NCBI GenBank assembly: GCA_002104985.1
Contig: MCGO01000005.1
Span: 682,001-746,000 of the forward strand
Reading direction: 5' to 3'
Origin: Rhizoclosmatium globosum
Lineage: Eukaryota; Chytridiomycota; Chytridiomycetes; Chytridiales; Chytriomycetaceae
Length of the DNA: 64,000 nt
Shown one piece after another: positions 1 to 64,000 of this stretch. Position 1 is the first letter of the stretch, and every line of letters begins with the position of its first letter. A model generated the notes under the pieces. It made no database searches. It saw nothing but the letters and a program-made list of their open reading frames with translations, and had not been told where the DNA came from. The position numbers and the translations under genes were made by a program.

Positions 1-1307
1 GAAAGGGTAAAAAGGTTTGTATTCTGAATATTTGCAAAGCGCTCTAACAGTGACATTTTCAGGACAAGAAGGGCAAAAAGGGAAAGAAAGAGAAAGATAT
101 CACAGCAAATAGAACCATGGAGTCTTTGGTCGAGGAACTCATTCAAACTGGGCTGCTTCAAAGGGTAAGATGCTCTGAAGGGAAATTTCATAATCTGAAC
201 AATAATTACAGCCAACAAAAGTTAATATCAGCGATATTAAAGCCGAATACGATCTCCTCTCTCCAACCGTCACGAAAACGCCTTTGATTCTTCCTACCAT
301 GGCAGAAATCAAACGAGTCATCACGGAGTATTGTATTCTCCCCATTGGGTTTCCTCGACCATCCGAGGTTCCAGGAGCACCATCCGTTCTGTTGTTTGGT
401 CCACACGGAACAGGGAAGACAATGCTTGTTAATGCAGTAGCGACAGAAGCTGGTGCTCAACTTTTTAACTTGTCACCAAGAAACACAGCTGGGCAGTATG
501 TTGGGAAGCAAAATGTGACCAAGATGATCCACATGGTATTCAAGGTAATCACAACGTAAAAAAGTATATTATACTAACGCTTGAGAAGGTTGCCAAAGCG
601 AATCCACCGGCTGTTATTTACATTGATGGAGCTGAAATGATTTTCGCAAAGAAAGTACCAAAAGATGACACGACTGACCCGAAGCGTATCAAGAAAGATC
701 TGTTGAAACAAATGAAGGGATTGAAAGTGGAAGATCGTGTTGTTGTCATGGCATGTAGTTATCAGCCATGGGCAGGTGATATCAAGGCCCTCATTCCACC
801 ATTTGGAAAGGTCTTGTACGTTCCCAAGCCAGATTATGGCTCTCGATTTAGCATTTGGAGAGAATTTATTACAAGAAAAGTGCCTGCACAAGCGAAGGAG
901 ATCAACTATAGCTTGTTATCGAGAATGTCTGAAGGACTATCTGCTGGAGCGATCCATTTGGCTACAGAACGAGTCTTGACTGAACGACGCATGAAACTAG
1001 TATGTTCGCCAAAATCATACTTTGTGTCTCTATCGTCTAAAACGTTGTTACAGTTCCGGACACGCAAGTTGATGACAGCGAGTTCATCGACCAGATTGTC
1101 TCACTCCCACCTCAAGAGCCTGGTGAAGATCAAGAATTCAAAGTAAGGAAAGTTTAAGACTATTGTTCTATTTACACTATGTTCGTGCAGGAATGGTTTG
1201 AGAAAACGCCGATGGTCAAGAAACGCACAGCCTTGCTCACGGCCCCTGAAGATGGAGAAGATGACAAGAAAGGTAAAAAGGGAGACAAAGGAAAGAAGAA
1301 GAAGTAA
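1..1307 (+). CDS. IQCA1: Dynein regulatory complex subunit 11 (IQCA1-like AAA protein), 3' part
   Basis: The 5' end lies outside the window. Exons read about 63-164, 212-544, 589-1003, 1054-1142 and 1191-1307. The protein starts in a Lys/Gly-rich stretch, then has an AAA-type ATPase module: Walker A GPHGTGKT, a Walker B-like VIYIDGAEMIF, and the C-terminal EWFEKTPMVKKRTALL followed by a KKGKKGDKGKKKK tail, the layout of IQCA1/DRC11. DRC11 is part of the nexin-dynein regulatory complex of motile 9+2 axonemes, so the organism probably makes flagellated cells. Intron 3 keeps frame only if the donor is GTTCGC at 1004 rather than the better-looking GTATGT at 1000. The Walker B position has DGAE rather than the usual DE pair, so ATPase activity is uncertain. 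Identity is firm; the intron 3 donor is inferred. Confidence 0.88.
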
Positions 1308-1343
1308 AATGACAATAAATTTATTACTTCAAAGTCCGAATTT

Positions 1344-3599
1344 GATGCAATTCTCGAACGAGAGCCACGCCCTGTCGACACTTCGGCAGAATCTCGGCAA
1401 AGGCTCAGACGCGGTTCTTCTCGATGTTCTCAGCAAGCGCGCCTGCCGTCGTCGCTCGGGATTGCCCTTGATGAGCGCAACGTGTTTCTGCTGGTACTCT
1501 CTCCAACCTTGTCTAACGCCAACTTCAACTTAACCAACCAAACCAAACCAAACAAAGCTCGGAGCGGCGTGCGGAGCCTGGGCCAACATCGCGTCATCGC
1601 CGAGTGCCGGGGCGTCACTTGGTTGGTTCGCATTGAATTCATTCGTTTGTTTGCATCAACTGACCCCACCAATCGAACACTGTCCTGCAACTCGACTCGA
1701 CTCGACCCAATTCAGACGCCTTGTTCCGCATCTTCAAAAACGTGTCGCAATCGCCGGCCGCCTGGAACGTGGCCGTTGAGTCGGTTGCAACGCACATTGC
1801 CGATCTGTTGGCTGCTGTCAGAAACACGGGAAACTTTTCTTTGCTGGCTGTGGCTGTGAAGGCGTCAGTAACGTTGTTCAGTGAGGGAATCAGCGCGTGA
1901 GTCTGGCTGTTTGTATGGGCTCCTTATTCATCACTTGTCAGTCCCTGCTGGCTACCTCCTCGGATTCTCAGAGAAACACTCGTTCTATATATTCGTGAAC
2001 CATCTCGATTCTTTTCTGTTGCAAAGCTGCTTCTCGTTCACATCAACTCAATCATTGCTCATGCAAAACCTTTTGACCACGATTCAACGGCAGTTGTAGT
2101 CGGCTTCCTCATCAACACAACGTCAGTTATTTTTACTATTGCTGTCCTATATTTGCTGAGATTCAATTCATCAAAGGTCGACTGTGGTTTCTGCGAATCT
2201 ACACCAAGCCCCAGATTTCAAAACATTCAACTATGGAATGACGTGCATTTACATTCCCTTCTCGAAAAACAGCAAACAAACACAAAAGACTTTCTCCTCA
2301 CAAAGAGTTATTTCTCACCACCATACTAAGTGCTGATGAGCTTGTGTGTGGACATCCCTCTCTTGACGTGGATCCATCATCAATTTCTCCTGATAACCTC
2401 GTTTTATCAGTCTTGTATTTAATGTCGTTGACGATATCCGTCTCAGAAGTTGCGATTGAAATGCTGTCGCCATCTCAGGACCAAATACAGCCATTCACGT
2501 GTTTCCTTAACCTGCTGGACAGCATTCCGTCTATCACACTGTTGATACATTTTGATTCTCCGTCAAATACGCTTTACGTTCATCTTGTTACTTCTCTGGT
2601 TGTCTTTGCGCAAACAATACCGAGTGAGCTCTGGGTAAATGGATTCGAGCGTGCGATATTTGAAAGCTTTGTGGCATCAGAAACTTTGCTAGTTAAAGTC
2701 TTGTGTTTGGAAGTACTTCTGCTTTTATGTGAAGAAGGTACGCTTTGCACATTTTTGTGAATCCTCACCAAACTCAAATGCCACAGTCCCTCATGAAATT
2801 ATTGCGCATTGGCTCGACGTATGTGAATCGATATTGGCGAGTAATCCTCAAAACTGGATACTATGTAGTCTGACAGGAACACTCGCGCGAAATCTTCTCG
2901 AGAAAGAAACAGTAAAGCTGCGAGCAGCAGGACTCATTGAACAACAACGTGACTGGTTGAATATGTCCAACAATCTTCTTCTCGGCGCGTCAAAATGGAT
3001 GTGGACTCAAGGTGGAACGGGCCGGACAGACGCAACCGGCCATTTGTACTTGGACTTGTCGTTGGGTCTATGGAACACGTTTTTAGGAATGGTTGATGAT
3101 GAAGGCGCGAGTCCTCAGCAGACTATTGGGGTCCTTGAGGGTCTGAGCTGGCCGATTCGGTTTTTAAAGGCGAGTTTAGGGCAGGTTTCGACAGCGGATG
3201 CAACGTTCGAACCTGTTGCTGATGCTGTTGTATGTCTGTTGGAAGGGATGGCGGGCGCTTTTGAAGTTGTTGAAGGATTTAAAAATGAAGGAGTGGACGT
3301 CATTGGTATGCTGTGTCATGTAAGTATAACTTGCATTTATTTACTACTATTTATTCATGCTCTTTAGTTGCACCGGACAGTTTCTGAGCTCTTGGAGGTT
3401 GTTGAAGTTTTTGAAAGAAGTCTGTCTCTGGAGCAGAAAAGTAGGGTAATTCAAACACTCCAAGAATGGATTGTATCAGAGACAAATGGATCATACTTGC
3501 CTCAAGTTCAGAGTGAGTCTTAACTACTTTGCATTTCGATCAATTTAATCAATCTTTATTTTAGGTATACGAGTAATGGAAATACTTAATAAAAAGTAG
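1344..3599 (+). CDS. Hypothetical multi-exon helical protein
   Basis: I do not recognise this protein. Well-supported exons are about 1716-1896, 1972-2121, 2177-2242, 2289-2737, 2787-3319, 3368-3512 and 3565-3599; all junctions keep phase with GT-AG introns of 46-75 nt. The product is leucine-rich and mostly helical, with stretches such as HIADLLAAVRNTGNFSLLAV and ILASNPQNWILCSLTGTLAR, which suggests an ARM/HEAT-like repeat fold, but no repeat register is clear. The first exon is not settled: the ATG at 1344 opens a plausible frame but its donor is weak, and this start lies only 36 nt after the DRC11 stop. The stop codon is 2 nt from the stop of the convergent gene below. No signal peptide or membrane segment is seen. 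Confidence 0.6.
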
Positions 3600-3601
3600 A
3601 C

Positions 3602-4691
3602 TTAGTATGTTACAACAGAGAGAACCGCACGAGAGTTTGGAACATATGTCCAGCTTGAACCCAAAGTCTGCATTCGCCAAAGTGCATTGTCCATCCCAAC
3701 ACCAATGATAGAACCGTCTGATTGCTGTGTTGTACGCGTAACCGCGCCAGAGTTTGGGATCAAGACCCACTTTGCATTCAAATCTTGTTTAATGTAGAGT
3801 TGGTAGTCCATACCCACGCCAAGAATACGACCATCTAATAATACCGTGACATCGAAGACAGAACCTGAATTCATTACTTGCCGCCAATATCCGTTGAGAC
3901 CTGCACGAATCCATAGCTGACTGTCCAAGCCAACGCCAACGTAGGTCACCTTATCGTTAAGGAGGGCAATACTCTTGACACTTCCAGAGTTAGGAACGTA
4001 AGACCACGACCCAGTGAGTGAACTGGCAATCCAAAGAGTATAGTCTGGAGCGACTCCCACAAACCCATTTCCAGGAACCTGAATCAAGTCGATCAACTCT
4101 GCTCTTGACGCAACTTTTGACCATGGGCCATTCAAACCGTTCTTGGAGTACAGTTGTCTGTCCATTCCGATTCCTGTAACCTGCACAGAAGAAGTTCTGC
4201 CACCAACAGTGTTCCATTGTTGCCCCACCATATTACCTAAAGAGGATCGTATTTAGTCTCAATCAAGTATACTCAAAATCAGAATTACCTGCTGGATTGT
4301 ATTCGCATACAAGCATCTTACACCCATTTCCATAGCCAATAGCACATCCAACACTTGTAGTCGAGCCCCAAAGCATTTGACTGGCATGGTTATAACTGTT
4401 TGGCATCATAGGGATAGGTTCTGAACTCCAAAGACCGACAAGAACTTCATTTGAAACCTGAGATGATCCCCATGCCAAGTTTTGGCCATAATTCCCGTTT
4501 CCGCCATGGGCCCCACCTTGACTGTTTGGACGTACACAGCCGGGGTAAGATGCTGATACAGTTGCCCATTCAATTGCTTTTGTTGCGACAGTGTCACTCC
4601 AGGTGAGTGGGACTATGCCATTTGTTGCACGGTACTCGTTGTGAAGGCGAAGGATATTTTGAGAGTCGCTTGGGCTCAGGTTAGTGGACAT
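3602..4691 (-). CDS. CAP/SCP domain fused to five-repeat propeller-like domain, copy 1
   Basis: Two exons, 4691-4289 and 4237-3602, joined by a 51-nt phase-1 intron that falls exactly between the domains. The first ~130 residues are a CAP (SCP/PR-1/Ag5) domain: RLHNEYRATNGIVPLTW, a GNYGQNLAWG box, NHASQMLWGSTTSVGCA and MLVCEY. The remainder has five repeats of about 42 residues with W..VPNSG, then VGVG(M/L)D.QL(Y/W), then about ten residues to the next W. This resembles five-bladed tachylectin-2/tectonin-type sugar-binding propellers, which is inference from repeat length and motif. No signal peptide precedes MSTNLSPSDSQ, unusual for CAP proteins. It is the most diverged of three tandem copies. 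Confidence 0.8.
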
Positions 4692-4863
4692 TGTTAGAGC
4701 TGCTATCTGTTGCGTTCGTGTGCTTTTTTTTTTTGAGTTTTTGCCGAATTTAAGGGAATTTAAGGGTTGAATAGAAGTTCGTCCACGTTGTTCTGCGAAA
4801 TGGAGATAAAGTGCACCACAGGGATTTACTACAAAACAACATAGAAAACTAAACAAATAACCT

Positions 4864-6003
4864 TCATAGAGGAAAATTAAATGTTATGATGGCAGATAGT
4901 ACACAGCAAGAGTCAGGAACTGCAACCCAAGGTGCTTCCATATGCTGTTTTCGCCACAGTGCTTTGTCCATACCAACGCCAAGAATAGAGCCATCTAGCT
5001 GCTGTTTTGCTCGAGTTACAGACCCAGATTGTTGGACCAAGACCCAATTTGCTTTTAAATCTTTTTTGGTGTACAATTTGTTGTCCATTCCAACACCGAG
5101 AAGTGTTCCATCAAAAAGAACTGTGATGTCAAGAACATATCCAGAGTTAGGAACATAATTCCAGGATCCAGCGAGTCCATTCCTTGAATACAACTGGTTG
5201 TCCATCCCAACTCCAACGTATGTGGTTTTATCAGCCATTACGGCGATACTGATAACGCTTCCTGAATTAGGGGCCAAGGACCAACTTCCTGTGAGGGAAG
5301 ACGCTGACCATAAAGTGTTGTCAGGGGCAACACCCACAAATCCTGTTCCTGGAACTTGAATCAAATCAATCAACCTTGCCTTGGACTCAGTCAACTTGTT
5401 CCATTTCCCGTTGAGTCCCTTCTTTCTGTAAAGTTGATTGTCCATCCCAATTCCAGTGATTTGGGGTTCCAAAAGTCCTCCACCAGTATTCCATTGCGCA
5501 CCATCAATATTTCCTACAAAATCGTGTCAAAAAACCATCCAACTTTGAACGCTACCAAACTACATACCAAAGATATCGTACTCACAAACCAACATAACAC
5601 ATTCTTTCCCAACACCTTTAGCACATCCAAGCCGTAAAGAGTCGCCCCACAAGACCTGACTTGCATGGTTATAACTTCCATCAGGACCGCTTCCAACAGG
5701 CAAAGTCGGGATTATTTCTTCCATCCAACCAATCGCGAATTCGGTCATGTCCACGAGATTTGGTTCGTCAAAACCCCAGCCCCAAGCTAGGTTCTGACCG
5801 TATTCGCCGGGACCACCGTGCGCGCCGCCTTGGTCATCGGGTCGGGCACAGTTTGGGTAAGAAGCGGACTGTTTTGCCCAGATGGCTGCGAAACTGGCGA
5901 CTGTGTCGTTCCATACCATTGGAATGATTCCGTGAGCGGCACGGAAATCATTATGCGCGCGAAGGATGCTGTTAGCTTCTGCTGGACTCAAGTTGGTGGA
6001 CAT
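4864..6003 (-). CDS. CAP/SCP domain fused to five-repeat propeller-like domain, copy 2
   Basis: Same architecture and same intron position and phase as its neighbours: CAP domain in 6003-5568, propeller in 5513-4864, 54-nt intron between. CAP landmarks are LRAHNDFRAAHGIIPMVW, GEYGQNLAWGWG, YNHASQVLWGDSLRLGCA and MLVCEYDIFG. Repeats carry the signature ITGIGMDNQLY, FVGVAPDNTLW, YVGVGMDNQLY, LLGVGMDNKLY and ILGVGMDKALW, so five units can be counted. The start at MSTNLSPAEAN lacks a hydrophobic leader; the longer frame upstream is charged and has no leader either. The high similarity to copy 3 suggests a recent duplication. Function unknown; a carbohydrate- or sterol-binding role would be typical of the two parent folds. 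Confidence 0.82.
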
Positions 6004-6276
6004 TTTTTTGGTTTTGTTTTGTTGGCAGCGTGAACTGTGAACTGATTTGGCTTTTGTGTGTTCATTTTGGTACACAGCCACACCCAGCCTCAAATTAAAA
6101 CTTCAAATTGATTTTGCACACATTTGTTACTAACTAATTAAATAATTTCTGTTGCTGTGGCAAATCACACAGTTTTGTATATTAAATGACTTTTGCATGA
6201 ATGTTAAATGAAAAATGATTTATTCTTAAGCTATATGTGTCCAAAAACAAAAAGAAAATAACAACGAGAAGTAGCA

Positions 6277-7410
6277 TTAAAATGTTATGATGACAGACAA
6301 AACGCAGCAAGAATCCGGAACAACGACCCAAGGTGCTTCCATATGTTGCTTTCTGTACAACGCATTGTCCATCCCAACACCAAAAATGGATCCGTCTGGT
6401 TGCTGCTTCGCTCGAGTTACCGATCCAGAACCAGGAGCCAGAACCCATTTCGCCATTAAATCCTCTTTGATGTAAAGCTGGTAGTCCATTCCAACACCAA
6501 GAAGTTTTCCATCAAAAAGAACCGAGACGTCAATCACGGATCCGGATTTCGGAACAAGACTCCAGATGCCCGCAAGTCCGTTTCGGGAATAAAGCTCGTG
6601 ATCCATTCCAACGCCAACGTATGTAGTTTTATCAGCTAAAATTGCAATGCTTATGACAGATCCAGAATTAGGGGCCAAGGACCAAGTTCCTGTGAGAGAG
6701 GTAGCAGACCAGAGTGTGTAGTCAGGAGCAATGCCCACGAATCCAGTTCCTGGAACTTGGATCAAGTCTATCAATTTTGCCTTGGAATCACTGAGTTTGT
6801 TCCATTTTCCTTCCAACCCTTTCTTCCTGTAAAGCTCATTGTCCATCCCAATTCCAGTGATTTGGGGCTCTAAAAGTCCTCCACCAGCATTCCATTGTCC
6901 ACCAATAATGTTTCCTATGAGCAGCGTCAAACTTTATCACTATACAACAAGAAACTACATACCAAACATATCATACTCACAAACAAGCATAACACACATA
7001 TCCCCAACACCTTTCGCACACCCAAGCAAAACAGAATCTCCCCACAAGACTTGACTCGTATGGTTGAAACTCTCATCAGGTCCTGTTCCAACAGGTAACG
7101 TCGGAATCACTTCTCCCATCCAGTCTAACGCGAATTCAGTCACGTTTACGAGGTGTGGTTCCTCATAGTTCCAGGCCCAGTAGAGGTTTTGGCCATATCC
7201 GCCGGGACCGCCGTGGGCGCCGCCTTGGTCTTCGGGGCGGGCACAGTTTGGGTAGGTGGCTGATACGGTTGCCCAAATGGCTGCATAGCTGGCAACTGTG
7301 GTGCTCCATTCAATTGGAATGATTCCGTGAGCGGTGCGGAAGTCATTATGTGCGCGAAGGAGGCTGGAGACTTCAAGTGGACTTAAATTCGTGCTCAAAT
7401 TGGTTGGCAT
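6277..7410 (-). CDS. CAP/SCP domain fused to five-repeat propeller-like domain, copy 3
   Basis: Exons 7410-6963 (CAP) and 6914-6277 (propeller) with a 48-nt phase-1 intron at the domain boundary. CAP motifs: LLRAHNDFRTAHGIIPIEW, GGYGQNLYWAW, FNHTSQVLWGDSVLLGCA and MLVCEYDMFG. The propeller part shares long near-identical stretches with copy 2, for example GGGLLEPQITGIGMDN, and the C-terminal MEAPWV.VPDSCCV is common to copies 2 and 3. The chosen start MPTNLSTNLS aligns with the MSTNLS starts of the other copies; an upstream in-frame Met would add 24 residues with no signal peptide. Intergenic spacers in the array (about 170 and 270 nt) must hold each promoter and terminator. Confidence 0.82.
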
Positions 7411-7578
7411 TTTCGTCTTTCGAAGATTGGAAAATGCTTGCTTTGTGATCAGGGCTCCTTTTGATGTTGCAGCCACATTCAACTATAAATTGAATTTGCG
7501 CAATCTCTGCACTCACTTCGTTAAGCCATATTTTTTTTTATTTGCTCTCACATATCACAATTATTAAATACAAAATTA

Positions 7579-9964
7579 TCAAAACTCCATTCCGTCCACA
7601 TTTGCACCATCCTCCACACCCCCAACACCAACAAGACCCCCAATCCGTTCAATCTCCTCCCGAATTGAATTTGCAACTTTCCCGCTCGCCACGTCTTGTG
7701 CAACTGTGAACGCTTTCATGGCTCGAGCCGGTTGTCCGACTTGGGCGAGACATTTGCCAAGGAGGAACTGGACGGCTGATTCACAAGGGTCTTGGGCCAC
7801 AAGTGGTTCAAGAACGGTAAGGGCTTCGGATGCACGGTTCATGGCGTGGAGGAGGGTTGCGAGGCGGAATGGGTATAGAGGGATATCTGGGCGGAGCTGG
7901 GTTGCGCGACGGTATAAGTCCAATGCTTTTGTTGTTTGCTTCTTTTTCTCGTATACCTACTTGTATTTCAGTAAGCACATCAGGAAAGAAGAAACCGTTA
8001 CCAGTCCCATGTAGACGATCAGAATTGGGTTTGAGCTGTTGATTTGAAGGGCATGGTTCAAGTGAAATTCGGCAAGATCGTACTTCTCCTGAGTCAAGTA
8101 TATATATCCCATCCCAAACCTTGCAGGAGTATCAATTTCAGATTATTGGTGCCACACCAAACAAACACCAACAACTTACCATGCATTATAATGCCTCTTA
8201 TCACACCGAACAGCCGTCCGAAACGATTGCATAGCCTTCTCATTATCCTCCATACTAATATACTCATGTCCGCTCAAAGTATGTGCATACGTGAACTCAG
8301 GATCCAATTGAATCGCACGAGCAAAGCACTTTAACGCGACATCATGTTCCCGTTTCAGGGAAAAGCAGTTTCCAATGGCACACCAGGCTTGTGGCGAGGT
8401 CCGATGTGTTTCAGTGAGTGTATGTGCGAGGTGTGAGAGGGGGACTTGTTTTTTGAGGTGCCATAGGGTTGAGGAGTATATGTCCATTCCGGATACGCGG
8501 TGGGGCTCAAGCGAGCTTTTTTTTATGGCTGTCAGTGATTCAGGAAAGTGTACATGGGTTGGTTTTTACTTACATAGATTTTGCGAACCATTCTTCGGCT
8601 TTACGGTAATCGGCCATTTCGAAATATGATTTTGCTAGCAACTCGGCGACGCGTGCGCTGTTTAGTTCCGCAGGGCATAAGGTTTCAATAATCTTCAGTG
8701 TAGCAGCACAGTCAAACTGCTTATAGCTGAGATATGCCTTCGCCAAAATGAGGATATTCTTCAAGATGGGACAAGAATTGGTTGAGAGGGACGATGGTTG
8801 GAGTTGAATAGGCTGGGGTTTTGGATCAAGTTGAGCGTTTGTGGCCGAAGTTGCTGTCGTCAACTTAGTTCGTTTAGTATCGCGTATATTAGATGGGGCT
8901 GAAGGTTGTCGACGAAGCCTCGTAGCTGGACCGAGCACTGGAACTGCTGAGCTACTGCTTTCATCAATTGTATTCTCTGCCTTAGTTGGAACTACGCTCG
9001 TCTCCAACGTTGTATGTTTGATAGATGAAATATAATTTGAGCAGGCTGTATCGGTGAAATAAATATCTGGGGTCACTTTGAATCCTGTTATCAAAACTTA
9101 ACATAAACAAGTGGAGCGCGACAGGCGGCCATACCCATATCACAAAGGGCTTCAAAGGCAATCCATAAATACGGGTTCTTTTCTAATGCTTGTAACAAGT
9201 ATTGTTGAGCCAAAGAATACGTCGATGCCTGTCTGTTAGAAGTATCAGTGTTGTTCAGATATTGGTATCCGTATTGATTGACTTCTCACTTGCAAATGAG
9301 GCCCATAAGACAAAAGATAGCAGAATCATCCGGACAATACTTTTCGAGGCAGGTCAAAAAAGCAGCATCGAGCTTGGTACTTTCAGTGTGTTTGCTGTTG
9401 TGGGTGGAAGAGCCCTCTCGATCCACATAGAGGAGTGGATTGAATGGCGGCATTATTTTTCGTAGATGCTCTTCTGCTTCTCTTGCATGACCTTTGGCAG
9501 TTGCGGGTTAGAGCAAAACTGAATCAATTGAAGAAGTTACCCACCCAATTCCATTGACGCCTTTGCCAACAAAAACGCCGACATTTTAGCACACACTTTC
9601 AAGAAAGGATCCAATTGCAACGGGTCGATGGCCAGAGCGACCTGGACTTGGCTGAGGAGTTGTTTAGCCGCGTTCCAGTCGCCAGCACAGACAAGCGCGT
9701 GGGCCCTGAGAAGACGCCTGTGTCATTGGTTGATTGATTGATTGATTGATTGGTTGATTTGTGTTAAAGAGAGTCAGAGAAACAGAGCAGAAGAGGCAGA
9801 AACACGCACGCAGCCTCGATTCTCCGCAGACTCGTCTCTGCCGCACAAATGCGCTCAGCCACAAATGCGGCATTCCGAAACAAGAACGAGGCGATGCTCT
9901 GCGAATAGGCAGCAAGGGCGGCCGATGTTGTTGTTGTTGTTGCAGCGATGATGTCTGAAGCCAT
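7579..9964 (-). CDS. CDC27: Anaphase-promoting complex subunit 3 (CDC27), TPR protein
   Basis: Eight exons, roughly 9964-9810, 9717-9545, 9491-9290, 9232-9135, 9084-8574, 8515-8178, 8119-8001 and 7956-7579, sum to 657 codons in frame. The N-terminus (FLFRNAAFVAERICAAE) and the segment EPHRVSGMDIYSSTLWHL are diagnostic of APC3. C-terminal TPRs include PQAWCAIGNCFSLKREHDVA, FTYAHTLSGHEYISMEDNEK and WFGMGYIYLTQEKYDLAEFH. APC3 homodimers bind the IR tails of APC10 and the activators CDC20/CDH1 in the ubiquitin ligase that drives mitotic exit. At 657 aa it is shorter than human CDC27 (about 820 aa) because the acidic/Ser-rich linker between TPR blocks is short (residues about 215-295). Divergent from ERCC8 across a 34-nt gap. 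Confidence 0.9.
9728..9753. repeat. TGAT tetranucleotide repeat in CDC27 intron 1
   Basis: About six tandem TGAT/ATTG units lie inside the 92-nt first intron of the CDC27 gene, near its 3' end. No coding role; likely length-variable between strains. Confidence 0.85.
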
Positions 9965-9998
9965 TTGTTTTGTTTCTTTGGAAAACCAAACAAACTGA
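9965..9998. promoter_or_regulatory. 34-nt bidirectional start region between CDC27 and ERCC8
   Basis: Only 34 nt, T- and A-rich, separate the two divergent start codons. No TATA box is visible. Promoter elements for each gene must therefore overlap the coding sequence or first intron of the other, or 5' UTRs must be nearly absent. Confidence 0.6.
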
Positions 9999-11373
9999 AT
10001 GAACAACAACAAAACACTCTCAAATCGGCGGCACTTTGTCGACACGCGTTGGCGGTCGCTCTCACTTGATCCGCGGCGATCGATCGAACGGACGAGTTCT
10101 GGCGCGGTGACTTCGCTGTCGATTGAAGGTGATGGTCGCTTGTGCGTTCGCTGTTCCTTTCCTAATCGAAGTTAACCTCTGCATCCCAGCCTCCTCTCAG
10201 GCGGCTCTGACTCGCGAATCAGAATATTCGACCTTCAAAACACTCGCTGCAAAAACACTCTGGAACAGGCAAACCAAGTTGCTGTCTCGCCACAAGACAA
10301 GAAACTCGGCCACAAGTTTTCTGTCACAGGCGTTTCTTGGTACCCGCATGATGCTGGTCTGTTTACTAGCTCTTCGTCAGATAAAACTGTCAAGGTGTGG
10401 GATGCGAATGTTATGCAGGTAACAGTGATCAACTGCATTCGGCGTCTTACAATATCTGAAACTGATGTTACAGCCAGCCTGCACATTCAATCTCAAGGAG
10501 AAAGTTTATGTTCATACACTGTCACCCGTCTCATCAGTATATTCTCTGATAGCAGGTTAGTTAAATTGAACGCTCCCCCACGAATTTAATGTTCCCATAA
10601 TTATGCAGCTGGAACTGAATCAAGCTACGTTCGATTATGCGACATGAGGTCAGGTGGATGTGCTCAAATGCTCTCTGGCCACACAAAACAAGTCACCTCC
10701 CTTGCATGGTCAAACCAAAATGAATTCATCCTCGCATCAGGCAGGTCCGAACCGCTTTCACGAATCATAATTCGGAATCTTTTATTCTCATACTGCATTT
10801 TCCTTGTCATATAGTGCAGACAACTCGATTCGGATATGGGATATACGGAAATCAAATTCTTGTCTCACGAAACTCTTACCTCCACCAGAACCTCCCTCCA
10901 CAAACCCGCTTCAGAAACCTGTCGTTATTTCTCTTGCGTTTACACCGACGGACGCGTACCTTGTGTCGGTGAATATGGGGGCTACGTATGATGTGTGGAG
11001 TGTTACAGAAAACAATGAAACCAGTTCTGCTTCTCTCACTCATTATGCGCGACACCCGATACCCGATACGAATTTCTTGGGGATGGAGACAAACAGCGTT
11101 GGTGTGGATGTTGGATGGGGAGGGCGTGTGGGAAAGGAGGTTCTCTTGGTTCCTGGAGTTGGGAGTGGCGGTGGACGAGGGGTTGGTGTGTTTGAAGTGT
11201 GTAGTGGGAAAAGAGTGACTGTTCTGAAAGGACATTTTGGAAGGTGTATATGTGTGCGAGTGCGGAAAGGGCTGGCTGGGGAGGTGGTTAGTGGAGGTGG
11301 GGATGGGGAAGTGTTGGTCTGGACGCCAAGAGATACTCTGGAGGGAGACTTTGAAGATTACTGGAGCGAATAA
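9999..11373 (+). CDS. ERCC8: CSA/ERCC8-like WD40 protein (CRL4 substrate receptor for transcription-coupled repair)
   Basis: Exons 9999-10141, 10190-10418, 10474-10555, 10609-10744 and 10815-11373 give 382 aa, close to human CSA (396 aa). The order matches CSA: an N-terminal segment ending in SLSIEGDGRFLLSGGSDS, then VSWYPHDAGLFTSSSSDKTV, LCDMRSGGCAQMLSGHTKQV and SADNSIRIWDIRKSNSCL. CSA is the WD40 receptor that binds DDB1 in the CUL4 ligase and acts with CSB at stalled RNA polymerase II. The C-terminal blade ends in DYWSE. A poly(A) signal AATAAA overlaps the end of the gene (near 11370). The start ATG was chosen because it is the first in the frame and leads directly into the conserved region. 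Confidence 0.87.
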
Positions 11374-11805
11374 ACATGCATTATATTCGTATTCTGTAGT
11401 GATAACTGATCTTTATTAGTGGAAAGGCGTCACGGCCTTTGAATTCACTTTGTTCTTTGACGTAGTAACCAGATTCAGTATTCTCAGTAGTTTGTAGTAT
11501 CACTTACTTGTGAAGTAGAAGTAGCAATCCTTTTTCCTTTAAGTGACTTTGGGATGTTGTTAGAGCAAAGTCACAATGTAATGTAACAATGGCGACAAGA
11601 GATAGAGAAGTTAGAACATACTGTCTAAAATCACTGTGTTGAATTGTCATTGATAGCTTCAACATTGGGCAGGGAGTTCCCTTTCAACTTCCAGAAATTC
11701 GGACCTATTAATGAGACATGACGGAGGGATAAAAGAATTATAAAACTTTTGAATAAAGTACATTCATCTGTTTGAAATCGTTTATGACCAAATGCATTAA
11801 GTTCG
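11374..11805. other. Gap between convergent ERCC8 and an unknown gene
   Basis: About 430 nt, AT-rich, without a credible reading frame, RNA gene or repeat. It must hold the 3' UTRs of both convergent genes. Confidence 0.6.
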
Positions 11806-13037
11806 TCAGACTGAATGAGAAAGATCCAAGTTCATCATCATATCTTCTAAGACACTCTGACTCTTTCCCTTTTGAGTACCTTTCATCAAAATATTCGCAA
11901 GCTCTGTTTTAAGTAACGTTGCTTCTTTCGCAGTTTCAGTGCCTCCATCTAAATCTTTCCGTCTCTGCTTCTCAAACTTTGCTTGCTCAACAACTCTCAT
12001 AATGTGATTCAGACATACAATTTCAGCGCGTCTTTGGAGATATGTTTTGCGCTCTATTTCTTTTGCCCTCCTCTCCGTTTCCATTGATGCTTGAATTTGG
12101 AATGCGATTTCTTCGCGACTTGATCGAACTGGAGCCTCTGTCACTGTTTGCATTGACGAAATGATAAGTAAGTCGGAATTTTGATTCAATGGTTAACTTA
12201 ACGCTTTGATTTTATGCGTGAACTCATTTGCGCCATGTTTCGCATCCAATCGTCCGACACTCCGTTACTACTACCCGTTGATCGTTTCATCGCAACTCCT
12301 TTACTTCCCGTAGATTGACGATCATAACTCGTTATACTTTCTCCGATTGAATCGGTGTCAAAGAAATCTAGTTTTGAAGACTTGAGGTTCTGAAAGCTAT
12401 TGCTCTTGGTTGATTTGTTATTTCGCACCGATTCCGAAGCCCTTTTGTTCAGTAAATTGTATTGAATCACGTCTTCGTCTGTGATAGGCTTAGAGGAAAG
12501 TAAAAAGAATGATTCTGACGGTTTCTTGATTTTACTAGGTGGCGTCGTTACACTGGATCGTTTAGACACAGATGTGCTAGATTTTGCGTCAATTATTGAT
12601 GTAGTGCTCTCGGTCATTGATGATATTGAGACTGTTTTAAGAAGTTCTCGATTTGGTCTATGTAGCTCAGCTGACGGAACTGGAGGAATATAAGACGCTT
12701 GCTTTCGAATTGGAAGCGCGAGATTTGAAGTTGCTGCGAGAGGAAGTGTTCGAGAAGATCGCATAGTGGTTGGCCTTGAAGTTGGTGTGTCCTTGAAAGT
12801 ACCTCCAGCTGATGGAAGACCTTTTTATGACGCGGTTCTTTTGAGCACTCTTCAACAAATAAATTGAGTTGGTTCACCTGCTGAGACGGGTAAACAGATG
12901 GCCCGGTCTCCACGCAGCAGGGATCCAGCTGTAAGGTATTCCGATGAATCTATCCCTGAGGGTTTCATCTCTTTTTCTGCCCCTTTTTTGTTTTGAGCAG
13001 ATCCAGAAGAACGCGGAGAAGGAGAGTTTAGGTACAT
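11806..13037 (-). CDS. Hypothetical serine-rich protein with C-terminal coiled coil
   Basis: Three exons, 13037-12878, 12808-12203 and 12143-11806, total 367 codons in frame. The first two thirds are low complexity, rich in Ser, Thr and Lys and probably disordered. The last ~110 residues form a charged helix (REEIAFQIQASMETERRAKE, then a run of R/K/E) ending in SVLEDMMMNLDLSHSV. I do not recognise a family. The start MYLNSPSPRSS is 44 nt downstream of the stop codon of the signal peptide peptidase gene on the same strand, so its promoter must lie in that gene's 3' end. A second open frame in 12614-12913 is explained by intron 1. Confidence 0.62.
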
Positions 13038-13080
13038 TTTAAAGAGATATTGTTCTTTGTGAGTGATTTTCAGAACTATT

Positions 13081-14418
13081 TTATTGGACCTTTCTCTTCT
13101 TACTGGCAGATCGTTTACGCGCTCTTTTCTTTTCAGTATCATCTTTCTCCACCTTTACATTTTCGTTGCTCTGCGTGCCTTTTTTAGTTTCGTGCAGGGC
13201 ACTTCCTTGTGGTGCAAAGTCGAATAACCCTTTTAAGTCGCCACGAATAATCGCTACTCCGAGAGCGGAAATAATACATGCTGGAGAGAGGTACAGAAGA
13301 GCCGGCTACATTTCTTGTATTAGCCGGATCAATAAAAACTTCTCGAAATTACACACCTGAGCAGCCTTGAAAGTGTGCATAACATAAATAGTAGTAAATA
13401 GACCCAATATGTACATGATGAAGCATGTTGTAAAGTATGGTGTGGGAAACCATCTCGATTGTTTGTTCTTCTTCCCAGCAGCCGAGTTGAGGTAGTTGAA
13501 ATGATCATAACTGAGACAAAGTGCAACAAACACTCCAGGAATCACGATATCCCCCAGGCCCAACATAGTGAATCCCACACCTTCTGGCTTGTTCAGGATA
13601 CCTTGCTCCAATATGGCAATAAAAGACTTTGGAAAGACGACTTTGATTGGAACGTCCAATCCCTTTGCAACCGTTACCATCACCTCAGTTCCAAACACCC
13701 AAAAGACGTCATAGAAAAACAGTCCCGCAAGAAGCACCATCCCCGTTGCGAATGAATCCAAGTTCAGTAATTTGATAGCCGTAATCGAAAATGAGAGTCC
13801 GAATATGTTTGAAAGGATCCAGTGTTTGGAATAGAGGTACAAAGCCGTTGTGCAGGCTACTATGAGGCCAATAACCAAGTGGACATATCCAAATCGGAGT
13901 TTGAAGACATCTATAGCTATTGAATCAGATGAATTCACGTAAAGACACGGCGTTACCTTCGCTCTTACTGCCCTTCTTGGAAGGAAGTTGCGCTAATGAA
14001 AGCAAGAAGGAGCCCTTCAGAGGGAAGCCAGTCAGATATCGAAGCCCATCCAACACGACTTCAAAAATAGCAAAGAAACCAAGGAAAGTAAAGTTGAGGG
14101 TCAAGAGCAAGTTGATGATGTCCTTTGAGACAAACTTGAGGATCAGGTACATTGAAAACAACGTCACAGATCCAACGACAGGGTACCACTTTGCATCGTC
14201 AAATGAAAAGAACTCCTTTTCTTCGTCTTCGTCGTCATCGTCGGTCTTCTTTCCCTTCTGAGGTTAAATGAGTTACCAAAGCAACTCTGAAGCCAAACAC
14301 CGACCTGCTTGGGATACTTCAGTCCCGCGTAGGATCCAATGTAGATTGGAAGGACTGCCATTACACCTATGGCTGCATACGCCTGGTAAAGTTCCCAATC
14401 ATGTTGAGGGGTTGCCAT
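13081..14418 (-). CDS. Signal peptide peptidase (GxGD intramembrane aspartyl protease)
   Basis: Four exons, 14418-14305, 14257-13957, 13916-13357 and 13305-13081, give 399 aa. The catalytic motifs are all present: FFYDVFWVFGT (about residue 207), GLGDIVIPG (about 259) and PAL at the start of exon 4 (about 326). An acidic loop (KKTDDDDEDEEKEFFSF) follows the first membrane span, and the tail is strongly basic (KKRARKRSASKKRKVQ), consistent with a cytosolic C-terminus and ER retention. SPP cleaves leftover signal peptides and some tail-anchored proteins in the ER membrane. The gene is divergent from CDC48, another ER quality-control factor, with 585 nt between start codons; shared regulation is possible but only suggested by position. 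Confidence 0.93.
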
Positions 14419-17707
<3,289 letters not shown>

Positions 17708-17836
17708 GTCATCTGCTTCTGCGTTTTGCATTCCCTTTCCTCTCCTATCTTTTTTCATCTTGTATTGAGTTTGGGTTCGGGATGCCATATGTATTAGGAA
17801 AAATAAACCGGTTGTGAATTAAAATTTAATTCTGAA

Positions 17837-18343
17837 ATGAAGTTGTTGGTTACACTCTTTCTAGCAACTCTCGTCGTGTCACTTCCATTCTCAAAGTCAA
17901 AATCTGATGGATTTACGAAGAGGGCGGCACCAATACGTTCGCCGCAGCCATTCGATGGATGGAGCAACTGTAGTCCCGACACCCCTTCCACCTTCAAACT
18001 CCAAAACCTAGCCATCAGCATCTGGCCCACAGGAGCATCTCGCCCCATTGGAGTCTCCATTCAAGGAATCACAGCTGTCCCAATCCCAGCCACTTCAACG
18101 CTCCACCTCCGTGGCACGCATTTGAAAAAGGGCGTGTCTTTTGAGAAAACGTACCCCGCGGCAGATTTGAAAGGATTCCGTGAAATTAAGAACGTGGAAA
18201 AGCCCGCGCATATCGTGTTCCAAGTTCCTGGGTCAGAAGGATGGGGCAGTGAATGGGTGAACGGCGGAGACATGAGTGTTGAGATTGTGGGGGATGATGG
18301 GACTGTCTTTGTGTGTGTGGAAAAGTATGGAATTTCTATTTAA
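17837..18343 (+). CDS. Small secreted protein, possibly ML (NPC2-like) lipid-recognition fold
   Basis: Single exon, 168 aa. Residues 1-16 (MKLLVTLFLATLVVSL) are a clear signal peptide; KSDGFTKR just after could be a Kex2-like site. The mature part has WSNCSPDTPSTFKLQ near its start, then VSIQGITAVPIPATSTLHLR and a C-terminal beta-rich segment ending VFVCVEKYGISI. Two cysteines at the ends and alternating beta pattern fit an ML domain, but the other conserved ML cysteines are missing. Secretion is firm; the family is a guess. Confidence 0.7.
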   Translation: MKLLVTLFLATLVVSLPFSKSKSDGFTKRAAPIRSPQPFDGWSNCSPDTPSTFKLQNLAISIWPTGASRPIGVSIQGITAVPIPATSTLHLRGTHLKKGVSFEKTYPAADLKGFREIKNVEKPAHIVFQVPGSEGWGSEWVNGGDMSVEIVGDDGTVFVCVEKYGISI

Positions 18344-18526
18344 TATTGTGTTTTATGAAATATATAATCACGTAAGGCGGAGGTGATGTGAGATGATGTA
18401 GAACAATGATGTTGTTTGTGTTGGAAATTCCTATTGTACCAATCACAAACGTTTCTCTAAATAATGCGAAAGGGAACAGCAATACACTTTACATATAAAT
18501 ATACAGCGAGCTTTTTAATTTTATTG

Positions 18527-20328
<1,802 letters not shown>

Positions 20329-20399
20329 TTCGATTTGTTTCTTTTCTCTTTTCTCTCCTTCTATCCATTCTTAGTTCTTTGTTCTTTGTTCCTTTATTG

Positions 20400-22461
20400 C
20401 TACGCATTGAAAAAGTCAAACAACTGCACAGCTCCAATAACACGTGCCTCGCCTTCCTGTCCCCCAACGACAAATCGCACTCTTCCTTCGTCAACTGTTC
20501 CATCTTTTCGCACGTGTCGGTACAAACAAGAAGTTCCAAATGGACATGTTCCTTCTCCAAAATTATAGTGTTTGCAATCGATTCGGTTCATACGCTTTTT
20601 GTATGCTTCAAGGGCTGCTTCCTTTCCAGCTTCGTCTGTGATCCATATACTACTTGGGATAATAATGTGCGTGATTTGACGACAGATTGGGCACGCCTGA
20701 TCGAGTGCTTAGTTGCTGAAAGGCAGGGGAATCTACCAACATACCTTTGCATTCTCCATTCCTTCATTCTGCCTCCACTGTCGAATACATTCCAAGCAGA
20801 CGCAATGCTCACACGCTAATGAAAAAATATAGTCAGTATTCCCCATGAATTCAGAAACGGAGTTGGAAAGAAAAACTCAACTCAAGAGCCCGAATCGAGG
20901 ATCACGTTTCCGCAACACACGTTCAAAACAAACGACACAATCCATTTCGTTGCTCATACGTGCAGCAGCTTCTGCAGCAGCACTCGCGGCGTCGTAGTTT
21001 CGTGTTTCATTGTTGGCGCATTCTTCCAGGTGTTTATCGCGAAGTTCCATGTTTCGTGGGTGTAAACAGTATTTTTGGCAACGCGGGCATTTCAGGCCGT
21101 GCGTGTATCTGCATTTGTCTGCGAATCGACAGAGACCTAATGTATGTGCCAAGACCCAGTTAGTATCCCCATCATCTCGTTTAGGGAAACTCCTTCCCAA
21201 ATTCCACTGAAAGGATCTGATTTTCCAACTGAAATACAAATTTGTACTACTATCAACAACCGCTGCCAATATCACAAACATCTTTTCACCCCTTCTTCTA
21301 GTCTGACCAAATATCAAAGACGCAATACATACCATTGTAAGCAAACGGACACAACTCGTCGTTCTCAGCATTGTACACTCGTCCAACTCCGACAACTCCA
21401 CCACCACCTCCAGAAGGCGACGAATTCTCAACAGTACCAGCATTTGCACCCGACACAAGACCTCTCTTTGGAGAAGGCCCCGGAACAGGATGAACAGGTT
21501 TCGCAACAACCGAGTACGGCATAAATCCGGGTGACTGACGCATCTGAGTTGGAGATCCAGCACTATTCTGAAAGAATTCGTCGCCTGAGTCCAAATCGTC
21601 TTCGTATAAATCGTCCGCGAGGTGGACTGACTGTTCAAAGGAGGGGAAAGGATCTTCGGGTGAGTAATGCGCAGACTGTGTGAATCAGTGTCGTTAGATA
21701 CGTTTCTTTGATTTTTGGAGGAGAGAGATGTGAGAGTGTCTGGAGTATAAGTGTTGTTTGTAACAGGATATGTCACATCCGTTTGATTCCTCCATCCACT
21801 CCATGATCCATATGAAATACAGCATACGAGACAAGTAATTTGACGCAAACGATCGATCGAGGAGGAAAGGGAACGGGGGTGTCAATCTGGTGATCTTCGC
21901 ACTGGGGACAAGACTCACGCCAGCAGGAACGGAAAGCGGGACGGCATCGGTCGGAGAGGGAAGACGGTCTTCGGGGCTATAGTCTGATCGCCAAGTTGCA
22001 AGCGAGTGCGGCGGAGTAGCAAAGAAGGGCACGGCGTTTGAGAGGAGAAAGTCAGAGTGGACCGGCGGCAGCGTCGGGTCAAAGTCGTCAAAGTTGTCTG
22101 AGTGCGTTGGAAGGTGGAGCGTGGTCAGGTGCGTCTGGATGGGTGGTTGTTGTTGATGTTGGTGGTGGTGGTGTTGCGGTGCAGACACAGACGCGGGCGA
22201 CGAGTGCGACAGTGCGCACTGACTTCCAAAGCGACAGTTTCCTGCGAGAAAGTCTGTTTGGGCGACAGAGCAGACGAGTGTGTCGGGTCAGTCTTGGTCT
22301 CACTCACTCAATCCAATAAACTCACACGAACACACGCGCTTCTCGGCTCCGACACCTGCTCCACTTGCACTGGTGCTGTGCGAATACGGACACGAGCTTC
22401 CATTGCGACATCCGCCCTTTTGGTAAAAGATGCACGGCTTCTTGCTGCCAGTGTGCGACAT
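20400..22461 (-). CDS. MKRN: Makorin-type C3H/RING ubiquitin ligase
   Basis: Six exons, 22461-22326, 22253-21919, 21675-21333, 21136-20882, 20815-20745 and 20696-20400, give 478 aa. Two N-terminal CCCH fingers (CIFYQKGGCRNGSSCPYSH, then YFLAGNCRFGSQCALSH) precede a His/Gln/Pro-rich linker. A third CCCH (CPFAYNGLCRFADKCRYTHG) runs into the makorin Cys-His motif, then the RING (CVVCFERVL, CEHCVCLECIRQWR, CPICRQITH) and a fourth CCCH (CKHYNFGEGTCPFGTSC). This order is specific to makorins, RNA-binding E3 ligases. The RING is split over three exons. A 243-nt intron separates exons 2 and 3, long for this window. The function in fungi is not established. Confidence 0.92.
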
Positions 22462-22506
22462 CACTAATGATTGCTTATTGGTTGACAGAGGAAAAAAGAC
22501 ACTTTC

Positions 22507-23576
22507 TCATCGTTTAACTTTCTTGTCAACCTCTGCCTGATCCCACTTGCTACTCCGCTTCCCACTTCCCAACCCTCCCGCTCCTCCACCTGTATTGGAT
22601 CCACCTTCCACACCCTTCTCAACCTCTTTTGCTCCAGTAAACTGTATTCCCCCCACAATTGAAGTCTGCCCAGTCGTAGGATTCACAACAGTCCCAAACA
22701 ACGGTCGCTCCGATGCTATTTTTTGAGCTTTGGCTATTTCGTCATAGTACATTCCTTCAGGGAACCCTTTGGGTTGAAAACACTCGCATCCAGATTCGTG
22801 CCGTGTTCTTGAAGTCCAAGGAAATCAATCAGTTTGCTCATGATGCTCGGGTTTCCAAAGGATTGTGTTCGGGCTAGTTGGTTGTTGAATCGTCGGCCAT
22901 TTGTGTGTCGAAGGTGGGTCCATTTTTCTACTTTCGCCTGGGAATCATGTTAGTGACGATGCTCATAAGTTGATTGACGGATTTAATTGGATTGATTTCC
23001 CTCTTGTTCTGAAGTTTTAGAACTTCAACTGATGGTTCTGACTAGGTATCAGACTCGCTCCTCTTTACATCGACAAAGTTATTTCATTCACGGTCTTCAA
23101 TAATGTAATTCACTAGTTCCATCCAATAGAGTTGTTTGATGCAAAAGAGTTAGCTAACCTGTAACTGCGCATTCACTTCTCCTGTGGCTTCAGGTGGCAT
23201 ACGGAATGTATATCCAGGTATAGGTATAGCTCTAACTGCATAGTACGGGTCATTCGAAGCGTCTCGCGGTTGCTGGTTTGACTCTGAGTCCAGAGACCGT
23301 TCTGGCTCCTTCTCGTCTTTCAGCGGTTCTTTCACCACTGCCACTGTTTCGGGTATTGGTGTTGGAGTTGAAGATTGTAGTTTTGGCGACGGGTTCACTG
23401 ACGATGGTTGTTGTGTTGTCGGTGGAACTGCTATTGCTGTTCTCTGCATGTGTTAGATTGCTCTCACTTGAGAGAGCACTTATGATACCTTTTGCAGCCG
23501 ATGGAGGGACAGGCCTGACGGGACTGGCCTCGCTTTCGGAGTCACTTGAGTCATAAGAGAGTCCGAGTGAATTCAT
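22507..23576 (-). CDS. SAP30BP: SAP30BP/HCNGP-like protein, with an apparent one-base frame break
   Basis: Three exons, 23576-23489, 23436-23159 and 22937-22507. The N-terminus is Ser/acidic-rich. The conserved HCNGP core is clear: FGNPSIMSKLIDFLGLQEHG, TNLDASVFNPKG, then YYDEIAKAQKIASERP. However FNPKG and FPEGMYYDEIA are in different frames: reading on from AAAGGGT without a shift hits a stop. A single base is missing at about 22768, or ribosomes slip -1 on A AAG GGT. The exon lengths sum to one base short of a multiple of three, which agrees. SAP30BP is a splicing and transcription cofactor in animals. The C-terminal GGGAGGLGSGKRSSKWDQ region is low complexity. Confidence 0.82.
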
Positions 23577-23765
23577 GTCAAGTTTTTATGCAATCAAAAC
23601 TATTCATGTTCCGTTTGATTCTTGAATCGCATACTCAATTCTCCTCATCGATACTCTCCTACATTAGATTTAAGAAGGCTTATATGTGAATGCTCTTTAA
23701 CGTTTTTGAAAAGGGAGATCGGCTTCCGTTCATCACCTCAAGAAAAATACACTGCAAAGTCCCCC

Positions 23766-25789
23766 ATGTATGCAGACGGCACCAAACGATCGAAAGTGGC
23801 AAGCTGTGAGGAATGTCGTAAACACAAGAAGGGATGTTCGAAGGACATTACAGGATGCATCAGCTGTAAAGTGAAAGGAGTTAGTTGTGTTTACATCAAA
23901 GATCCCCCGCAGTAAGTTAATTGTTTTAACTATGGGGTTTTCCTTACTATTTCCTATTCATCATTAGGAATGTGGTGCTTGGAATGGAGGATATGATCCC
24001 CGTTGTAGATTTAATCAATCCCATCACGACAATGGAAGTCGTGGGTGTCCAGTCGAATCCATACTCAACCAATCAGCTGCTAGACCGCTACATAACGAAT
24101 TGGAATACTTCGTTGGTCGATTTGTTCACAGAAATGGAGTTGGAAGACCCAGATCTTATGGCTACTTACCAAGACTGGCTGTTGGTGTATAATCACTTCA
24201 CAGATAATGGATTATATCGCCCAAAAGCTAGCTATTTCGATGTTGAAAGTGTCTTGGTTGAGTTCCATAAGAAGCCTCCGCTTTTAAGGTGACATTGTTT
24301 ATTGTTTTGCATTCACTCCTCAATAAATCTTAAGGATGAGTCTATGCTCGATGGCGTTACACGCTAAAACAAACTGGTCCGATGAGGACAATGCACGAAA
24401 CATTGCCAACTTTCAGAGAACACGAAAAGCTTTTTATCGCACTGAAGCTACGCCATCCGTAGATTTGGTAATTGCATTCTTCAACTTATTTGGCGAAGCG
24501 CGAAGTATGATTCAGTTTTTTCGTCTCTGCCAAATAACAAAACCTCAATTCCACCAGATCTTGACTTCATGTCCATCGCCATCGAGTTCTTGAAGCATTC
24601 TTTTGCAATGCTTATCGAGCATTGATCCAGACGATTCACCTTGGCTGTCCCATCTCTCACCAAGGCAAAAAGAGGAACGACGCCGTTTATTCTGGCAACT
24701 CTACAAACAATATTCATTCGAGTTGTCATACTTGCCAGATCCTCTCGACTTCTTCCTGGTTGGAGACAAAGTAAAGCCTATTGGTCAAGTCTTCGATCCT
24801 TTCCCAGTCTTTGAAGACGAAGGTTACTCCTACCCATTAATTTCAAAGCTAGAAGCCGAATTGTGGAACGTAATTGGAACTATTCGCGGTCACTTTGCCT
24901 TGCCCCCACAATCAGTACAATACCTTCTAAATGCACCAAATCCACATCACGATCGATTACATTCCGTCCTCGCCTCTATTCCGCTAGAATATCGGTTTCT
25001 ATTCGAAGACTCAACAAAAGTTACAATCGACGATGAATCGCGTTTCATAACCCAAATCTCACAAGTTCAAGGACACCTCTACCACATAAACTTCAACCTC
25101 TACTCAAGTATTTGCGTCTTCAACCGGCCACTCGTATTCCTCACAGCCCTTCCATCCTACCGACCCATGTACCTCAGCTCCACCCACCAATCCAAAATCC
25201 TAACCGCAATCCTGAAAACAAACGACGCCGCCTGGCGAATCACCTCTCTCATGCTTTTTTTCGAGAAACTAGAATTCAATGAAACAAGTCGCTGTCGGAT
25301 CCCGGAGGCGGAGCAGGTGTATTACTGTATTCATCGAGACACGCTTTCGTTCTTTGAGGCGTTTATATCGCTTTGGTTTTTGACGTGTCGTATGGATGTG
25401 CAGTGGCGGTCTTTGGCGGGATTAGTGATGCGGATGTGTTTTCTGTTATGGTTCGGTTGCAGCTTGTGTTGGAGATTAAAGCGGGGCTGTCGGATCGGTT
25501 TATGCATGCACCGATCGTGGCTGCGATGCGGGCTATGGTGAGGGAAATTCAGGAAGTAGTTGAAGTTCAGAGAGATGGGGAAATGGGGGTAGGTGCTGGA
25601 GGGATTGAAGATGTTGTATACTTAGGAATTGAGAATACGAAACAGATTGTAAGTGGTTCAGACGATTCAACTTTGGAGGGTTGGTGCTATTTGGGATTCT
25701 TGGGACTGGATATTGGAAAAGACAGAAATACAAGGTGGAAAGGAAGGAAAGAGGAAGCATGGAAATTGTTTTGGAAGTGGAATGCGTGA
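23766..25789 (+). CDS. Zn2Cys6 transcription factor, reading frame interrupted
   Basis: The N-terminus has a fungal binuclear zinc cluster: CEECRKHKKGC, then CISCKVKGVSC, six cysteines in the C6 pattern. Exons 23766-23911, 23968-24288 and 24335-24504 join in frame; the next begins at 24558. The middle region has the fungal_trans landmark SPRQKEERRRLFWQLYKQYS. Two breaks cannot be resolved with good introns: about 24595, between EFLKHS and the ILLQCLSSIDPDD frame, and about 25340-25370, before VYIALVFDVSYGCAVAVFGG. Either the gene is degenerating, or there are assembly indels or very short unusual introns. The last frame ends KLFWKWNA, 25 nt before the convergent gene's stop. Confidence 0.75.
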
Positions 25790-25814
25790 AGTTATTTGAT
25801 TCATATTTCCGATG

Positions 25815-26783
25815 TCAATAAAGGGAAATTGGCTCCAAAATAGTATCCAGCCATAGCAATTCAATTGCTGCTTGATGCCCTGCAGGAACAGCAAATTGAA
25901 ACATAAGAAGAATGAAGTTGATGCAGAAGAGACTGAACAAAAATTCTGGGAGAACGGAAAGAAAGTAAAAATATGCTTCCTTGTCATGGAATACATCGGG
26001 TGAATACGTGTCAATAGTTTGATCTGCAATTGAAGAACTTAGCTCGAAGAGCTTTCAGGGTTACTTACAAATGTACTTGATGATCAGCAATCCACTTTGA
26101 ACCAAACTCACGAGAAACATCTAATTTGTACAGTTAGTTTTAAAAAAATAAGCGTTATAAATGCTTACCTTCTTCAATAAATACCTCTCCCCTCCCTCCA
26201 CTTCACCAAACCCCACAAACCACAGACCACACAAGCACAGCAAAGCAGGAACAACATTCAACCAAAAAATCATCCACGACCCCACTCTCAACCCAACATG
26301 AAACCCAGATTCAGGATCCGACCTCCGAACAGCATTCCCCACAATAATCAACAAAAGCGAACAAACCAACACCGCATCCAACACCCTCTGAACCCAATCC
26401 AACACCTTCCTCCTATACCCATCCCCCTTCCACGCTTCCCACCCCCCAACACTCTTCACAAACACAAACGCAGAAACCGTATTCTTTGTAACACACCGCG
26501 AAAGCGGAGCCCCACCCACCGCCAAGAAAACCTTTGTCGTCGCCACAAACGCGACTGAACCCCCCGCGGACTCTGGGAACACGCCAACAACGCTTCGAAA
26601 TAGAAACCCGGCCGTTCGAACACCACTCCAAAACAGCATGAACTTGAGAATCCGCGTGAGATGAAGCGTTAGGATCGGGGTTTGGAGTAAGAGACTGAAT
26701 CGGATGAGGAATGTAATGGAGATGAAGAGGCAGAGGACGGGGAGCGCGATGCTTGTCCATCCTTCTTCTTCTGCAGGAGTCAT
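25815..26783 (-). CDS. Polytopic membrane protein of unclear family
   Basis: Three exons, 26783-26169, 26120-26069 and 26023-25815, give 291 aa in frame. The protein is very hydrophobic with about seven predicted spans: for example IALPVLCLFISITFLIRF, SVAFVATTKVFLAV, VLVCSLLLIIVGNA, WMIFWLNVVPALLCL, a span in exon 2, and FLFSLFCINFILLMF near the end. A loop DTYSPDVFHDKEAYFY and the motif FWSGVRTAGFLFR recall THH1/TOM1-type and RTA1-type seven-span proteins, but no diagnostic motif allows a choice. Its stop is 26 nt from that of the convergent Zn2Cys6 gene. Confidence 0.72.
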
Positions 26784-26849
26784 GTATTTTTGGGATAGGC
26801 GTGGGAAATATCTCCCGATATTTATTTTACACCAAAGAGAGGGAGGGTA

Positions 26850-28054
26850 TCATGAAAACAAAGAATCCAAAACAGATTGCCTCAAAAAGCGTGTATTCCG
26901 ACCATCCCTCTCTGCAGCTTCTAAACTCTCCTTCACTTTCAGAATCAGAACGTCTACATCCAGCGTTGTTTCCAAGGCTCCGCATTTAAGAGTCACGGCA
27001 TTTTCGTATCGAGGTGCGGGGTTCAAGTAGTCTGGATAGAATTCTGGTTCTTGTTTGATGGTGGTAGTTGGGACAGGAGGATCAATTGGTTTCGGTGGGG
27101 ACGATGCGGGTTTTTGAACGTGTGTTGAGATTGCGATTTTGGCTTTTGGAGGTAGTTTTCGAGATTTAGAAGGCAGATTGAGGAGTTTGGTTGGTTTCAG
27201 TGGTTCAAGCGATTTCGATTCTTTGACTTCTTGAGTCATTGTTGGATGTGGCAGAGAATTATCTATTGGAATGTCTTCTTTTCGAAGAATATGTTGCTGT
27301 GGGTCTGAAGAGGTGAAGGATGTGATTGCAAGAATATGGGTATCCTTTGAAGTGGCTGAAACCACTTCTTGTGAATCAATAGGACCTTCCTTCACTTCTT
27401 CCTTCACATCTTCTTCCACTGCTTTCGCCTCTATTTTTGTTACAACTTCAGCTGGAGGTTTCTTTGGCGTTTTTGGTTTTCGTGTTCGCTTTGGTGGAGG
27501 TTTATCGGCTTCATCGAAGGATGTTCCAAACTTTTTACGTTTCGATCCTCTCTTCCCCTTTGTATTTCCTTCAATTATTGTGGGATTTGGCGGCTGATTG
27601 TCAAGCTGTTTGGTATCGTGAGGAGCACTGGCTGAATCTGATTGATGAACAACCGTGGGCTCCTCCGATATGAAATTGGTTTCCACGTCTCCGCCAAATT
27701 TGAATTTTACAATCGGTGTTGTTCCTGTTTGGATGCATCAGCGGGAATGCGAAAGGAGGGGACTATTTACCGCTGGTTTTGTAAGAATTGCGAGTCCTTT
27801 TCCGTTCCGCATTGTCAGGCGTCTTTGGTTCCTCAGTCTTTACTTGGTTGTTTGAGGGAGAAACGGATACAGATGCATGTCCGCTGCTGGGCTTCTTTGC
27901 ACCAACCAGTGTGAAGTTGCGCTGCTTGACACCAACTGTTCTGCCACCATAATTAGCATTAATTCAATTAAGTACATGTACTAGTAACAGCATACTTTTG
28001 TCCACGCAGCCGGGTCTGTAGACGCTCCTCCCACTTGCTCTTGTGTTGAGTCAT
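26850..28054 (-). CDS. Basic nuclear-type protein, AT-hook-like region
   Basis: Three exons, 28054-27996, 27940-27771 and 27724-26850, give 367 aa. The start is MTQHKSKWEERLQTRL. A short beta-like motif TPIVKFKFGG precedes a Lys/Pro-rich region with two candidate AT-hook or nuclear localisation segments (GKRGSKRKKFG and KPPPKRTRKPKTPKKPP). The C-terminal third has a predicted structured unit from EFYPDYLNPAPRYENAV to LRQSVLDSLFS, rich in Leu and Glu. I cannot name the family. It is divergent from NOP16 with 60 nt between start codons, which could mean shared growth-related control. Confidence 0.65.
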
Positions 28055-28114
28055 CGTCTCCCCTTTTTGTTTTTTTCTTTACCCAACAAACAACCCACCA
28101 ACCAAACAAGTGCC

Positions 28115-28840
28115 ATGGTCAACCCCCTCCAGCGCGCCAAGAGAAAGAACGCCTCGAAGCGCATCAACACGCGCAAGACCAAATCGGCGGCAAAAGACCG
28201 GGCCAAGGCGGTCTCGTTCGCGGGCGTGCACCCGGTGATCCAGGCAAACTGGGACAAGAACCTGACGCTCAGACAGAACTACGAACGAATGGGTCTTCTG
28301 GCGAACCTGAACGGAAAGGCCGGCGGCGAGGCCGTCTCCCTGCGCGATCCCGCTTCAAACAAGAACAACGACGATGACGACGACGAGCAGAAGATCGAGA
28401 TCTCGTACAGATCAATCGAGGACTTTGAGAAGATGCCGGCTGTCTCGAGGGAGAGGGACAACGTGGACGAGCTTGACGAGGACGACGAGGACTTTGACGT
28501 CGATGGACCCGTCGGCGACATCGACCCAAAGTCACAGGGAATCGGTTCAAGGCTGGGTCACCGGAAAGCTCCAGCGTCGCGTGATGCCGCTCTGCTGTCG
28601 ACACGAAAGAAGATTACGCGGTTGCCCGAGGTCATGCAGGCCTTGGAATATCAGGCAAACTTGGGAGAAGCACCTCGCGTGTATCATAACTCGGATAACG
28701 AGGTGGAAGTGTTGATGGCGTTGCAGAAAAAGTATGGCGACGATTACCAGGCTATGCAAAGGGACACAAAAATCAACACCTACCAGCTTTCAGCAGGGCA
28801 ACTCAAGAAGAAGTTTAAGAAATGGCACGCGAATCAATAA
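28115..28840 (+). CDS. NOP16: Nucleolar protein NOP16
   Basis: Intronless, 241 aa. Starts MVNPLQRAKRKNASKR, a basic N-terminus typical of NOP16, followed by VHPVIQANWDKNLTLRQNYE, which contains the conserved W-D-x-x-x-T-L-x-Q-N-Y segment. The middle is acidic (NNDDDDDEQK, DELDEDDEDFD). The C-terminus HNSDNEVEVLMALQKKYGDDY then INTYQLSAGQLKKKFKKW is the second conserved block. NOP16 is a 60S ribosome assembly factor acting in early pre-60S particles. Length is close to yeast Nop16 (231 aa). Confidence 0.93.
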   Translation: MVNPLQRAKRKNASKRINTRKTKSAAKDRAKAVSFAGVHPVIQANWDKNLTLRQNYERMGLLANLNGKAGGEAVSLRDPASNKNNDDDDDEQKIEISYRSIEDFEKMPAVSRERDNVDELDEDDEDFDVDGPVGDIDPKSQGIGSRLGHRKAPASRDAALLSTRKKITRLPEVMQALEYQANLGEAPRVYHNSDNEVEVLMALQKKYGDDYQAMQRDTKINTYQLSAGQLKKKFKKWHANQ

Positions 28841-28880
28841 TATTAAAATATATATTCAGTATACTTCAATTGCCATACTT

Positions 28881-29330
28881 TTATTTTCGTCTCTTTGGTT
28901 TCTCGTCTTTCAAACTCGCTTGGAAATCAGAAAGATGGTCGACCTGTATTGATCCTTTAAACTTGATGCAATCAAAGGTCTCGTATCCTTACCAATGCTT
29001 GGTTCCTTCGAACGCACAGCTTCACATCCTCCGCATTCACCTGTGTCCTCTTGCCGTGCTTGCTGAAGGCATCCAAGTCGACTGCCATACTATTGCACTG
29101 ATGCCAGACTGTTGTGGCTACGGCATGGACAAACTGGGGTGTGACGGTGGCATCGGAGTTGTTTTCCGCAAGGATGTGTTTGATGATTTTGTTGACGGAG
29201 TAATGTAGCGACGCTTGCAGTCTCTATACTCGATTCGATCAGTGATTGGCAGAAGCAGAGGGATCTTGTGGGATTGAGCTACCAGCGACTCTTCTGTTTC
29301 GGGTGGGTCAAGCTCTTCGTTCGTGTCCAT
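28881..29330 (-). CDS. MHF1: MHF1/CENP-S histone-fold protein
   Basis: Three exons, 29330-29283, 29223-28993 and 28943-28881, give 113 aa with all junctions in phase 0. The histone fold reads LHYSVNKIIKHILAENN, then VTPQFVHAVATTVWHQ, then MAVDLDAFSKHGKRTQVNAE followed by DVKLCVRRN. The AKDL.xFA.HAKRTTI..EDV pattern is diagnostic of CENP-S. MHF1 pairs with MHF2/CENP-X, binds branched DNA, stimulates the FANCM/Mph1 helicase and forms part of the kinetochore CENP-T-W-S-X complex. A short basic tail (KDEKPKRRK) follows. None of the frames is long unspliced, so the gene is easy to miss. Confidence 0.9.
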
Positions 29331-29552
29331 TTCTGAGCAACTCCACAACCATGTCCGAAAAATCAGGCTTCCTTCTTCTTCAACATTTATTCCTGGAAAC
29401 CTTTAACAAAAGCGGCGAAAATCGGTTTGTTTGCCAGAACAGTCAGTTCGATGGATGATGACTCAAGCTTACTAGCTTCCCATAAAACGCGCCACCTCCC
29501 CTTTCCTCCTTGAATCCAAGCAAAAGAACTGATACCTCTTTCTATCGCTACA

Positions 29553-30942
29553 ATGATTCACGACGAAGCGCCATCAACAGCACCACCTCAACCAACAGAA
29601 TCAACCAAACTCCACAACCCAACCATTCTCAACCACATCAACCAATTCTACCATTCCCTCAACGCAATTCCAATCAGCACTCTCCTGGCCCACAAACGCG
29701 CTCGAAGCCCAGATAACAGCCTCGCCCTCGTTAGCGTGGATGAAGCAACCCCACTACGTGATGTGCTTGAAATCATGGCTGAAAAGAACATCCAAGCTGT
29801 CCCTGTGTACAAACTCGAACCCAGTAATGATGGCGGTAGAGGGGAGAAGCGATTCACTGGAATCGTATCGATTTACGATGTCCTTGCATGGACAGTCTTT
29901 CAGAAATTGTTTGACGACTTGGAGTGAGTTTATTTCCCACCCACCCTTAACGTTGTCGCGTCAACTCACATAACAGAAAACAGGGAGTTGAATACTGGCT
30001 CTCAGACAGGTACTACATCGAAACGGTTTTTGGATTTGGATAAAGAGGCAGACGTGTATTTCTCTACGCCTGTTGAAACGCTTGTTGGGTTCACTGCTGA
30101 ATCTTCGTGTTCGTGGTCGTTGCATTCGACGGAACCGCTTACGTCGTTGTTGCAAATGATTACGACGCCTCCGTATCACCGTATGCTTATTGTTGATGTG
30201 GATCGTGCAGTGCAATCAGTCACATTTGATGAAGATGACGTTCCACATGGGGGAGACGCGTGTATAGTCATGGTTACTCAGGTAATTTCCGTGTTCTGAT
30301 CCTCAATAACACGCTAACTCGTCTTAAATTATGTAGACGGACCTCCTGCAATTCATTTACGATTACCGCGATTCCATCAACGAAATCTCCTTCAACCACC
30401 TCCTGCGCGCCCCCATTGAACAAGTAGAGCTCTTTGCAAAAGATAATCTTCGGTCCCTACGAAACATGGATGTGGACCCTAACCAGCTTAGCACGGCGGC
30501 TGGATCCCAGAAATCAAGTGTTGTGACTGTCCCCGCCTCATACACTGCACTGAACGCGTTCCGTGTCATGTACTTGAACCGCGTGAGTGCTGTTGCAGTC
30601 GTATCAGACAATGGAGGCCAAATCGTCGCGAACTTGAGCGCAACTGATTTGAAGGGCATGACGGCGGATATGGAGAGTCTGGAAAGTTTGTTGATGCCTG
30701 TGTTTGAGTTTTTGGAGACCAAGAGCAAAAGTCGGGGCGTGGATCAGATTAAAGCCGATCAGTTGCGGTGTGTTGGGAAGGGACAGGTGTTGGAGACTGC
30801 GATTGAGGTTTTGAAGGCGGATCAGATTCATCGCGTTTGGATTCAAGATGGGGAGGAGAAGCCGGTTGGAGTTTTGACTATGGGTGATATTCTTTCCTTC
30901 TTTGTTCCGCTTGGGCAGGTTGAGAAGGAGACGGTGTATTGA
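29553..30942 (+). CDS. Four-CBS-domain protein (AMPK-gamma/Sds23 type)
   Basis: Three exons, 29553-29923, 29984-30281 and 30337-30942, give 424 aa. Four CBS modules can be traced: ATPLRDVLEIMAEKNIQAVP with GIVSIYDVLAW; TEPLTSLLQMITTPPYHRML; SYTALNAFRVMYLNRVSAVA with DLKGM; and VLETAIEVLKADQIHRVWI with PVGVLTMGDILSFF. Tandem pairs of CBS domains form Bateman modules that bind adenine nucleotides. The protein could be an AMPK gamma-like subunit or an Sds23-type phosphatase regulator; the long linker with EISFNHLLRAPIEQV does not decide. No transmembrane part, so it is not a channel or transporter. Confidence 0.8.
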
Positions 30943-31032
30943 TTGTATGATTATGGAGTTTCAGTATAGGTTCTGGTGTTATTGCAATTTTGGTATAAAC
31001 TATTTTGAGCTTGTGCATTACATACTTTATTG

Positions 31033-31911
31033 CTATACAATCACAAGAGGGTCAGAATCGCGTTTACTAACAACGACCTCCACATTCTCTGCACTTCCAT
31101 CACCGTTTAACAATTCCTGCATCTTTTGCTGCAATACCTGTGACAGATAGCCACGCTCCGTGTTGGAGTGCTCACACAAGACAACAGCAGTTCCCTTGGA
31201 TGTAGCATCCATTACTTCATGGTGCCCCATTTCTCCAGTAAAGTACAAATCCGCTTTCTTTGCCTTTGAACATACACTGTTTCCACTTCCAGCACAGATG
31301 GCAATAGTTTTAATTGACACGTCTCTTGGATCTGTCTTTCCCTCTGGAAGTGCCAACCGGACATGAGGGAGGTTCAAGTGCTTCTTAATAGCCTGAATCA
31401 AGTCATACAGCGACGCAGCTTGATTCAAGGTAACCAGACGCCCGACACCCGCAGTCTTTGCCTGACCGAGAGAAGCAGCAATTTCCTTCCGCCTATCGTC
31501 CAATTCAGAGATAGGTGCGCATTTGTGGCTCGGGAAAGCCTCCGCAAGCCAATCATTCAAACCACCCGCGCACGTGTCAAGGGCTGTGTGTGGACTGAGG
31601 ACCGACACGCCGTGGGCTGCACACAGAAGTGCAATCCGTTGTTTGACGTCGGCTGTCGTGAGTCGCTTGAACGAGGAAAAGAGCGGCGGGTGGTACGCAA
31701 TGATTACGCCCGTGTGGGGGTCTGCGAGGGCTTCTTCGAGTGTTGTCAATGTCAGGTCGATTGTGAGGAACACTTTGTTGCCGCCCGCGCGAGGGACGGG
31801 CGCCTCAATTAAGAGACCCACGTTGTCCCATGGCTCGGCGAGTCCAGTTGGGGCGATGCGGCCAAAGAGTGCGTTGCTGACACGGGTGAGGAGTGGTGTT
31901 GTTTTTGACAT
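31033..31911 (-). CDS. NIF3: NIF3-family protein (GTP cyclohydrolase 1 type 2-like)
   Basis: Intronless, 292 aa, about the usual fungal length. N-terminal AEPWDNVGLLIEAPVPRAG, metal-site YHPPLFSSFKRLTTAD, HGVSVLSPHTALDTCAGGLN, and C-terminal YFTGEMGHHEVMDATSKG with the paired His and LCEHSNTERGYL are the classic NIF3 metal-binding blocks. NIF3 proteins are ring-shaped hydrolases of unclear cellular substrate. Convergent with the CBS gene, with about 90 nt between stops. Confidence 0.94.
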   Translation of the reverse strand: MSKTTPLLTRVSNALFGRIAPTGLAEPWDNVGLLIEAPVPRAGGNKVFLTIDLTLTTLEEALADPHTGVIIAYHPPLFSSFKRLTTADVKQRIALLCAAHGVSVLSPHTALDTCAGGLNDWLAEAFPSHKCAPISELDDRRKEIAASLGQAKTAGVGRLVTLNQAASLYDLIQAIKKHLNLPHVRLALPEGKTDPRDVSIKTIAICAGSGNSVCSKAKKADLYFTGEMGHHEVMDATSKGTAVVLCEHSNTERGYLSQVLQQKMQELLNGDGSAENVEVVVSKRDSDPLVIV

Positions 31912-32060
31912 CTTTTCAGTTGCAAAGAAAGAGAATGTTTACAGAGATTTTCCAAAATGAAGAAAGTACCTCTTTATTCTTTTTTTCTTCACAAAACTTA
32001 ACCACATAATCACAGTGTCCAAATGACTCTTGTTTGTTTTGACTCTTCGCCACCAAGAGG

Positions 32061-32068
32061 TATAAATA
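32061..32068 (+). promoter_or_regulatory. TATA box
   Basis: TATAAATA followed by a pyrimidine-rich stretch (CTCCTTTTTTCTCCC) about 85-95 nt upstream of an ATG at 32153. It looks like a strong core promoter. Confidence 0.5.
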
Positions 32069-32152
32069 ATCGCGCGCTCCTTTTTTCTCCCAACCAAAAA
32101 GCTCTCTTCTTGGTCTGCCGACCAAACTCCAAGTCTCGGACTCCAAGACAAG

Positions 32153-32362
32153 ATGGCCTCATTTTCTCCTGGAACCTTCCAAGAGACCTTCGCTCCGAGT
32201 CTACTCTCTACTCCCACTGAATGTCATTCCAACACTGCCTCTCAAACCAACGTTCGTTCCCTTTCTCAAGCAACAAAAAAAAAGCTTTTAGACAAGCATG
32301 AATGGAGTGTGTGCTGTTGGTTTTGGTTGAAGGTTATCGAGTTTCTTAGTTTTATTTTTTAA
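32153..32362 (+). CDS. Orphan small protein, 69 aa, downstream of a TATA box
   Basis: Starts MASFSPGTFQETFAPSLL at the first ATG after a well-formed TATA and pyrimidine tract, and ends VIEFLSFIF. No domain. The good core promoter argues for a transcript, but the short product could also be the first exon of something that has been lost, or an uncoded RNA. Low confidence. Confidence 0.3.
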   Translation: MASFSPGTFQETFAPSLLSTPTECHSNTASQTNVRSLSQATKKKLLDKHEWSVCCWFWLKVIEFLSFIF

Positions 32363-32567
32363 TACTGGTGGTAGTATATTTGGAGCCGGGTGGGTCGTTT
32401 GACAACCACTTGGCTTCTATTACTGCCGTTTCGACGATGGAATGGGGGTTTTGGAGGAAGTGGTTTCATTTTCTTTTTTAGTTGCTTCATTCTGGAGAAA
32501 TACAGTAGACAGACAGAATAACGAACTAATGCAATTTACTACTCGATTAATCAATAAAGCTCTATCG

Positions 32568-33529
32568 TCAACGGGACGATGTCAAGCAGGTCTCATCGTG
32601 GGAGTAGCGATTAAATTGGTTATTCTCCGCCAACAGTCTTCGTGCCCGTTTACGCCTTTCAAGATTCCTTTTCCTAACAAACAGAATTCCACCGACAGCT
32701 CCAATAACAAGTGCCAGAAAAACATATCCAATAATTGCTCCAATGGAAGTAGCTTGGTCCTGGGACTGCGACTGTGTTTGCCCATTTCCGCTTCCCACTG
32801 AAGGATTCGCTGGAATTAATGGCAGTGTTGGACCACTAGTACTTGTTGCTTGTGCTCCATCTCCGGCAACACTTCCTGTCAAGATTATCTTGGATCCTCA
32901 ATTAGAAACCATGATTCGCTTCAAGCAAAGTTGCACAGTTACCTCTTCAATGTTCATTTGGCAAGGCTTGCCTGCACTTTTTGGTGATAGAGTCCAAGTC
33001 CACTGACAACCGTACGCTTTACTCGCAGCAGTTGCAACAGTAGTGTCATCCCAACTAATCTTGCAAACATCAATAGTTGTTCCATTCACAACTTTTGAAC
33101 CACAGGCGAGTGATTTCGTGACATCCAACATGCTTCCAGCTTTATCTTGAAGCATAAACATGAATTCAGGAACAACGAGCGTGTTTGAGTTGGGTTGATT
33201 CACAGACGGCGGTGGTTCCAAGCTGCCATATCTGTGCAGGTTTGAATCAGTGACAAACTATGTATAACCTTGATGAAAGTGCCATACTGGATAGAAAAAG
33301 AATAGACAGCGTGGCCTTCGCTCAAAGTTGCCTTGATCCATTGCGGAGCACAGGATGTATCCGCGGCTGACTGCCATGCTGTGCGTGAGTTGATCTGGAA
33401 CACTTGATCCACCGAACACTTTTGATTCTCACAACCTGGTGACGTTGTATCTTCGGAAGAGGCTTTCAGTTGAGCCTTGTTTAGAATGTCATCGATGGCG
33501 CCGTCCCGTTCGTCTCTTGTTTGTTGCAT
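32568..33529 (-). CDS. Single-pass membrane protein with cysteine-containing ectodomain
   Basis: Exons 33529-33308, 33257-32943 and 32888-32568 join in phase 0 to 285 aa. The ectodomain has cysteines in CENQKCSVDQVFQI, DTSCAPQWIKA, SLACGSKVVNG and GCQWTWTLSPKSAGKPC. A Ser/Thr/Gln stalk (TQSQSQDQ) precedes one transmembrane helix (IGAIIGYVFLALVIGAVGGI) and a basic cytosolic start RKRNLERRKRARR. The frame upstream of the first Met is hydrophobic (FSHLFVLLLVC), suggesting that an upstream exon supplies the true start and a signal peptide. Overall this is a type I surface protein of unknown function; the intron between exons 1 and 2 was chosen because it is the one that keeps frame. Confidence 0.65.
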
Positions 33530-33797
33530 CTTTTCAAGGCAAACAAGTAACAAAACAAACAAATGAGAAAAGCCTCATATCTGCAAGTTGATCCGATAGA
33601 AATAATTGCGGTAATTTGTTCTATGCGGCATCAGGTTCTCAGTGCGTACTCGAGATCTTCTGCTGCACATGGATCATGGTCATCAAAGAATCCTTGTGAC
33701 CGTACCAAAGACTAATCGCTGGAACTATTGTCTTACATTTAAACAGGGTAACAACCCCAGCCCACACACAACCTGTCTTCCCAGAAAGATTGGTTTA

Positions 33798-34323
33798 TTA
33801 CAATAACTTGGCCTTTCGTCGCGCCTCCGCCAACTCTGCTTGCAATCCCTTCACAACATCTCGATCCGAATCCATGCCTTTCTGTAGAATAGTTGCGCGC
33901 GCATTGACGCCTGCATTCAGTGTCGCGAAGTCGTTCAACAGGAGTTGCTGCTTGAGAGCTGCTGTCAGACCCAACAACGTTTCTGCAGTATGTATCTGGT
34001 TTGAATGGGTCGCACATTTAGTGGTGGTTAGAGTGGGGTGGTTTGACGTACAATGTTGGAACAGGCTCCTAGGGCTTTTTGATGCTCTTGAGCGACTCTG
34101 TGGCGGTCTTTGACATTCACATCAACTGATGATGTACTCGATGAGTCGGGTCTCATCTATTCTTTTCGGAAAGGGCATTCGTGAGTACAGGGTACAGTTA
34201 TAGTGACCCTGGTAGCCTTTCAAGAGAAGAGACTCTTACCGTAGCTGTTTTTACAATATAGTCCATGTTTTGATGCAGTTGGTGCATTATCCCATCCAGG
34301 GCCTTGTTGAGCTCAGCCTCCAT
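33798..34323 (-). CDS. MED22: Mediator subunit MED22
   Basis: Three exons, 34323-34240, 34156-34052 and 33995-33798, give 128 aa, in the family range. The helical core IMHQLHQNMDYIVKTAT, HRVAQEHQKALGACSNI and ETLLGLTAALKQQLLLNDFA match the conserved MED22 blocks, including the L-K-Q-x-L-x-L-N-D-F motif. MED22 pairs with MED11 in the Mediator head module that contacts RNA polymerase II. Because exons are short and in different frames, no long frame exposes the gene. Confidence 0.88.
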
Positions 34324-35331
34324 ATTTGAGTTGTGATTTGGGTGAACAAACAATGTCAATGGAAGAAGGAGAGAAAGAGAAATAACAATAATTTTGTTGA
34401 TCGAAGCTGACGTTTGATTTTAGCAGAATTATACACTATGAGCAAGTTTTGAAAACAAGTTGAATTTTGGCAGACATATTTGCAAGGCAAACACCTTCAA
34501 ATTTTGAGTTAGCATAGCCAAAGACTCATCAGAGTTTTGTTCATTTTACGAGTAGAGACCAGATTCCAGTGTGGTACTTGAATTGTCGCGGGGCTTGTGA
34601 AAAGGGAGATGGCGGAGATGACCGGAATTCTTTCACGAAACGAATCTTTGGAAAATCTACCCTCGGAGCTGGAATATACCACCATATACAGCAATATTTT
34701 CACCAGGGGACACAATAAATTTTGGCGGGGACGAGGAGCGAATCCCACATAGGAAATTGACGAGACACCAGTAAAAATTCTGTGCGTGCTGTTTCAAGAG
34801 CACTCCTCCCAATCACTTTAGAAAATAACCAAAAATGGTAGCACACGCAGTCAGTCTCAACTTTGTCTCTTCACGGATACCAACGTCAAATGCGGGGCCA
34901 ACAATCTCATCTCTCGCCTTTCCACTGTTTATGGCCGCAACATCTCGGCACAGAACTTTGTTATCGGTACCGTGTATAATAACACTGAGTCTGTCGCTGA
35001 AGACCCACACTTTCTTGAAACTGTTTATATTGACTTCATGTTGTACCCAGTTAAATTTGGGTTGGGACGTCATCAAATTTACAGTTAAGAATAAAGACAA
35101 TGTCTCTGATTTCAAAAACTTATCTATAGCATTTCAAGCTTTGTTTTAAATTGAATTGAAAGTCCTCTTCTGTCGTATTCTAACAGAAATAAATCAAATG
35201 CTAGCAACAACTTCCAAAACACACTGAGCTGTTTGGCGTGTGTTTCTAAAGAACATTTTCTGTCCTTTCATGAAAGATGTATTGGTATGCGGGAAAATGA
35301 GTTGGGGCAGAAGGGAAAAACAAGTTGCGAA
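34324..35331. other. One-kilobase gap, no supported gene
   Basis: Short frames occur (34509-34748 and 34813-35115 on minus, 34835-35149 on plus), none with a family motif or convincing splice sites. The minus frame at 34813-35115 lacks an early ATG and could be a gene remnant. It contains the promoter sides of MED22 and beta-adaptin. Confidence 0.45.
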
Positions 35332-38295
35332 ATGGCGGCCTTCACGACTGAGAAGAAGGGTACGACAGACCCCACTCTTCATGTAGCATTCAATCTAAAT
35401 TATACACTAATCAGGAGAGGCATACGAGCTCCGCGTGGATCTCAACTCGGAATACCGGGAAAAGCGCAAAGAGACGGTCAAGAAGGTGATTGCAAACATG
35501 ACGATTGGCAAAGACGTCAGTGGTCTGTTTGCCGATGTTGTCAAGAACATGCAGGTAATATCGTACTATGCATTCGATGTCTTAGCTGCAGTGCGAGAGG
35601 TACTAATGTTTGGGGTTGGTGTGTTAGACTGAAGACATTGAGCTCAAGAAGCTCGTGTACTTGTACTTGATCAACTATGCAAAGACGCAGCCGGAACTAG
35701 TTATCTTGGCCGTCAATACGTTTTTGAAGGTGCGCTGTGGTTTATTGGGGGGCTCAATACTCAAATATCACCAGGACACGGATGACATCAATCCCCTTAT
35801 CAGAGCCTTGGCAATTCGTACGCTTGGATGTTTACGTGTGGAAAAGGTGGTGGATTACCTGATGGAACCGTTGAAGAAGTCGCTTCATGTAAGGGTGTCG
35901 TTTTGGCAAACCCACTTCCACGTTGGAACTCATGACATCCACCGCTTTAGGATGAGGATCCATACGTTCGGAAAACTAGTGCGCTCTGTGTTGCTAAGAT
36001 CTTCGACCTCAACCCCGCAATCTGTATTGACAATGGACTGATTACCAGTCTTCAAGAAATGCTCTCAGACCGCAACCCAATGGTAATTAAGGCGTATTAT
36101 TTCTGCGACTGTCAGTCTGGTTGTGCTGAAGTTCCAATTATAGGTTATCGCAAACGCCGTCTCTGCTCTGTCTGAAATCCACGCCCACTGTCCACAGGAC
36201 CAAATCTTTGTCATCACCCCTGCGATTTTGACAAAGTTGTTGGCTGCGTTGAATGAATGTACGGAGTGGGGTCAAATTGTGATTTTGGAAGCTCTTGCAA
36301 CTTATAAGCCAACGCCTGGAAGCCGCGAGTCACCTGAAGTTGTTGAAAGAGTTATTGCTCGGTTGCAGCATGCGAATGCGAGTGTTGTGTTGGCTGCCGT
36401 GAAGGTTTGTTGCTTGTTGATGGTTAATTTTGCTGAATGGTCACCATTAGGTTCTCTTGATTTACATCCAGTACATTGATTCTGACTTGGTCAAGCAAGT
36501 CATGAAAAAGATGGCTCCACCTCTCGGTAACCTTCAACCACCGCTTATCTCAAAACTAACCATGAAAACACAAAAGTGACTCTTCTCGCCTCTGACCCAG
36601 AAATCCAATACGTAGCCCTCCGTAATATCAACCTCATTCTTCAACGCCATCCTCAAATTCTCGCCTCCGAAATCCGTGTGTTTTTCACAAAGTACAATGA
36701 CCCATTGTACGTCAAACTTGAAAAACTCGAATCCATCATCAAGCTTGCTTCACTCGAAACAATTGACCAAGTTCTTTTGGAGTTGAAGGAATATGCTTCT
36801 GAGGTAGATGTGGAATTCGTCCGTCGTTCAGTGCGTGCTATTGGTCGATGTGCTGTTAAGCTTGATGACGCCAGTGAACGCTGTGTTAACGTCTTATTGG
36901 AATTGATCAAGACCAAAGTCAGTTATGTTGTCCAAGAGGCTGTGGTTGTGATCAAGGACATTTTCCGAAAGTACCCCAACAAGTATGAAGGAGTAATTCC
37001 GGCTCTGTGTGAAAACTTGGAGGCGTTGGAAGAGCCTGAAGCCAAAGCTTCGCTTGTTTGGATTGTTGGTGAATATGCCGAGCGTATTGAGAATGCGGAG
37101 GAGTTGTTGGAGTACTTTGTTGAGGGATTCAAGGAGGAGAGTGCCAAAGTTCAATTACAGCTATTGACGTCGACTGTCAAGTTGTTTTTGAAGAAACCCG
37201 GGTCGGCACAGGAGCTTGTGCAGAAGATTCTGCAGTTGGCGACGCAAGGAGTTGAAAACCCAGATATTCGTGACCGCGCTTATATTTACTGGCGTCTATT
37301 GTCATCTAACCCACAGGCTGCTAAGGTTTGCAGCGCATGAATTTATATATTTTTGTTAATAGTATTCTACAGGCAGTCGTATTGGCAGAAAAGCCTCCAA
37401 TCGAATCGGATAACAGCACCGTCAGCGAAACCTTGCTTGACGAGCTAATTTATCACATTGGAAGTTTGGCATCTGTGTACCACAAACCACCTGCCCTCCT
37501 CGGCGTTCGTGGCGATCGTGTTGATTACAGAATGTGAGATTTCTGTTTTGTTTTTGAAATATCAATTCTTATTCTTTTAACAGTCCATCCGGTGACGATG
37601 ATGATATCAAGGTGGATGTCCAGAAAGTTGTGGATTCTGTTGGAGGAAACATTGAGAACCTGTTGGACTTAGACTTTGGGGCACCAGTCGCAATGCCTGC
37701 TACAGTGACAACACCTGGAACACATCGTCCATCCAATGTTGATGATTTGCTGGGAATGATGGATTTGAGTGGAGGAAATGATGGATTAATGGGTGGAATG
37801 GCCGGGAGCCCTCTCGGTTCTGCTCCGGCAATTGAGACTCCACGTGTTCAGTTATTGAGCGCCGAGTCTGCGAATGGATTAGATCTTACTGGCTGTTTCG
37901 CTAAAAGGTTCGTCCCACTATACTTGGAAGTTTATGCTTAAGTTTGTGGCGTAGGAACGGCCAATTGTTCTTGGACATGACTTTCTCAAACAAGAGCGCT
38001 GGACCTCTCAGCGACTTTGCCATCCAGTTTAACATCAACTCGTAAGTTTTATTCTTTCCCACGTATTTCGTGGAGTGTCCGAATAACCGTTTCTTGCAGA
38101 TATGGAATTGCACCTGCTTCGCCTCTCCAGGTTCCTCAATTGGCTCCAGGACAAACGGCACCTGTTTCGCTGCCTCTAAACCGGAGTGGTAATATTGCAC
38201 CTGCAGCCTCAAATGCAGTTCAAATCGCGATCAAGTGCACAAGTGGAGTCTATTATTTCCAGATTTTGATGACGGACGAGAGGGTTCTTGCTTGA
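35332..38295 (+). CDS. AP-1/AP-2 beta-adaptin, without the C-terminal platform subdomain
   Basis: Twelve exons (35332-35359, 35415-35554, 35628-35729, 35775-35888, 35951-36082, 36144-36404, 36451-36526, 36577-37325, 37373-37533, 37584-37907, 37955-38041, 38100-38295) give 789 aa in frame. The trunk is a clear beta-adaptin HEAT solenoid: [56 protein letters not shown] and [17 protein letters not shown]. The hinge carries LLDLDF, a clathrin-box-like motif. The ear keeps the beta-sandwich subdomain ([25 protein letters not shown]) but stops at [15 protein letters not shown], before the platform subdomain that in animals binds accessory proteins. Intron 10 uses a GTTCGT donor. It cannot be assigned to AP-1 or AP-2 alone. 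Confidence 0.93.
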
Positions 38296-38347
38296 TGGGT
38301 GTTGGTTGAAACAAAGTTCTTGGTTTCTTTTCATTTTCTCTTTCCCA

Positions 38348-40037
38348 ATGCAGTACCAATACCCACCGCAAGGAAAACAGGCAGCAGCCGCTCCTGCACC
38401 GCCGGCTACAGCAGCGAGCCAATCAGCAGGTGCTCTCGCACAACAACAAGCAGCATGGTGAGCTGGAGCTGTTTTAAGGGTCAAGGGACTGACAGTTCAC
38501 TCGGGTTAGGCAAGCATACGGTGCCCAGCAACAATATGCCCAGGCAGCGCTTGCTCAGCAGCAACAACAGGCTTGGGCCGCCTACTACGCGAGCCAGGGC
38601 CAGCCGCAGCCGCAGCCAGGACAGGCCCAGGCAGCGCAAGCCACACAGCAGCCGCAAGCCCCCGCCGCCGCCTACGCCTCCGCTTATCCCACAGCTTATC
38701 CCACCGCCACGCCCGCTGCTGCGAATCCCTACGCCGCGTACCAGAGCCCTGCATATGCTGGTGCTCCACACGTGTCTGTGGCGGTTCCACTTCATTACAA
38801 CCCACACACATCTTCACTTGTTCCCGCAACAGCGTTAGCGAATCCTCCTCTTCCCCCTGGTGCTCCTCCTGCTCACGCCTACGCGTCCCCATACACACAA
38901 CATGCCCCACTCCCACAACGCCCAACTTCCTCAGCCCCACCTCCTCCTGGTCCTCCCTCTCGTGATGATCCATATTATCGTAGAGATCGTGATGAAGACA
39001 GGTATCGTGGAGGCGGTGCCAGAGAAGACCGTTGGTCCCGTGACAGAGACTATCCTCCAAAGGTAACCAACCACAAACCAATCGTTTTCGAATTCACTGA
39101 ACGATTTTGTCAGCGACCACGGGATGAATATGAGTACGGTAGCAGTCGTTACGGCCCTCCACCCCCTTTACCACCCCCTTCCTCCCGTGGACCCCCACCA
39201 CCCCCAAGTGCCTATGATCGTGATTATTACAGCCGCGGATATGACCGGTACGGCCCCCCTCCACCACATCAACCACCACCTCCGCACTCTTCCTACCCAC
39301 CACCTCCCCCACGTGGTTATCGGGACTCGAGAGATATGGGACGGTACGATGGACGTGATGATAGATACCCACCCCCACCTCCTCCTCGCAGAGGTTATGA
39401 AAGTGTTCGTGGATATGACGGATATCGAGGTGGAGGACGCGGAGGTAGAGGCGGCTCCAGAGGAGACTTTTATACACGTGGAGGCGATTATAGGCGCGAA
39501 GATACACACGGAGATGGATTTAGTGGAAACACGCAAATCGGAGAGGGCTTTATTGTTATTTCGCGGGTGCTGGAGGACCCATGGGAGCGACTTTTGAATC
39601 CTCCTGTTGGACCAAATGCAGGGGAACAATCTGGACAAGATAAAGAGAAGAAAGAAGAGCATGGAGTTGGTTCTCATAATGGAGAATTAGATGGTGTTCC
39701 GTCTGCTGATTCCAATGCACAAGAAGGACTTGCGAACTCAGACGCCCAAGCAAACCACGAAGCCGTTGATGTTCATGGTAATAATTTACATATTCATCAG
39801 CAGCAGCAGCAAAATGAACTGGAAGACAATGATGAAGATGACGATCGTGAAGAGTATGAGGCGCAGCGACGAGAGTCTGCCAATTTAAATAATGTTGCGA
39901 ATCTGGAAAACGGTGCTGAGGAATTGAAAAGTGTTTCAGAATTTCCCACCAGCGTGGATGATGTTGCTGTTGATTCAGAGAATGACGCGGATACAGGCCA
40001 TAATGGCATTCAGGAAGACGCGGGAGAGTCAATTTGA
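38348..40037 (+). CDS. Q/P/RGG-rich putative RNA-binding protein
   Basis: Exons 38348-38457, 38510-39062 and 39114-40037. The N-terminus is Gln/Ala/Pro-rich and has AWAAYYASQGQ, like the Tyr-rich activation motifs of FUBP-type proteins. The middle is a Tyr/Arg/Pro-rich region (DDPYYRRDRDEDRYRGGG, GPPPPLPPPSSRGPPPPPS) then RGG repeats (YRGGGRGGRGGSRGDF). After this comes a single compact-looking motif GFIVISRVLEDPWERLL and a long acidic tail with QQQQQ. No RRM or KH domain is seen. The intron at 39063-39113 is 51 nt, divisible by three and free of stops, so its retention would only insert 17 residues. The protein is probably largely disordered. Confidence 0.7.
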
Positions 40038-40197
40038 CAGAGTGGAGTATAATACGGACGGATCATCAATCGGGGAATCCCTTTATTTTATCGTTTTTGG
40101 GGAATTGTTTGGCATAAATAAAGCCAATACTACTTAAATCACATTCATTCGACACTCTTTATTCATTAAACAAGCAAAGGAGACGTAAAAACACACA

Positions 40198-41904
40198 CTA
40201 AAAGTTAAAGATATATGGGTTACCGAGGGCCATAACCGGAAGTGTAACATTCAACTTCGCAACATTGTATTGACTGCCCTGAACCAGTAAGCTGCAACCG
40301 GCCAAAGTTGCGTCACCATCGCGAGGATAAATCTTAACAGATGTGAGGCTGTTAACGTCATTGGTGATAACCGTCTTCCACCATGGACTTGTGTCATTCT
40401 TGCCAGTCAAGCAAAACAATTGGTTTCCACACAAGTCTTTTCCGTCAAGGCAATTAAAAGCTGGAAATGAGTCTGTATCGCCAGCGTTTGCGATGTAAGC
40501 AGAACTGGACGTCGCGTAGCTGTTCAATGCGACATTCGTTCCAGTCGTGTCGAACACTTCGAGCAAATTGAAGCCCAGGACAGCACGAGGACAAGAGAGT
40601 TTAACCGTTGTAGAGTTAACATAGTTGATGGTGAGGTTATAAGCTGTAGGCGTGTCGCTGCTAAGCTGCTGCAAGTTTCGCTGTTGAACGATTCCAGAGA
40701 TTGAGTCCGATATCGTCACGAAGCAACCGTTTCCAATATTACTCTTTGCGGCTTTCCAGATTTTTACAGTTGAAATGATAGCCGAAGGTAGAGGAAGAGA
40801 TAGGCTGATGCGAGGGTAGTTGTCATTTGCTGCAGTTATGAGGGTAGTACTGTAGTCTCCATCAATCTCATTAGTAGGAGTGCCGGATACTATTGAAGTC
40901 GCCCTAACAGTTCCCTGGCCTGCAATATTGACTCCATCTGCCGTGAAAACTTCGATTTCAGCAAGTGCCAGGGGACTTGTTCCTACACAAGCCACGTTCA
41001 ACATAGTGGTTGGTTTTGGGATATCAAACGTGTATGGTACAGTTAAGTCTCCATTTGGAGGGTCTGGAATCCGAGTAGACAACAAAGGAATTTGAGTACT
41101 TCCAATCCGAGCTGTTACAGTGAGCAAGCATCCGGAAAAGTGCCATGCCCCGTCATCGAGTCGAGGATACAACGTCAAGTTGGTAAGTGTTCGATAATCA
41201 TTTGGAACTACAGCTTTCCACCAGGCATCTGTTTCGCCCTCGGTTTGTTGGCAGCGGATTGGTACGCCTTTAGGGTCGTAACCAAACAAGCAGTTCAAAG
41301 CATCAACAGAGTTACGACCGGCGGTGTCAAATTCAGCATAGCCGCTTGAGGCTACGTTCGTTCCGTTTGTGTTGTATACTTCCAGTTTTTTGAAACTCAC
41401 TCCGCGAGGACACGAGCTAAGCTTTACCGTGGTGTCAGAGTCATAATTCATGGTGAAAATCCATGGACAAGTGTTTGTAATTATACTTGGACCCATTTGT
41501 GGATGAAGCGCGTCTTTTTGAACAGCACCCTTTTCCGAGTCGTAGACAGTGAGCCAGCATCCTGGCCAAAACTCATTATTCCAGACCTGCCAGAGCTTGA
41601 TTGTTGTGATGCTCGTGGCAGGAACCGGCACTCTGACGTTCATCCATTGGTATGGCGGAGAGTCAGCTGTGTAGCAAGCCGAGTCATAATTACCGTCGAT
41701 ACATCTGGAGGCATCTAAGCCACCATGGACAGAACTCATTGTCGCTTCTCCTTGGAGAGCAATATTGGTGCCGTTCGCCTCGAAGATTTCAATTTCGGCA
41801 AATTCAAAGTAAGGCATCGAGTTACACTCGATAGTGACATTTGTGTATGGATCGACGGCTGACGTAGATACCGCGAACAGAATGAGAGATGCGAAAATGT
41901 TCAT
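40198..41904 (-). CDS. Secreted protein with four discoidin-like (F5/8 type C-like) units
   Basis: Intronless, 568 aa, with a signal peptide (MNIFASLILFAVSTSAV). Four related units can be seen in an A-B-A-B order. A units start FAEIEIFEANGTNIALQG and LAEIEVFTADGVNIAGQG and include DGNYDSACYTA or DGDYSTTLIT, then a VRVPVP or LSLPLP strand and IKLW or VKIW. B units start FKKLEVYNTNGTNVA and FNLLEVFDTTGTNVALNS, then ALNCLFGYD or AFNCLDGKD, a W-W-K box and LYPR or IYPR. The xLxVy...G.NVA.....S pattern resembles fucolectin and discoidin domains, which bind glycans. Several N-glycosylation sites (NVT, NGT, NLT). A secreted or wall-associated lectin is likely but is inference. Confidence 0.75.
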   Translation of the reverse strand: MNIFASLILFAVSTSAVDPYTNVTIECNSMPYFEFAEIEIFEANGTNIALQGEATMSSVHGGLDASRCIDGNYDSACYTADSPPYQWMNVRVPVPATSITTIKLWQVWNNEFWPGCWLTVYDSEKGAVQKDALHPQMGPSIITNTCPWIFTMNYDSDTTVKLSSCPRGVSFKKLEVYNTNGTNVASSGYAEFDTAGRNSVDALNCLFGYDPKGVPIRCQQTEGETDAWWKAVVPNDYRTLTNLTLYPRLDDGAWHFSGCLLTVTARIGSTQIPLLSTRIPDPPNGDLTVPYTFDIPKPTTMLNVACVGTSPLALAEIEVFTADGVNIAGQGTVRATSIVSGTPTNEIDGDYSTTLITAANDNYPRISLSLPLPSAIISTVKIWKAAKSNIGNGCFVTISDSISGIVQQRNLQQLSSDTPTAYNLTINYVNSTTVKLSCPRAVLGFNLLEVFDTTGTNVALNSYATSSSAYIANAGDTDSFPAFNCLDGKDLCGNQLFCLTGKNDTSPWWKTVITNDVNSLTSVKIYPRDGDATLAGCSLLVQGSQYNVAKLNVTLPVMALGNPYIFNF

Positions 41905-42417
41905 ATCTGTTTGGCTGTTGGGTAAGAAAATCCTTGCCCCGAATTACTCACCGGACTGAGATATGGGTTTAAAACTGTGTGGATATAATACGAGGAATTA
42001 TTGATACAGAGACCTATATGACGAGAAATTTAGGTTGACAGGCCTCATTCAACATCATACAAACAGTTGAACACAGTTGAATCGTGAGTTAACTATCCTC
42101 TTTTTGAGACTTGCTGCGGAGCCCTGTTGATTCGGCGGTTTTTTTTTTAAAAGAAAAGTCACTTAATTTTAAAACTCGTTGAGGAGACTTGTCAAAGTGC
42201 CTGTCAAACGTCGGAATGCAGATTAATCATCAACAACAGGAAGAGACACACGTTGTCAGTGGGTTTCAATGCTCTCGTGCCATACTAAAGATATTCGGTA
42301 CCGGTTTACCGGTATATACTATGTAACAGGCAACTTAACCATTATTCACAATACGTCAATTTGACACGACGAAAATGTGATTAATCATCAAAAGTAAACA
42401 TCACTTTACATCAAATG
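41905..42417. other. Gap upstream of the discoidin-like gene
   Basis: About 510 nt with no coding frame of interest. It includes the promoter of the secreted gene and the 3' flank of the WDR89-like gene. An AT-rich stretch is the only visible feature. Confidence 0.5.
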
Positions 42418-43592
42418 TTAATTCCGCCACAGTGACACAACACCATCTTCTCCACCGCTCACAAGAGTTCTCCCCGCCCTATTCCAATAAACGCCACGCA
42501 CGATATCCTTGTGCCCACCATTCAACGAATACACAAGCTCCATCGTATCCAACGCAACATTCATAATCCCAATCGTTCCATTCTGCTTCCCACCAACAAG
42601 ATACAACCGCCCCTCAGCCGCATCATAAACGCTATCAATCAAATACTCCACGCTTCCAAACCCGTTGAAATCATGCCTTCGAACGTCCCCGAAATCTTTG
42701 ACAAGATTCGCCTCCTCGAATGTATACAATGCGAATGTTTCAACGTGCGTTTGTGCGAAAATGTATTCGTAGCTTGGACCAAAGAATCCGATTTTGTTGA
42801 TGGAGTTGTAGTTGATGACTTGGTAGAGGGAGTCGTCTTCGGAGAGGTTTGGAGTCAGGTTGTATAGGTTTATGAGGTTATCGGTACTTCCGGATAGGAG
42901 GAGGGTATCTTGGGTTGGGTGGAAGCGGACCTTTGGTGTTGACCGAATATATTTCAGAAACGTTGCAGATTGGGGAGCGAATTCAGGAAGCTTTTCCTTA
43001 CCTGTGTGATATCGTCTGAATGACAGTCAATAAACTGGGCTAAAGGTGCTGCACCAGCTCGAACATCCCTGCAAAGAAAAACGTGTTTACCAAAAACTGG
43101 GATCCGTGAAGCAAAGCCCAGATAAAACTAACCACATGAGCAATCTCGCAACATCTTCGCCATCTGGTCCAGCCTTCTCAGCAAGCTCCGTCCCTGCTGC
43201 TAAAATCGTTCCAGACGCGTTACGAGAGAGCGACAGAATGGATGATCCACCTATTAGAAACCAAATACGACTGTCAAATATCCCATTATTTCCACAACTG
43301 TATGTCCTTTACCATTCAATACTCCAATAGCAGCAACTCCCGTCCGAAGATCAAACACACCAACATTGCCATCCATCCCTCCAACATAGACCGTCTCTCC
43401 AACACCGAAAGCAACTTCAGAGATTGGGCTTGAAGTTGTTAGCGTTGTTGTGCAGGATACTGTGTTTGGATCAAGCACTTTGACGGCGCCGGAGGAGCAT
43501 GGGGCAAGGAGGTATGCGCCTGAGGGAGACGGATTGATTGAGAGAATGTAGTCCTCGTTTTGGATTTGCGATGTGAGTTGGAATGGTTGCAT
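42418..43592 (-). CDS. WDR89: WDR89-like WD40 protein
   Basis: Four exons, 43592-43313, 43250-43133, 43068-43002 and 42930-42418, give 325 aa in frame. WD-type strands: AYLLAPCSSGAVKVLD, GVGETVYVGGMDGNVGVFD, TDNLINLYNL, and HKDIVRGVYWNRAGRTLVSG followed by GEDGVVSLW. The segment CHSDDITQVRFHPTQDTLLL with SGSTDNLINLYNL and an acidic SEDDSLYQVINYNSINKIGF matches the WDR89 family rather than general WD40 proteins. The function of WDR89 is not well known. The exon 3 to exon 4 intron (71 nt) is the longest in the gene. Confidence 0.82.
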
Positions 43593-43799
43593 CGTTTGTT
43601 GACGAGAAGACCGTTCAGAGGCAAAAAACAAAAAACGGATAGAAGGAGAATGTTAACTGGATTCATTATTGAGGGCATCACAAAATAAGATTATATCAGG
43701 CCCACAAGTGATACAGAAGAGGAAGATACTATGTTCATAAACAAGAAATGGCACATTTACAAATCATCGCAAAATCACCTTGAGCAGAGTTAGAACCAC

Positions 43800-45365
43800 T
43801 CAATCCTGAAAAAGAATATAACTCACCAACACAACGATAAGTCCAATAGCACCAAGAACAGTATACAAGCAGCACATTCGATTTTGCGCCGCCTTTTGTC
43901 GTTCCGCTGCAATCCGAAGTTCATTTGTAGCACCCTCGACATTGATCGCGACCTGACCCACGTTTGACTCAATATGATCTGTAAGAGATTAGAGTTCCGA
44001 GACAAAAGTCAGTAAACGGGTTACTCACCAAACATATACTGCTGCTCGCCCACAATTGTTCCAAGATCTCGGAATATCTCATTCACTTCAATAATAGACC
44101 GCTCAATGTTCTGCAAGTCTTGCTCACGCTCTTGGATGAGGGATTCATTGTATTCGACTTCTGCGTCCAGAGTTTCGGCCTGTTGTTGGAGAAGAGGTGC
44201 GTTTTCGTTGTCATTGTCGTTGTCGTCATTGTCATGTGCTCTGTTGAGGAATGTGTTGGATAGGACAGGAAATGAGGGTGGAGGGAAACGACGTACTGTA
44301 GTTGCTGTTGTTTTTGGTGGTTGCGTGCTTTTTGGACGTATTCAGCAGACTTTTTGGCTGCTATTTTGGACACGTTTTGAAACCGAGCCTGTTTGTATTG
44401 TGTGAGAACTGTATGGAATGACATAGAATTATTGGTACACACCAGTACACTTTCGAAATCTTTTTGCAGCTTCTGTTGAGCCATTTTATGTTGTCGCTAG
44501 AGATTTTAAAGACGTTAGTTGGCATTGAAGGAATCGAGTTGAACATACTCCTTCAAAGTTGGAGGTATTTTCCGGAATAACAAGGGATTTCAAGTCAGCG
44601 CCCGTTTGTTTAATCATATCACGTGTGTTTTCTGTGAGCTCGTGCCTGTGGAAGCAGATGTGTGAGGTATTGTGGTTGAAGAGAATGATTGGTTGTGAGA
44701 GTCCATTGAATATGCTGATTCGACACCAATTTGACATATTCTGATGATTCAATCAAGTTGTGTGAATCTGATGCCAATCTGAATATCGTGGGAGTGTGGT
44801 ATCCAAACTCAAGCAACACACCATCCACGTCACATAGACACCCCATCCCCATATACTCCATCAAGACAAATAGTTTCCTCTATATTACTGTGTTTGCAGT
44901 ATCGCGCGAGTGAGATAGATGCGAGAGAGACCAGGTATTTATAGGATCCCTTTGGCCGAAACTCACAGACGTTGTCGCAGCTCAGGCGAATCCTTCGGTC
45001 CGCCCAGCAGTTTCACGAGGGCATCGAGAGAAGCGACGTTATTTGAGATAGTGAATATAGCCTGACTCGCTCTGTCCCAGACTCGTCGTCCTTGGGTGAT
45101 TGCGCTGTTCTCTGGTGCAACTGTCGCTGTTTAGAAGCCAATTAAATTGAAGGGCACAAGACAAACCAGGCGAGGCCGAGCGCGGAATCGACTGGCCCGG
45201 CGGCGGCGTGTTTCCCTTTGGCGTTGTTCGGGCGAGTTGGATTGGCCGCCCGCCACTGCCACTGCTTCTCTGAGCCGTGTCTTCGAACGGCCGCGTCGAG
45301 AGCCCAGTTGCCGCTGCGTTGGCCGTCGGTGGCTGAGATGTCGGATTGAAGTCGCCAAAGGACAT
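43800..45365 (-). CDS. PEP12: Endosomal/vacuolar Qa-SNARE (syntaxin-7/Pep12 type)
   Basis: Six exons, 45365-45167, 45126-44967, 44645-44549, 44496-44297, 44240-44029 and 43978-43800, give 348 aa. The Habc region includes HELTENTRDMIKQTGADLK and MAQQKLQKDFESVLV. The SNARE helix reads ERSIIEVNEIFRDLGTIVGE with the ionic-layer Gln in GEQQYMF, then HIESNVGQVAINVEGATNEL. A C-terminal anchor (MCCLYTVLGAIGLIVVLVSY) follows, ending near the membrane. The motif NEIF(R/K)DLG is characteristic of syntaxin-7/12 and Pep12. Two cysteines before the anchor could be palmitoylated. Intron 2 is about 321 nt, the longest in the window. Confidence 0.92.
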
Positions 45366-45409
45366 CGAGTTTTTGGATGAGTTTGTTTATTGTATACTAA
45401 AGAAGAATT

Positions 45410-45964
45410 CTATCGTCGGCCGCCAAATACTTTGACGAATCCATCTTTGAGCTCTTCAACGAATCGTGAAATAAACTAGGGGGTAGTAGGTTAGTCTGTT
45501 GTTTTAGTTGCTAGAGCGACAAGCCTATCATCCTTCCACTCTTCTCTACTCTCTACTATCTACTGCCTACACTCTCTTTTCAGTCTTCATAGATCACTCA
45601 CCCCAGGCTCATGGTGTGGATCAACGTATGGTTTGAATGGCTCTGCATTTCCAGTCTTCAAGTTGTTGATCTGATGGTTCGTTCGGTGCACAAACTGCCT
45701 GAACAGATGGCTGTTTGTGAGGTAGTCCACTAGCTGGCGGTGCACGTGTGGTGTTGCTGATTGGCCCACAAGCGATCTGAAGATGTTGTTGAACATTGGA
45801 TTGGGTACGGTGGTGGATGCTGATTCCGAATAGATTCTATGGTCCAGAGTATGTGATTGAAGGAAAGCGGTGCAGCTGAGGATGCGGCAGTGATTCCAAC
45901 GTGGTTTGTTTTGGAGGTTTTGGAAACAAAGAAAAGAGATGGACGATTGCCAATCCGCAGTCAT
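45410..45964 (-). CDS. Small putative mitochondrial protein
   Basis: Two exons, 45964-45602 and 45475-45410, give 142 aa if the first Met is used; an internal Met at MFNNIFRSLVG (45796) would give an 86-aa form. The first 55 residues are rich in Arg, Ser and Cys with no acidic run, compatible with a mitochondrial presequence. The conserved-looking part runs from FRSLVGQSATPHVHRQLVDY through VDPHHEPGFISRFVEELKDG to KVFGGRR. I do not recognise the family. With the upstream Met, its start lies inside the first codons of the divergent Gemin6 gene. Confidence 0.6.
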
Positions 45965-46348
45965 CTCAGTACCTGAAGCATTCGATCTGCTTGGATCTTC
46001 AGTTATTCTGCAATTGCATCCATCGTCTCTCTTGACTTCAGCTTCTCTGGCGGACCTTCAAGTCCGTGGAACTCTTGTCTCCATGGATCCAACTTCTGGC
46101 TCAGCTATACTGCTCTCGCATTCATCCGCTGTCGAAGCCGATAAACAGTCGAATCAACTCAGAATAATATTTGGACATGCCATTGCCTCAATTGAGTGTG
46201 AGTTTCTCGCTCCACTACCTTCATAATGAAATGTAACTCAGTTCATTCTGTAGATGATACTCTAAACGAAACACCTCCAAAAACGCGAGAAGAGTTGGAT
46301 CAGATTCTGGAATCCATTTCAGTACATCGCCATACTAACCACTCATAA
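45939..46348 (+). CDS. GEMIN6: Gemin6-like Sm-fold protein
   Basis: Exons 45939-46197 and 46254-46348 give 117 aa. The Sm-like core ADLQVRGTLVSMDPTSGSAI then LRIIFGHAIASIEYDTL matches the Gemin6 pattern of beta-strands with D-P-x-S-x-x-I-x-L and I-x-G-H-A-x-x-x-x-E. A helix TREELDQILESI ends the protein. Gemin6 pairs with Gemin7 in the SMN complex that assembles Sm cores on snRNAs. Many fungi have lost most Gemins, so its presence supports an early-diverging fungus. Identification rests on the pattern, not on a long match. Confidence 0.75.
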
Positions 46349-49133
<2,785 letters not shown>

Positions 49134-49313
49134 ATGTTTTATTAATCAACCATTTTTGCATCTACCTATTTGTGTAAAAAGAAATAAATCATGTTTCTAT
49201 CGTCGTTAAATACTTGCCCCCCTTTGATTTGTTCGTGGTGAAACAAGTTAGCTGGATGGATGTCATCAAGTGTTCATAAACTCGGCAACATAATTGTACT
49301 ACTAAACATAATT

Positions 49314-50080
49314 TTATTCTACACTTTCCAAGCCTAGACGCCGAAGTTTCCGTCGCTGAACCACCTTTCCCATTTGCACTACTCGGTCAACGCCATTAAT
49401 CTTTTTATACATCCCACACGCATTACAGAGTCGATTGCCTGTTGGTTTTTAGAATCAGTTGATTTTGGATGAGAAATGGAGGGTACGCCACCTTCAGCAT
49501 CGCGTCTCCACATTGGCGTCCGTGTAGCATTACAGTTTTTACACGTGAACTGATTAAGATTTGACTGCTGTACTGAAGAAGAAGGCCCCGGATACGACAT
49601 GGAAGCCGAACGCAGCTGATGATGTGGAGTTGAAGGAGGAGCGGGTGGCGGTGGCGTAGGCAGAGGAACCGAAGCCTTCAAACTCCGCATCATCAACCGA
49701 TCTTCCTCCTCCGATTCCTCCTGAACAACCAACGTCGTTGCTGGATCCAACAACAAATCCGGGCCAATCAAACCATCCCCAAAGTCCCCAAAGTAACTTG
49801 ACAGCGACGCAGCCGACAGCGACGGCACCGGTCGCGTTGGGGCAGCCAGACTGTATAGAGTGGGTTCGGAGTGGTGCCGCGACATGAGTTGGTTGAACTG
49901 GTTGTCCAGGTCCATGTTGAACATAAGAAGGGGCGATTCGAGGGAATCCGTGTCATCTGCGGAATCGCCGTCTCGCCCGAGTCCTTCGCTGGAGAATAGG
50001 GACTCTGGGAGTGTGAAGGGGGATAGGAACGTGTTGGAGGAGTGGGCACTTTTGAACGGCGACGGTTGGAGTGGGTCCAT
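49314..50080 (-). CDS. GATA-type zinc finger transcription factor
   Basis: Two exons, 50080-49492 and 49438-49314, give 237 aa. A single C-terminal GATA finger spans the intron: CKNCNATRTPMWRRDAEG then NRLCNACGMYKKINGVDR, i.e. C-X2-C-X17-C-X2-C. The basic tail KVVQRRKLRRLG follows. The N-terminal part is Ser/Pro/Asp-rich (LGRDGDSADDTDSLESPLLM), like an activation domain. Without the spliced second exon the finger is incomplete. In fungi such factors control nitrogen use, light response or siderophore genes; nothing here tells which. Confidence 0.88.
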
Positions 50081-50512
50081 AGTATTTACTAATTAGGGCT
50101 GGGGTGTAGTACTGTACGGGGAATATCGGGGGACAGAGAAATGGGGGGAGGAAAGGTGGTATGTGCTATTTGAGTTTCTTTCCGGTGCTGGGTTATATCT
50201 TATCGTTGGATACAGATTGTCACGGGTGGATTGAGGGGGGAATCGGGAGCTTGTGTTTTGTGCTTCCGAACGCACATGGGACTTGCCCGCCGATCCCAGT
50301 CGCAATCGAGGGATTTCCATAAAAAAAAGTAAACAATGAATTAAGTTTCCTTCAATTAAATGTTTTATTGGGATAGTATTTCCTCACCAGCCACACGCCA
50401 CCTTTTGCAAAACTTCCCTTCAAATGACAAGTCAGAACATTGCTCTTGTCCTTGACTCTGTTTCCAGCCAACTCAGACCGTTTCCTTCGAAACTGTAGAT
50501 GCATCCTTTCTG
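50081..50512. promoter_or_regulatory. Divergent region between GATA factor and CTD-like protein
   Basis: About 430 nt with no supported gene. A minus-strand frame (50093-50320) sits where the 5' UTR of the GATA gene should be and has no motif. Confidence 0.5.
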
Positions 50513-53500
50513 ATGCCCAGTGTTCCTCTTCAGCCAGGCGACGATGCTACTCCACCAAACGGTGAGCACCCTTGATCCCAAACGCACCCTTCTAACCTCT
50601 AAAGTTAATTTATTCTCTTTATCGAATCAGGAGTTTCGCAGGACAATCTGAATGGCATCGCGCTGATCATCGCAGCTTCTGCTGGCTTCTCTACAGCACC
50701 GCCCCACGCCGCATTCCACCCATCAGCAATCCATTACGACGTCAATGTCTCTCCTGCAGCTCTTATATTGTCAACAACAATCGAATTTGAAAATCCGCAC
50801 TTTAGAGTCAACCCAGATGGCAAAACTGAATCAATGGTTGTCAATGCAAAGGTGGCCAAGTCAATCGCAGTCCCTGAATCAAATCAAAAACTATGCCTTA
50901 TTTCCACATCGTTCCAAGACTGGAATGAGATTACCAACGAGTGGACGGATATTTCGACGGCGATCGCATATACTGCTCAAGCGAAAGCGGTTGTTGATGC
51001 TGTTGTGGCAACACAAAGCAATCAAACGGCTGGAATGGCTAGTTCGACGGTCGATTCCTTTGATGTCACGTTGGGTCCTGTTGGAAAGAAGGGTCGGATA
51101 CTCCTCACGTTCTCTTGTGGCGTTCCATATTTGTATGATGCGATGGGATTGAAGGACGATGGAACTGATATAGGAAAAGGTCGACTTCTTCCTGTCGCTT
51201 TGTTTCTGCCATGGGCGACTCTGAGTGATTCTAATGGCGCTTGCGCGCTCTCATTTGCCTTTAATGTACCAGAAGGATCCACGATTTTGTCGACTGAAGA
51301 ATGTGGAGATGCGTACCGTCATTTACATGAACAGAATTTGCTTCATGATGCTTCCATGATAGTAGTTGGTTCCCTCAAAAATGTTGAAGACGGCGCTACA
51401 GCTGAATATGCTTGGCCTTGTCTTCCAATTGCTCCCACGTTTGTCTTGCTGTGGCTAAATATACCTCACGATGATGACTTCGGGTTCGAGATGCTTTCCA
51501 TTGAGGATGCTATTCCAAATGAATCAAACACACGAATCACTATTCTCGAACCCAACTCAGAAGATCGTATTTTAATGACGCAATCTATGCCTGGCGCTGG
51601 CTATAACCCTGTCCAGCTCACGCGAATCCGTATTGACGCTCCAAAGAAAACGTTTCTAAGAGCAACACCTCAAATGATATTCAACATCACATTGTCAGAT
51701 GCAAGTGGAAGCACTGGAATGCTTTGTGGATCGACTTCCTCAACTGTCCGAATTCAATTCAATGAAATGGCGAAGCGTAGATTCTTAAAGCGTATTTTCA
51801 GTATACCTCTGCTTTTAGAATCAGGAATTCTTTTGCCCGAAGACGTGTGGACTGACCTGGTGATCACATTTGATGGAGATATTCGCGCCAGAGAACTTGT
51901 AACGTTCAAAGTGTCCGACTTCAAGCCCGAAAGCCTTTCGTTCGATGTAACGACAGGAAAAGTGAAACTTGCTTCCATTGAGACAAGTCCGTCCTTCAAA
52001 GTTGCTCAAGATATTATTGCTTTTGTTAACTGTATTGAATCAGTTTCGCCAGGAGGAATGACTGATTTTGTCAAACCAGCCCAGTCTGCCACATCTTTGA
52101 TTGATAGCCTAATAGCCAAGTCGCTAAAATTGAGTCCATTGTTAACTCCCGATGCCATCAAGAGTTTCATTGATTTCGACACAGATGGTGGACACAATGG
52201 AACTAGTGGCGATGTGACTGTCGCTATCTCTGCTCTGATCAAAAAAGCTCGCGTACAGAACGGAATTTTGACTGGCTTCGGAGCATGGGTTGATCAGGAC
52301 ATCGCAAGTAAAGTGGCGGCCCTGTTGGGCCCAACACCTGCACTCCTTGGCCTTCACGTCCCGCAGTTTGGACACGAGGGAATGGATCGTGTTTTTTCAA
52401 CTGGCTTTAAAGCTTGGGTTGATTTTTTGAGAGCTGAGATTTTGGAAGTATCTGTCACTGCTGGTGCATTCAGCAAGAATGTGGATACTTTACAAGTAAT
52501 GTTTGCCAAGTGCCACAACTCAAAGATTGAATTTGGTCCTGTTGATGTTAGCGATGTGGATTTCACTGGAATTACGGTCAAGGGGGTTAAAAGTGGGGAA
52601 TCCCTTGAATTATATGCTTTGAGCCGTGTGGATGCTAAAACTTTGGCGCAACAAATTCAAGTCAAAATCAATGGAGTCATTCAAAAGTCAGTCGATCAAT
52701 TTATCAAGAAGGATTTATTGGCAGGAAATTCGCTTGCATTTGACTGGCTCTCCGTAGCTGCTGATACCGACAATTCAGTTGTGAAGAGAAGTCCTTTGGC
52801 AGTACAGAATCTGGTCTCGAGAATTGAAGATAATATCTCATTCGCTTACAATATTCCCACGGTGGGGGGAAGCACTGCGTACCTGGGGCGTGCCTTCAAT
52901 GGAGCAAACAGAGCTGCAATCAATAAGGCTCAGCAGCCTCCTGAAGCATCACTAAGTACTTTGTTAGTGCCCTATTCCAATGTCATTACAAACTACTCGC
53001 CACTATCTCCAAGATACAGCCCACTCTCACCAAATTATTCTCCAACTTCTACTGCGACGACTCCGACTGCCTCTGTATACGTTCGCAAAGCAAGTATACC
53101 ACCAACAACCAACACACAATCAGTGCCTGTTAGTTCTCCGAAATACTCACCCACTTCTCCAAACTACTCTCCAACAAGCCCAACTTACACCCCCACCGCT
53201 CCCCAGTTTTCTCCAACAAGCCCTTCCTATGCTCCAACTTCTTCAAGCCACACCGCAGACGCACCTTACGTGCCTACAAGCCCGTCATACTCTCCAGCCG
53301 CTCCAAGTTATGTACCTACAAGCCCTTCATACGTTCCAACTTCGTCAAACAGCACTTCTACAAGCGCATCATACGTTCCACCCGAAAATAACAAAACTGC
53401 CCCATCGTACACACCAAGTAGTGCTTTTTGCGTCCCAATGTCGGCGCCATCCATCCCTTCACCATTTATTCCGTCTTGGTCTCAACAGGCGACGAAATTA

Positions 53501-53893
53501 CGGAAATCCAACGTACGTGATCATTGGTCTGATATGTTGCTTCGGTCTGGCCATTTACGTGTCTCGCTGGCTGTTGATACAAACCCTTTGGAACCTTTAA
53601 GAAAAATGATGGAAGCTGCAGCTGGGAATGACTTGTCAACCGGTTTGGGTGGGGATAAGTGGGATAAGTCGTTTAGGGAGTTTTCTGAATGGGTAAACTC
53701 CTGTATGATTCGGAGGTTATTGATGGTGTTGATGGATTGGTGGTGTTTGTTGAGAATTAGTTATCCAGGATTACCTGTGGAATTGGATACATCGATTTTT
53801 GCTCGATTGACTACTGGTTTGGGTGGAAGTCGAACAGATTTGTATGAAGCTGGACTTTCTGTGATTGAGATGCTCAAGGCATACACATTGTGA
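50513..53893 (+). CDS. Large protein with RNA polymerase II CTD-like heptad repeats
   Basis: Exons 50513-50561 and 50631-53893 give 1103 aa. The first ~780 residues are a globular, beta-rich region without a motif I can name (IHYDVNVSPAALILSTTIEF, LLPVALFLPWATLSDSNG). Residues about 803-925 contain about a dozen heptads of the form Y-[S/V/A/T]-P-T-S-P-[S/N/T], such as YSPTSPNYSPTSPTYTPT and APYVPTSPSYSPAAPSYVPT, as in the Rpb1 CTD. A structured C-terminal domain follows (HWSDMLLRSGHLRVSLAVD to VIEMLKAYTL). There is no polymerase catalytic sequence anywhere. The start MPSVPLQPGDD is the first Met in the frame that runs on across the intron. Confidence 0.75.
52990..53400 (+). repeat. CTD-like heptad repeat array
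   Basis: About twelve 21-nt-register units encoding YSPTSPx-type heptads, partly interrupted by Thr/Ser/Asn-rich spacers. In about half of the units Ser2 is replaced by Val, Ala or Thr while Thr4-Ser5-Pro6 is kept. Codon choice differs between units, so they are not a very recent DNA-level expansion. Confidence 0.85.
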
Positions 53894-53948
53894 TAAATGG
53901 CTATGTATTCTTCTTTTAAATAAAACACTGTTGTACAATTACAGTAAC

Positions 53949-55028
53949 TCAAGAAGCCTGACTCCGAATTGACAACAGTTCCTCAACCCGCAATCGATCT
54001 CTATCTGTGAACGTTCGCGACAGTTTAATCGGATTCGCCTTGATCGTCAGATACTCTTTCAATCGAATCGCATCAATCGCGTTTGGCTGCCCTTCCACCA
54101 AGAATGCAAGCTCGTTTTCCTTTGTTCCAGATACGTCAATGCAAATGAGATTTATACTTCAAATACTTACTCTCGCAGTAGTCATATTCTTGATTTTGTC
54201 CTTCATACGATCTGTCGCCAGTTGTGCCTTGTTCAAGGCAATCGACTCCTCAGATTCACTCACGAGGCCACGCTTCCTAGCTAGGAGTGTGCGAATCAAG
54301 TCACACTGCTCGATTAATTTCTTGTGTTCTTGTTTATTCCAGATTTTCGCACGGGCTGAGCTTTCGTCAATGTTTTGAATGATTTCAGCAGTTGGTTTGT
54401 CTGTCGAATAACCTCAGTGATTCAATAATACAGCAAAGTATGAGCAAACCGTAAGCCTGGTATTTTGCTTTCGTGAGACGGTCCATATTTCGTAATTGCC
54501 GTGAGTTGAGACGTGCAGGGTTGAAGGATGATTTATCGGCGAGATGGAAGGGACTATAAACATAGGCAACACCGTAAGAAGAAATTGTAATAAAATAATT
54601 ACGATTCTGAAATACCTATAAGACTCGTCTGGATTTATCGCGACTGGTGTGGCTTCCTCTCCATCTCCACTAGTTTCCTTTCTTCGCCCTCCACTCTTCT
54701 CTTCCTCTCCACTTCCCAAAAGGTTCATACCCCCTCCACCAATTTTCTTGTTTCCTCCAGGCGTTGTAGGAGTCCCCACCTTTTCCAACCCATTGTTACT
54801 CCCATCCACAGAATCCCCCGCTTCAGCCGCAAGCCCTCGCGACGCCCCTCCGCGTTTCGGACCCTTCTTGGTTCGCGTAAATCGCTTCGAAAGGTACGCG
54901 GGAATCTCCTTTTTGATTGGAAACAGTGAAAAGTCTTGGATTTCGTTTTTGGGTTTATCGGTTTGAAGGCTGAGTCCTGGGTGTAAGTTTTGGATCGCGA
55001 ACGGTGTTATTTGCGGATTGAACATCAT
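53949..55028 (-). CDS. Hypothetical protein, basic N-terminus and helical C-terminus
   Basis: Four exons, 55028-54616, 54553-54450, 54400-54171 and 54119-53949, give 305 aa. The start MMFNPQITPFAIQNL leads into a Lys-rich segment (KRFTRTKKGPKRGGASRG) and a Gly/Glu-rich low-complexity region. The second half is well structured and helical: FNPARLNSRQLRNMDRLTKA, IIQNIDESSARAKIWNKQEH, IRTLLARKRGLVSESEESIA and ENELAFLVEGQPNAIDAIRL. I do not recognise a family. It is divergent from MAT2B with about 95 nt between start codons. The basic segment suggests a nuclear protein. Confidence 0.65.
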
Positions 55029-55123
55029 TTTTAAAGGAGAGGTCGCGTGGAAGTTGTGTAATTTGGGTTTTTGGTGGTGATTTAGTGTCAAAAAGTGATA
55101 AGGAAAAAAGAATCAAGAAAAAG

Positions 55124-56244
55124 ATGGAAGGGAAGCCGACTGTGATTGTGACTGGAGGAAGTGGACTTCTTGGAAGAGCTGTTGTTCGTGCAATGCAGAA
55201 GGACTTTAATGGTATGTTAGATTGTACTATGACGATTCATTTACTGAATGTGGGTAAAACAGTGATCGGAACAGCCTTTTCACGTATCCAAGCTCCTCTT
55301 GTCAAGTTGGATATCACAAACCGTGAAGCTACCAAGGCTCTTCTCGATGAGTACAAGCCGGTTGCTGTCATTCAATGTGCTGCCGAACGCAGACCTGACG
55401 TTGCAGAGAAGGATAAGGATGGTATGGGAGTTCCACGTCGATGTTCACATCTAATTGATTTCACTTATATAGGAGCTCATTTGATCAATGTTACTTCTGC
55501 TGCTTGGGTCGCTGAGGAGTGCAAGCGGATTGGAGCGTGGTTCTGTTACATCTCAACCGATTACGTCTTTGATGGAAAGAATCCACCATACGAGGTTGAT
55601 TCTGCGCCAAACCCAATTCAATTCTATGGCCAGTCCAAATGGGAAGGTGAAAAGGCGTGTCTTGCAGCGAATGCGGACGCTACTATCTTGAGAGTTCCAA
55701 TTCTTTATGGAAAGGTGGAATATTTTGACGAATGTGCAGTCAACTGCCTTGTTCCTATTATATTGGTTAGTGTCTTAATGTATCCTTGTCCAATTCCTTA
55801 CTTTTTCCTGTAGAATGGATCAAAGAAAGTTGGAATGGATGATTACCAAGTTCGCTACCCTACCAAGTGAGTTAAAACATCTGAAATAAGCTTGATAGTT
55901 GCTGAATCCGTCATAATTGTAGTGTTGACGATGTTGGCCGAGCATTGGCTGCCTTGGTTTCCAAATCCTTGACAGACAAGACTGTGAAGGGAGTTTATCA
56001 CTTTTGTGCAAAGGAACGAATCAGCAAATACGAAATGTGTTTAATTATGGCCGAGGTATTGGGAGGTGTTGACACATCTCACTTGGAGCCATTGCGTGAA
56101 GCTCCAAAGGAAGCAACCGCAAGCCGCCCGTACAATGCACAGCTTTCAAATAAGCGTATTGAGGAGGAGGCAGGAATCCATATTCAATGCGTCCCCTTCA
56201 AGACTTGGTGGACTGAGAATGCTGCCACCAAGGGGCTTATTTGA
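55124..56244 (+). CDS. MAT2B: MAT2B-like NAD(P)-binding protein (methionine adenosyltransferase beta / RmlD fold)
   Basis: Five exons, 55124-55211, 55263-55421, 55473-55765, 55814-55866 and 55923-56244, give 304 aa. The Rossmann motif VIVTGGSGLLGRAVV is at the N-terminus. CAAERRPDVAEKDKD, FCYISTDYVFDGKNPPY and FYGQSKWEGEKACLA (YxxxK) follow the extended short-chain dehydrogenase pattern; AERRPDV and YVFDG are typical of MAT2B. The C-terminal part (YHFCAKERISKYEM, RPYNAQLSNKRIEE) also fits. In animals MAT2B binds the catalytic MAT2A and alters its Km for methionine; fungal homologues are poorly studied. The predicted initiator MEGKPTVIV is 95 nt from the divergent neighbour's start. Confidence 0.9.
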
Positions 56245-56302
56245 TTCAGTTCCATTCAGTGATGATTAACATAAATAAAGGTATATGGGTTATTTTTGAG
56301 AA

Positions 56303-58980
56303 ATGATACGACGACCAGCATCGATTGCGCCAGATGTCTGGACAGCGCTCCCACCGGACATCCAGGCCGAGCTTTCCGCCGCAGAAACAGACCAGCCAAT
56401 CAACGTCGACAATGGCCCAGTCCCGCCTGGAATCGACGCAACTGTCTGGGCTTCGCTTCCACCCGAATTGCGTTCTGAGTTCATTTCAGCGCCCGATTCG
56501 CCGCCTCCTTCGTCGTCGTCTTCTTCTTTCGCTTTGGTTTCGTTTGGTCGCCGGTCGTTGCCGCTACGTCTTCCAAAAGAGGCTGAGTCAGCGACAACAA
56601 CAACAACGTGGATCTACTCCGTCGCGCCGGACACAGAGCGCCAACCAGCCTCTGCCGCGCCGCTTCTTAATGCCACCGAACTGTGGACGGACGAAAAGTT
56701 TGTGGCGGACGCGTCGGCGATTGTGAGCGATGATTCTTTGGTATTCGGCTTTAATCGTGCTCCCAGGATGGATTCAGGGTTGCAGAGTCTTCTCCTTCAA
56801 CTGCAACTGTATCACCTGTGAATCCTAAATGCGGATGCAACAAGGCGGCAAGACTGAAAACTGTGTACAAGGAAAACAAGAACCACGGAAGAAAGTTCTT
56901 TGCATGCGCTGCACCTCAAGCGAAAGGCTGCTCATTCTTTATGTGGGCTCCTGAAACTGGCCAGTTTGCTCTGCGGCATTCAAAGGAACACACGTCAATT
57001 GAATGGAAACGACTATCGCTGAACCTACTCGCATCGCCCTCAGATGAATACTCACCGAATCATATTCGCCAAGGTCGAGTTGGTGATTGTTGGTTCGTAT
57101 CAGCACTTTCAGTCATTGCAGAAAACCCGGCACTCCTTCACCGTGTCTTGCCCTCCCAACCTGGTCCCAAACACGGATACTTTCTGGCACGTTTCTTTAT
57201 TGATGGAAAATGGCAGGAATACTGTGTCGACAACTATTTTCCTCTCATGCCACCTGAACAAGTCAAAAAATCAACTGTCGCTTCACATCCAGGTCCACAC
57301 CTGTACTTTGCGAAAGCAGTCAACAAAAATATATGGGTTCCTGTTCTCGAAAAAGCATATGCGAAGGCACACTCCTCGTATCAAGCCATCAGTGGTGGCC
57401 AGATTGCAGAAGCTTTATTTGACCTGACTGGATTCCCCACTGAATCTATTCCCTTTGGTGGTATTGGATTCGACAGTGAACTATTTTGGACTCGCCTGCT
57501 TTCGTTTCAAAGTCAGGGATTCCTGATGGGTGCTGTATGCCCCCAGTCTGGAGACGGTCTTGTCGGTGGACACGCGTATTCTCTATTGCAAGTGGTGGAA
57601 GAGTCGATTGAAGACGGTTTGGTGATTGGAAAAACCAAGAATCTTCACGACTACTTTGACGCCGGCGTTAAGCGAAAGTGGGATGATACGCAAGAATTCG
57701 GTGTCACGGATCATGGAACACTCCGACTCATTAAGCTAAGAAATCCATGGGGAAAAGTAGAATGGAAAGGAAAGTTTGGAGTCGATAGCGCGGAATGGTC
57801 TTCAAGCCTCCGAAAACGACTCAATCACGATCAAAAGGAAGACGAAGGCGGCGGTGTGTTTTGGATATCGTACCATGATTTCCTAACGCGATTCAGTCAA
57901 GTGGATGTTTGCTTCACGCACCTAACACATCAACTCCTCAACATTGAATGTACTCTTCCACCCGGCCTATCTATCGCTACATCGTCCATAATAGAGCTCT
58001 CAGTTCCAGACCCAACTCTCATCTACATATCGCTTTGTCAACGCACGAAACGCGGGAAACCCGCCGAAGACTTTTACTACACAGACCTAAACCTACTCCT
58101 CCTCACACTCTCCGACAACGACCCAACAGAAATCGTTTCCATCCAAGATCTGCGTATGTTCGGTCAAGGGCGAGACAACCATTTCGACTTGTTTCTTGGT
58201 GAACGAGGACGTGTGGTGCGATATCTTCTTGTCCCATTCTCTGTAGAACGCGAAACAGCGATACAAGAAGCGAAAGTCTTTAAGAAGGGAATGAATCGTG
58301 TGGGGAGTGGAGAGAGTAAACAGTTGACGTTGAAGGGCCTTGAATTTACTGTTCGGATAATGAGTGCGAATTGTGTTGGTGCGTCGTTTCGGAAGTGGAA
58401 GGGTGGAAATACAGATTTTGTGTGGGATGCGGTTGAACGAGGGATTTGTGACACAACACTTGTTGGGAGGTCAGGGCTTAACGGCTCGTTGAATCTGGTT
58501 TGTTTTCATGTGTTTTCTCAAAGAGTTATGACTGAAATTCGTGGTTAGGTGAAACAAATGAACCTTCCAACTCCGTTCTACTATACTGCCCCGCGTGATA
58601 CTTGGGTTTCACAGTACCAAGGTGTATGGACCTCTCATAATTTCACTCTCCGTCTAGTAGAATCACGAGGACTCGCGCTCGCGCATTTTACAAATACCCA
58701 CGAGAAGCTTTGGATTCGTATTCGCGTCGAACTTCGTGCAGCAACCAAGACGTATAATTCTACTCAACAGAGTGTGTGGAGAGTCGTTCCACCAAAGACT
58801 CGCCGTATTATTGGAAGCTGCGTTTGTCCGAGTTGGGAAGGTGTATATGGTCATCAAGTTATCGCGATGGGTAATATAGAATGGGAGTCGTTTGTTGGAG
58901 GTTGCCAATGTGAGGATTTGGGAGACATGGAATGTGGATGCCGTGTATCAGGATTATTTGGCGAATATGCAATCATTTAG
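56303..58980 (+). CDS. Calpain-type cysteine protease with two UBM-like motifs and a GRF zinc finger
   Basis: Exons 56303-56722, 56767-58497 and 58549-58980 give 860 aa. Residues 8-24 (IAPDVWTALPPDIQAEL) and 44-60 (IDATVWASLPPELRSEF) both match the ubiquitin-binding-motif pattern with a central Leu-Pro. At about 157-195 there is a GRF-type zinc finger: CGCNKAARLKTV, then GRKFFACAAPQAKGCSFFMW. The calpain core has all three catalytic residues: Cys in QGRVGDCWFVSALS (about 246), His in GGHAYSLL (about 409) and Asn in RNPWG (about 466). C2-like/CBSW-like beta domains complete the protein (FYYTAPRDTWVSQYQGVWTS, CGCRVSGLFGEYAII). No EF-hands. Both introns keep phase 0; the second was needed to join the C-terminal domain. 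Confidence 0.85.
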
Positions 58981-59383
58981 TTGTTCTTATTTATATTTCA
59001 TACATCTGTCTGTATAGTATATTTTTTTCTTGTCCACGTGTTAGTGAAGTTGGTTATTATATCGTCAAGCCTTTAGAAGCATATAGAAGGTAAATATATG
59101 ACTCCGTGGGGTGCACTACGGGAAATTAGAATATTGATGAAATCAGGTTCTCTCGTTACAGCTGTACCTACAACACCCGTTTTGATTAAAAGCGGTTCAA
59201 CCAAACTTTCAAAGAAGCAGTTGAAAAAGTTGCAATGAAATGGAGGGATTTTGATACAGAAATCCATTAATTGCACAGTGTAAGAATATCAGAATCTGGA
59301 TAAACTTATAATTATTTTCACAGACATTGTATCTGGAGTGCGTTTTGTAGACTCTCTTTCTTAAATGCCTTTTAAGTTGCACA
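58981..59383. other. Gap between calpain and tRNA-Ser
   Basis: AT-rich, no supported gene or RNA. Holds the calpain 3' UTR. Confidence 0.5.
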
Positions 59384-59465
59384 GACAACGTGGCCGAGCG
59401 GTTAAGGCGATAGACTAGAAATCTATTACTCTCTGAGTGCGCAGGTTCAAGTCCTGCCGTTGTCG
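59384..59465 (+). tRNA. tRNA-Ser (anticodon AGA)
   Basis: 82 nt with a 7-bp acceptor stem (GACAACG / CGTTGTC), D-arm TGGCCGAGCGGTTAAGGC, anticodon loop CTAGAAA in a 5-bp stem ATAGA/TCTAT, a long variable arm typical of serine tRNAs, and T-arm GCAGGTTCAAGTCCTGC. No intron. The discriminator base is G, as expected for tRNA-Ser. Confidence 0.95.
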
Positions 59466-59827
59466 CGCATTGCGCTTAAAGTTTTAGTTTCAGCGTCAGT
59501 TGTCTTGTCTTGGCTCTGCATTCGTAAATCATCCATCGACTTCAAACTAAGTTCTGCCAAAGCTGCACGCCAGGTTTTTTAGCTGGTCTGGTATTGTATC
59601 AAGACTTCGAAGTTGGTAAAATCAAGTAGCCACGTCGGCATATTATGTATGATCCTCAATGGATTCCATGAACTGTTGGACACCAAAGCTTTCATGCAGG
59701 AGTTGAACTTCTTGGACTTGCTGTGATTTTCAATCCTGTTCTGCAAAATCCCACTGCGTCCCTGAACCAGACCCTCCACACCTCCTCAACCTCCCAACAA
59801 CACCCTGCCACTTCTGTGGCTAAAAGC
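59466..59827. other. Spacer between tRNA-Ser and tRNA-Pro
   Basis: About 360 nt with no recognised gene. Short frames on both strands carry no motif. Confidence 0.5.
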
Positions 59828-59899
59828 GGGCCTCACGGGGAATTGAACCCCGGACCTCTCGCACCCAAAGCGAGAATCATACTACTAGACCATAAGGCC
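59828..59899 (-). tRNA. tRNA-Pro (anticodon TGG)
   Basis: 72 nt on the minus strand. Acceptor GGCCTTA pairs with TGAGGCC with one G-T pair. D-arm TGGTCTAGTAGTATGA, anticodon arm TCTCGC-TTTGGGT-GCGAGA, T-arm CCGGGGTTCAATTCCCCG. Discriminator C. No intron. Confidence 0.95.
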
Positions 59900-60090
59900 G
59901 CTGTGTGAGTGAAAATTCAATATACAATTTAACCGCGTATAGACTGCAACACGACACATAAGTGCATCATAACTTTAGTATTAAAACATATTAAGATGGA
60001 TTATATCGTTGCGACTAGTGTGAAATGCAATGGGAAAATGTGACTTGAACAAGAAGAAATTTCCAAAATTCACTGTACATTCACGCAAAC

Positions 60091-60372
60091 CTACTCTAAA
60101 AAGCTCTCTGCAGGGTATAGACGCAGTATGAGAACTCCTACATACACGATTTTAATCGAACCAGTGCTCGGAATATTCTTTTGACCAGAATTGTCAGATT
60201 TGACAGCGATTCCTGCCTCACCAGCGATCCCAAAATCACTTTCACACTTTCGTAAAAACGCCCTTATAAGCGGGAATTTCCCATCTATATATGAAGAGAA
60301 GCCCACCTGTGAATGGGGAATGATGAATACCACAGGACCCTGTTGATAGCATACAGTGCGAGTGGCTCCCAT
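60091..60372 (-). CDS. Possible small protein, 93 aa
   Basis: Starts MGATRTVCYQQGPVVFII and ends RLYPAESFLE. A TATA-like TATATATAA lies about 36-44 nt upstream of the ATG, on the same strand, similar in sequence to the TATA box before the Tyr-rich secreted gene next door. No domain or signal peptide. The promoter makes it more than a random frame, but support is thin. Confidence 0.4.
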   Translation of the reverse strand: MGATRTVCYQQGPVVFIIPHSQVGFSSYIDGKFPLIRAFLRKCESDFGIAGEAGIAVKSDNSGQKNIPSTGSIKIVYVGVLILRLYPAESFLE

Positions 60373-60510
60373 ACGAAGCCTGGGAGGACAGCGCGATGCA
60401 GTCGGGGTTATATATACTTATTGTTTTGTTTTGCAAGTTGGGGTGTTGTGTTTGTTGCGTGCGCATGAACTAAAAAATGACAATAGACAGCCTCCCAAAT
60501 AAAGAATTCC

Positions 60511-61176
60511 CTACAAAATACGGAAGATAAAAACAATGAAATTAATAATCTGCTTTTTTTCATTGCCATTGCTGTACTTTTCATCACTTTTCGTGTAGTC
60601 CTTATCTTCCTCTTTATCCCCGTATTTGTATTCGTTGTGATTGTCAGTATCATACGATTCTTTGACAGGGTCAGAATAGCTATCACGTCGGTAGTACTTG
60701 TCGTCGTAAGACTTGTATTTCTCGGCATACTTGGTCTCCTGGTCATACACATGTCTTCCGTCGTTATAATATTCCTCGACTACGAAGTCGCTGTATTTTT
60801 CCTCTTTTTGGTCTACTCCATATTCGGTATATTTCGTGGAGTCATCATCCCGCTTGTAGTGCTTGTGATCGTAATTATCCTCGGCCTCGTAGTTTTCTGC
60901 ATGCTTGTCCTCATGGTTGGACATGTCCTTCGTGTAGTATTCGTTTGTGTGGTAGTTTTCGTGTTCTTTGGCGTTGTACCCGTTGACATTCTCCTTGAAG
61001 TACGTCACTTCATGGAAAGCATTGTCATAGTCAGAGTAGCCTTGTGCGTAGTACACAGAGTCAAAAGAACCGTGCTTATCCTCAAGCTCGTAATGCTTTT
61101 CATCACCTGACACAGGGGAAGCAAGGGCTTGAAGCACGGTGGCAGTCACGAACAGAAGAGTAGATGAGAATTTCAT
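60511..61176 (-). CDS. Tyr/Asp/Lys-rich secreted protein
   Basis: Intronless, 221 aa, with a clear signal peptide (MKFSSTLLFVTATVLQALAS, cleavage near SPVSG). The mature chain is extremely hydrophilic: Tyr, Asp, Glu and Lys make up well over half, with many short Y-containing units (YDHKHYKRDDD, KYAEKYKSYDDKYYRRDSY, DTDNHNEYKYGDKEED). No cysteine. It ends in a short hydrophobic tail (IINFIVFIFRIL) after SNGNEKK, which could be a GPI-anchor signal or a membrane tether. A TATATAATC box sits about 75 nt upstream. Role unknown; secreted Tyr-rich proteins can be cross-linked in walls or act as adhesive or effector proteins. Confidence 0.72.
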   Translation of the reverse strand: MKFSSTLLFVTATVLQALASPVSGDEKHYELEDKHGSFDSVYYAQGYSDYDNAFHEVTYFKENVNGYNAKEHENYHTNEYYTKDMSNHEDKHAENYEAEDNYDHKHYKRDDDSTKYTEYGVDQKEEKYSDFVVEEYYNDGRHVYDQETKYAEKYKSYDDKYYRRDSYSDPVKESYDTDNHNEYKYGDKEEDKDYTKSDEKYSNGNEKKQIINFIVFIFRIL

Positions 61177-61438
61177 CTTGAGAGAACAAACTCCTTCTTT
61201 TGTTTGCTTTGTGAGTGGATGAGAGGAAGGAAACTCTGGAGGATAGCGTCGAGATTATATACTTGCTGTTCGATGGAAGGGGATGGGGTAACAGGGTCAA
61301 AAGGTACGAAATTTAGTAGAAAAGAGAAGTTCGAAAGGGATCCTGTGAATGAGATCCTTGTTATGTTTGTTGTGGAAAAACCTTTGTCCCAAACTTCAAC
61401 AGGAATGAATTCTAGTCCCGTACCTATGAAGAAAAGAC

Positions 61439-61510
61439 TGGAGTCACAGGGGATTGATCCCTGGGCCTCCTGCATGCAAAGCAGGCGCTCTACCACTGAG
61501 CTATAACCCC
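61439..61510 (-). tRNA. tRNA-Ala (anticodon TGC)
   Basis: 72 nt on the minus strand: acceptor GGGGTTA with TGACTCC (one G-T pair), D-arm TAGCTCAGTGGTAGAGC, anticodon arm CCTGC-TTTGCAT-GCAGG, T-arm CAGGGATCAATCCCCTG, discriminator A. No intron. Confidence 0.95.
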
Positions 61511-61713
61511 ATCTGACGGTCTTCACCTAATTTTTTAAATAATTTTTATTAACTATTAAGTAACGCGGATGATTTACATCTTGTGCGGCTGTATTTATGT
61601 GGCTAAAACAGTGCGATAATGTTACTACATCACTTGTACGATGTTTGTTCTCTTGCATGATCACTTCATTCTCAGATTTGTAAATTCGATCGCCAAAAAT
61701 CACATTTCCCAGT

Positions 61714-64000
61714 TTATTTCTTACTCATACTTTTTCCCGCCTTCTCAATCATGGTGGCAACCAACCCAGTCCAACCAGTCTGATGCGAAGCACCCAACCC
61801 CTTCCCATTCTCACAGTTGAAGTATTCGTAAAACAGAACAAGATCCTTGAAATTCGGATCATTGTCGAATTTCGAGTCACCGCCATTCACTGCTCTCTTT
61901 CCATCCGAAGATCTCACAAACATTCTGATGATGCGTCTCATAATTTCATCGGCGATGGAATCAAGTGTCTGTAACTGATCTGGTTGGTTTGAAGGACAGG
62001 GAACAAGAAACTCTGGGCCATAGTAGTAATGAAATCTTTGCAACGACTGAATCAAAAGATATGTCGTTGACAACCAAATGGGGCCTCTCCAGTTACTATT
62101 TCCTCCAAAAAGTCCAGAGTTACTCTCAGCGGGCAAGAAATCGACACGATGAGCTTGGTCTCCCACGTAATAGACATATGGTTGATTCTTGTGAAACTTG
62201 GACAAACTTCTGATTCCATAAGGCGACAAGAACTCTTCTTCATCAAGCATATGGCCTAAAATTCTAACCAGGCGATCCTTTGGAACCAACGCCAAGAGAA
62301 TGCGTTCTCCCTTGTTAGGGTCGTTGATTTTTACCACATTTCGTTTGGTGAAGTCAAAGTTCTCAAAGAACCAAGTCATACGACGTTTGAAGTCAGGACA
62401 TTGATTGATTACAGACGGTTCCAGGACGAGGACGGCATACAAAGGAATTAATCCGACAAGAGACCTGACTTTCAGCGGGACAGTTCGAGAGTCAGGAAAC
62501 ACAAGGTTATCGTACTAAGGATGGATTAAGAACAATATCACTTCATCATTTCCTCACATAGAACCCGTCTTCCTCATTCCACAAAGAAGAATCAACGCCG
62601 TCGTCATTTTCCCAAGACAATGCATCCGAAATGCTGCAAATAAAAGTTATTCAATCAGCTAACCGCCTTTTTTAAACTTACTACAGGAAGTGTTCAAAGA
62701 ACTTGGACGCGATATCTTCGTATGACCGATTTGTAGGAGCCAGTTCCAATGCAATTTCCAACCTTTCAAAGAATCAGAAATCCTTTACCAACACATTAGA
62801 TTCAACTCACATTGTCAACGAAAAGAACGCCATCCATCCTGTTCCATCTGCTTGCCTCAATCTTCCACCAGTCGGCAACCCTTCACTGCGATTAAACACT
62901 GCAATATTATCCAACCCCAAAAACCCTCCCTGGAACATATTGTTTCCATCTTCATCCTTTCGATTCACCCACCACGTAAAGTTCAACAACAGTTTCTGGA
63001 AAATTCGTTCAAGAAACAGGCGGTCCTCTACTCCAGTGTTGTGTTTCTCTGTCTTGTAGATTTTAAGCGCAGCCCAAGCGTGGACTGGTGGGTTGACGTC
63101 GGAAAAGTTCCATTCGTAAGCTGGGAGTTGGCCGTTTGGGTGTAGGTACCATTCTCTCGTCATGAGTGTGAGTTGTTTCTTGGCGAACCAAGGATCGACT
63201 GTATCAAAAATGAAAGCATCAGAAAAAAGGACGGAATCACACAATATCCAAACACGTACTTTGTGCAAATGTGACAGCATGAAACGCAGTATCCCAACAT
63301 GCAAAGAACGGATACTCCCATTTGTCCGGCATGGACAAAATGTCATCGACATGTAAATGTTTCCAATCATGATTTCTCGCCTTTTTTCTTTCCGCTGGAG
63401 GTTTCACCTGACCGGCGTCACCTTCCAACCATTCCTTAACCGCAAAGTGGTAAAACTGCTTGCTCCACAACATTCCCGCGAAAGCTTGTCTTTGCACCGC
63501 ACGAAGTTCGTCAGAGACTGGTTGCGGTAAGGTTGGACAGATGGCTGGATGAAACACGTTGTTGTAGAATTGATCAGCTTCTGCTTTACGTGCCTTGAAG
63601 CAGGCGTCAAAGGATGGCCCGAAAAATGATGGATTGCCTTCGAGTTCGATTTCGGTGGTCATTCGGAGACGGATTTTGATTGAAGACTTGGAAGGAACTG
63701 TTGCTTTGTACCAAATAGCAGCTTTTGTTCCATGCGTTTGACAAACGGCAGACTTGTCATTATGTACGACACGGTCATTGATTCCGTCCTATAATTGTCC
63801 ACTTAGTACATATGTGAGAGTGAATAAAAGTAATCCCACTTTGCAGTACACGCTCTTGTTGGGAACTCCATACAACTTCTCAAGGTTCGTCTCATTCTCA
63901 GTAAAAATCGCAACAGGCTTCTCAAAACCAGCATCATTCTCGAATCCAGCTTCAATTGCATCACAATGCAAAAACATTTTGAGTTTGTTGTGGAACGTCT
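61714..64000 (-). CDS. GH63-type glycosidase, 5' end beyond the window
   Basis: Exons from the 3' end: 62514-61714, 62633-62558, 62762-62682, 63198-62811, 63788-63260 and from 63840 past 64000. Hallmarks include [51 protein letters not shown], the region [20 protein letters not shown], and [15 protein letters not shown] near the end. The Trp-Asp and Glu-rich (alpha/alpha)6 barrel pattern is that of GH63, which includes ER glucosidase I and a related family of uncertain substrate found in fungi and bacteria. No signal peptide can be judged because the start is missing. Start and the N-terminal half of the domain are outside the window. Confidence 0.85.

Follow-up and report, generated by a model that had tools for sequence, protein, structure and literature searches.

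The Rhizoclosmatium globosum gene at positions 50513-53893 (+) of the window (the whole stretch of DNA analysed, 64,000 nucleotides) appears, from its sequence and predicted structure, to be a paralogue in the VIT-vWFA family that lacks the ZZ finger and bears 12 heptads resembling the C-terminal domain (CTD) of RNA polymerase II in a disordered tether. Comparison across the family suggests that its product is a repeatedly evolved mimic of the polymerase tail, with a putative function. Our preferred reading, to which we assign a probability of about 0.4, is that the heptads imitate the CTD and act as a docking segment within the tether that joins the vWFA body to the C-terminal region.

Gene structure and reading frame

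The gene has two exons and encodes a product of 1103 amino acids, BCR33DRAFT_846377 (P0001).

50513..50561, + strand: exon 1, residues 1-16 and the first base of codon 17, from the sequence and a by-eye match to the start of P0001
50562..50630, + strand: intron 1, 69 bases, GT..AG, with in-frame stops; boundaries taken from the sequence and fixed by P0001
50631..53893, + strand: exon 2, an open frame holding the remaining coding sequence and the stop codon

P0001 and the window product are 100% identical across the 1041 residues searched, the start and the splice being matched by eye. The frame of exon 2 is also open in a second copy on contig C16, which is 98% identical and has the same gene neighbourhood as the window and is therefore probably the other haplotype; its heptad array is retained, with a single residue of 160 changed. 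Same-frame homology of the region after the heptads to the paralogue P0003 rules out a frame or annotation artefact and, since the C16 copy also has the array, the reading frame is not in doubt.

Several neighbouring features of the window were recorded. In one frame, positions 56818-58548 encode a protease of the calpain family that has a GRF zinc ribbon at its N-terminus, to our knowledge an unusual pairing. A GATA-type zinc finger at 49379-50080 (-) matches 18 of 36 profile positions (23.5 bits vs a cut-off of 26.8) and is perhaps cut by an intron, and the Hsp90 gene at 47265-49133 is overlapped on the opposite strand by an open frame of 361 codons (47253-48338).

Predicted fold and domain architecture

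The folded parts of the protein are as follows.

50633..52951, + strand: N-terminal body, residues 18-790, with VIT-like beta-sandwich, hybrid and vWFA domains as in ITIH1 (predicted)
51668..52435, + strand: vWFA domain, about residues 363-618
51698..51712, + strand: MIDAS DxSxS (Asp373-Ala-Ser-Gly-Ser377), invariant in the 14-sequence alignment
52061-52063 and 52184-52186, + strand: further MIDAS residues, Thr494 and Asp535 respectively, invariant in the 14-sequence alignment
53591..53887, + strand: C-terminal helical region, residues 1004-1102, from predicted helices and BLASTP to P0003

A Foldseek search with the predicted structure identifies ITIH1 (6fpy) as the best fold match of the body, and the vWFA domain has the fold that characterizes VIT-vWFA proteins (ITIH/VWA5A/Vwa1); the predicted architecture of the body is that of the intracellular VWA5A and Vwa1. 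The residues D373-x-S375-x-S377, T494 and D535 are the same in all 14 alignment rows, and by motif we take Asp373/Ser375/Ser377, Thr494 and Asp535 to form the MIDAS. Below the ITIH1 entries, the top-ranking Foldseek match is a chain from the doublet microtubule of the T. brucei flagellum (9e5c_4s, E 5e-11), a possible flagellar connection for this zoosporic fungus.

For the predicted C-terminal helices pLDDT stays below 50 as far as residue 1035 and is about 55-71 beyond it. BLASTP shows homology between this region and the C-terminal end of P0003, a ZZ paralogue (25% identity over 100 columns, E 1e-9). Pfam analysis of P0001 returned no ZZ finger at E up to 1 and no polymerase domain, and the stretches that best match Rpb1 chains fall in the region of the heptads (about query 785-871, with one weak row from 750). 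An extracellular adhesive repeat is disfavoured: the start of the protein has, by eye, no look of a signal peptide, and the nearest architecture is intracellular according to the available part of PMC10539598.

Heptad array and linker

The linker between the folded parts is predicted to be disordered and contains 12 heptads in register, in blocks of three, five and four within residues 805-923.

52967..53590, + strand: disordered linker, residues 796-1003 (pLDDT under 50 for residues 796-1035)
52994..53056, + strand: heptad block 1, residues 805-825, YSPLSPR YSPLSPN YSPTSTA
53144..53248, + strand: heptad block 2, residues 855-889, YSPTSPN YSPTSPT YTPTAPQ FSPTSPS YAPTSSS
53267..53350, + strand: heptad block 3, residues 896-923, YVPTSPS YSPAAPS YVPTSPS YVPTSSN

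These observations bear out an earlier note made from the DNA, which had described a protein of 1103 residues without Rpb1 sequence and with about twelve YSPTSPS-like heptads between two folded regions. Ten of the 12 heptads match YSPTSPS at five or more of seven positions and two match at four; none is perfect. The Pfam Rpb1-repeat model, RNA_pol_Rpb1_R, scores 23.8 bits in a six-frame search of the genome (cut-off 20.3) and 17.4 bits, below that cut-off, on the whole protein. The array shares the tandem YSPTSPS repetition of the Rpb1 CTD, but does not lie at the tail of a polymerase. A simple scan of the linker found one basic cluster, KLRK at residue 972.

In Rpb1, Ser2-Pro3 and Ser5-Pro6 are the sites used by CTD kinases, isomerases and CID readers. 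Each of the two is intact in 7 of the 12 heptads, and this count rules out the bias for Ser5-type over Ser2-type phosphorylation that had been proposed on the ground that about half of the heptads replace Ser2 and keep Thr4-Ser5-Pro6. Ser2 is replaced in five heptads, of which only two keep T4-S5-P6.

Chance composition was rejected as a source of the array. For residues 831-1000, with 7 of the 10 counted heptads, 2,000 shuffles gave a mean of 0.34 and a maximum of 3, and for the 214 residues 771-984 no tandem run of five was reached in 1,000 shuffles (maximum 2), although shuffling is a weak control for repeats born by slippage; the stronger argument against chance is the consensus common to separate places of the family. 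The two locus copies differ at 2 of 162 codons in the heptad linker vs 48 of 879 in the rest of the compared frame (Fisher p 0.016), a low divergence that rests on two differences and could be due to chance or gene conversion.

Distribution of heptads in the VIT-vWFA family

Searches with the window protein, a 14-row alignment and P0015 gave 20 distinct family proteins, which are a sample of the family because each search scored about 8,000 candidates sharing most words; the alignment search returned 9 relatives (one of them new) vs 16 by the single-sequence search. A Pfam ZZ finger is present in 10 of the 14 members scanned; the window protein has none. At least two heptads in tandem are found in this linker in 5 of the 20 proteins, or in 5 of 17 when P0004, P0013 and P0017, the records of which end before or in the linker, are set aside; the remaining 12 of these 17 have none. 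P0012, with a single match that lacks an aromatic residue, was left out of the heptad count. The carriers other than the window protein are P0006 from Entophlyctis luteolus (four heptads, ZZ retained), P0015 (four, all perfect), P0018 (two, one perfect; 73% identity to P0015) and P0019 (five in register; 51% identity to P0015). They fall in three separated places, namely Rhizoclosmatium, Entophlyctis and a protist clade of P0015, P0018 and P0019 that is perhaps Picozoa; COSAG01, the source of P0015, we take to be picozoan. The name COSAG01 appears in the accessible part of a Picozoa paper (PMC8599508).

The same genome encodes two sister genes (C168/C56 and C24/C61, each apparently a haplotype pair) that are 62-64% identical to the window gene over the body; their linkers are rich in FG or Q, and a ZZ finger can be made out by eye. 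No heptads turned up when these four loci were scanned; C-terminal homology of the sister copies to the window protein was found for P0003. In a tree of 20 rows (P0001-P0016 and four genome loci, without P0017-P0020; the branch of P0016 is long, and P0012 and P0014 are of unlike make-up) the window pair is sister to the ZZ copies, on a branch of 0.41 vs 0.14 for the sister group, so that loss of ZZ and gain of heptads on the window branch is the simplest reading. P0001, P0006 and P0015 stand apart with heptad-free proteins in between, so the array must have been gained three times or more, unless a single ancient one was lost many times.

The earlier note had held that relatives with both folded regions and no heptads would suggest that the repeats are mere low-complexity filler. 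Such proteins do occur: with 12 of 17 complete linkers and the sister copies heptad-free, the heptads are dispensable for the family. On the other side, recurrence in three separated places is hard to call filler, and the CTD-mimic idea gains weight from distant members whose corresponding linker also bears heptads in tandem.

Of the 18 proteins scored, 15 have between 1 and 13 FG in the linker, counts that are upper bounds because some stretches ran to the C-terminus and that of P0012 started early; the count for the window protein is 0 FG and 21 aromatics, and P0006, P0015, P0018 and P0019 carry FG and heptads together. The FG motifs in P0007, P0008, P0016 and similar family linkers (12-13 FG) are nucleoporin-like.

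Heptads elsewhere in the genome

A search of the same genome with the Rpb1-repeat family gave 39 matches, the counts being lower bounds, which lie in the window pair, in Rpb1 (C407 and C257:112k) and in at least two other genes. The tail of Rpb1 is canonical: 21 of 21 heptads are perfect in the longest block read vs 0 of 12 in the window array, so that CTD recognition may have decayed in the latter. The Rpb1 heptads on C407 (L041, G000:C407:1-5000) shift frame near 3152, where C257 matches in one frame; the shift may be a haplotype difference or an assembly error in the repeat.

One of the other genes encodes an ankyrin protein (L043/L044; G000:C11:51593-52960 and C257:337964-339304) with nine heptads at five or more of seven positions in a C-terminal tail, and an F-box-like start that scores 17.7 bits in Pfam, below the cut-off of 24.3. 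The second is an F-box/LRR protein (L047; G000:C90:266498-268657) with ten heptads at the same threshold and an F-box of 24.1 bits (cut-off 20.5). No heptads were found in seven F-box relatives from two sets of 97 rows. The F-box family is very large here, with at least 150 matches (150 of 486 candidates scored, two haplotypes mixed), and we claim no significance for F-box enrichment among heptad proteins.

Proposed role of the tether and alternative explanations

We infer that the tether binds CTD factors. It would serve as a docking site for proline-directed kinases and for domains that bind the CTD by reading SP-rich YSPTSPS repeats, candidates being CID-type readers, a Pin1/Ess1-type isomerase, and capping or phosphatase factors. 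The vWFA body would bind a partner of its own via the metal site, and docking would bring the body to transcription factors or, as an alternative outcome, keep CTD factors away from the polymerase. Since the tether joins the vWFA domain to a putatively clamping C-terminal region, its phosphorylation or the binding of a reader could open or close the clamp on the vWFA domain; such a clamp is predicted for the C-terminal regions of Dictyostelium Vwa1 and human VWA5A in the available part of PMC10539598. Imitation of the CTD by proteins other than the polymerase has been demonstrated: in yeast, the Nrd1 CID binds CTD mimics in Trf4, Mpp6 and Sen1, and proteins with CTD-like motifs were proposed by the authors to compete with the polymerase (PMC4186968 and PMC7110113, as far as their text was available). 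The fold and architecture, the intact MIDAS motif and the presence of the heptads in frame in both locus copies favour the docking segment, as do the common consensus in three places, the persistence of heptads at 73% and 51% identity and the lower divergence of the heptad linker between locus copies. The two ZZ copies in the same genome and the heptad-free majority of complete linkers speak against it, as does the lack of any perfect heptad in the array.

We rank the docking segment ahead of two other explanations of the heptads. One, which we think possible but unlikely, holds that the linker forms condensates and that its FG-type aromatic stickers were replaced by tyrosines spaced every seven residues, so that the heptads would help the protein to associate weakly with itself or to mix with phases of Pol II or FG, and would not serve specific CTD readers. 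The FG counts of the family, the lack of FG beside 21 aromatics in the window protein and the four proteins that combine FG and heptads fit this explanation, as does the finding that phase separation of the CTD is driven by tyrosine (PMC10519987, in the part available); alone, however, it does not explain why the consensus in separate places of the family is YSPTSPS over any other aromatic spacer repeat. The other, somewhat less probable again, is neutral expansion by slippage in the S/T/P-rich linker of a duplicated, relaxed copy, the heptads having no role. Imperfection of all 12 heptads, absence of ZZ, heptad-free sister copies and the longer branch of the P0001 pair are consistent with it, and the best internal codon repeat, at an offset of 14 codons, exceeds chance only to a modest degree (18 of 500 synonymous shuffles do as well). 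Against neutral expansion stand the recurrence of one consensus in one linker at three separated places, its retention in the P0015 clade at 51-73% identity, and a linker that evolves no faster than the rest between the two locus copies.

Capture of an Rpb1 tail by recombination with RPB1 CTD-coding DNA concerns origin, not function, and appears very improbable. By blastn the array matches the CTD of its own Rpb1 at best at 78% over 72 bases (pairwise E 2e-11), but when the array was shuffled synonymously its codon match to the Rpb1 block was equalled in 86 of 300 cases, so that kinship can be detected no further than the protein level and a recent DNA capture finds no support; an old capture would be erased from the codons.

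Significance and relation to known systems

VIT-vWFA proteins and CTD mimics are already known, and what appears to be new here is the recurrence of tandem CTD heptads in VIT-vWFA linkers. Among the open-access papers listed, judged by title and the opening of the abstract, none deals with a VIT-vWFA or F-box protein that bears CTD heptads, and the open-access literature joining YSPTSPS with 'von Willebrand' concerned TFIIH only. The YSPTSPS array is regarded as particular to the polymerase; one review, in the part available, speaks of the CTD as 'an RNAPII-specific protein segment' (PMC3335468). If such arrays recur in an unrelated family, cells would be employing the CTD code outside the polymerase as well; the arrays would provide natural variants for dissecting the needs of CTD readers and a way into the study of VIT-vWFA proteins, among them VWA5A, the tumour suppressor role of which is called poorly understood in the accessible text of PMC10539598.

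A broader and improbable proposal is that CTD heptads are a portable recruitment tag, acquired repeatedly and independently by VIT-vWFA proteins (in three places of the family) and, in this chytrid, by F-box-type proteins, that could join VIT-vWFA/SCF ubiquitin-ligase modules to the network of CTD readers. If so, the tag could mark CTD-binding factors for turnover or place a ligase at the transcribing polymerase. This proposal is motivated by the heptads on both kinds of protein and by the co-purification of Dictyostelium Vwa1 and Vwa2 with the F-box protein FbxwD and a cullin, which was not seen with native-level tagged Vwa1 or Vwa2 as bait (PMC10539598, available part). Because F-box genes are so many here, heptads on F-box-type proteins are quite possibly a coincidence.

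ITIH heavy chains, represented by ITIH1 (6fpy), offer the best fold match of the body; unlike the window protein, they are secreted animal proteins, and we know of no heptad linker in them. Human VWA5A/BCSC-1 and Dictyostelium Vwa1 resemble the window protein in the predicted VIT-like, hybrid and vWFA body, the MIDAS motif, the long disordered loop and the predicted C-terminal helical region. They differ in that the word heptad is absent from the available text of PMC10539598, and that ZZ occurs in most scanned members of the family of the window protein. The Rpb1 CTD has in common with the array a disordered segment of YSPTSPS-like tandem heptads and a match to RNA_pol_Rpb1_R, whereas the window array is internal, with 12 imperfect copies, no polymerase domain and no recent codon kinship. 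The NIM motifs of yeast Trf4, Mpp6 and Sen1 likewise provide, in a non-polymerase protein, a CTD-like disordered segment for binding a CTD reader (PMC4186968 and PMC7110113, available parts), but are short motifs with an acidic start and no tandem heptads. The F-box-like/ankyrin (C11/C257) and F-box/LRR (C90) proteins of the same genome, whose folded parts are unrelated to those of the window protein, are further non-polymerase proteins that carry CTD-like heptads.
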